In this document: positions 1-36,223 of the stretch, piece by piece
Position numbering within the stretch: the first letter of the stretch is position 1
Layout: each line of letters starts with the position of its first letter
NCBI GenBank assembly: GCA_022767445.1
Contig: JALENJ010000044.1
Location: forward strand, 1 to 36,223
DNA length: 36,223 nt
Direction: 5' to 3'
Origin: Erysipelotrichaceae bacterium
GTDB taxonomy: Bacteria > Bacillota_I > Bacilli_A > Erysipelotrichales > Erysipelotrichaceae
The notes under the pieces: model-generated
Seen by the model: only the letters and a program-made list of their open reading frames with translations
Told to the model about the DNA's origin: nothing
The model's database searches: none
Made by a program: the position numbers and the translations under genes

Positions 1-334
1 GTCCTCGCTTCCTTACAACGACATTATATCCATTTTCTTTATATTCTTTAATCCATCGAAAGAGAAGACTATCGGTAGACAACCCTAAGTCTATTGATAC
101 GCTCGTAATTGACTCATGAAGAGTCAATACTCTATAGATGGATGCTTCTTTAAATTGAATAGAATAATCGTGAGAACTATGACGTAGAATATCGAATCCA
201 TGTTTATCAACTAGCCTAACAAGATATTTAATTTTAGATTTTTGCTTTTTCCATTTTAACTGGAGCTTAGAAAATGTGGTTCCAAGTTTTCGTTCCTTAT
301 AGATTTGAACCTTGTCTTCAAATGTAAATTTCAT
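1..334 (-). CDS. IS3-family (IS150-type) transposase OrfA, partial
   Basis: The reading frame is open from the ATG at 334 to the left edge, giving 111 residues without a stop, so the C-terminus lies outside the window. It starts MKFTFEDKVQIYKERKLG and contains a helix-turn-helix of the type found in OrfA of IS150-like elements, with the segment SIDLGLSTDSLLFRWIKEY and the basic tail VVVRKRG. OrfA binds the IS ends and is normally joined to the OrfB integrase by programmed frameshifting. An AGGAGG ribosome binding site lies 12 nt before the ATG, inside the palindromic IS end. The element has inserted into the flavoprotein pseudogene to its right, and the frame upstream of this ATG is also open. 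Family assignment is from recognised motifs, without a database match. Confidence 0.85.
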   Translation of the reverse strand, partial: MKFTFEDKVQIYKERKLGTTFSKLQLKWKKQKSKIKYLVRLVDKHGFDILRHSSHDYSIQFKEASIYRVLTLHESITSVSIDLGLSTDSLLFRWIKEYKENGYNVVVRKRG

Positions 335-342
335 AATAAAAA

Positions 343-384
343 TGAACCTCCTAAGTTGTTGTCCAACTTTTGGGGTTCCCTTCA
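343..384 (-). repeat. Left terminal palindrome of the IS3-type element
   Basis: Read on the minus strand this 42-bp block begins TGAAGGGAACCCC, has the core AAGTTG-GACAA-CAACTT, and ends AGGAGGTTCA just before OrfA. The 5'-TG end is typical of IS3-family termini. It is identical, except for one base (G instead of T at its sixth position), to 42 bp of the solo palindrome at 16078-16124. The AGGAGG ribosome binding site of OrfA is in its right arm. Confidence 0.75.
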
Positions 385-2161
385 AGGCTCTATCGCTTAG
401 TTGGCATTCTCTGATGCATAATACACCCATGGAGTCATTTCCAACCGCATAGACATTTGAAATAGGCTCATGTTCTGCAGTTAATACATTGAAGTTCTCA
501 TCAACATTTAATCCACCAGTTATAGAGTAGATATACGCTGCACCTTTGATAGCATAGAACTTTCCTGTTGTTTTACCATGTACATCAGTGATTGATAATT
601 TAAACCCCAGCTTATCACCTAACTCAGAGATTGATTCAGCAGTAATTACATCATCATACTTTTCACCAATCGCTAGAATATTTTCAATATTTGGAATTGG
701 TGTATTAGGTTCATAATTACCACCTTGTGATAAAAACGTTGGCTTATGAAAAGATGCCATACCACTTGTCTTCATTTTTATAATTTCTTCAGCACTATAA
801 ATGGTATAAAATTCTTTTCCGGCTAACCATGCATTAAACGCTAAGTTCGCTCCAGCTTTTTCATTAAATGGATTACCTAAAGAATCTACCATCACTGCAC
901 TAGTATCTAAAAGTAATGAAGTAAGAATTGCTTTATCATCTGCACTAACATCATCAGAGCGGATAATATTGGCAATCTGGGCAATATGTGTTTCAACCCC
1001 TGCATCAGGATTCATAAGTGAGTCACCAAATGCTTGCGCTATTTGAATCCCTGCACCATTACACTGTGTCATACCATAGGTGTGCCTGCCATACACTTCC
1101 CGTGTATTTCTGGCACATTTCTTCATTTCCAAGAAAACCACCAGTCGCTAATATCACTGACTTTCCATAGATTTCATAGGTTGTACCATCATAGGAAACT
1201 GCTTTTACACCAACCACTTTTCCATCGGTATCTTTTAGAAACTCTTTTGCGGTCAGCTCTATCATATATTCATTTTTACCATTTAGTGCAGCTGCCTGAT
1301 TCATAGAGTTAATAAACGCCGTATCTTTATCAGTTCCTGATTTATCCGTATACGTCGTCCATAATGGCCATAATTTGGGATGGTAGAAGGCAAACATCTT
1401 TTCACCAAAATGGAAATCATAATTCTTCTCTAGCCAATCTAAAGTCTTACCTGATTCTTGAACAATTTTGCGAATGATTTCTTCTTTGGCATCACCATCC
1501 GTATAGGAAAGCCAATCTTCAATTATATCTTCTTCGTTTACAAAAGGATTACCGTCATTCAGTGCAACTTGTGTTCGTGGATTGACAGCCATAGCGCCAG
1601 CTGACATCGCACCATTACCACCAATCTTAGCAGCTGAATCCATACCAAATACAGTTGCCCCATTACTAGCAGCACTTAAATATGACGAAATACCAGAAGC
1701 ACCTAGGCCAACCACAATTACATCATAGCCATACTTTTTAACAACATCTGTCGACTTAGGAATCTCCATTTTCCATTCATCCGCATTACCACCATTTTCA
1801 TTGATGATATTTTGAATGATGTATTTTGCGGCAATACTAGAAATCGTCGCACCAGTTATATCATCAACATGAATAGATTGACTACTGATGATACGTGGAA
1901 ATAGTCTTTCCTCAATTCCTCGATAAATACTAGGAGTACTACCGGAATTGATTGTCTGAATGGATACAATTTTATTATCTTGAAATGTAACACTGAGGTT
2001 CATCTCACCATCCACTGCATAGCCTTCCGCTTTACCCTCATATGTACCATCAGCTACCTTTGCAGTCTTATCCCTGGTTTTATTGCGGGTTTTAAATAAG
2101 CAGCACAACCACTCAAAAGCACAGCCGAGGCAGCCACCACATTCAATATTCTATGATTCAT
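385..2161 (-). pseudogene. Secreted FMN-binding/FAD flavoprotein reductase (fumarate/urocanate reductase type), frameshifted and cut by an IS
   Basis: The original ATG is at 2161 with GGAGG five bases upstream. It begins MNHRILNVVAASAVLLSGC, a lipoprotein signal with an LSGC lipobox. The frame then breaks near 2095. The next stretch (2108 to 1059) has an FMN_bind domain (DGTYEGKAEGY, ITGATISS) and a Rossmann FAD-binding motif VGLGASGISSYLSA, as in extracellular flavinylated fumarate/urocanate reductases. The frame breaks again near 1120. The following codons (REVYGRHTYGMTQCNGAGI onward) restore the family sequence as far as VYAVGNDSMGVL near 430, where a third shift is likely. The IS end replaces the C-terminus. 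At least two frameshifts plus the insertion make this a decayed gene. The native substrate cannot be told. Confidence 0.85.
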
Positions 2162-2170
2162 ATATCCTCC

Positions 2171-2192
2171 GAGTAAGACTCATATCTTACTC
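2171..2192 (-). promoter_or_regulatory. 5' leader hairpin abutting the flavoprotein ribosome binding site
   Basis: GAGTAAGA and TCTTACTC form an eight-base inverted repeat with a six-base loop, ending directly against the GGAGG at 2166-2170. It could affect translation of the now broken flavoprotein gene. Only the symmetry is seen; the function is inferred. Confidence 0.3.
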
Positions 2193-2290
2193 CTACATCA
2201 ATATACAACTCTTGTAGTTACTATATTATCAATTTGAATATCAAACATGCAAGTATGTTTTCAAAATAATTGAATAAAATATGTAGAATG

Positions 2291-2320
2291 TAAAGAAAAC
2301 ATGCATTTAATTCTGCATGT
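2291..2320 (-). terminator. Rho-independent terminator after the HIRAN-like gene
   Basis: On the minus strand ACATGCA (2320-2314) pairs with TGCATGT (2305-2299) and is followed by TTTTCTTT. The left arm includes the last codons of the upstream reading frame. Confidence 0.5.
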
Positions 2321-2722
2321 CTTTCCCTTCTTCATATGATGATTGTAATTGTGCGATGATCATATCATGATAGATAAATTTCACTGTACATAGAATTGAA
2401 TCTTTAAAACTCCGATAGATATACCCGGCATAGTGTGTTCCTTTCGCAACACTATTAACAGAGTTTGCAACATGACCAATCGGAATTTCATTCTTATTTT
2501 CTACTATGATGGATTCCATATCATATGCATTATCCGGTTCTTTCTTTAAATGTAGTACCTCGCCTATTTTTATCATCCCTATCTCAATATACTCTTTGAT
2601 ATTTGTAATTGTAGTAAAACAAATACTCCCAATACAGCAGCCAGAATTGCAAGTAATGGATTCAATAAATACAGAATAACCACTATAGCAACAAAAACTG
2701 CTGCTAAAATTATTTTCTTCAT
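2307..2722 (-). pseudogene. Membrane-anchored HIRAN-like protein, frameshifted
   Basis: The natural start is the ATG at 2722, preceded by GGAGGGG. From it the frame reads MKKIILAAVFVAIVVILYLL and continues as a long hydrophobic membrane segment, then meets a stop after SKSILR. In the neighbouring frame the sequence continues TTITNIKEYIEIG and then IGEVLHLKKEPDNAYD and IPIGHVANSVNS. This resembles a HIRAN domain: a beta-rich fold with an EPDN-type motif and a G-[HY]-V segment, known from DNA-associated proteins. The span is 416 nt, not a multiple of three, which fits one single-base frameshift around 2600-2640. A start further upstream at 2804 gives a cysteine/serine-rich N-terminus that looks like out-of-frame translation, so it was rejected. 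The frameshift could be real or a sequencing error; the decayed neighbour favours real. Confidence 0.6.
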
Positions 2723-2857
2723 TTCCCCTCCTGATACTAGATACTACCTTAAAAATGAATGCAACTTCTTCTTTAATATATGTTTTTATGAGGTTACTTT
2801 CCATATTTACTTAACACTGTAAGCAATCAATAATATCGACTCACATACATACTTTAT

Positions 2858-2902
2858 TAAAAAACCATGCATCACTGTGGTCGTACCAAAAGTTTGCATG
2901 GC
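2858..2902 (-). terminator. Terminator of the first PTS operon
   Basis: On the minus strand CCATGCA and TGCATGG pair and are followed by TTTTTT. The 23-base loop holds a second small hairpin, TGGT-ACG-ACCA. It lies ten bases past the IID stop codon. Confidence 0.6.
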
Positions 2903-2911
2903 TTAGTAGTT

Positions 2912-3712
2912 CTACAAGAGTCCAATTGCGGAACAGATAATTGAAATAGCAATTGTTGCAACAATCAAGATAACTGGTGATACCTGCTTCTTCTTTAAGA
3001 AGTAAAGCATGAGTAAGGTATATGCCATTGGTAGAAGTTTAGGGAAGATTGTATCAAAGAAAGCTTCCTGTACTCCTACTGAAATATCTCCACTAACTGT
3101 AATAACAGGTAGTAATTCAATATTCACGTAACTTGCGATCAGTGCACCAACAACAGTAATACCTAAGATTGTTGCAGAGTTAGCAATGATAGACGAATTC
3201 TCCTGTAACTTTTCAAATGACTTGATACCTAGGTTATATCCCATGTGTGTCCAAACAATACGTAGTAACCAGATAATGAGATAACATGTAAAGAAGATAA
3301 TTGGACCTAAGATCAATCCCTGCGAAGCAAAGGAACATGAGATACCAGCGATAATTGGTAATAGTGTAAACCAGAAAATCGCATCACCAATACCAGCGAT
3401 AGGACCAAAGAGCGCAAGTTTTAAACCCTTGATGGTATTACGATTTTCATGCTGCTCTTCTAATGAAACTAATAGCCCCATTAAAAATCCAACTAAGTTA
3501 GGATGTGTATTGATAAACTCCATGTTATCTACCATTGCGGCAGATAGACCTGCTTTATCATCCTTATAAATCTTCTCTAATGCAGGAAGTTGTGCATATA
3601 GCCAACCTGCAGCCTGCATTCGTTCATAGCTGAAACCAGCTTGTAATAATGATGAGCGAATCGCGAGATTTGTAATGTCCTTTTTTGTTAGTACACGTTT
3701 AGATTCCGACAT
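2912..3712 (-). CDS. PTS mannose-family permease subunit IID (first copy)
   Basis: This 266-residue protein is a ManZ/AgaD-type IID subunit, which together with IIC forms the membrane channel of a mannose-family phosphotransferase system. Family hallmarks are the N-terminal LTKKDITNLAIRSSLLQAGF, the segment LALFGPIAGIGDAIFW, and several C-terminal hydrophobic segments ending near IICSAIGLL. The ATG at 3712 (MSESKRV) was chosen over the one at 3727 because GGAGGTGA lies five bases before it. It overlaps the IIC stop by 14 bp, as in the second PTS operon here, which implies translational coupling. It is last in the IIB-IIC-IID operon. The substrate is unknown. Proximity to glycosaminoglycan genes suggests an amino sugar or uronate oligosaccharide, which is inference only. 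Confidence 0.93.
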   Translation of the reverse strand: MSESKRVLTKKDITNLAIRSSLLQAGFSYERMQAAGWLYAQLPALEKIYKDDKAGLSAAMVDNMEFINTHPNLVGFLMGLLVSLEEQHENRNTIKGLKLALFGPIAGIGDAIFWFTLLPIIAGISCSFASQGLILGPIIFFTCYLIIWLLRIVWTHMGYNLGIKSFEKLQENSSIIANSATILGITVVGALIASYVNIELLPVITVSGDISVGVQEAFFDTIFPKLLPMAYTLLMLYFLKKKQVSPVILIVATIAISIICSAIGLL

Positions 3713-4502
3713 GGTCGTCACCTCCATCCACCTTCAAATTTTTAACTGCTTCTTTAATCTCTTCATGACGTTGCTTTGCATTAAAGAAATCAAATAACGC
3801 AAACGCTGCACCCATTAATGCGACTGGAAGTAAATTCTTCATGTCGATAAAGCATACTGCTAAGAAACCTGCAATAAAGTATGGAATATACTTTGGCTTC
3901 ATCATAACATTTAGTAACATACCAAAACCAATAGCCGGTAAGATTCCACCTGCAACAGTTAAGCCATGTGTCAAGAATTCAGGCATATGATTTACTAATG
4001 CACTCATCGCATCCTGCGCTAAGAATGTACATGCAAATACAACTACACCATAGAGTAGTGCAACAATACCTGTCATCAGAAGATTCATCTGCGCAATCTT
4101 CTTTGTATCGCCATTTTCTGCAGCTTTATCACATACTCCCATAAAGAATGAGAATGAAGAATAGCAGAATAATACAACATATTGCATCAAGAATGAGAAT
4201 GGCAAGCATAGTCCAAGTGCAGCTTGTCCATCAACATTTGTTGTATAGGCAATCACTGTACACATAACACCCGCTAGAATTGGATTTGGTGGCTGTGTTC
4301 CACCTGCAGGTGTTAATCCAGCAAATGCTAATTCCGTTAAGGCACCTGTTGTTAAACCCAGTTTTACATCTCCAAGAATCAAACCTGTAATTGTAGAAAC
4401 GATTAGTGGTCGGAAGATAAAGAACGATTCCAACCAGAAATCGATGCCGAAGATCATTGCAGCGATTGATAGTAACAATCCCTGTATAAATGTAATTTCC
4501 AT
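3699..4502 (-). CDS. PTS mannose-family permease subunit IIC (first copy)
   Basis: A 267-residue polytopic membrane protein of the ManY/AgaC family, which forms the sugar translocation pore with IID. It opens MEITFIQGLLLSIAAMIFG and contains the family signature GALTELAFAGLTPAGGTQPPN followed by PILAGVMC. A second conserved block is VAGGILPAIGFGMLLNVMM. GAGGAAAT precedes the ATG. It sits 14 bp after IIB and overlaps IID by 14 bp. Length and order are those of the family. No complete cassette is present because a IIA gene is missing from the window. Confidence 0.94.
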   Translation of the reverse strand: MEITFIQGLLLSIAAMIFGIDFWLESFFIFRPLIVSTITGLILGDVKLGLTTGALTELAFAGLTPAGGTQPPNPILAGVMCTVIAYTTNVDGQAALGLCLPFSFLMQYVVLFCYSSFSFFMGVCDKAAENGDTKKIAQMNLLMTGIVALLYGVVVFACTFLAQDAMSALVNHMPEFLTHGLTVAGGILPAIGFGMLLNVMMKPKYIPYFIAGFLAVCFIDMKNLLPVALMGAAFALFDFFNAKQRHEEIKEAVKNLKVDGGDDHVGI

Positions 4503-4516
4503 ATTGATTTCCTCTA

Positions 4517-4990
4517 TTATTTAATCATTTCTTTTTGTGTTCCTGGAACATCCTGTATAAATACATTTGTTCCTGTTGAGACTATAAATTTCAAATCATC
4601 CATATCTGTATCATCAACATATACTTTCTTAGAAAGTTCTCTCTTTCCTGGCGCAAAGTGCATATTACCGACATTCAAATCTTTTAGATGTACACCTTTC
4701 TCTACCAAAGCACGAGCACTTTGTGGATTGCGTACAACTAAGAAAATACGTTGATCAGGAGATGCTTTATCAATCACATCTGCAGTTTTCTGAATCGTGA
4801 AAAAGCGAATTCCAACATTACTCGATTTCGCAGTTACTGTCATCAATGATTTCTGTAATTCATCTTCTGCAACAACATCATCTGCAACTACAATCAAATT
4901 TGCATTTAATGTTTGTGTCCAAGTAACTCCTACCTGTCCATGTACAAGACGATTATCAATTCTAGTCAATAAAATATTATCCCCCTTCAT
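4517..4990 (-). CDS. PTS mannose-family phosphotransferase subunit IIB (first copy)
   Basis: A 157-residue cytoplasmic IIB subunit that takes phosphate from IIA and passes it to the incoming sugar. The active-site motif TRIDNRLVHGQV puts the phosphorylated histidine at residue 17. Also conserved are ADDVVAEDELQKSLM and the C-terminal NVGNMHFAPGKR. It is the first gene of the minus-strand operon IIB-IIC-IID. The start ATG at 4990 has an AAAGGAGATGA ribosome binding site. The closest named relatives by motif are AgaB/AgaV-type IIB proteins for N-acetylgalactosamine-like sugars, but specificity cannot be assigned from sequence alone. Confidence 0.93.
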   Translation of the reverse strand: MKGDNILLTRIDNRLVHGQVGVTWTQTLNANLIVVADDVVAEDELQKSLMTVTAKSSNVGIRFFTIQKTADVIDKASPDQRIFLVVRNPQSARALVEKGVHLKDLNVGNMHFAPGKRELSKKVYVDDTDMDDLKFIVSTGTNVFIQDVPGTQKEMIK

Positions 4991-5054
4991 ATCATTTCAT
5001 CTCCTTTCTATTTACGGATAAATTATTGAGCATGCAAAATAGTAAATATTCTTA

Positions 5055-5064
5055 TCATGCATGA
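5055..5064. promoter_or_regulatory. Perfect 10-bp palindrome in the first PTS leader
   Basis: TCATGCATGA is a perfect palindrome (with partial symmetry further out) between the candidate promoter and the IIB start. It could be an operator or a small hairpin. It does not match the operator repeated at 12.4 kb, so this PTS may be under different control. Confidence 0.3.
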
Positions 5065-5096
5065 GAATGATCCTCTATTTTTTCACTACTAATCTA

Positions 5097-5125
5097 ATTA
5101 TGTTCTTCTATTCACATAAAAGCAA
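5097..5125 (-). promoter_or_regulatory. Candidate sigma-A promoter of the first PTS operon
   Basis: On the minus strand TTGCTT (5125-5120) is followed after 17 bp by CATAAT (5102-5097). This gives a leader of about 100 nt before the IIB ATG. Match to consensus is moderate. Confidence 0.4.
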
Positions 5126-5185
5126 TACCATATCAGCGTAATAAATTCACCATTATAAATCAAAGTACTGTTGTATTATATATCT

Positions 5186-5980
5186 ATGAAAAACATAAAA
5201 TTAATTGCAAGCGATATTGATGGAACACTACTTTTAAATAGTGCAAAAACATTGAACCCACAAATCTTTATAGAAATTCGCAAACTACGAGAACAAGGTA
5301 TCCTGTTTATGGCAGCTTCAGGTCGTGAATATACAAATCTAAGAAGTTTATTCTCTCCAGTAGCAGATGACATCATCTATCTTTGCTTAAATGGATGTTT
5401 AACATTTTACCACGATCAATGCATATCTAAAGAAATAATGGATACCGATATCGCCAAAAGACTCATTACCAAAATCCAACACGATAATAACGCTGAAGCA
5501 CTCATCTCTGGTGAGAAGACATGCTATATCACTCCAAAGAATCAAAGTTATTATGAGCATTTAGCAAACACTGTTAAAAATCATGTGACTATTATTGATG
5601 ATTTATTCAACATTCCTGAACCATATACAAAAATATCCGCTTATTTTAAAGACGGTGTAAATGAACATTATCAATATTATGCAGATATGTTTGATAAAGA
5701 TATTACTGTCCAAATTGGTGGCGAATGCTGGTTGGATTGTGCTCCAAAAGGAGTTAACAAGAGTACAGGCTTTTTAAAGTTACTTTCACATTTAAGCATA
5801 CCTGCAGAAAATACTGTGATGTTTGGAGATAATGATAATGATAAACAAATCTTACAAACTTGTGGTTATCCTATCGCAATGACAACAGCAATACCATCCA
5901 TTCGTGAAATATGCCCTTATCAAGTGAGTACTGTTGAAGAAGGTATTGCATCCATTCTAGAAACAGATACTCTATCATGA
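5186..5980 (+). CDS. HAD-superfamily (Cof-type) sugar phosphatase
   Basis: A 264-residue haloacid dehalogenase-type hydrolase of the Cof/YidA class, cytoplasmic, which probably dephosphorylates sugar phosphates. Motif I is IASDIDGTLLL with the nucleophile and acid/base aspartates. Motif II is in MAASGRE. The lysine is in APKGVNKSTG, and motif IV is MFGDNDNDKQIL. The ATG at 5186 (MKNIKL) was chosen over the TTG five codons earlier. No clear ribosome binding site precedes it, and an AT-rich TATTAT lies only seven bases before the ATG, so a leaderless or very short-leader mRNA is possible. It is divergent from the first PTS operon and may act on its product (inference). Confidence 0.88.
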   Translation: MKNIKLIASDIDGTLLLNSAKTLNPQIFIEIRKLREQGILFMAASGREYTNLRSLFSPVADDIIYLCLNGCLTFYHDQCISKEIMDTDIAKRLITKIQHDNNAEALISGEKTCYITPKNQSYYEHLANTVKNHVTIIDDLFNIPEPYTKISAYFKDGVNEHYQYYADMFDKDITVQIGGECWLDCAPKGVNKSTGFLKLLSHLSIPAENTVMFGDNDNDKQILQTCGYPIAMTTAIPSIREICPYQVSTVEEGIASILETDTLS

Positions 5981-5992
5981 CTATAGTCTCAA

Positions 5993-6027
5993 AAAGAACT
6001 CTCACTTCATTTTGATGAGAGTTCTTT
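5993..6027. terminator. Bidirectional terminator between the HAD gene and the LacI-type regulator
   Basis: AAAGAACTCTCA and TGAGAGTTCTTT form a 12-bp stem flanked by A and T runs on each strand. It lies between two convergent stop codons and overlaps the last bases of the regulator gene. Confidence 0.8.
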
Positions 6028-7039
6028 ACTTTCCAATTATTACTGATTCATTCCAATTGATATAACACTTCAAGATTTGATTTGGACATTCTTCATATCT
6101 TTCTTCAATTGCATCAATTAAAATCTTTGCGGATTGGCAGCCTTCTTTATAAGCAGGTTGAACAATTGTTGTTACTGTTGGAGCAGATAAATTTGCCCAC
6201 TCTGTATTATCATACCCCAGTAAGCCAAGTGTATCTGGCATTAAATTTCGGTAGTTTTTTAAAGCCACAAACACACGTGGTAGTAGGAAACAGTTTGCCA
6301 CAAAAATCAAAGTCTTTACACCAAAGCGTAATTCCTTTTCAATGATTTTGCGAAGTCCCTCTTCGTCTATATCTGCAGGTACGATGTTTGTCTTGCTGTG
6401 GATTCCTTTTAGAATAAGTGCATCCTCAAAACCTTTCGTTCTTTCCATACGTGTACTTAGAACACTAGGATCTGCACTGATCATTACAAACTCATCATAG
6501 TGCTTCTTATTAACAAGTAATTCAACAGCCTCTAATACAGCTTCATAGTTATTTGTCTTGACCCACTTCTCATTTTCTATAGATACTTGCGAATCAATAA
6601 ACACAACTTCACGTCCTTTTTCTTTGATCTTGTCAATCAAACCAGAAAACCGGCTAGATGGTTGAATAATAAAACCATCTACACCCATCGATAACATACG
6701 ATCAACATAGCTCTGTTCAATCCTATAATCGTAATTACTACTACCTACGATTAGTTGATATTGATTTTCTCTAGCATGATCTTCAATGCCCTTTACAATC
6801 TGATTCGCAAAAGTATTTGTGATGTCACCAATAATAACACCTATGAGTTTTGTATGCTTCGCATTTAAAGTTCTTGCTGCAATACTCGGTTCATAATTTG
6901 TATCTTTAATTACTTTTGCAATTCGCTTTTTTGTTTCTAAAGACATTTTATCAGTTTTGCCATTTAAGTAGAATGAAACTGTTGTTTTAGAAGTATTAGC
7001 TCTTTCAGCTATGTCCTTAATCGTCAATTTTCCTTTCAT
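6026..7039 (-). CDS. LacI-family regulator, probable repressor of glycosaminoglycan utilisation (RegR-like)
   Basis: A 337-residue LacI/GalR regulator. The N-terminal helix-turn-helix reads LTIKDIAERANTSKTTVSFY with the hinge region NYEPSIAARTLNAKHTKLIG, followed by a periplasmic-binding-protein-like ligand domain (GVIIGDITNTFANQIVKGIE; GLLGYDNTEWANL; VTTIVQPAYKEG). It is the last gene of the minus-strand operon, 37 bp behind the lyase gene, with AGAGGG as ribosome binding site. In streptococci a LacI-type protein, RegR, represses the equivalent hyaluronate locus. By position this protein is the best candidate to bind the three operators at 12362-12503; that binding is inferred. The inducer is probably an intermediate of unsaturated uronate breakdown. 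Confidence 0.85.
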   Translation of the reverse strand: MKGKLTIKDIAERANTSKTTVSFYLNGKTDKMSLETKKRIAKVIKDTNYEPSIAARTLNAKHTKLIGVIIGDITNTFANQIVKGIEDHARENQYQLIVGSSNYDYRIEQSYVDRMLSMGVDGFIIQPSSRFSGLIDKIKEKGREVVFIDSQVSIENEKWVKTNNYEAVLEAVELLVNKKHYDEFVMISADPSVLSTRMERTKGFEDALILKGIHSKTNIVPADIDEEGLRKIIEKELRFGVKTLIFVANCFLLPRVFVALKNYRNLMPDTLGLLGYDNTEWANLSAPTVTTIVQPAYKEGCQSAKILIDAIEERYEECPNQILKCYINWNESVIIGK

Positions 7040-7076
7040 GATAAAATCCCTCTTGCGTATATATTAGCATACCAAT

Positions 7077-8996
7077 TTAAGTACGCATCACATATAGTGT
7101 TTTATTTCCATCTTTTTCGTGAATTACAATCACTTTTGCGTGGAAAGGTACCCCATTGAGGTACATAATCTTCCTGCCAGAAAAGATTTCCTGATGGAAG
7201 ACTGCAATCGTATAATTCTCTGTCCTACTCACAATAAATTGTTTTGCATTTACAATATCTTTACTAACAATCGTTTCGCCAGCTTGAATCACATCAATAT
7301 CTTCAACAAAATATTCTGGTTGGTGAAACGATGTAATTACATTCAATGTATCTGTAAAGTCATGAGAAACAACTCCAACTTGATGAACCATCTGTTCATT
7401 ATAAATAAACGAACAGAATTGCTCTTCCGCATGCATGTCACCCTCATAAGTCCAAATATTCTTTGGTATTTCATGGTACATTGGATCAAAGTGAAAATAC
7501 TGTTTAATTTGATGCGTACCATCACACTTCACTTCATCACAGATAAACCAAATACCACTGTCGATAGTGACGAGTTTTCTTGTCCATATCTGTAAAGGAT
7601 TCTTGGATATGACACTTCCTTCATAATAGTGTATCTTGCCATCATGCTTTACATATGTTTTCGTAGGAATTGTAAAATCACTATATGTCCAACTACCACT
7701 TGGAATACAACTTGGGTGGTCATCAATTACAAGACTGTTATGTGCTGCCACCGATTTTAGCCTAATTCGCTCTTCATGATCTTCACGATATGTATATCTA
7801 CCACTATCGATTAATACAGGCTTTCCATTCATGCATAACGAAACGTGTAAATTATCTGAATGTCCATGACCGCTACCTAAAGAACCATTTGTAAACATCG
7901 TAAAGTTTGCTGATGATCCCCAACAACTTCTTGTCGTAAATACCCCAGATGCATATCCATCAAATGATTGCAAAGCTGGTTGAAGTAATGGTAGGTTTTT
8001 ATACTCTTGATTTGCACATGCACCAAAGTAATACATATTTTCCGCATCAAATTCTGCATTACCAAAGTACTTCAATATACCATTACTAAAAAGATATGAT
8101 GCTCTTTCCATAACGGCAGAAATTGTAACCCTATCTGTATCCCCAAAGCATTCAATTTCATTATTAGGCATTGATAGTTGATACAGTGCTTCTGACATCT
8201 TCTCTGCCGTATCAATGATATATTGATTACAAATTTGATTGAATACTCGTTTATAATAAATTACTTTCAACAAAATATTTAGCACTTCCACATGATACAT
8301 TGTGGATTGTTCCCACTGTAGTCCATCTTCATAAATTTGAATCTGAAGCTGTTGCTGTATTTCTTGTTCTACCCAAGAGTATAGATGGCCCTGATTTGGG
8401 TATATATCTAATATGATGCATAGGATACCTACTTGAATACTTCCCCAATTACTGAGTGTATATTTGGGTTGGTAGTTTTCTTTTAAGTACAACGCTTGAT
8501 GATATATACTTGTAAATATCAGCTCAAGCTCTTCATCTTTCAAAACAGAATAATGTAATAGATATGGTACAGCCTCAAACATACTCATCATACGGATAGC
8601 TGTATCTAGGGTTCTTGTGCTAGGTTGACTTACTATGCGTACATGAGAATTAATCCAATGTATAATATAATACTTTGCCTTTTGTATATATCTAGTGTCT
8701 TTGCTAATTATATATGCATTGATTAACGTATCTAAGTATTCCATCCGATTTAGCATGAAACACCACTCTTCATCATCATGGCATATAGTTTCCCAATTTA
8801 ATATATCCAACTTATATGGAATACTACACCTTTCCATATCCCAAGGTTTATCAAATACAAAAGTTTGATCTAACAAAAGATCCGCTTTTGCAATGATTGT
8901 CTTCTGTTCTTGGACAGGAATGACGATATGATCAATATCTTTATAATCAATAACTTTCTGGCACATCTTTTTAATGTGTTTTATATCTATCATCAT
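7077..8996 (-). CDS. Heparinase II/III-like polysaccharide lyase (PL12-like), cytoplasmic
   Basis: A 639-residue protein with an alpha-toroid first half and a beta-sandwich heparinase II/III domain in the second half. Plausible catalytic features are N183 (LSNWGS), Y234-H235 in QWEQSTMYHVEV, and the metal/substrate region LGSGHGHSDNLHVSL (about residues 373-387). RYTYREDHEER and AAHNSLVIDDHPS are also typical. There is no signal peptide, so it should act inside the cell on imported oligosaccharides. A homologue lies in the streptococcal hyaluronate locus. Specificity among hyaluronan, chondroitin and heparan fragments cannot be read from sequence. Start: tandem ATGs at 8996/8993 after GGAGG. 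Placed between IID and the regulator in the GH88-PTS operon. Confidence 0.88.
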   Translation of the reverse strand: MMIDIKHIKKMCQKVIDYKDIDHIVIPVQEQKTIIAKADLLLDQTFVFDKPWDMERCSIPYKLDILNWETICHDDEEWCFMLNRMEYLDTLINAYIISKDTRYIQKAKYYIIHWINSHVRIVSQPSTRTLDTAIRMMSMFEAVPYLLHYSVLKDEELELIFTSIYHQALYLKENYQPKYTLSNWGSIQVGILCIILDIYPNQGHLYSWVEQEIQQQLQIQIYEDGLQWEQSTMYHVEVLNILLKVIYYKRVFNQICNQYIIDTAEKMSEALYQLSMPNNEIECFGDTDRVTISAVMERASYLFSNGILKYFGNAEFDAENMYYFGACANQEYKNLPLLQPALQSFDGYASGVFTTRSCWGSSANFTMFTNGSLGSGHGHSDNLHVSLCMNGKPVLIDSGRYTYREDHEERIRLKSVAAHNSLVIDDHPSCIPSGSWTYSDFTIPTKTYVKHDGKIHYYEGSVISKNPLQIWTRKLVTIDSGIWFICDEVKCDGTHQIKQYFHFDPMYHEIPKNIWTYEGDMHAEEQFCSFIYNEQMVHQVGVVSHDFTDTLNVITSFHQPEYFVEDIDVIQAGETIVSKDIVNAKQFIVSRTENYTIAVFHQEIFSGRKIMYLNGVPFHAKVIVIHEKDGNKTLYVMRT

Positions 8997-9017
8997 TCAA
9001 TCCTCCATATAAAAGTA

Positions 9018-9034
9018 GGGAGCCTATCGCTCCC
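9018..9034 (-). terminator. Intra-operon hairpin between PTS IID and the lyase gene
   Basis: GGGAGC and GCTCCC form a stem with a five-base loop. On the minus strand it is followed by TACTTTTATAT and then the lyase ribosome binding site. It may be a partial terminator or a mRNA 3'-end stabiliser that lowers lyase expression relative to the PTS genes. Confidence 0.5.
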
Positions 9035-9042
9035 TTTTCAAA

Positions 9043-9861
9043 CTAAGCCAAAATCTTGAAGTAGCTAAGAACAATTCCTAATACAACTGTAATTAGAACT
9101 AAGATATAAGTGTTTAATTTTTTCTTCTTAATTAGATAATACATTAAATATGTATATAGTACTGGTAGTAACGCAGGTGCAACCTTATCTAACATTCCTT
9201 GAATATTAACTGTAGACTGTTTTACACCTTCTTCAACCGCACCAGCAGCTAAAGTGATATTTACATTCATCTTAACAAATGTAGCCGCAAGACCAGCAAT
9301 AACTGTTACACCTATCATACTTGCTGCTTCTGAAATTGTACTCATCTGAGATGATAGCTTATCAATCAAATCCGTACCAAGTTTACGTCCATAACTACCC
9401 ACGCCAAGTTTAATGAGTACCAGTGTAATATTCTCAGCAAGCAAGAATAACAATGGAGCTACCGGTACACCTTGTAGTGCTAATGAAGCGAAAATCGTTG
9501 AGAATAAAGGCGCAATACAGAATTGTGATAATGAGTCACCAATACCTGCTAATGGTCCCATTAATGCCATCTTAATACCACGGATTGATTCATAATCATA
9601 TCCCTTATCAGCCATTGCTAAATGAATAGATGTAATAAATGGTAAGAAGTTTGGATTTGTGTTATAGAATTCAGAGTTATTCTCTAATTCTTTTGCGAAT
9701 CTCTCTTTATCATCACCGTATAGCTTCTTGAATGCAGGATACATAACAAGAGCATAACCAAGTCCCTGATAGTTTGTATAGTTGAAACCATTTTGTAAGA
9801 AATATGCACGTAACGTTGTTTTTGTATAATCGGCTTTTGTTAATTTATTAGATCCAGTCAT
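9043..9861 (-). CDS. PTS mannose-family permease subunit IID (second copy, uronate oligosaccharide locus)
   Basis: A 272-residue ManZ/AgaD-type IID subunit: N-terminal LTKADYTKTTLRAYFLQNGFN, then MALMGPLAGIGDSLSQF and a hydrophobic C-terminus ending LSYFKILA. The ATG at 9861 (MTGSNKL) is preferred to the one at 9876. It aligns with the start of the first IID and again overlaps IIC by 14 bp, with GGGGATGA upstream. It works with the IIC and IIB encoded upstream. Being co-operonic with GH88 and the lyase, the permease most probably imports unsaturated glycosaminoglycan disaccharides, as in the streptococcal hyaluronate PTS (established by analogy, not shown here). Confidence 0.93.
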   Translation of the reverse strand: MTGSNKLTKADYTKTTLRAYFLQNGFNYTNYQGLGYALVMYPAFKKLYGDDKERFAKELENNSEFYNTNPNFLPFITSIHLAMADKGYDYESIRGIKMALMGPLAGIGDSLSQFCIAPLFSTIFASLALQGVPVAPLLFLLAENITLVLIKLGVGSYGRKLGTDLIDKLSSQMSTISEAASMIGVTVIAGLAATFVKMNVNITLAAGAVEEGVKQSTVNIQGMLDKVAPALLPVLYTYLMYYLIKKKKLNTYILVLITVVLGIVLSYFKILA

Positions 9862-10636
9862 CGTGTTCATCCCCATTTCCAGTTGCAGCAGCTACTGGCT
9901 GATTTTTACTTGCATCATTGAAATACTTGATGGCAAATGCAGCAGCTACTAATGCAATACCCATTACAGGCATCTTTAAGTAAGAAGCTAAGATATATCC
10001 CATGATTGCAAATGGAATTAATTCTTTCTTTAGCATAACGCTCATAATCATTGCAAATCCGATTGCCGGTAACATACCACCCGCAACAGATAAGCCCTTT
10101 AATAACCACTCAGGAATGAGACCTACAACGTAACTCAACCATTCCATCGCTACAGAGCCTGTAAATCCAAGTAAGAAACCCACAACCGCGAACAATACCA
10201 CTGTCAAGTTTGCTTGTAATCTAAACCCAGCAAAATCTTGTCTCTTTAGCGCATTAATAGCACCTTGTGGTCCACCTGCACGTACAGTGTAAATTGCTGT
10301 CTGTAAGAACTGAATTGCAACTGCAAATGGAACTGATAAAGATAATGCTGTTTCAGGCGTTACATTTGGCATTGTAATCGCCATGAGTGTACCAATGATA
10401 CCAGGACCGATTGGATTTGGTGGAACAGTCCCACCTGCACCCACACCGAAGCCCATGAATGCAAGTTCACTGATTGCACCAACAGATAATGCAGTTGGTA
10501 AGTCTCCTAAAATGACACCTACCCCAAAGCTCAATACTAAACAGCGGTTTGTAAAAATGCCAAATAACATACCGGAGTAGCAGAAGGCTGTCCAAAGACC
10601 AATTAAAATGGCTTGGATTACTGAAATGTTTACCAT
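9848..10636 (-). CDS. PTS mannose-family permease subunit IIC (second copy, uronate oligosaccharide locus)
   Basis: A 262-residue polytopic membrane protein of the ManY/AgaC family. It has the signature AISELAFMGFGVGAGGTVPPN followed by PIGPGIIGT, and VAGGMLPAIGFAMIMSVML. It forms the sugar pore with IID. It differs clearly from the first IIC (for example GVGAGGTVPPN against TPAGGTQPPN), so the two systems are not a recent duplication and probably have different substrates. Start ATG at 10636 behind AAGGGGAA. The C-terminus ends NGDEHDDWI and overlaps IID. Confidence 0.94.
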   Translation of the reverse strand: MVNISVIQAILIGLWTAFCYSGMLFGIFTNRCLVLSFGVGVILGDLPTALSVGAISELAFMGFGVGAGGTVPPNPIGPGIIGTLMAITMPNVTPETALSLSVPFAVAIQFLQTAIYTVRAGGPQGAINALKRQDFAGFRLQANLTVVLFAVVGFLLGFTGSVAMEWLSYVVGLIPEWLLKGLSVAGGMLPAIGFAMIMSVMLKKELIPFAIMGYILASYLKMPVMGIALVAAAFAIKYFNDASKNQPVAAATGNGDEHDDWI

Positions 10637-10657
10637 ATAATTCCCCTTTCTTCTTTC

Positions 10658-11149
10658 TTATAGGTATTTTTTAATATCGACAGGTGCACAGCCATCGTTA
10701 CCACCTGGCGTTGTTACTGTATTAAATGTAATGTTATAATCATTCACCATCTTACGTAGAGCAACTTTGTCCTCTTCACCTAAAAAGATGGAACGTGTAA
10801 TCTTTTCTTTACCCTCTGCGTTATGGATATTTCCAATATTGTATTCCTTAACTGGAACACCACCTTCTACTAAGCGAAGAGCGTCTTGACAATCCTTTAC
10901 AACTAAGAAAATTGTTTGTTGCGGGCTAGCTTTATGAATCACATCGATTACTTTCTGTACTGAGAAGAATCTCGCTGCAATTGAGCTTGAGAGTGCCGTC
11001 TTCATCAACGATTGTGAGATATGGTCTTCACTAACTTCATCGTTTGCAACAATCACGGTGTTTACACCTAATGATTTTACCCACAATGCGCCTTGACCGT
11101 GTACAAGTCTTTCATCAATTCTAGCCATTACGATATTTGGTGTGCTCAT
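10658..11149 (-). CDS. PTS mannose-family phosphotransferase subunit IIB (second copy, uronate oligosaccharide locus)
   Basis: A 163-residue cytoplasmic IIB subunit. ARIDERLVHGQG places the phosphohistidine at residue 17; ANDEVSEDHISQSLMKTA and IGNIHNAEGKEKITR are family features. It follows GH88 by only 9 bp and precedes IIC by 21 bp, so all are on one transcript. The streptococcal counterpart locus has a IIA gene next to GH88. Here none is seen, so IIA must be supplied from elsewhere in the genome or shared with another PTS. Confidence 0.93.
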   Translation of the reverse strand: MSTPNIVMARIDERLVHGQGALWVKSLGVNTVIVANDEVSEDHISQSLMKTALSSSIAARFFSVQKVIDVIHKASPQQTIFLVVKDCQDALRLVEGGVPVKEYNIGNIHNAEGKEKITRSIFLGEEDKVALRKMVNDYNITFNTVTTPGGNDGCAPVDIKKYL

Positions 11150-11158
11150 TTTTCCTCC

Positions 11159-12343
11159 TTACCAATATGGATCCCAATTTTTTAATTGACGTAATATTGC
11201 TTCCATAAAATAGTAGTCACCCCAGATGTTTCCTTCATCAACACCCTTCCCAGAGTGCCACGAATAAACACCATGATATAAAATTGGTTGACCCGGCTTT
11301 GTTGCTTTTGTTTCATAGTTTTGAATCAGTGAACGCATCATACGGTTAGCGCTACCACGATATACTCTTTGATCTTCTAAAGTGAGAAATTTCTCCATCT
11401 CCAAGATACCGCAGATAGCAATCGCCGCTGCTGAAGAATCCTTAGACTGCTCACTCCCATCGCCGAAGATAAGATCCCAATAGCAGATATCATCTTTTGG
11501 TAAACGATTTAAGAAATAGTTTGTCATGCCCTTAAAGAGAGAGATATTCTCTAAGTTATTTGTATAACGTGTATTTAATGCAATACCGTAGATACCCCAA
11601 GACTGTCCACGTGCCCATGATGAGCTATCACTATATCCTTGGCGTGTTGCTCCATGTGATGGACCACCTGTGTTGTAATCCATGTAGAATGTATGGAATG
11701 CCGAAGCATCGTCACGAATTACATTACAGATACTTGTTTGATAATGACTTGTAGCAATCTTTGCATACTTCTCATCACCCGTTACTTCTGTTGTCCAATA
11801 CAATAACGGAATGTTCATCAGACAATCAATAATAAATCGATAATGATCTGGACTATCTTTAGGACCCCATGCTTGTAGGAATTGTCCTTTCTCTTGCCAA
11901 CGCTCCAACAACTTGTCCGCCGCAAGTACTGCAGCTTTCTTGGCGAGTGAATTACCTGTTAACTTATAGCCACTTACACACGATAAGGAATATAAGAAAC
12001 CTAAGTCATGATGATCAAGTTCAATACGATTCTTAACTCGATGGTAGAAGCTTTCGATATTTTTCTCCGCTAATTGGCGATACTTTTCCTCTCCCGTATA
12101 CTCATATGCCAACCACAGCATTCCTGTCCAAAATCCATCTGTCCACTCAATATTCTCGATAATCGGATAAATTCCACCTTTCGCACAGGAGTATGGAAAT
12201 TTATCTTTGAAGTAATCCATATTTAAATCTACTTGTGCGATGCATATATCCATTGCCTTTTTTAATTCATCTACGGATAAATTTGGTTCCTTTGAATAAG
12301 CATCAATATTCTGAATTGTTTCAATATTAATCTTTCTTGTCAC
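11159..12343 (-). CDS. ugl: Unsaturated glucuronyl hydrolase, GH88
   Basis: A 394-residue (alpha/alpha)6-barrel enzyme that hydrates the delta-4,5 double bond of unsaturated uronate-hexosamine disaccharides, releasing 4-deoxy-5-keto-uronate and an amino sugar. Expected catalytic aspartates are D113 in DHHDLGFLYS and D173 in IIDCLMNIPLL. GYSDSSSWARGQSWGIYG is a family block near residue 240. The length is normal for GH88 and there is no signal peptide, so it is cytoplasmic. The start is a GTG at 12343 with AAGGAGGA six bases upstream. It is the first gene of the operon, about 35 nt after the predicted transcription start, with an operator copy in the leader. GH105 relatives exist, but the PTS/DhuI/DhuD context supports GH88. 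Confidence 0.93.
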   Translation of the reverse strand: MTRKINIETIQNIDAYSKEPNLSVDELKKAMDICIAQVDLNMDYFKDKFPYSCAKGGIYPIIENIEWTDGFWTGMLWLAYEYTGEEKYRQLAEKNIESFYHRVKNRIELDHHDLGFLYSLSCVSGYKLTGNSLAKKAAVLAADKLLERWQEKGQFLQAWGPKDSPDHYRFIIDCLMNIPLLYWTTEVTGDEKYAKIATSHYQTSICNVIRDDASAFHTFYMDYNTGGPSHGATRQGYSDSSSWARGQSWGIYGIALNTRYTNNLENISLFKGMTNYFLNRLPKDDICYWDLIFGDGSEQSKDSSAAAIAICGILEMEKFLTLEDQRVYRGSANRMMRSLIQNYETKATKPGQPILYHGVYSWHSGKGVDEGNIWGDYYFMEAILRQLKNWDPYW

Positions 12344-12361
12344 CAGGATCCTCCTTCTGCA

Positions 12362-12375
12362 AAACCAGTTTACTA
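12362..12375. promoter_or_regulatory. Operator copy 1 (leader of the GH88 operon)
   Basis: AAACCAGTTTACTA, with the half-palindromic core AAAC-CA-GTTT. It lies a few bases downstream of the predicted start of the minus-strand transcript, where a bound repressor would block initiation or early elongation. Confidence 0.75.
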
Positions 12376-12384
12376 GCTACGTTG

Positions 12385-12414
12385 ATTATATGGTGATAAA
12401 ATATCGTATGTCAA
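12385..12414 (-). promoter_or_regulatory. Sigma-A promoter of the GH88-PTS-lyase-regulator operon
   Basis: On the minus strand TTGACA (12414-12409), an 18-bp spacer, and TATAAT (12390-12385). Both boxes are consensus. The A/T-tract region 12415-12460 upstream could act as an UP element. Confidence 0.85.
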
Positions 12415-12462
12415 CGAAATTTTATAAAATTTTATCAAATTTTAATAAATTCGCATAAAAAT

Positions 12463-12476
12463 AAACCAGTTTACTA
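12463..12476. promoter_or_regulatory. Operator copy 2
   Basis: Exact second copy of AAACCAGTTTACTA, 8 bp upstream of the plus-strand -35 box. Its start is 27 bp from that of copy 3, so the two could be bound together. It is 101 bp from copy 1, a distance that would allow DNA looping by a tetramer. Confidence 0.75.
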
Positions 12477-12483
12477 AAAAATA

Positions 12484-12512
12484 TTGACAAAACCAGTTTA
12501 CTAAACTATTAT
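12484..12512 (+). promoter_or_regulatory. Sigma-A promoter of the kdgA-kdgK-dhuD-dhuI operon
   Basis: TTGACA (12484-12489), a 17-bp spacer, and TATTAT (12507-12512), with GGAGG at 12525-12529 and the ATG at 12537. Operator copy 3 begins at the first base of the spacer and fills 14 of its 17 bp, so repressor and RNA polymerase cannot bind together. Confidence 0.85.
12490..12503. promoter_or_regulatory. Operator copy 3 (inside the promoter spacer)
   Basis: Third exact copy of AAACCAGTTTACTA, lying wholly between the -35 and -10 boxes of the plus-strand promoter. Confidence 0.8.
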
Positions 12513-12536
12513 CACATTGATTATGGAGGTTATATT

Positions 12537-13520
12537 ATGGACGAAATATTGGATAGAATATCTAAAATTGGTATTGTTCCTGTTGTAAAGATTACAAACC
12601 CTGAACATACAATACCGCTGACACAAGCTTTATATAAGGGTGGAATCGATGTTGCTGAGATTACTTATCGTAGCGAATATGCAACAGAAGCAATTCGTAG
12701 CATCAGCACAAACATTCCTAATATGCTAGTAGGTGCTGGAACCGTCACTACAGTTCAACAAGCTGTAGAAGCAATTGAGGCTGGTGCAAGTTTTATTGTG
12801 ACACCCGGCTTTAATCCAAGCGTCGTTTCATGGTGTAAAGAGCATAGCATCCTTATATTGCCTGGTGTATCAACAGCCAGCGAAATTGAACAAGCTCTTA
12901 CATATGACTTAAAAGTATTGAAGTTCTTCCCTGCAGAAAGCAGTGGTGGTGCAAAGAAACTTAAAGATTTCTATGGTCCATATGCAGATATTAAATTTAT
13001 TCCTACAGGTGGCATCAACGCTGTAAACATGCACGATTATCTAAACTTACCTAATGTACTCGCAATCGGTGGTAGCTTCATGTTACCAAATGATTTGATT
13101 CATGCTGAGGATTGGAACAGCATTGAAGTATTGTCCTCTCATGCTATTAAATCATTGCTTGATTACCAGTTAATTCATCTCGGTATCAATGCAAATAGTG
13201 AAGAGCATTCTCTGGAAATTGCACAACAATTCTGCAAGTTATTCCACTTCACTTACTATAAAAAACCTAAATCAAATTTTGCGGGTAAAGGCTTTGAAAT
13301 CATGCACAAACCAAGCCGAGGAACAAATGGGCATATCGGTATATTTACCCGCTATCCTGAGCGAGCACTCTATCAATTAGCAAAAGAAAATATATATGCT
13401 ATAGAGGAAACCATCACAAGAAATAAAAAAACAAACAAAATCAATTTTGTTTATCTTGACTTAGAAATTGGTGGATTTGCAGTTCACTTAATCAATCCAG
13501 ACGTACAGATGGAGGTATAA
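12537..13520 (+). CDS. kdgA: KDPG/KHG aldolase with a C-terminal VOC-like domain
   Basis: Residues 1-205 are a class I 2-keto-3-deoxy-6-phosphogluconate aldolase. It has E41 in VAEITYRS, the segment LVGAGTVTT, and the Schiff-base lysine K129 in LKFFPAES. It splits KDPG to pyruvate and glyceraldehyde 3-phosphate, the last step of the uronate route. A typical enzyme ends here at about 210 residues. This one continues to 327 with a further domain: LIHLGINANSEEHSLEIAQQ near 177-200, then GFEIMHKP, GHIGIFTRYPERALYQL and YLDLEIGGFAVHLIN. The repeated beta-alpha pattern resembles a vicinal-oxygen-chelate (glyoxalase-like) fold. The role of the extra domain is unknown. First gene of the plus operon, one base before kdgK. 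Confidence 0.9.
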   Translation: MDEILDRISKIGIVPVVKITNPEHTIPLTQALYKGGIDVAEITYRSEYATEAIRSISTNIPNMLVGAGTVTTVQQAVEAIEAGASFIVTPGFNPSVVSWCKEHSILILPGVSTASEIEQALTYDLKVLKFFPAESSGGAKKLKDFYGPYADIKFIPTGGINAVNMHDYLNLPNVLAIGGSFMLPNDLIHAEDWNSIEVLSSHAIKSLLDYQLIHLGINANSEEHSLEIAQQFCKLFHFTYYKKPKSNFAGKGFEIMHKPSRGTNGHIGIFTRYPERALYQLAKENIYAIEETITRNKKTNKINFVYLDLEIGGFAVHLINPDVQMEV

Positions 13521-13521
13521 C

Positions 13522-14541
13522 ATGAAGATAATTACATTTGGTGAAATCATGCTAAGACTCGCAACACATGGTTTCTATCGTTTCACTCAAGCAACAGATT
13601 ATGAAGCTACATTTGGTGGATGCGCTGCAAATGTAGCAGTTAGCCTAGCCAACTTCAATGAAGATGTTTCGTTTGTAACAAAACTGCCTACACACGATAT
13701 TGGTCAATGTGCGGTCAACGACCTAAGAAAATATGGTGTTGATACAACAATGATTGTTCGTGGCGGTAATCGTGTTGGTATCTATTATCTTGAAAAAGGT
13801 GCGAGCCAGCGCCCAAGTAAAGTTATTTATGATCGCGCAGGTTCTTCTATCTCAGAGGCCTCCCCTACTGACTTTGATTGGAAGGAAATCTTCTTAGATG
13901 CAGATTGGTTCCATTTTACAGGTATTACACCTGCATTAAATCCACAGGTTGCCCAAATTACATTAGAAGCTTGTAAAGAAGCAAAGAAACAAGGATTACA
14001 AATCTCATGTGACCTTAACTTCCGCAAAAAATTATGGACCAGCGAGCAAGCAAATAAAACAATGTCTGAAATCATGCCATACGTAGATGTATGTATTGCA
14101 AATGAAGAAGATGCCGAAAAGGTATTTAACATTCATGCAAGTAAAACCAATGTCCTCACAGGCGAATTAAACCGTGAAGGATATATCGAAGTTGCTAAGG
14201 AAATTAGTGAACGTTTCCATTGTCATACTGTCGCAATCACACTCAGAAAGAGTATTTCTGCCAGCGATAACAAATGGTCTGCAATGCTATACCAAGGTGG
14301 ACAAGCATATTTTTCAAAGGAATATGCAATCCATATTGTAGACCGCGTTGGAGGTGGCGATTCCTTCGGAGCTGGACTCATCTATGGATTACGTCATTTT
14401 GAAAAAACACAGGAAATTATTGAATTTGCTGTTGCAGCAAGTTGCTTAAAGCATAGTATCGAAGGTGATTACAATCGTGTAACAGTTGACGAAGTACTAA
14501 CACTCGCAAACGGTGACGGCTCAGGTCGTGTACAACGATAA
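13522..14541 (+). CDS. kdgK: 2-dehydro-3-deoxygluconate (KDG) kinase, PfkB family
   Basis: A 339-residue PfkB/ribokinase-type sugar kinase that phosphorylates KDG to KDPG. The N-terminus ITFGEIMLRLATHG and FGGCAANVAVSLANF fit KDG kinases. The C-terminal signature DRVGGGDSFGAGLIYGL includes the catalytic base D280. CDLNFRKKLW is also typical of the KDG kinase group. GGAGG is placed in the last codons of kdgA, and the genes are separated by one base, so translation is coupled. The product feeds the aldolase encoded just upstream. Confidence 0.93.
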   Translation: MKIITFGEIMLRLATHGFYRFTQATDYEATFGGCAANVAVSLANFNEDVSFVTKLPTHDIGQCAVNDLRKYGVDTTMIVRGGNRVGIYYLEKGASQRPSKVIYDRAGSSISEASPTDFDWKEIFLDADWFHFTGITPALNPQVAQITLEACKEAKKQGLQISCDLNFRKKLWTSEQANKTMSEIMPYVDVCIANEEDAEKVFNIHASKTNVLTGELNREGYIEVAKEISERFHCHTVAITLRKSISASDNKWSAMLYQGGQAYFSKEYAIHIVDRVGGGDSFGAGLIYGLRHFEKTQEIIEFAVAASCLKHSIEGDYNRVTVDEVLTLANGDGSGRVQR

Positions 14542-14565
14542 AAGATAAAGGAGATAAAAGAAAAT

Positions 14566-15369
14566 ATGTTTGATTTAGATTCATTTTCATTAAAGGGAAA
14601 AGTAGCATTTGTTACAGGCGCTAGCTATGGGATTGGCTTTGCAGTTGCTAGTGCATTTGCGAAAGCAGGTGCTACAATTGTATTCAACGATATTAAACAG
14701 GAATTAGTGGATAAGGGCCTTGCTTCTTATAAGGAAATTGGCATTGATGCACATGGTTACGTATGTGATGTAACAGATGAAGAAGCAGTAAACAAAGTTG
14801 TGAAACAAATTGAAGAAGAAGTTGGTATCATTGATATCCTCGTTAATAATGCAGGTATTATCAAGCGAATTCCAATGCTTGAAATGACCGCCAGTGACTT
14901 TAGACAAGTTATTGATGTAGATTTAAATGCACCATTCATCGTTTCCAAAGCAGTTATCCCTTCTATGATAAAAAAAGGTCATGGCAAGATTATCAACATC
15001 TGCTCTATGATGTCTGAATTGGGAAGAGAAACAGTTAGTGCATACGCAGCTGCTAAGGGTGGCTTAAAGATGTTAACAAGAAACATCTGTTCAGAATACG
15101 GTGCATATAATATTCAATGCAATGGTATTGGACCTGGTTATATCGCAACACCACAGACCGCCCCATTAAGAGAAAAACAAGCAGATGGAAGTCGTCACCC
15201 ATTTGATAGCTTTATCTTAGCTAAAACTCCAGCTGAAAGATGGGGAGAAGCTGCTGACTTAATGGGTCCTGCAGTATTCTTAGCATCCGATGCAAGTAAC
15301 TTTGTAAATGGACACATCTTGTATGTAGATGGTGGAATCCTTGCATATATTGGAAAGCAACCACAGTAA
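14566..15369 (+). CDS. Short-chain dehydrogenase, DhuD/KduD type
   Basis: A 267-residue SDR enzyme with the nucleotide-binding motif VTGASYGIGFAVA (from residue 16), NNAGII at 95-100, and the catalytic pair Y160 and K164 in SAYAAAKGGLKML. It is annotated in many genomes as gluconate 5-dehydrogenase. In this context it should reduce 3-deoxy-2,5-hexodiulosonate to KDG, the role of streptococcal DhuD and of KduD in pectin users. The start has an AAAGGAGAT ribosome binding site. It lies between kdgK and the isomerase in the plus operon. Confidence 0.9.
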   Translation: MFDLDSFSLKGKVAFVTGASYGIGFAVASAFAKAGATIVFNDIKQELVDKGLASYKEIGIDAHGYVCDVTDEEAVNKVVKQIEEEVGIIDILVNNAGIIKRIPMLEMTASDFRQVIDVDLNAPFIVSKAVIPSMIKKGHGKIINICSMMSELGRETVSAYAAAKGGLKMLTRNICSEYGAYNIQCNGIGPGYIATPQTAPLREKQADGSRHPFDSFILAKTPAERWGEAADLMGPAVFLASDASNFVNGHILYVDGGILAYIGKQPQ

Positions 15370-15385
15370 AGAAAGGTAGAAAAAA

Positions 15386-16018
15386 ATGAAAATTGCATTA
15401 ATCAACGAAAACTCACAGGCAGCAAAAAACCAATTAATCTATGATGTACTCAATGAGGAAGCTACAAAAAAAGGCCATACAGTATATAACTACGGTATGT
15501 ACAGTGCAGAAGACGATGTTCAATTAACCTATGTAAAGAATGGTTTACTTGCTAGTATTCTTCTAACAACAAAAGCAGTAGATTTTGTTGTTACAGGATG
15601 CGGAACAGGTCAAGGTGCTATGCTTGCATGTAATTCCTTCCCTAATGTTTTATGTGGACATATTACAAATGGGCTTGATGCATATTTATTCGGTCAGGTA
15701 AATGATGGTAACTGTATCGCAATGCCATTTGCACAAGGGTTCGGTTGGGGTGCCGAAATCAACCTACATGATACTTTTGCCAAATTATTCTCTGAACAAT
15801 TCGGTGGTGGTTATCCAAAGGAACGTAGAGAACCAGAACAACGCAACAAGAAAATTCTTGATGGTGTTAAGGAAATCACACATAGACCATTAATCGAAAT
15901 CTTAAAGCAAATTGACCAAGACTTCTTACGTGAGACGATTGCCGGTAAACACTTTGCTGAATATTTCTATCCGAATTGTCAAGATGAAGAAATTGCAAAC
16001 TACTTAAAGAGTCTATAA
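15386..16018 (+). CDS. RpiB/LacA/LacB-family isomerase, DhuI type
   Basis: A 210-residue sugar isomerase of the RpiB/LacAB fold. The conserved cysteine C72 is in VVTGCGTGQGAMLACNSF, followed by GHITNGLDAYLFGQVNDGNC. In streptococcal hyaluronate loci this family (DhuI) isomerises 4-deoxy-5-keto-hexuronate to 3-deoxy-2,5-hexodiulosonate and replaces the unrelated cupin KduI. It fills the step between GH88 and the dehydrogenase, completing the pathway. It is last in the operon, 16 bp after the SDR gene, with a strong terminator 16 bp downstream. Generic annotation would be ribose-5-phosphate isomerase B; the C-terminal extension (EIANYLKSL) and context argue for DhuI. Confidence 0.88.
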   Translation: MKIALINENSQAAKNQLIYDVLNEEATKKGHTVYNYGMYSAEDDVQLTYVKNGLLASILLTTKAVDFVVTGCGTGQGAMLACNSFPNVLCGHITNGLDAYLFGQVNDGNCIAMPFAQGFGWGAEINLHDTFAKLFSEQFGGGYPKERREPEQRNKKILDGVKEITHRPLIEILKQIDQDFLRETIAGKHFAEYFYPNCQDEEIANYLKSL

Positions 16019-16033
16019 TCAATTTATGTTTAG

Positions 16034-16059
16034 AGGTGATGCAAGCACATCACCTTTTT
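16034..16059 (+). terminator. Terminator of the uronate catabolism operon
   Basis: AGGTGATG and CATCACCT form an eight-base GC-containing stem with a six-base loop, followed by TTTTATTT. Confidence 0.88.
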
Positions 16060-16065
16060 ATTTAA

Positions 16066-16137
16066 AAAGGAGCATTTTGAAGTGAACCTCCTAAGTTGTT
16101 GTCCAACTTTTGGGGTTCACTTCACGACTACTCCTTT
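16066..16137 (-). terminator. degV terminator interrupted by a palindromic element
   Basis: On the minus strand AAAGGAG (16137-16131) starts within the degV stop codon. Its partner CTCCTTT (16072-16066) is followed by two more T residues. Between the two arms lies the 47-bp palindrome at 16078-16124 with short flanks, so the terminator loop has been expanded by an insertion. Confidence 0.55.
16078..16124. repeat. Solo palindromic element matching the IS left end
   Basis: A 47-bp nested palindrome. The outer arms TGAAGTGAACC / GGTTCACTTCA pair perfectly over 11 bp, and the inner arms AAGTTG / CAACTT flank the five-base loop TTGTC. It starts TG and ends CA like IS3-family termini. Its first 42 bp (minus strand) equal the IS end at 343-384 apart from one base. 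There is no transposase gene here. Confidence 0.85.
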
Positions 16138-16966
16138 ACTCTTCATAACCAATGATGATGCCATGTTCAGATACATAATAAGAACACAGTACTGTACATG
16201 GAATACTCTGTACATCCGCTTGTGGATATAACTTTAACACCATCGTCTTGATGTCATTCGCCATTGTTTCATTATTACAATGGGCAATGCGTATCTTTTT
16301 ACCATTGTAATGATGTGCAACCATCTCTTCGACAATTTTCATTGTCGCTTTCTTTTCACCACGACACTTATGTAGGATAGAAAGTTTTCCTTCACTGTCC
16401 GCTTCACCAACACAACGGATTCCTAGAAAACCTGATAGTTTTGCGATTGCTGGACTAACACGTCCATTACGAGCAAGGTTATCCAGTGATTCAATACTGA
16501 ATAATAAGTGCGTACGTTTTTGATAAGCACTGATTTCTTCGCAGATTGTCGCAAAGTCTTTCTCTTGTTGAATCAACTCTTTTAGCTTCTCAATTAACAA
16601 TTGAATTTCTGGTCCTACGGATAGTGAGTCAATCACATAGATATTGGCCTCAGGATGTTCCTCTAAAAACATGTTTCTACCCTGCATCGCAGCAGAATAA
16701 CATCCCGATAAACCACCTGTCACTGTGATCGCAAAGATGGTGTCTGCACCATCGAATGCGCTCATCCACTCATATGCATTAGGACATGATGTGGATGACT
16801 TTCCCTTGGTATGTTTCATGACATTCAAGAAACGATCGACGTTCGTTCTTTCATCATCGAAGAACTCTCCCTCATTCATGATAACTTTTAATGGTACTGT
16901 TTTATAATCTGCTCCATCCACATGAAAGATGTTGGATGATGAATCTGTAACTATTCTATATTTCAT
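16136..16966 (-). CDS. DegV-family fatty-acid-binding protein
   Basis: A 276-residue DegV protein. It opens with YRIVTDSSSN, typical of the family, and has SSTSCPNAYEWM, ITVTGGLSGCYSAAM (fatty-acid carboxylate contact region), and IDSLSVGPEIQLL. LDNLARNGRVSPAIAKLSGFLG is a further family block. DegV/FakB proteins bind a fatty acid and present it to the FakA kinase for use in phospholipids. No fakA-like gene is seen here, so a role as FakB is possible but unproven. Start ATG at 16966 with CAGGAGAAT upstream. A candidate promoter (TTGCCT, 17 bp, AATAAT) lies in the 120-bp gap before lon. Confidence 0.92.
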   Translation of the reverse strand: MKYRIVTDSSSNIFHVDGADYKTVPLKVIMNEGEFFDDERTNVDRFLNVMKHTKGKSSTSCPNAYEWMSAFDGADTIFAITVTGGLSGCYSAAMQGRNMFLEEHPEANIYVIDSLSVGPEIQLLIEKLKELIQQEKDFATICEEISAYQKRTHLLFSIESLDNLARNGRVSPAIAKLSGFLGIRCVGEADSEGKLSILHKCRGEKKATMKIVEEMVAHHYNGKKIRIAHCNNETMANDIKTMVLKLYPQADVQSIPCTVLCSYYVSEHGIIIGYEE

Positions 16967-17052
16967 ATATTCTCCTGTTTGTATAGATTATTTCTTACTT
17001 CTTAGGATTAGGCAAAATAAGTGATACAAATATTGATGATTTGTAACATTTT

Positions 17053-17081
17053 TAAAAAATGCAATTACATTGTAATTGCAT
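17053..17081 (-). terminator. Terminator of lon
   Basis: On the minus strand ATGCAATTACA and TGTAATTGCAT form an 11-bp inverted repeat with almost no spacer, followed by TTTTTTA. It lies six bases after the lon stop codon. Confidence 0.75.
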
Positions 17082-17086
17082 CTAAG

Positions 17087-19396
17087 TTATTTACTTGTTT
17101 TCTTGGTTGTTGTTTTTGCTAATACACCAGTTGCCTTTAGGACATCATCAATCTTATCCACCGGAACAATCTTCAACTTTTGTTTCACTTCTTCCGCAAC
17201 GTCTTTTAGATCGTCTTCGTTTTCTTTAGGTATGTAGACTGTCTTTACACCTGCTCTAGCTGCTGCCATCAGTTTCTCTGGCAATCCACCAATTGGCATA
17301 ACACCACCACGCAAGGATACCTCACCAGTCATCGCAATCAGTGGTGATACTTTCTTCTTAGTGATCAGTGATGCAAGAGCTGTTGTTAGTGTGATACCAG
17401 CAGAAGGACCATCCTTCTTAACTGCACCTTGTGGTACGTGGATATGCACATCATGTGTCTTTAGAATCTTATCCGCCTCAGGGAACTTCGCTTTTACAAG
17501 CGATAAGGCAATGCGAACAGACTCTTTCATAACATCACCCAATTGTCCTGTTACAATTAGCTGTCCGCTTCCCTTAGTTAGTAGTGTTTCAATAAATAGT
17601 ATCTCACCACCACTAGCAGTCCATGCAAGTCCGGTAACGATACCAGGATTCTTTTGTTCTGTCAGTTTTTCATGATGAATTGGTTTTAGGTCTAACAATG
17701 TTGGTAACTCATCAGCTTGTATGACCATCTTGTCTTGTTGCCCTCTTGCAAACTTGACCGCAACAGCACGGAAGATTGTATCAATTCTCTTCTTCAATCC
17801 GCGGACTCCACCTTCCATTGTATAGTCTGAAATAATGGAGCGGATTGCATCATCCGTTAGTTCAATTTGATCTTCCGGAATACCCATCTTTTGAATAGCC
17901 TTTGGAATCAAATGCTGTTTGGCAATCTGGAATTTTTCACTGGCTGTATAGCCTTGGAAATCGATGACCTCCATACGATTTAACAATGGTTCAGGAATCG
18001 AATCTAATGTATTTGCTGTACAGATAAATAGAACATCTGATAAATCATATGGCACATTCATATAGTGATCTGTGAATGTGTTGTTTTGTTCAGGGTCTAG
18101 TACTTCAAGTAATGCACTTGCAGGATCTCCATTGTAGGATGAGCTAAGCTTATCAATCTCATCTAATACCATGACTGGATTGGATGTACCCGCCTTTTGG
18201 ATACCATCCATAATTCTACCTGGCATTGCGCCGATATACGTACGACGATGTCCTCTGATATCTGCCTCATCACGTACACCACCTAATGCGACACGTACAT
18301 ACTTACGTTTGAGTGCTTCCGCAATGGACTTACCAATACTGGTCTTACCAGTACCTGGAGCACCTACGAATAAGAGAATGGATCCAGATTGACGCTTGTT
18401 TAAGTCCATAACAGCAATCTGTTGTAAGATGCGCTCTTTGACTTTCTTTAGACCATAGTGGTCTTCATCTAAAACCTTTTCAGATCCCGCAAAGTCAATC
18501 TTCTTTGTACGTTCTTTCTTCCAGTTTAAACTGGTCATAAAGTCTAGATAGTTGTATAGATTTCCATACTCTGGAGAATTACTACCCTCTTGTTTGAGAC
18601 GACTGAGAACTTTATCTGCTTCACGTCTTGCGGTTTCATTCATACCTGAAGATTGAATCTTCATCTCCATCTTACGAATATCCGTCACATTCTCTGGATG
18701 CATGTCATCCAATTCTTTTTGCAGATATTCAATTTGTTTCTTGATTGCCATCTCACGATAGGCTTTTTTGTTGTCGTTTTCTTGGGCTGCAGATGCTTCA
18801 TTGGTCACATCTGTCATCTCTGTATATTCATAGATATATTTCTCGATCATATTCAAAAGATTCGCACGAGAATTTTCTTCAAGAAACGCATACTTTTCTT
18901 CATCGGAGATGTTTAACCATTGTGCCATCGCTGAGATGATATCTTCCATACCTCTGAGTTGGTTGATAAAGTTTCTAGCACCAAGTGCCCATTGATAATT
19001 CTCTGTTGCCTTTATCAATGCACTCTTCAGCTGTTCAACACGACGCTTTTCATCACTTGGATCAAGGTCATTGGTCGCTGGCTTACGTATCACGGATAAT
19101 ACCTCAAGAGATTTATCTGAATGTACCACCAAGTCTTCAATGTTAATACGAGCTTCTGTCTTAATCACCACAAAGCCATTTGTATTCACTTCCGTGATCG
19201 TACCTGATACACCAAGTGGATAGAAATTCTCCGGTCTAAAATCATCTGGTGAAAGTGCCTTTCTTTCAATCGCAAATATTACACGCTCACCAACGGATGG
19301 TTCTTCTCCTGTCGCGTTTTTATAACTATCAGTTGTTAGATATATCGTTGTTTCCGGTAATAATACCGTGTTATAGATAGGAACTATAATTGCCAT
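17087..19396 (-). CDS. lon: ATP-dependent Lon protease (LonA type)
   Basis: A 769-residue cytosolic AAA+ serine protease that degrades misfolded and regulatory proteins. The N-terminal substrate-binding LAN domain (about 1-190, starting MAIIVPIYNTVLLPETTIY) is followed by a coiled region. Then comes the AAA module with Walker A VGAPGTGKTSIGKS and Walker B VMVLDEIDKL, and the protease domain with S665 in KKDGPSAGITLTT and K708 in GGLPEKLMAAARAG. The 43-residue Ser-Lys distance equals that of E. coli Lon. The C-terminal tail is lysine/threonine rich. AAAGGAGG precedes the ATG. A CIRCE operator lies upstream, so HrcA heat-shock control is expected. Confidence 0.97.
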   Translation of the reverse strand: MAIIVPIYNTVLLPETTIYLTTDSYKNATGEEPSVGERVIFAIERKALSPDDFRPENFYPLGVSGTITEVNTNGFVVIKTEARINIEDLVVHSDKSLEVLSVIRKPATNDLDPSDEKRRVEQLKSALIKATENYQWALGARNFINQLRGMEDIISAMAQWLNISDEEKYAFLEENSRANLLNMIEKYIYEYTEMTDVTNEASAAQENDNKKAYREMAIKKQIEYLQKELDDMHPENVTDIRKMEMKIQSSGMNETARREADKVLSRLKQEGSNSPEYGNLYNYLDFMTSLNWKKERTKKIDFAGSEKVLDEDHYGLKKVKERILQQIAVMDLNKRQSGSILLFVGAPGTGKTSIGKSIAEALKRKYVRVALGGVRDEADIRGHRRTYIGAMPGRIMDGIQKAGTSNPVMVLDEIDKLSSSYNGDPASALLEVLDPEQNNTFTDHYMNVPYDLSDVLFICTANTLDSIPEPLLNRMEVIDFQGYTASEKFQIAKQHLIPKAIQKMGIPEDQIELTDDAIRSIISDYTMEGGVRGLKKRIDTIFRAVAVKFARGQQDKMVIQADELPTLLDLKPIHHEKLTEQKNPGIVTGLAWTASGGEILFIETLLTKGSGQLIVTGQLGDVMKESVRIALSLVKAKFPEADKILKTHDVHIHVPQGAVKKDGPSAGITLTTALASLITKKKVSPLIAMTGEVSLRGGVMPIGGLPEKLMAAARAGVKTVYIPKENEDDLKDVAEEVKQKLKIVPVDKIDDVLKATGVLAKTTTKKTSK

Positions 19397-19428
19397 ATAC
19401 TGCCTCCTTTGTCGATATGGTTAACATT

Positions 19429-19455
19429 TTAGCACTTAATTGCTAAGAGTGCTAA
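19429..19455. promoter_or_regulatory. CIRCE element (HrcA operator) upstream of lon
   Basis: TTAGCACTT, nine bases, GAGTGCTAA. This matches the CIRCE consensus TTAGCACTC-N9-GAGTGCTAA in 17 of 18 arm positions. It lies 32 bp before the lon ATG, just downstream of a candidate promoter (TTGCAA, 18 bp, CATAAT on the minus strand). CIRCE is classically found before groESL and dnaK operons. Confidence 0.92.
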
Positions 19456-19466
19456 TATTATGCATC

Positions 19467-19493
19467 AAAAAAACTATCTTTTGCAAGATAGTT
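19467..19493 (-). terminator. Terminator of rarA overlapping the lon promoter
   Basis: On the minus strand AACTATCTT (19493-19485) and AAGATAGTT (19480-19472) form a 9-bp stem with a GCAA loop, followed by TTTTT. The left arm begins inside the rarA stop codon. The right arm coincides with the candidate lon -35 region. Confidence 0.85.
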
Positions 19494-20836
19494 TATTTCT
19501 TTGGCTCTTTTCCGATGTCTTCTTTGCCTATGAATTTGAGATATTGTTGAAGTTTTGCTTCATAGGCAATATCAGAGAACTGATAGAGTTTCTCATTCTT
19601 TATGGCATCTGGTAAGTACTGTTGTTTGACATAATGATGTGGGTAATCGTGTGCATACTGATAACCGATTCCACGTCCTAATTTCTCTGAACCTGGATAA
19701 TGAGCATCCCTTAGATATGGTGGAATCGGTAAATTCCCCGTTTTATCCACCAAATCCATTGCCAAGAAGATACCATTTGATGAGGCATTGGATTTCGGCG
19801 CATTTGCGACATAAGTAGCGGCGTTAGCTAGTATGATAGCACCCTCAGGCATACCCACTCTTTCTACCGCAAGGCTAGCATCAACCGCAACCTGCAAAGC
19901 TCTTGGATCAGCGTTACCACATTCCTCAGCAGCCGCAATCATAATGCGACGTGAAATAAAACGTACATCCTCACCCGCCTTTAACATGCGTGCAAGATAA
20001 TATAATGTCGCATCCGCATCAGAACCACGCATAGATTTAATAAATGCAGAGATTGTATCGTAGTGATTATCACCATCTTTATCATAGCGCATGGCCTTCT
20101 TTTGAATGCATTCTTCAGCGACTGCTAAGGTAATATGGATATAGCCATCATCACTGCGATCTGTTGTTAAATCTGCAAGCTCCAATGCATTCAAGGCAGC
20201 ACGAGCATCCCCATCACATACATCAGCTAGAAAGTCGATGGCCTCCTCATCAATGATGACGTTATCTTTACCAATGCCCTTGATCGCATCATCCACTGCT
20301 CGTTGTAAAAGCTGCTTGATACTATCCTTACTCAAAGACTTTAACTCAAAGATACGTGAGCGAGATATCAGCGCTTGATTCACTTCAAAGTATGGATTTT
20401 CCGTTGTCGCACCAATCAAGATGACCGTACCATCTTCAACATATGGCAATAAGTAATCTTGTTGACCTTTGTTAAATCGATGAATCTCATCAATAAATAA
20501 TATTGTTTTCTTTTGGTACATTGCCATGGCATCCATGGCATGTTCTACAACCTGTTCCAAATCCTTCTTACCCGCAATCGTCGCATTTACCTGTTCAAAG
20601 TTGGCGGCAGTACTATTGGCAATCACTCTGGCTAGAGTTGTCTTACCGGTCCCAGGAGGACCGTAGAAAATCAGTGAGCCTAGTTTATCCGCTTTGATTG
20701 CACGATATAATAACTTATCTTTAGAGATGATATGTTCTTGTCCAACCACCTCTTCCAATGTTGTTGGTCGCATACGAGATGCGAGTGGTTCTTCTTGTTT
20801 TCTAATATCTTGATTTGCGTCCGTAAATAAATCCAT
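19493..20836 (-). CDS. rarA: Replication-associated recombination protein RarA/MgsA
   Basis: A 447-residue AAA+ ATPase of the clamp-loader clade that acts at stalled replication forks. Walker A is LIFYGPPGTGKTTLARVIA and Walker B is TILFIDEIHRFNKGQQDYLL. Sensor 1 is IGATTENPYFEVN with the arginine finger region ALISRSRIFEL. The C-terminal MgsA part has RGSDADATLYYLARML and ISRRIMIAAAEECGNADP. The ATG at 20836 (MDLFTDANQ) was chosen because AAGGTGAG precedes it; an upstream start at 20905 would add a hydrophobic stretch absent from the family. Single gene between two terminators. Confidence 0.95.
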   Translation of the reverse strand: MDLFTDANQDIRKQEEPLASRMRPTTLEEVVGQEHIISKDKLLYRAIKADKLGSLIFYGPPGTGKTTLARVIANSTAANFEQVNATIAGKKDLEQVVEHAMDAMAMYQKKTILFIDEIHRFNKGQQDYLLPYVEDGTVILIGATTENPYFEVNQALISRSRIFELKSLSKDSIKQLLQRAVDDAIKGIGKDNVIIDEEAIDFLADVCDGDARAALNALELADLTTDRSDDGYIHITLAVAEECIQKKAMRYDKDGDNHYDTISAFIKSMRGSDADATLYYLARMLKAGEDVRFISRRIMIAAAEECGNADPRALQVAVDASLAVERVGMPEGAIILANAATYVANAPKSNASSNGIFLAMDLVDKTGNLPIPPYLRDAHYPGSEKLGRGIGYQYAHDYPHHYVKQQYLPDAIKNEKLYQFSDIAYEAKLQQYLKFIGKEDIGKEPKK

Positions 20837-20858
20837 AGCACTCACCTTCTTTTTGTCT

Positions 20859-20887
20859 ATTATACTTGTTATTGATACATTCAGAAA
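20859..20887 (-). promoter_or_regulatory. Candidate promoter of rarA
   Basis: On the minus strand TTTCTG (20887-20882), 17 bp, TATAAT (20864-20859). The start point would be about 15-20 nt before the rarA ATG. The -10 is consensus and the -35 weak. Confidence 0.5.
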
Positions 20888-20915
20888 GATAATCGCAAGT
20901 AACAATTCTAAACTA

Positions 20916-20975
20916 TATAAAAAGATAGAAACTATAGATTTGAAGTACGTACACTACATCTACATTTTCTATCTA
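20916..20975 (-). terminator. Terminator of the sseB-GNAT-yczE operon
   Basis: On the minus strand AGATAGAAA (20974-20966) pairs with TTTCTATCT (20931-20923), followed by TTTTATA. A second pairing, GTAGAT with ATCTAT, lies inside the large loop. Confidence 0.55.
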
Positions 20976-20989
20976 ACTAATTTGATTGT

Positions 20990-21646
20990 TTAGCGATCAT
21001 AGATCCATTTTTGAAAAACTGTATTGAGATGTTTGGTGAAAAAGCCTAGTAGAGGTCCAAAGGTGATTGCTAGAATGATCGTACCTTCACGCATCGCAAA
21101 CTCAGCACGGAACAACAACCACAACACACAGATAATCGCAATGAATATCACGTCTGCGTATTGACGTATCTTACCAAATTCAATATTAAGTCGCTTTGCG
21201 AAGATCATGCATGCGCTCTCTAATGCAAGTCCTACAAATCCACTTGCGGTTACCATTGCATCACCATATGCACAGATGATGATAAATACAAATAGTAGCA
21301 ACAACCTTACAACATACAACGAAGGATTCATGCTTGCAAAGATTGTATAGTAGAACAAATTGATAATCCAACCTATCAAGAAGGATACAGGTATCTGTAA
21401 TAGATAGATTGGTTTGTACTCTCTTTTCAACAAGATCATCTGCAGAGCTACACAAATGAAATTGTTGATTAGTCCAATAGTACCTATACGAATAGCAGTA
21501 ATTGAACTAATACTCATGGATAGTGCATCATAGGGACCAGTCCCTAATGCAATCTTCATAATACCTGCACCACCAATTGAGACGAGTACGATACCAATCA
21601 GTTCTAATACAATATGGTGAATAATCTGCCTTATGCGGTTTTCCAT
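20990..21646 (-). CDS. YczE/YyaS-type integral membrane protein
   Basis: A 218-residue membrane protein with about five to six hydrophobic segments. The first, ELIGIVLVSIGGAGIMKIAL, leads into GTGPYDALSMSIS, the characteristic block of the COG2364 (YczE/YyaS/YitT-like) family. Its molecular function is not established; Bacillus YczE influences surfactin production by an unknown route. The start at 21646 overlaps the GNAT gene by 16 bp, so it is translationally coupled and last in a three-gene operon. Nothing in the sequence links it mechanistically to its neighbours. Confidence 0.85.
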   Translation of the reverse strand: MENRIRQIIHHIVLELIGIVLVSIGGAGIMKIALGTGPYDALSMSISSITAIRIGTIGLINNFICVALQMILLKREYKPIYLLQIPVSFLIGWIINLFYYTIFASMNPSLYVVRLLLLFVFIIICAYGDAMVTASGFVGLALESACMIFAKRLNIEFGKIRQYADVIFIAIICVLWLLFRAEFAMREGTIILAITFGPLLGFFTKHLNTVFQKWIYDR

Positions 21647-22404
21647 ACAATTCTCGTCCTATAGAACTGTTGTTCAAAACCAACAGCTTGTATTACTTCA
21701 TCGTGATCAATCTTGGCACCAACACGAGAAACAATAAAGTATGCACTACTATCCTCTTGGTGATAGATGATTCCACTCACAACACCTGTAAATGTCTCTA
21801 GTGGTTCTTGTACACCAACGATATAGGCATCTTGAAACTCTCCTGTCTGTTGGAAGATTTCCTCTACATAACCAGCATTAACAGGATATGTCATATCCGC
21901 AATATGCGGATGAAAACTACCATACTCATGATCCACATGAATGTGGACTGTCTTGCCCAACCATTGTTGCCCTAACAGAAACTCCATTGGTGTAAATTCC
22001 ATTCCACCAGCTTGCGTGGATTCTCCTGTATCTCCAAATCCATAGTTATGATAAAAATCTTTAGCAGAGTTGACAACATTCGCAGTCAACTTAGCAAAAT
22101 GATTATCATTAGCCAGCTGTTGAACATGGTTTAATAGTGCACTTGCATAACCTTGTCTTCTAGAATCTAACTTTGTCAGTAGTAGAATGATATGCATCTT
22201 TTCTTCTTCGTATGCAATCACACTCTGCAGTGAAGTTGTATAGAGTCCATATACTGTAAACTTATGTAATCTTTCTGCCATAAAGTCACTGATACTTTTC
22301 GCAGCTTGTTGACTCCATGATGCATCTTTTTCATGCAGGATGACATCCTGCACAAACTTGATAGCCTCATCTAGCTGTTGGTTCTCTATTCTTCTGATAT
22401 CCAT
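21631..22404 (-). CDS. GNAT acetyltransferase fused to an inorganic-pyrophosphatase-like domain
   Basis: A 257-residue two-part protein. Residues 1-145 are a GNAT fold: the acetyl-CoA loop is in LDSRRQGYASALLNHVQQLA and the C-terminal part is NSAKDFYHNYGF. Residues 150-257 resemble a family I pyrophosphatase: HVDHEYGSFHPH, then MTYPVNAGYVEEI, FQDAYIVGVQEPLETFTG and AVGFEQQFYRT. Several acidic metal ligands of true pyrophosphatases are not evident, so activity is uncertain and a binding role is possible. The stop of the preceding sseB gene overlaps this start by one base (ATGA-type junction region). The substrate of the GNAT part is unknown. Confidence 0.8.
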   Translation of the reverse strand: MDIRRIENQQLDEAIKFVQDVILHEKDASWSQQAAKSISDFMAERLHKFTVYGLYTTSLQSVIAYEEEKMHIILLLTKLDSRRQGYASALLNHVQQLANDNHFAKLTANVVNSAKDFYHNYGFGDTGESTQAGGMEFTPMEFLLGQQWLGKTVHIHVDHEYGSFHPHIADMTYPVNAGYVEEIFQQTGEFQDAYIVGVQEPLETFTGVVSGIIYHQEDSSAYFIVSRVGAKIDHDEVIQAVGFEQQFYRTRIVWKTA

Positions 22405-23216
22405 TAGAAACTGATATTTCGATCGTATAAAGCGACCGCCTCTTTAATCACATTCTTGCGTAATGTATCTGTGATAAACATAACTTCTACTGGGATGTCC
22501 TTAGCCTGTACAACAGCCGCATCGTGGATTTCCTTTAGGATGTTTTGGTCTTGTTTTTCAGCCTCAACAACCAAGAAGAAAGACATCGCAGAACCGTAAA
22601 GCTTAGCCTTCAACCAAACTCTACTTACCAACGCGTTTGTTTCGCAATAGTCATATACAGCATTTACCATACGCGTTGGATAAACACTTGGTTCAGAATA
22701 AGTCACATTCATTGGAGCTGTTGGCTGTACTGGCTGTGGTTTCTTTCTGCCAGCCAATAAAGCGACTAACTGCTTTGGAATAACAATATTATCAGTACCT
22801 GGATTGATAATAACACCCTGTACGATTGACTTTGGATCTGATAATAAAACGTCGTAATCTTGGATTGTTCGTACGATATTCTTAGGTGTTGGATCCTTTT
22901 CACCAGCAACCTTAAACTTCATAGACTCCTCAACATCCGTAAATGCCGGGAAGAAAGCTTTGCCATCTTTTGTATTAATCAAGAAGAACTTGATCTGTGA
23001 TGGATTTACCGTAGGTAAAACTCCGTTTGTGTCTGGCTTGAGTTCAACATCAAAGTTACAAGGTGCTAATAGTCTTGCGACCTTTAATGCTTTTGATAAA
23101 GCTTCTTGCTTTTCAGGGGTACTTCCAAGTTTTAATTGTTCGATTGCTTTCTTTAATTCCGGATTTGTTACAGGTGCAATCTTACCCTGCTTGATAGTGG
23201 TCTTTTGATTTGCCAT
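22404..23216 (-). CDS. SseB-family protein (N- and C-terminal SseB domains)
   Basis: A 270-residue soluble protein. The N-terminal SseB domain (about residues 20-150) includes LKKAIEQLKLGSTPEKQEAL, IKFFLINTKDGKAFFPAFTD and SIVQGVIINPGTDNIVIPK. The SseB C-terminal domain (about 175-270) includes ALVSRVWLKAKLYGSAMSFF and YDRNISF. The name comes from E. coli enhanced serine sensitivity, but the biochemical role is unknown. The ATG at 23216 (MANQKTTIKQ) follows GGAGTACATC. An upstream start at 23270 would extend through the promoter, so it was rejected. First gene of the operon with the GNAT fusion and YczE protein; divergent from the rhomboid gene. Confidence 0.85.
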   Translation of the reverse strand: MANQKTTIKQGKIAPVTNPELKKAIEQLKLGSTPEKQEALSKALKVARLLAPCNFDVELKPDTNGVLPTVNPSQIKFFLINTKDGKAFFPAFTDVEESMKFKVAGEKDPTPKNIVRTIQDYDVLLSDPKSIVQGVIINPGTDNIVIPKQLVALLAGRKKPQPVQPTAPMNVTYSEPSVYPTRMVNAVYDYCETNALVSRVWLKAKLYGSAMSFFLVVEAEKQDQNILKEIHDAAVVQAKDIPVEVMFITDTLRKNVIKEAVALYDRNISF

Positions 23217-23241
23217 GATGTACTCCTTTACATTCTTTGTA

Positions 23242-23280
23242 ATTATACGCTTTTTTTCACTAACGTTCACCTGTTATAAT
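23242..23280. promoter_or_regulatory. Divergent -10 boxes for sseB and the rhomboid gene
   Basis: TATAAT occurs on the minus strand at 23247-23242 (towards sseB) and on the plus strand at 23275-23280 (towards the rhomboid gene). The -35 regions are weak and overlap each other, so the two promoters probably compete. Confidence 0.5.
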
Positions 23281-23305
23281 GATAACATTTCATCAGGAGG
23301 TCACT

Positions 23306-23863
23306 ATGAAGAAAATAACTTGGAATTCGCCAGTCATCTTATCGTTTGCGTCCATCAGTTTAATAGCCTTGATACTAAATCAAATTACCAATGGTGTAAC
23401 AAACGATACGTTCTTCTCTGTATATGGTGGTTCATTCTTGAATCCACTCTTCTATCTGCGTTTGTTTACACATGTGCTAGGACACACAGACCTATCTCAT
23501 TATATGAATAATATGTTGTTATTCTTATTGGTAGGTCCAATGCTAGAAGAAAAGTATGGCAGTCGAAGACTATTAGAGATTATACTTGTGGTTGCACTTG
23601 TGACTGGTATTGCACATATCTTGATTGCACCTAATGTAATGTTGTTAGGAGCCAGTGGTGTTGTATTTGCGTTTATCCTACTATCCGCAGTCACTGGTTC
23701 AAAACAAGGCATCCCACTGACATTCATCATCGTTGCAGTATTATATATTGGAACACAGATCTATCAAGGATTATTTAGTGCAGATAACATCTCCCAAATG
23801 ACACACATTATTGGTGGTATCATCGGCGGTGTATTTGGCATGACACTCAGACAAAGTCGTTAA
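23306..23863 (+). CDS. Rhomboid-family intramembrane serine protease
   Basis: A 185-residue polytopic membrane protein. The catalytic dyad is S117 in the GASG motif (LLGASGVVFAFI) and H167 in MTHIIGGIIGGVFGM. HVLGHTDLSHYMNNMLLFLL is the family L1/TM2 block. It cleaves transmembrane proteins within or near the bilayer; the native target is unknown. The ATG at 23306 (MKKITWN) has AGGAGG five bases upstream and is preferred to an in-frame start 27 bp earlier. It is divergent from sseB. The gene is at the short end for rhomboids but contains all six core segments. Confidence 0.9.
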   Translation: MKKITWNSPVILSFASISLIALILNQITNGVTNDTFFSVYGGSFLNPLFYLRLFTHVLGHTDLSHYMNNMLLFLLVGPMLEEKYGSRRLLEIILVVALVTGIAHILIAPNVMLLGASGVVFAFILLSAVTGSKQGIPLTFIIVAVLYIGTQIYQGLFSADNISQMTHIIGGIIGGVFGMTLRQSR

Positions 23864-23977
23864 GATTTTGTCTTTTTCTTAAAGGGATCAGGTTATCTTT
23901 GCATATATTTTAATTGTAATCTCTTTGGGAAGTGCTATCGTAAATATGTGAAATTTGCACATGAATTTCCAGTATCA

Positions 23978-24014
23978 TTCACATTGATTTCACATAAGAC
24001 TTCTAGAATATAAT
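23978..24014 (+). promoter_or_regulatory. htrA promoter with tandem TTCACA repeats
   Basis: TTCACA at 23978-23983 and 23989-23994 are separated by five bases, an 11-bp period typical of binding sites for OmpR-type response regulators. A reverse copy TGTGAA is at 23947-23952. The -10 TATAAT is at 24009-24014, and the repeats cover the -35 region, which is otherwise poor. This suggests activation of htrA by an envelope-stress two-component system. The regulator is not in the window. Confidence 0.45.
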
Positions 24015-24039
24015 TGTCAAAACAAAGGAGGTACAAAAC

Positions 24040-25356
24040 ATGTCAGAAAACATGAATGAAAACGAAAAGATTGAAGAAACAGTTGAACCTGTAAATTCAA
24101 CTGAACCTATTGAAGCCAAAACAACACAGGGCAAAGAAGAACCTGAAATAAAAGTACAACCAACTCCAACAACTACACCAAAAAAGAAACCAATCACAAC
24201 ACGCATCTTCGCTACGATTGGCAAAGGTGCTCTCGCAGCTCTTTGCGGAATTGGAGGCGCTTGGTTCTACACTTCCCACTCTAATGGTGGAAAGGTAGTT
24301 GTATATCAAACAAGCCAAGAAGGCACAAGTAAGACAACTTCGGTTGCTAGTGCAGATAACGGACAAGGTCTAACAGTCTCCGAGGCAGCCGCAAAAGCAG
24401 CACCATCTGCAGTTGAAATTCAAACCGAAGTAACAACACAATCCTACGGAATGTTTGGTGGCACATACACAACAAACACAGCAGGATCTGGTGTCATCAT
24501 CAGTAAAGATGGATATATCATCACAAACAATCACGTCATTGAAGGTGCACAAAAGATTACCGTAACAACCCAAGATGGTACACAATATGACGCCACTTTG
24601 GTTGGTACGGATGAAAAGAGTGATATCGCTGTACTAAAGGTTGACGCAGATGCTCTAACACCTGCCACAATCGGAGATTCCTCAACAATATCCGTTGGTG
24701 ATACAGCTGTCGCAATTGGTAACCCTCTAGGAACACTTGGAGGAACCGTAACAGATGGTATCATCTCTGCAACATCAAGAGAGTTAGTCGTAAACAACGA
24801 ATCCATGAGACTCATCCAGACAAACGCAACAATCAACTCCGGTAACTCAGGTGGTGGATTATATGATGGCAATGGTAACCTCATTGGTATAGTACAATCC
24901 AAAGACTCAGGTACAACTTCATCCGGAGCTACCATTGAGGGACTTGGCTTCGCCATCCCAATCAATGATGCTATGGATGTTGCAAACCAATTAATCCAAA
25001 ACGGTAAGGTTACAGACCGTGCGACATTAGGTGTATACCTACAAACATTAACAGCACCACAAGGTAACTACACAGCAGGTGTTTATATCACAGATGTCAT
25101 TGATGGTAGCGGTGCACAAGCTGCAGGTCTAAAGGCATATGACAAGATCGTCGCAGCAGATGGTACAGAGATTGCCACATTTCCAAACTTATCCGCAATT
25201 CTAAAAGATAAGAAACCTGGTGATACAGTCGATCTTACAATCGAAAGAGATGGCAAGCAGATGCAAGTAACAGTTACCCTAACAGGTACACTAGATACAT
25301 CCAGCAAGAAACAAGAAACACAACCTTCTCTCCCAAGTCAAAATCAAAATAAGTAA
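24040..25356 (+). CDS. htrA: HtrA/DegP-type membrane-anchored serine protease
   Basis: A 438-residue envelope quality-control protease. An acidic cytoplasmic tail (1-50) is followed by one membrane segment (about 54-77, ATIGKGALAALCGIGGAWFY). The trypsin-like domain has H165 in TNNHVIEGA, D195 in EKSDIAVLK and S270 in INSGNSGGGLYD. One PDZ domain (about 330-420) contains AGVYITDVIDGSGAQAAGL. A low-complexity Ser/Gln tail ends the protein. AAAGGAGGT precedes the ATG. A standalone gene with its own promoter, which carries tandem repeats that suggest stress control. Bacillus HtrA/HtrB are the family reference. Confidence 0.95.
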   Translation: MSENMNENEKIEETVEPVNSTEPIEAKTTQGKEEPEIKVQPTPTTTPKKKPITTRIFATIGKGALAALCGIGGAWFYTSHSNGGKVVVYQTSQEGTSKTTSVASADNGQGLTVSEAAAKAAPSAVEIQTEVTTQSYGMFGGTYTTNTAGSGVIISKDGYIITNNHVIEGAQKITVTTQDGTQYDATLVGTDEKSDIAVLKVDADALTPATIGDSSTISVGDTAVAIGNPLGTLGGTVTDGIISATSRELVVNNESMRLIQTNATINSGNSGGGLYDGNGNLIGIVQSKDSGTTSSGATIEGLGFAIPINDAMDVANQLIQNGKVTDRATLGVYLQTLTAPQGNYTAGVYITDVIDGSGAQAAGLKAYDKIVAADGTEIATFPNLSAILKDKKPGDTVDLTIERDGKQMQVTVTLTGTLDTSSKKQETQPSLPSQNQNK

Positions 25357-25404
25357 TTGCTATCCTTTTTCTTAAAAAAAGAAAAAGACCCGTGATATTG
25401 ATAT

Positions 25405-25439
25405 GTACCCTCCTTACTGTTGTCCAGTAAAGAGGGTGC
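25405..25439. repeat. Second-type solo palindrome with the same architecture as the IS end
   Basis: Outer arms ACCCTC / GAGGGT, inner arms TTACTG / CAGTAA, and loop TTGTC, the same loop as in the 16078-16124 element. Stem bases differ on both sides in a compensating way. It lies between htrA and the 70-aa gene and may also serve as a terminator for either. An A/T-only hairpin at about 25369-25388 just upstream is a weak alternative terminator. Confidence 0.65.
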
Positions 25440-25450
25440 TATCATGTTTA

Positions 25451-25663
25451 TTACGACTCATTTTCCAGTACTTCGAGCAGGTACGAAATATCATCCGCAG
25501 TTATTTTTTTACCCATATGATGTGACATATCAATAAAATGAGAAATTTTAATAATATTTTTATCTGATTTTGCAAACGTAATTATCCCTTTAACATAATC
25601 ATCGTTATCCCATAGTTTCCTAAGTTTGGGTATAAGCTTCTTAGCTGCTGAACTATACTTCAT
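25451..25663 (-). CDS. Small protein of unknown function (70 aa), orphan of a decayed element
   Basis: I do not recognise this family. It starts MKYSSAAKKLIPKLRKLWDN, is soluble and probably mostly helical, and contains SHFIDMSHHMGKKITADD and ISYLLEVLENES. Its ATG overlaps the stop codon of the broken gene upstream (ATGA, 4 bp), and GGAAAGG lies seven bases before the start. Such coupling is usual in two-gene cassettes such as toxin-antitoxin or toxin-immunity pairs, but that is only a suggestion. It sits inside the integrase/tRNA scar, so it is probably foreign and has lost its partner. Confidence 0.6.
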   Translation of the reverse strand: MKYSSAAKKLIPKLRKLWDNDDYVKGIITFAKSDKNIIKISHFIDMSHHMGKKITADDISYLLEVLENES

Positions 25664-25794
25664 AACTTTTCCTTTCCGATGGCAACATAGTCATTAAAAC
25701 CTTTATTTACAATTTTATAACTATAGTCTCCTTTTGCTCTAAAAATGATAGCATGCTTACGTTCTTCACCAGAAAGACTAGTATTTAATTCAGT
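25660..25794 (-). pseudogene. C-terminal remnant of an unknown gene upstream of the 70-aa gene
   Basis: An open frame of 44 residues lacks any start and is closed upstream by a TAG at 25797-25795. It reads SGEERKHAIIFRAKGD and then YSYKIVNKGFNDYVAIGKEKL up to the TGA, which overlaps the next ATG. Charged, well-formed protein sequence and the 4-bp overlap show that it was the tail of a real first cistron. Its 5' part was deleted near 25795, where integrase sequence begins on the other strand. Confidence 0.5.
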
Positions 25795-25805
25795 CTAATT
25801 CATCA

Positions 25806-25919
25806 GCACGTACAGTCCAAGATATCTTAGGGCATGCTACCTATAAGCAATCTGTAGGATATGCAAGAAGTAGTGATGAAGATAGATAAACAGCGATTGA
25901 TAGCAGAAAATTATCATAG
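25806..25919 (+). pseudogene. Tyrosine recombinase (integrase) C-terminal remnant
   Basis: Plus-strand codons read ARTVQDILGHATYKQSVGYA followed by RSSDEDR and a TAA. After the TAA the same frame continues TAIDSRKLS and then TAG, resembling the end of clostridial integrases with one codon turned to a stop. LGH is the conserved box II histidine region and the tyrosine in VGYAR is the nucleophile position. The rest of the gene is missing. It is about 80 bp from the 3' end of the tRNA-Ser gene, the usual place for an integrase of a tRNA-targeting island. Confidence 0.7.
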
Positions 25920-25957
25920 TTTCCGTAAAAAATTCCGTAAAAATTGAATAAAACATT

Positions 25958-25986
25958 AAAAAACCCGCTATTTAAGCGAGTTTTTT
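25958..25986 (-). terminator. Terminator of tRNA-Ser (bidirectional)
   Basis: CCCGCT / AGCGAG form a six-base stem flanked by A and T runs on both sides. It lies 11 bp past the tRNA CCA end. Confidence 0.8.
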
Positions 25987-25996
25987 AATTTCACTA

Positions 25997-26087
25997 TGGC
26001 GCAGGAACAGGGGTTCGAACCCTGGCACCGTGTTACCGATCTACAAGCTTTCCAAGCCTGCCCCTTCAACCACTTGGGTATTCCTGC
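25997..26087 (-). tRNA. tRNA-Ser (anticodon GGA)
   Basis: Minus strand. The acceptor arm GCAGGAA pairs with TTCCTGC, followed by discriminator G and an encoded CCA. The anticodon arm GGCTT-GGA-AAGCT gives anticodon GGA, reading UCC/UCU. A long variable arm typical of serine tRNA follows, then a T arm with GGTTCGAACC. The total is 91 nt including CCA. Integrase and gene fragments downstream of its 3' end suggest past use as an attachment site. Confidence 0.96.
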
Positions 26088-26202
26088 AAAGATTTTCATT
26101 GCCAAGGACTATAATAACAATTATTCTAAAAAAAATAAAGTGGATTTTGTAGAAATTATTTCAGATTCCAACTAAAATAGATGTAAAGGAAGACTATGTA
26201 TA

Positions 26203-26769
26203 ATGAGTAATTTGACGAAGCGTGCTTTAGCCGCCGCATTAAAGAAGGCTTTAATGTCGCATGATTTAGAGAAAATTAAAATTTCTGATTTAACTGAGGA
26301 GTGTGGTGTGAATCGCCAAACTTTTTACTACCACTTTCATGACATTTATGACCTAATTGATTGGATGTATTTAACCGAGGGTGAAGCCGCGATTGGCATT
26401 CACCGCAATTATCATACTTGGCAAGAAGGATTACTGTCTGCTTTTAAAGTACTTGAAAAGGAAAAAGTATTTATTCAACAGACTTTCCATTCACGTTCAC
26501 AAGTACGTATCATGCGTATGTTACAAGGAGCAGCGAAGGACCTACTAATTGATGTTCTACACGAAGTATCCAAAGGACATAAAGTTTCAGAGGAGTCCAT
26601 TCAATTCATCGCAAATTTCTATAAGTTTAGTTTTGCTGGTGTTGTATTTGAATGGATTGAAAATGATATGAAGGAATCACCAGAGAAACTTGTTGATCAA
26701 GTCGCAACATTAATGCATGGTGTATTCTTAGACACAATTCAAAAGTTTGAAGATGCTGGAAATAAATAA
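26203..26769 (+). CDS. TetR-family regulator (DhaS-like)
   Basis: A 188-residue TetR-type transcription factor. The helix-turn-helix is KIKISDLTEECGVNRQTFYY with HFHDIYDLIDWMY following, typical of the TetR/DhaS-like group in Bacillota. The C-terminal ligand or dimer domain ends DQVATLMHGVFLDTIQKF. The target genes are not evident: the tRNA gene is divergent and the next gene is convergent. AAAGGAAGAC lies 10 bases before the ATG. Confidence 0.88.
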   Translation: MSNLTKRALAAALKKALMSHDLEKIKISDLTEECGVNRQTFYYHFHDIYDLIDWMYLTEGEAAIGIHRNYHTWQEGLLSAFKVLEKEKVFIQQTFHSRSQVRIMRMLQGAAKDLLIDVLHEVSKGHKVSEESIQFIANFYKFSFAGVVFEWIENDMKESPEKLVDQVATLMHGVFLDTIQKFEDAGNK

Positions 26770-26788
26770 GACCATAGAGGTCTTATTT
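26764..26788. terminator. Bidirectional terminator between the TetR and PfkB genes
   Basis: AAATAAGACC and GGTCTTATTT form a perfect 10-bp stem with a five-base loop. The arms overlap the stop codons of both convergent genes. Confidence 0.82.
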
Positions 26789-27689
26789 ATCCAAAGTATT
26801 CATGATATATATTGAGTGCTTCAGGAGTTGGAATACCAGCTCCTTTTTTCGTGACGACTGTTGTTGCGATATCATTGGCAAATTCTAATATTGTTTGTAG
26901 ATCTTCAGATACGCATAATCCTGCCATGATTGCACCTGCATGACTGTCACCAGCGCCGATTGTATCTACTACGGTTACTTTCTTACTAGCTGCTTGTTTA
27001 TATTGTTTTCCATTAAAGATCATTGATCCTTTCTCACCAAGGGTGACAACAATCATATTATTGGTCTTTTGATAGAGTGTTGTTAATGCATGTTTGATAT
27101 CTGTTTCATTGGATAAAGCATGTGCTTCTGTTTCATTGACATGCAAGATTGGATGTATTGCATATATTTTCTCTAGTAAACTTGGGGGAATGTGCATGTG
27201 TCTTGGCCCAGGTGCGAATATGATTTGTCCTTTGCACTGAGATAGACATGCAACGATGTTCTCTCCATCTTGATCTTCTATTTCAATACCACATGCATAG
27301 ATATAGTCATATACATTTAAATCTAGTGATTGGATCCATTCTTTTTTGAATGTATACTCTGCTCCATGGTGTGATAGGAATGTTCTTTCTCCACTATCTT
27401 CAACCAAGCAGTAACAACAACCATTCTCTTGTGGAGAATGAATATTCGTTACAATTCCTGCTTTCTCAAGTTCCTTTGCGACGTATTCACCATATACACC
27501 AGTTCCTACTGGAGATAAAAAAGTATAAGATATACCCACCTGATGCAAGATAGACACAACATTATATGCACAACCACCTAGCTGTAGTGTTTGTCCATAG
27601 ATATTTGTATCTTGCGTAGATTGCGGTATGGATGGTAAGTTGATAATCACATCGCATACCGTAGAACCGATTACCAAACAGGATTTCAT
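26787..27689 (-). CDS. PfkB-family carbohydrate/nucleoside kinase
   Basis: A 300-residue ribokinase-fold kinase. The N-terminus is MKSCLVIGSTVCDVIINLP, with GGCAYNVVSILHQVG in the substrate region and TVVDTIGAGDSHAGAIMAGL containing the catalytic aspartate. The substrate is unclear: the short form and the HGAEY segment are compatible with ribokinase-, pseudouridine- or nucleoside-kinase-like enzymes. It follows the rhodanese gene by four bases on the same strand, so they are co-transcribed. It is not part of the uronate pathway here. Confidence 0.88.
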   Translation of the reverse strand: MKSCLVIGSTVCDVIINLPSIPQSTQDTNIYGQTLQLGGCAYNVVSILHQVGISYTFLSPVGTGVYGEYVAKELEKAGIVTNIHSPQENGCCYCLVEDSGERTFLSHHGAEYTFKKEWIQSLDLNVYDYIYACGIEIEDQDGENIVACLSQCKGQIIFAPGPRHMHIPPSLLEKIYAIHPILHVNETEAHALSNETDIKHALTTLYQKTNNMIVVTLGEKGSMIFNGKQYKQAASKKVTVVDTIGAGDSHAGAIMAGLCVSEDLQTILEFANDIATTVVTKKGAGIPTPEALNIYHEYFG

Positions 27690-27692
27690 AGC

Positions 27693-28007
27693 TTAGTCCT
27701 CTTTCTTATAATGTGTGATACCACCAATATTTTTAGCGTTTATATATCCCATCTTCCACAGCTGTATCACCGCTAGACCTGCTCGTTGTCCACTGTGACA
27801 ATATACATAGATGGGTGTTTCTTTGTCGTAATGCATGTTTTCGATTTTATCAATTTCTTCTACCGGGATATTGATACTACCTGGTATATTCTCTTCGTTA
27901 TATTCATCCAGGTCTCGTACATCCAACAATAGTGCATTTAGAGTATTTCGATATTCCTTTAATTCTTCGTTGATATCATTGAAGCGGAAAGCAGAAAGTA
28001 TATCCAT
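27693..28007 (-). CDS. Rhodanese-domain sulfurtransferase
   Basis: A 104-residue single rhodanese domain. LLDVRDLDEYNEENIPGSIN and the active-site loop IYVYCHSGQRAGLAVIQLW carry the catalytic cysteine, and the end reads NIGGITHYKKED. Such proteins carry persulfide sulfur for transfer; the acceptor is unknown. The ATG at 28007 (MDILSAFRF) with GAGG eight bases before it was preferred to the ATG at 28034. First gene of the pair with the PfkB kinase. Confidence 0.88.
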   Translation of the reverse strand: MDILSAFRFNDINEELKEYRNTLNALLLDVRDLDEYNEENIPGSINIPVEEIDKIENMHYDKETPIYVYCHSGQRAGLAVIQLWKMGYINAKNIGGITHYKKED

Positions 28008-28059
28008 TGTTTGTACCTCATTTCTCACCAACATACTATCATTATTTCTTTTTCTGTTG

Positions 28060-28086
28060 TAAAAAAGGTAAGCATTTGCTTACCTT
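28060..28086 (-). terminator. Terminator after the 130-aa gene
   Basis: On the minus strand AAGGTAAGC and GCTTACCTT form a 9-bp stem with an AAAT loop, followed by TTTTAC. It closes the M18/HflX transcript before the rhodanese gene. Confidence 0.85.
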
Positions 28087-28099
28087 GGTTGGATAATCA

Positions 28100-28492
28100 T
28101 TATTTCATTACGAATCCGATAGCGGATTTACGACGAACTGGTGAAAGACGTACGTATGTTTCAATCTTCGGATAGCTTGTCACTTCGTGGTATTCAATCT
28201 CATCCCACTTTAAATCTGCTTGATGTGCTGTTAGGAAGTCTTCAACACCTAATGACATCTCGGATTCTGGTACCAATGTGATAGTTGGACTATGATCGTC
28301 CAAGTAATTCCAAGCAGCCATGATACCCTTTGTCTCATCTAAACTTTCACGATACATAATACTCATGAATTGGCTCTCTGGTGTACGTCCATGGTAATTA
28401 TATGTGTTACCAATGTACAATGCACCTTCTTCGTCACGATATAGGATGACAACGTTTTGATACTCTTCTAATGATAATGTATTGTTCTCCAT
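28100..28492 (-). CDS. Conserved-looking protein of unknown function (130 aa)
   Basis: I do not recognise the family. It is soluble and acidic, beginning NNTLSLEEYQNVVILYRDEE, with YIGNTYNYHGRTPESQFMSI in the middle and the end PVRRKSAIGFVMK. GGGGGTAATT lies before the ATG. It is the last cistron of the minus-strand group, 20 bp after the M18 aminopeptidase, and is followed by a strong terminator. Normal codon use and clean operon fit argue for a real gene; no function is assigned. Confidence 0.7.
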   Translation of the reverse strand: MENNTLSLEEYQNVVILYRDEEGALYIGNTYNYHGRTPESQFMSIMYRESLDETKGIMAAWNYLDDHSPTITLVPESEMSLGVEDFLTAHQADLKWDEIEYHEVTSYPKIETYVRLSPVRRKSAIGFVMK

Positions 28493-28512
28493 AATTACCC
28501 CCTAACTCAATA

Positions 28513-29880
28513 TTATTTAATATCGGTTAAGAAAGCAATATATGCACGATATGCTTCATACACATCAGCTTTAGAAACTGTTTCAAATGGAGCGTGCATA
28601 TTTTGTACACAGATACCTGCATCAATTACATTCATATTCTTATTGGCTAGGATATAAGCAATTGTTCCGCCTCCGCCAACATCGATTTTACCCAATTCAC
28701 ATGTTTGGAACATAACGTTGTTGTCGTCCATACATTTACGGATTTGTGCCATAAATTCTGCACTTGCGTCATTTGATCCACTCTTACCACGAGCGCCTGT
28801 GTACTTATTGAAACATACACCCTTTCCAAAGTAAGCTGAGTTGTTCTTCTCATATACTTCTGGATAGTTTGGATCATACGCTACAGATACATCACTGGAT
28901 AACATTGCGCTATTCTCTAATGCATCATGTAGGTTAACAAGAGATGTATATCCTTGTAGGTCTAATAGTTTTGCGACTACATGTTCATAGAAGTCACTTT
29001 GTGCTCCTGTAGCACCTACAGAACCGATTTCTTCTTTATCTACAAGAACGCATACAGATGTACGTTCAGGCTTCTTGATTTCCGCAATTGCACGAAGGGA
29101 TGTATATGCACACACCTTATCATCATGACCATAGCCAAGTATCATGGAACGATCAAGGCCATAATCACGTGCTTCCCCAGCTGGTACAACTTCAATTTCA
29201 GCAGAAAGGAAATCATCCTCTTCAATATCATACTGTTCCTTCAATAGGTCTAATAGATATGCCTTAACTGGATCTTTTTGTTCATCTTTCTTTGGAATTG
29301 AACCAACGAGTAAGTCTAGTTGTTCACCTTCAACAACAGTAGCGCCTGGCTTTTGTAGTTGCTTAGCAGCTAAGTGAATCAATAGATCAGAGATACCTAC
29401 AACCGGATCATTTGGCTTATCACCGATGTTAATTTCAACTGTTGTACCATCTTTCTTACATACAACACCAACTAGTGCCATAGGACGTGCTACCCACTGG
29501 TATTTCTTGATACCACCATAGTAGTGTGTATCCATTAGAACAAGTCCATCTCTTTCATAGATAGGCTTTTGTTTTAAGTCCATACGTGGAGAGTCAATAT
29601 GTGCTCCTAAGATGTTCATTCCCTCTGTTAACGGCTTTTTACCCATTACGAATAGGATGAGATTCTTTCCACGGTTAACCGCATATACACGATCTCCCGC
29701 CTTTAATTTCTTAAAGGACTGAAGAGGTTTAAATCCTTGTGATTCCGCATACGCTACTGAATTTGTAGCGAATGTACGTTCTGTTTTTGAATTGCTTAAG
29801 AAGACACGGTATTCTTCATTAAATGCATGTAGTTTCTTAAGCTCTGCTTTGCTGAGTTTGTCCCAAACTGTATTTGCCAT
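28513..29880 (-). CDS. M18-family aminopeptidase
   Basis: A 455-residue cytosolic zinc aminopeptidase of the aspartyl-aminopeptidase type (M18). Metal-ligand and catalytic blocks are ILGAHIDSPRMDLKQKP, YGHDDKVCAYTSLRAI, LVDKEEIGSVGATGAQSDF, and MLSSDVSVAYDPNYP. The C-terminal glycine-rich block is KIDVGGGGTIAYILA followed by CVQNMHAPFETVSKADVYE. It releases N-terminal residues from peptides. It starts one base after the HflX stop codon, so the genes are co-transcribed. Confidence 0.95.
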   Translation of the reverse strand: MANTVWDKLSKAELKKLHAFNEEYRVFLSNSKTERTFATNSVAYAESQGFKPLQSFKKLKAGDRVYAVNRGKNLILFVMGKKPLTEGMNILGAHIDSPRMDLKQKPIYERDGLVLMDTHYYGGIKKYQWVARPMALVGVVCKKDGTTVEINIGDKPNDPVVGISDLLIHLAAKQLQKPGATVVEGEQLDLLVGSIPKKDEQKDPVKAYLLDLLKEQYDIEEDDFLSAEIEVVPAGEARDYGLDRSMILGYGHDDKVCAYTSLRAIAEIKKPERTSVCVLVDKEEIGSVGATGAQSDFYEHVVAKLLDLQGYTSLVNLHDALENSAMLSSDVSVAYDPNYPEVYEKNNSAYFGKGVCFNKYTGARGKSGSNDASAEFMAQIRKCMDDNNVMFQTCELGKIDVGGGGTIAYILANKNMNVIDAGICVQNMHAPFETVSKADVYEAYRAYIAFLTDIK

Positions 29881-29881
29881 T

Positions 29882-31123
29882 TTATTCTCCTTTTCTTTGA
29901 TACTGACTAAATGCTTTCAGCATTGTCTTTTCACCAGTAATGCGTACGATAAGACCATCCTGTTGATTCTCTAGGATATCCATATCTAGCATTGCTTTAT
30001 ATGTATCAAACATGCCTATTTTATCATATGGAAGTTTACATACAATGGTTTCTTCCGCAGGATAAACACTTTCTATCATTTTTTCTAGCAAGGCATTGAT
30101 GCCTTGTTTTGTCTTACATGAGATTTTGATTCCATCAATGGAATCAGGTTGATCAATCATATCTATCTTGTTAAAGACTCTGATAGCAGGTATTTCATCC
30201 GCATGGATTTCTTTTAATGTCTGCTCAGTGGTTAGACTCTTTTGTGACCAGAGTGGATCACTTGCGTCAATCACATGAACCAACAAATCCGCATCACGTG
30301 TCGCATCTAACGTGCTCTTAAAGGCTTCTATCAATCCATGCGGTAAGTCTGACACAAAACCAACTGTATCATATAACAAGAATTTTTTATGTTCATACTC
30401 TACCATGCGCACACTGGTATCCAGTGTCGCAAATAACATATCTTTTTCAAGAACTGTTTGTCCGCCAGCTTCTTGCATACTTAGGATTGTATTCATCAAT
30501 GAGCTTTTACCCGCATTTGTATATCCTACAAGTGCTATGCGTTTTAACATTGTTTTCTGGCGACGTCGTTCATCTTGGTAACGTCGTTGTTCAATCTTCT
30601 TAAGTTCTTCTTTCAGGTCGTTAATCTTCTTTTGGTAGCGTGCTGCAATGATGGAGGAGCGCATTTCACCTGCTCCACGGTTTGTCACTGCACCACCACG
30701 TGTATGTTGGACATCTGTTTCCTGTTTTAATAAACGTGGTAGGTCATATTGTAAGCGAGCCACTTCTGTTTGTAGCTTTGCTTGTCGACTTCTAGCTCGC
30801 TTAGAAAAGATATTTAGAATCAAAGCATTACGGTCTATGACATCGATACCACAATAGGAAGAGATACGATCGCTGACTTGGATCCTTAATGTGTTGTAAA
30901 ACACAATACCATCTGCTTCTAATTCCGCAGACATGTTCTTCAGCATTTCTAGTTTTCCTTTGCGAAATGCTGTATGGGGATCTAGTGTCTTTGAGTTTTG
31001 GGTGATTGTACCAACCACTTCTAAATCACATGCATGGCACAAAGCCACACACTCTTCCATTGCAGTTGGAAAGCTATCGCTTTTATCTTGTAGACATACT
31101 CCCGCAAGGATTACTTTTTTCAT
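29882..31123 (-). CDS. hflX: Ribosome-associated GTPase HflX
   Basis: A 413-residue GTPase that binds and splits stalled ribosomes under stress. The N-terminal HflX domain includes LDPHTAFRKGKLEML. A coiled linker ends in an arginine-rich stretch (RRYQDERRRQKTM). The G domain has G1 ALVGYTNAGKSSLMNTI, G3 DTVGF and G4 FNKID. The ATG at 31123 (MKKVILAGV) overlaps the upstream GNAT stop as ATGA and has GAAGGGA before it, so it is preferred to the longer start at 31171. Confidence 0.94.
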   Translation of the reverse strand: MKKVILAGVCLQDKSDSFPTAMEECVALCHACDLEVVGTITQNSKTLDPHTAFRKGKLEMLKNMSAELEADGIVFYNTLRIQVSDRISSYCGIDVIDRNALILNIFSKRARSRQAKLQTEVARLQYDLPRLLKQETDVQHTRGGAVTNRGAGEMRSSIIAARYQKKINDLKEELKKIEQRRYQDERRRQKTMLKRIALVGYTNAGKSSLMNTILSMQEAGGQTVLEKDMLFATLDTSVRMVEYEHKKFLLYDTVGFVSDLPHGLIEAFKSTLDATRDADLLVHVIDASDPLWSQKSLTTEQTLKEIHADEIPAIRVFNKIDMIDQPDSIDGIKISCKTKQGINALLEKMIESVYPAEETIVCKLPYDKIGMFDTYKAMLDMDILENQQDGLIVRITGEKTMLKAFSQYQRKGE

Positions 31124-31617
31124 TCTTGATTCCCTTCTAACTGTAGGTAGTAGTAACTTAAATCTAACCACTTGTTAAATTTATATCCGATATTTTCAAG
31201 TCTACCCTTGAAGACAAAACCAAACTTTTCGTGTAAGTGAATGCTTGGCGTATTGTCTGCAGTAATCAACGATACGATATTTTTATATCCTAGTTGTTTT
31301 GTGTAAGTGATGATTTCACGCATCAGGATACTTCCATATCCATGCTTGCGTGCTTGAGGATCTAAGTAGATTGTTAAGTCTACTGTACAATCGTATGCTT
31401 GTTTTTCATTAAACTGTGATATGTATGCATACCCTATCAGTTTATGATCCTCTTCGAGTACAAGGCATGGATATGTTTGGGTAATATTGTTGAGGCGTGA
31501 GGTAAATTCCTGTTGTGAAACAGGAACTGTTTCAAATGTACTGGTAGAGTTTTCGATATACCAGTTATACCACTGTAGTATTACTGGTATATCGCTAGTC
31601 TTAAGCTTGCGTATCAT
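31120..31617 (-). CDS. GNAT N-acetyltransferase (phosphinothricin-acetyltransferase-like)
   Basis: A 165-residue GNAT protein. It begins MIRKLKTSDIPVILQWYNWY and has the acetyl-CoA loop in LDPQARKHGYGSILMREII and the C-terminal LHEKFGFVFKGRLENIGYKF, a pattern of the Pat/Bar-like group. These enzymes acetylate small amines. An actual substrate, including any herbicide-like compound, cannot be inferred. The ATG at 31617 fits the family N-terminus; an in-frame ATG at 31638 is an alternative. It overlaps the amidohydrolase end by 17 bp and hflX by 4 bp, forming a tightly packed operon. Confidence 0.85.
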   Translation of the reverse strand: MIRKLKTSDIPVILQWYNWYIENSTSTFETVPVSQQEFTSRLNNITQTYPCLVLEEDHKLIGYAYISQFNEKQAYDCTVDLTIYLDPQARKHGYGSILMREIITYTKQLGYKNIVSLITADNTPSIHLHEKFGFVFKGRLENIGYKFNKWLDLSYYYLQLEGNQE

Positions 31618-33178
31618 CTTTATATACGACTTTCCCATCCATGATGGTCATCTTTACTTTTGCTTGATAGATTGTTTCTGGACTCATTGTACGTATATCT
31701 TTGTCTAATACAACAATATCTGCGTAGTATCCTTCTTTAATCTGACCGATACAATGATCCATAAACAATACTTCAGCTGCCTTCGTAGTAAATGTAGAGA
31801 TTGCCTCATCTACACTCAAGCACTCACTTGCATGCATGCTGGAATCTGAAGATATAGATTTTCTTGTTACAGCACATTGAATACCTTTTAATACATCCGG
31901 AATTTCTACAGGCGCATCTGAGCCATTAGCAACCAAAGTGTTTTGATAGAGTGTATGGAATGGATAACTAGTGTTTGCTAGGGTTTGACCAACTCTATCT
32001 TCTAGTACTTGGGCATCGTGATCGATGAATATCGATTGATAATAACATGCTAGCTTTTGTTTAACGACTTGATCAATCTGATCAGGTCGCATAATTTGGC
32101 AATGTACAATTCCATGATGCAATGGATTTCCCTCAATGACTATATCTTTGAAGATAGAAAGAACATGGTCTAAGGCACCATCCCCTATCGCATGTACAAT
32201 CGTAGGCATATTGAATTGGTTTGCTAGACGAATGAATGTTTCCATGGTTTCATCATCCATCAACATTTTACCCTTGGTCGATATATCATCGTTGTACGCA
32301 TTCGATAACATCGCTGTACGTGCACCCAATGAACCATCACTGATCAGCTTTAATGGACCGATGCGGAAGTAGTCATCTCCTACATCAAATGTATATCCAT
32401 CATCTAAAAACTTTGAAAATTCCTTCGGATGATTAAATTCACATTGTTCATTGATACGTACAGGTAATGCTTGGCGGTAGGCGAGTGACTCCAATGCTTT
32501 AAGCACTGCTGTATAGTCTTGGTATGTTGATAAAAAGTCGTCTGTGCCTACCGTTGTGATACCAAATTGATTGGCATACTTGGCACCTGTCAAAAAGTAT
32601 TGTATTAACTTTTCTTGTGTTGGTTTTGGGGCAGATTCATAGATTTTCCTCATCGCGATTTCTTCGACAAGTCCGCTTCCAAAGTCGATATTACCATCTG
32701 TGTTTTCAACACTCTTCGTGATACCTGCAGCTTGTAGGGCAGCACTGTTGGCCACTAATACATGACCACAAGCACGAACGATGATGATTGGTGTTGTATC
32801 ACTGATGGTATCCAACATCTCTTTGGTTGGCATCTTTTGATCATCAAACGATGATTCAAGGAAACCTCTACCGATTAACCACTCTCCTTTTTTGAGTTTG
32901 GATAATCCTTGTAGTAGAGCGTTTTTTACTTCATTGTTTGACTTACAGTTTTCTAATTGAACATTGGATAAGTACATTCCAAGTTCTAACAGGTGCATAT
33001 GACTATCGATAAAACCCGGAAGTACAAATTGTCCCTTCAAGTCGATCATTTCATCTTCAGGCGATAGGTATTCCTGTATCTGTTGATCGCTACCAACTTT
33101 GATAATTGATTGATCCTCAATCGCAAAAGCTGTTGCGTTACTTTGCCAAATGATTGCGTTAATATATCCTTTTTTCAT
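31601..33178 (-). CDS. YtcJ-type metal-dependent amidohydrolase
   Basis: A 525-residue amidohydrolase-3 family enzyme. The metal-binding HxH is H60/H62 in VLPGFIDSHMHLLELG. Later metal/catalytic blocks are IVHAIGDGALDHVLSIF, HHGIVHCQIMRPDQI and LVANGSDAPVEIPDVLKGI. There is no signal peptide. The natural substrate is unknown. Annotated relatives include N-substituted formamide deformylases, but this should not be transferred. GGAGGCACT precedes the ATG, and a TATAAT at 33206-33201 (minus strand) is a candidate -10. It is first in the operon with GNAT, hflX, the M18 gene and the 130-aa gene. Confidence 0.9.
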   Translation of the reverse strand: MKKGYINAIIWQSNATAFAIEDQSIIKVGSDQQIQEYLSPEDEMIDLKGQFVLPGFIDSHMHLLELGMYLSNVQLENCKSNNEVKNALLQGLSKLKKGEWLIGRGFLESSFDDQKMPTKEMLDTISDTTPIIIVRACGHVLVANSAALQAAGITKSVENTDGNIDFGSGLVEEIAMRKIYESAPKPTQEKLIQYFLTGAKYANQFGITTVGTDDFLSTYQDYTAVLKALESLAYRQALPVRINEQCEFNHPKEFSKFLDDGYTFDVGDDYFRIGPLKLISDGSLGARTAMLSNAYNDDISTKGKMLMDDETMETFIRLANQFNMPTIVHAIGDGALDHVLSIFKDIVIEGNPLHHGIVHCQIMRPDQIDQVVKQKLACYYQSIFIDHDAQVLEDRVGQTLANTSYPFHTLYQNTLVANGSDAPVEIPDVLKGIQCAVTRKSISSDSSMHASECLSVDEAISTFTTKAAEVLFMDHCIGQIKEGYYADIVVLDKDIRTMSPETIYQAKVKMTIMDGKVVYKDDTQA

Positions 33179-33233
33179 AGTGCCTCCATTTCTTCTTAAG
33201 ATTATACTATCTTGTATGTGTTCTTCCTAGGTG

Positions 33234-33268
33234 AAAAAATCACCATACTTTCGTATGATGATTTTTTT
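33234..33268 (-). terminator. Terminator of the ABC exporter gene
   Basis: CATAC-TTTC-GTATG with outer AATCA / TGATT arms, flanked by A and T runs on both strands. It overlaps the ABC gene's stop codon. Confidence 0.8.
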
Positions 33269-36017
33269 ATTCTGTTCTAAGTGCTTCAACTGGATCTTTC
33301 TTCGCCGCACTGCGTGATGGGATCAGACCACCGATGACAGTGATAATAATACTAATCAGAATTAAGATGCCAGCAGAAGACATTGGTAATACTGCACCTA
33401 ACTCAGGTATATTGGAAACATTTTGAATAATGTTGTTGATAGGTACTAATAGCACGAGTGAAATACCAATTCCTAAAAGACCTGAGATAATACCGATAAT
33501 AAACGTCTCTGCGTTAAATAGTTGTGAGATATTCCGTTTGGAAGCTCCTAGTGCTCTTAAGATACCGATTTCCTTGGTACGTTCCATGACAGAGATATAT
33601 GTGATAATCCCAATCATAATGCTGGAGACAATGAGTGATACAGCCACAAAGGCAATCAGTACATAAGAAATACCATTGATAATTGTCGTCAATGACGATG
33701 TCATCAGTGCAACATAATCTGTATAGGATATCTTAGCATCCTCATCAACTGTATTGTTGTAATTTTCAATTGCCTTGGATATCATATCCTTATTTTCAAA
33801 ACTATCCGCATAGATACTGATATTGGATGGTGAATCATAGCTAACTGCCCCAAAGGATGCTAGATTATCCTTCAGTGTCTTACCACCGATGTAATCGTTA
33901 TATAGGGTTAAAAGTGTCGTTGTGTTTGGTGAATCGTTTAAGTACTGCTCTAGTAATGTAGACATACTAATTTCACGATTTATAGAAAGTGAAGATAATG
34001 TCCCAAAGTCCATTGTACTTGATGTATCTTGTTGAGATTGACTTTGGTCATCATAGTACATAATCAACTGATACATATTAGCCTTTTTTTCATCACTTAA
34101 ACTCAATAGGTACTTCTTTGTATCATCAATCTTTTCTTCATCTGTACTTGCAAGGAAACGAACTCCATTCAGGATATTGATGTCTGGTGTATTATTTTGA
34201 TCAACAACGATACTTGCGTTATTTGCTTGATCAATGACGTAGTTTGTAAGTAGGTTTGTATATGCAATTGATGTTGATATATTCGCATTATTTGCGTCCG
34301 TCTTTGGACGGATAACACCTGTCACTTTCAATGTAACTGCTTGATTTATCAGATTTTCTTGGTCATACTCTGGATTTTGGATATAGCTATAGTTGCCATT
34401 GGCATCCTTTGTATAGCGTGCGCTTGCAGATAGAAGATAGAATTCTTTATCCAAGATGGTGTTGTAGTCAAAGGTATAATCTTGGGTATCCTCTTTGTTT
34501 GCGAGTTGGTTTTTAGACGTGTTGTATTGATCTTTTGAGATAAGACCAAGTTGATACATTGACTCTACAGGAATACTGTTATTGTCATTGAGTACGAGTA
34601 CAACTTCGTTGTATGCACTTGGCCATGCACCGGATACTACATCATAGTTGTCTTCTACAACAGGTGAGATAATCTGTCCATTTGTGCCTGGGATTAACTC
34701 AGAGAAGTTATCTAGCTTACTTGTGTTTCCACTCATACTCGCAAATGAGAAGTTACGATTTGGTCGGGATGTATTCTCTCCATCTGGATCCGCATTGGTA
34801 TCAATGAGTTGGTTTGTTGGATTCTTTGCGTATACATCAAAGTTAACATCATAGCTGTATACAATCCCATTCTCACCTACATACTGATGTATTTCTGATT
34901 CTGGGTTATCTAGGTATTTCTTGAAATCTGTTAGATTGTTTTGAATCAGATTATTGGTGATAGCTTCGCTTTGTTTTAGAGAGCTATAATCCGCATGAAT
35001 CTGACCATCATCGTTTGTATCGGTCTTTTGTTCATCATTACTGATTGCTTGTGTACGTATCTGTAGTAATGAAGAAGTATCGACTGTTTGTGAGGATATC
35101 GTAATTGGGTAGGAAGTCATCGTCTCTCTTTGTACGTTTGTAATGTACTCATTCATACCTGTTGATAATGCCAATATGAGCGCAATACCAATGATACCGA
35201 TACTTCCTGCAAAAGCAGTCAGTAGTGTTCTACCAATCTTCGTACGAAGATTGGCAAATGATAAGCCTAAAGATGTAAAGAAAGACATTGAAACACGTTT
35301 TGTCTTCTGCTTACCTGCTTGCATGGTTTCTTCAACTTCATCGTAAGGATTGGAATCACTGATGATTACACCATCCTTTAGATTGACAATACGTGTTGAA
35401 TACATATCTGCCAGTTCTGGATTATGTGTCACCATAATAACCAGTTTATCTTTTGCAATTTCCTTTAATAGATTCATAATCTGGATACTGGTTTCACTAT
35501 CCAAAGCACCTGTTGGTTCATCCGCAAGTAAGATATCCGGATTATTAATCAGTGCTCTAGCAATCGCAACACGCTGCATCTGACCACCAGACATCTGGTT
35601 TGGTCTTTTATGCATGTGATCTTCTAGACCAACCTTTTTCAATACTTCCTTGGCACGTTGTCTTCTCTCTCTTCTTGAGACACCAGCCAATGTCAAAGCC
35701 ATCTCAACGTTAGATAATACATTTTGATGAGGGATGAGGTTATAACTTTGAAAGACAAATCCAATCGATGTATTTCGATAGGCATCCCAATCCGCATTCT
35801 TATACTTCTTTGTCGATACACCGTTGATAATCAAATCTCCGCTATCATAACGATCTAATCCACCAATAATATTTAACATTGTTGTCTTACCTGAACCAGA
35901 TTGTCCAAGAATAGAAACAAATTCATTTTCTCTAAAGTTTAGCGATACACCCTTGAGTGCTACTTGGGTTTGTTCGCCTACTGTATAACTTTTTACTATG
36001 TTTTGTAGTTGTAACAT
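33267..36017 (-). CDS. MacB/FtsX-type ABC transporter, ATPase and permease in one chain
   Basis: A 916-residue fusion. Residues 1-230 are the ATPase: Walker A GQSGSGKTT (38-46), signature MSGGQMQRVAIARAL (from 142), and Walker B ILLADEPTGALD. A linker follows, with the first membrane segment near 275-295 (GSIGIIGIALILALSTGMNE). A large Asn/Asp/Ser-rich extracytoplasmic region spans roughly 300-770. The C-terminal FtsX domain has three membrane segments and ends SRSAAKKDPVEALRTE. It resembles MacB mechanotransmission systems handling peptides or lipoproteins. The ATG at 36017 (MLQLQNIVKS) has GAGGTG five bases upstream; a start at 36050 lacks this. No partner adaptor is next to it. Confidence 0.92.
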   Translation of the reverse strand: MLQLQNIVKSYTVGEQTQVALKGVSLNFRENEFVSILGQSGSGKTTMLNIIGGLDRYDSGDLIINGVSTKKYKNADWDAYRNTSIGFVFQSYNLIPHQNVLSNVEMALTLAGVSRRERRQRAKEVLKKVGLEDHMHKRPNQMSGGQMQRVAIARALINNPDILLADEPTGALDSETSIQIMNLLKEIAKDKLVIMVTHNPELADMYSTRIVNLKDGVIISDSNPYDEVEETMQAGKQKTKRVSMSFFTSLGLSFANLRTKIGRTLLTAFAGSIGIIGIALILALSTGMNEYITNVQRETMTSYPITISSQTVDTSSLLQIRTQAISNDEQKTDTNDDGQIHADYSSLKQSEAITNNLIQNNLTDFKKYLDNPESEIHQYVGENGIVYSYDVNFDVYAKNPTNQLIDTNADPDGENTSRPNRNFSFASMSGNTSKLDNFSELIPGTNGQIISPVVEDNYDVVSGAWPSAYNEVVLVLNDNNSIPVESMYQLGLISKDQYNTSKNQLANKEDTQDYTFDYNTILDKEFYLLSASARYTKDANGNYSYIQNPEYDQENLINQAVTLKVTGVIRPKTDANNANISTSIAYTNLLTNYVIDQANNASIVVDQNNTPDINILNGVRFLASTDEEKIDDTKKYLLSLSDEKKANMYQLIMYYDDQSQSQQDTSSTMDFGTLSSLSINREISMSTLLEQYLNDSPNTTTLLTLYNDYIGGKTLKDNLASFGAVSYDSPSNISIYADSFENKDMISKAIENYNNTVDEDAKISYTDYVALMTSSLTTIINGISYVLIAFVAVSLIVSSIMIGIITYISVMERTKEIGILRALGASKRNISQLFNAETFIIGIISGLLGIGISLVLLVPINNIIQNVSNIPELGAVLPMSSAGILILISIIITVIGGLIPSRSAAKKDPVEALRTE

Positions 36018-36093
36018 ATGTTCACCTCGTATCATCCAATAGAATACCACAAATCAAATTAAATTGTTTAAAATTTGTTGGAAAAATAACAAT

Positions 36094-36117
36094 CCGCACG
36101 TATAACGTGCGGTTTTT
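36094..36117. terminator. Strong hairpin between the ABC exporter and the right-edge RNA
   Basis: CCGCACGT / ACGTGCGG form an 8-bp GC-rich stem with a three-base loop. The T run is best on the plus strand (TTTTT). On the minus strand the tail is ATTGTTATTTTT, so it could end a minus-strand RNA from the right edge or attenuate transcription into the ABC gene. Confidence 0.6.
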
Positions 36118-36118
36118 A

Positions 36119-36223
36119 GGCTACCCTATAAGGGCCTTTACCACACTTCGACCCTTAAGGGTCTTGTGTAAAAGACTGACAACCGTGTTTGCACACTATG
36201 GCTTACCCTTTAAAAGGGTCTAC
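36119..36223 (-). ncRNA. Candidate structured RNA, partial at the right edge
   Basis: No open frame of note occurs in this 105-bp edge. On the minus strand it can fold into four helices in a row. They are ACCCTT/AAGGGT; AAGCC-ATA-GTGT-GCAA-ACAC-GGTT with a GNRA tetraloop; a long arm CTTTTACAC with GTGTGGTAAAG capped by GACCC-TTAA-GGGTC; and GGC/GCC enclosing CCCT-TAT-AGGG. A strong hairpin follows. I could not match it to RNase P, tmRNA, SRP or 6S RNA. It could be a small RNA or a leader of the ABC gene. Identity is unknown. Confidence 0.35.

Follow-up and report, generated by a model that had tools for sequence, protein, structure and literature searches.

Short intergenic palindromes built on the left-end hairpin of IS3-type insertion sequences in Erysipelotrichaceae and related genomes

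We report that three hairpins of one nested plan in a 36,223 bp stretch of DNA from an Erysipelotrichaceae bacterium (referred to as the window; the whole of contig C74 of the 74-contig, 1.91-Mb genome G000) represent the left end of one insertion sequence (IS) and two 46-47-bp leftovers, here called solos, from two different IS families, IS-A and IS-B. Our preferred reading, to which we assign a probability of roughly 0.55, is that solos are remnants formed where an IS was, by one or two routes: the IS body would have been lost while the left-end hairpin stayed, with an inverted IS tip closing it. The supporting data come from covariation among IS left ends, from the anatomy of 46 solos in about 20 genomes and from the sequences that flank solos and full copies.

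The left-end hairpin of IS-A and IS-B

The initial annotation had placed the three hairpins at positions 343-384, 16078-16124 and 25405-25439, and all are present with slightly different boundaries. Only the first runs on into an orfA, and it is the left end of the multi-copy element IS-A. This left end (about 338-384, minus strand), as judged from its sequence and hairpin fold, comprises the terminal repeat, the hairpin and the orfA ribosome-binding site, AGGAGG, which is located in the 3' arm. Directly after it follows the 5' part of orfA (positions 2-334, minus strand, start ATGAAATTTACATTTGAAGAC), an open frame truncated by the contig end. The exact 17-mer AAGTTGTTGTCCAACTT occurs six times in the window genome; five copies are located near contig starts and run into orfA, and the sixth is the solo at 16078-16124. 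The same core as in the window opens contigs C18, C42, C46 and C61, where it is identical, and the multi-copy IS-A breaks the assembly. The gene adjoining the IS-A left end (385-2160, minus strand) appears broken, its longest frame covering just 1059-2108 while coding-like sequence seems to reach about position 400.

Both elements have terminal inverted repeats of about 25 bp with TG..CA ends, TGAAGTGAACCCCAAAAGTTGGACA / TGAAGTGAACCCAATTTCATGGACA for IS-A and TGATATGTACCCTCTTTACTGGACA / TGATATGTACCCAGAATCCTGGACA for IS-B. Contigs C33, C34 and C35 each begin with an intact IS-B left end, and eleven IS-B right ends (TGATATGTACCCAGAATCCTGGACA) were read in the window genome. In a relative of IS-B (locus L115) we detected PF13276, PF00665, PF13333 and PF13518/PF01527, i.e. 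an orfB with HTH_21, an rve integrase core and rve_2, preceded by an HTH orfA, which is the gene content of the IS3 family; orfB of this type is also found in G000 and G036. For IS-A, membership of the IS3 family rests on its ends and gene order, as the window orfA fragment gave no match in a Pfam search.

To describe the hairpin we aligned 16 left ends of IS, taken from this genus and its relatives and from one plasmid of Streptococcus salivarius. In these, the terminal repeat forms the 5' arm and pairs with a 3' arm in which the orfA ribosome-binding site is placed 7-13 nt ahead of the start codon; GGACA, the conserved segment of the terminal repeat, provides the loop motif. Of all alignment cells 88% are paired compared to 38-53% in slid controls, and 10 out of 15 pairs have changed on both sides. 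The earlier proposal that the hairpin plan is kept with compensating stem changes thus holds across the 16 left ends. These changes belong to the IS left end, and it is here that the proposed selection on a hairpin found support, not in the solos. Likewise, the compensating change between the AAGTTG and TTACTG/CAGTAA stems is real, but the difference is one between two IS families, TTACTG/CAGTAA being the stem of IS-B; the two AAGTTG copies, the IS-A left end and the solo at 16078-16124, are identical over 36 bp. From the position of the ribosome-binding site, a transcript entering from outside would be expected to fold such that the orfA start signal is hidden and orfA silenced, in analogy to other IS, for which such control is known.

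Solos in the window and in other genomes

The solo at 16078-16124 (solo-A, minus strand) is a 47-bp palindrome, TGAAGTGAACCCCAAAAGTTGGACAACAACTTAGGAGGTTCACTTCA, without a transposase, and is the IS-A left-end hairpin closed by an inverted IS tip (TG..CA). It occupies the loop of a terminator-like hairpin after a DegV-family gene (16136-16966, minus strand; PF02645, E 2.9e-51). The outer arms, AAAGGAGCA at 16066-16074 and TACTCCTTT at 16129-16137, form an outer stem that is predicted on both strands, and read on the minus strand the flank stem has nine pairs (AAAGGAGTA/TGCTCCTTT). On this strand the surrounding hairpin and the stop of the DegV gene overlap, and by eye a T-run follows the hairpin. 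The convergent gene encodes a ribose/galactose isomerase (RpiB/LacAB; 15386-16018, plus strand; PF02502 and PF12408) and has a terminator-like site of its own at 16032-16057, according to a terminator scan. An orthologous empty site was searched for via the DegV gene; in the nearest genome (76% protein identity) the intergenic sequence is too diverged.

The second solo (solo-B, 25399-25444, minus strand), which includes the site at 25405-25439, is a 46-bp palindrome, TGATAGCACCCTCTTTACTGGACAACAGTAAGGAGGGTACATATCA, with one arm decayed and likewise without a transposase. It is situated downstream of an HtrA-type serine protease gene (24040-25356, plus strand; Trypsin_2 and PDZ domains) that is convergent with a 70-aa open frame from the ORF list (25451-25663, minus strand) ending 6 bp from solo-B. 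Both window solos have IS-type tips (TG..CA) at each end. The initial annotation was right that the three elements follow the plan of IS3-type ends and that two of them are without a transposase. Five further IS-B solos are present in the window genome (C1:2904, C33:61947, C34:60861, C54:37007 and the diverged C70:61580), and many relatives were found elsewhere; the 25405 copy is hence not an isolated palindrome, and the refuting condition set by the initial annotation, a lack of relatives, does not apply. The end of a third repeated element (GGCTGTAACGCATAACAGCC..AATAAAATGTCCAACCTCTAAATTAAGGAAGGACATTTTATT), which has a hairpin of its own, was seen at loci L102, L103, L105 and L118 (contigs C45, C46, C65 and C34); an IS-B (C65) and an IS-B solo (C34) are located at the same AAATTAAG position, and IS-B is also present at another point (C47).

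Hairpins are common in convergent intergenic regions, and the three sites might be hairpins that arose by chance or are unrelated to each other, or else ordinary terminators that happen to have a similar loop. We consider this very improbable. Compared to dinucleotide shuffles the solo-A and solo-B sites fold with z-scores of -5.9 to -7.4 (both sites, both strands) and 0/200 shuffles fold as well. Moreover, the 46 solos share one plan with IS tips, their sequence is the same as that of intact IS left ends, and strong covariance-model matches were obtained in genomes outside model building (e.g. 8.7e-15 in G036). The matches of solo-A (8.8e-14) and solo-B (2.7e-14) are to a model in whose training set both are included. 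An Rfam scan of the window returned a tRNA gene (26000-26087, minus strand) as its sole match and left the hairpins unmatched. A separate, operator-like inverted repeat of 20 nt with 1-nt spacing (CGATATACCAGTTATACCAC/GTAGTATTACTGGTATATCG) is present at 31554-31594, just upstream of the start of the minus-strand ORF 29882-31171 and within the region of 31120-31638 and 31601-33178.

The solos were collected using patterns and a covariance model built from six distinct own-genome sequences, with which genus, class and phylum samples (one genome per species) were searched; solos were separated by eye from left ends that run into orfA, and the resulting set of 46 (43-56 bp) is a sample. The genomes include small, mollicute-sized ones (G503, G588 and G483), and the pattern scan of genome contigs gave three genus-mate loci, two in Solobacterium sp. 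and one in Lactimicrobium massiliense. A shared-stem search (17-mer, at most three mismatches) was set aside, as it returned just IS ends, solo-A and apparent chance hits. When complete, a solo consists of 21+5+21 nt, with the left end up to the ribosome-binding-site arm followed by the inverted IS tip. In G000, G036 and G588 an intact IS is present alongside the solos, and the solos correspond to its left end with the tip added; for two solos of G588 the match is to a variant left end found in one of the eight copies read. Other internal deletion derivatives were noted at C30:15280 and at C15:234923 of G070. In G503, two solos of the same family are located 88 bp apart (L289; C7:21948 and 22036), one of them inside a terminator-like hairpin.

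The solos could also have been kept by selection as gene terminators, the hairpin then being the conserved feature, as the initial annotation had suggested with domestication. Some copies fit this idea. The C70 solo (C70:61580-61623, positions 2081-2124 of L120) takes up the 50-bp gap that separates the stops of two convergent genes and is bordered by runs of A and T on its two sides; judging from this arrangement it is a candidate for a two-way terminator that both genes share. Solo-A adds to a terminator-like hairpin that was already there, and the C54 copy has a symmetric tip change, TGACATG/CATGTCA. However, most solos have no T-run directly after the stem and many are without terminator-like context, and in the consensus terminator scan a G+C-rich stem with an immediate T-run was not called for solo-A, solo-B or the C70 hairpin. 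Furthermore, a solo within an existing terminator would bring no new function. The one orthologous pair, a solo common to G064 and G008 (four more distant genus mates have the gene without the solo), differs at positions that are uncompensated. We regard maintenance as terminators as an improbable main explanation.

Target sites and the origin of the solos

Full copies were read at both ends in 13 cases, eight in the complete genome G588, three in G036 and the two plasmid relatives L115 and L116. A direct target duplication of 3-4 bp is present in 11 of these, all in other genomes than that of the window, and 11/13 are enclosed by an inverted repeat that measures 8 bp or more (p 4e-5 by permutation); at a typical site an A-run and a stem arm precede the insert, and the other stem arm and a T-run follow it. 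For the window genome, contig ends that were paired would place IS-A in AAAAGAGCC-TTGC-GGCTCTTTTT after ftsH, with TTG duplicated, and IS-B in GAAAGGACAC..GTGTCCTTTC, with GGT duplicated. In the flank tests, mismatched flank pairs served as controls and related copies were pooled, and the p-values are approximate. A flanking stem of at least 8 bp was detected for 12/46 solos compared to 4.8% for mismatched pairs (p <2e-5). This contiguous-stem test replaced a joined-flank count of crossing pairs, which was not significant (p 0.064). Of the 46 solos, 13 are flanked by direct repeats of 3 bp or longer against 6.3% expected (p <2e-5), and examples of 3-4 bp are ACT in G001, ATA in G008, TTC in G211 and TCAT in G359. 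None of the own-genome solos, for which we had first expected plain target duplications, has one.

These flanks bear on the proposal that solos are minimal, MITE-like non-autonomous elements that were mobilised in trans by resident IS3-type transposases into terminator loops. Solos carry the terminal repeats of a resident autonomous element and have no coding capacity, as do MITEs; both tips are intact TG..CA ends; near-identical solos recur within a genome, G000 having six IS-B solos and G503 seven solos; solos and full IS use the same kind of target site; and some solos have the duplications listed above. On the other side, the duplication is significantly rarer in solos than in full copies (13/46 vs 11/13; Fisher p = 8e-4), which weakens the earlier suggestion of movement in trans, and a duplication next to a solo could be inherited from the full IS. 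In addition, 47 bp is very short for bringing two transposon ends together, and the circle route of IS3 would require a circle of about 50 bp. Wherever a genome yielded an intact IS, its solos resemble the left end of that IS, and no separately evolving solo lineage was seen. We regard mobilisation in trans as a possible but less likely origin.

Formation of the solos in place from a resident IS, which we prefer, is suggested by the anatomy of the ends. By virtue of its pairing with the left terminal repeat, the 3' arm automatically repeats the right tip directly; the repeat reads GGGTA for IS-B and in G036, GGTTCA for IS-A and GGGGTTCAT in G588. A deletion between the 3'-arm and right-tip repeats gives exactly the solo. 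By a first route, replication would slip from the left hairpin to the right tip and thereby delete the body. By a second, the hairpin would fold back and copy its own 5' arm, again with deletion of the body. In either case the remaining palindrome, where it lies in a terminator loop, would be expected to fold along with the terminator and to be tolerated.

The absence of a duplication in 33/46 solos, including 17 out of 22 with a perfect outer stem, speaks against simple slippage, as slippage would leave the duplication in place. Among the genomes covered, we saw no pair of strains in which one has the IS and the other a solo at a common site. Six of the 46 solos, in two genomes, have inverted flanks of 3-4 bp (own C33, C34, C54 and C70; G588 a and c), and three of these six also have mirrored tip changes (C54, C70 and G588_c). 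This pattern was noticed after the fact and has a p of 0.05 over all 46 solos; as a signal it is only suggestive. It hints at a second route such as fold-back copying, in which copying of the 5' arm together with a few flanking bases would yield both inverted flanks and mirrored tips.

A wider scheme, which we put forward as speculation and regard as unlikely in its entirety, is that transcription terminators are the targets of a group of IS3-type elements found in Erysipelotrichia and in mollicute-like and related genomes. The left-end hairpin of these elements would silence orfA in read-through transcripts and, once the body is lost, would turn into a perfect palindrome by copying itself, through fold-back synthesis that takes in 3-4 bp of flank. 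If this were true, genomes would be seeded with new self-compatible hairpins inside terminators, and IS ends would turn into host hairpins without ordinary transposition.

Comparison with known systems

The elements resemble the IS3 family, in particular the IS150-like members of Bacillota, in their TG..CA terminal repeats, in having orfA and an orfB with HTH and rve integrase core (as in the L115 relative) and in their 3-4 bp duplications. They differ in having the left terminal repeat within a covarying hairpin, together with the orfA ribosome-binding site, in their choice of terminator-like hairpins as targets and in the existence of very short solo derivatives. MITEs, REPINs and RUP-type small repeats are short palindromic intergenic repeats tied to a resident transposase, as are the solos; however, solos are just 43-56 bp and consist of one IS end plus a mirrored tip with no independent interior.

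In nearly precise excision of Tn10, the body is lost between short direct repeats near the ends, helped by inverted repeats, and a palindrome of about 50 bp is left. The proposed loss of the body and the size of the remnant are similar here, but it is the left-end hairpin that gives rise to the direct repeat as a by-product, a target duplication is usually absent from the remnant and many standing copies are present in genomes. Palindromic targets are known for IS1397 and ISKpn1, IS3-family elements that insert in palindromic units/REP (PMC1525189). The targets described here, predicted from sequence, are instead terminator-like hairpins of single genes and not a repeated REP family, and the elements belong to a different bacterial group.

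A search of the open-access literature turned up no account of IS3-type elements inserting into intrinsic terminators and none of solo remnants of this kind, and the combination of a covarying end hairpin, terminator targeting and minimal solo remnants looks new. It offers an origin for small intergenic palindromes of low-G+C Gram-positive bacteria and mollicute-like genomes and makes terminator targeting by IS3-type elements testable. Finally, full IS, internal deletion, solo and decayed solo represent a natural series in which to follow how IS ends become host hairpins.
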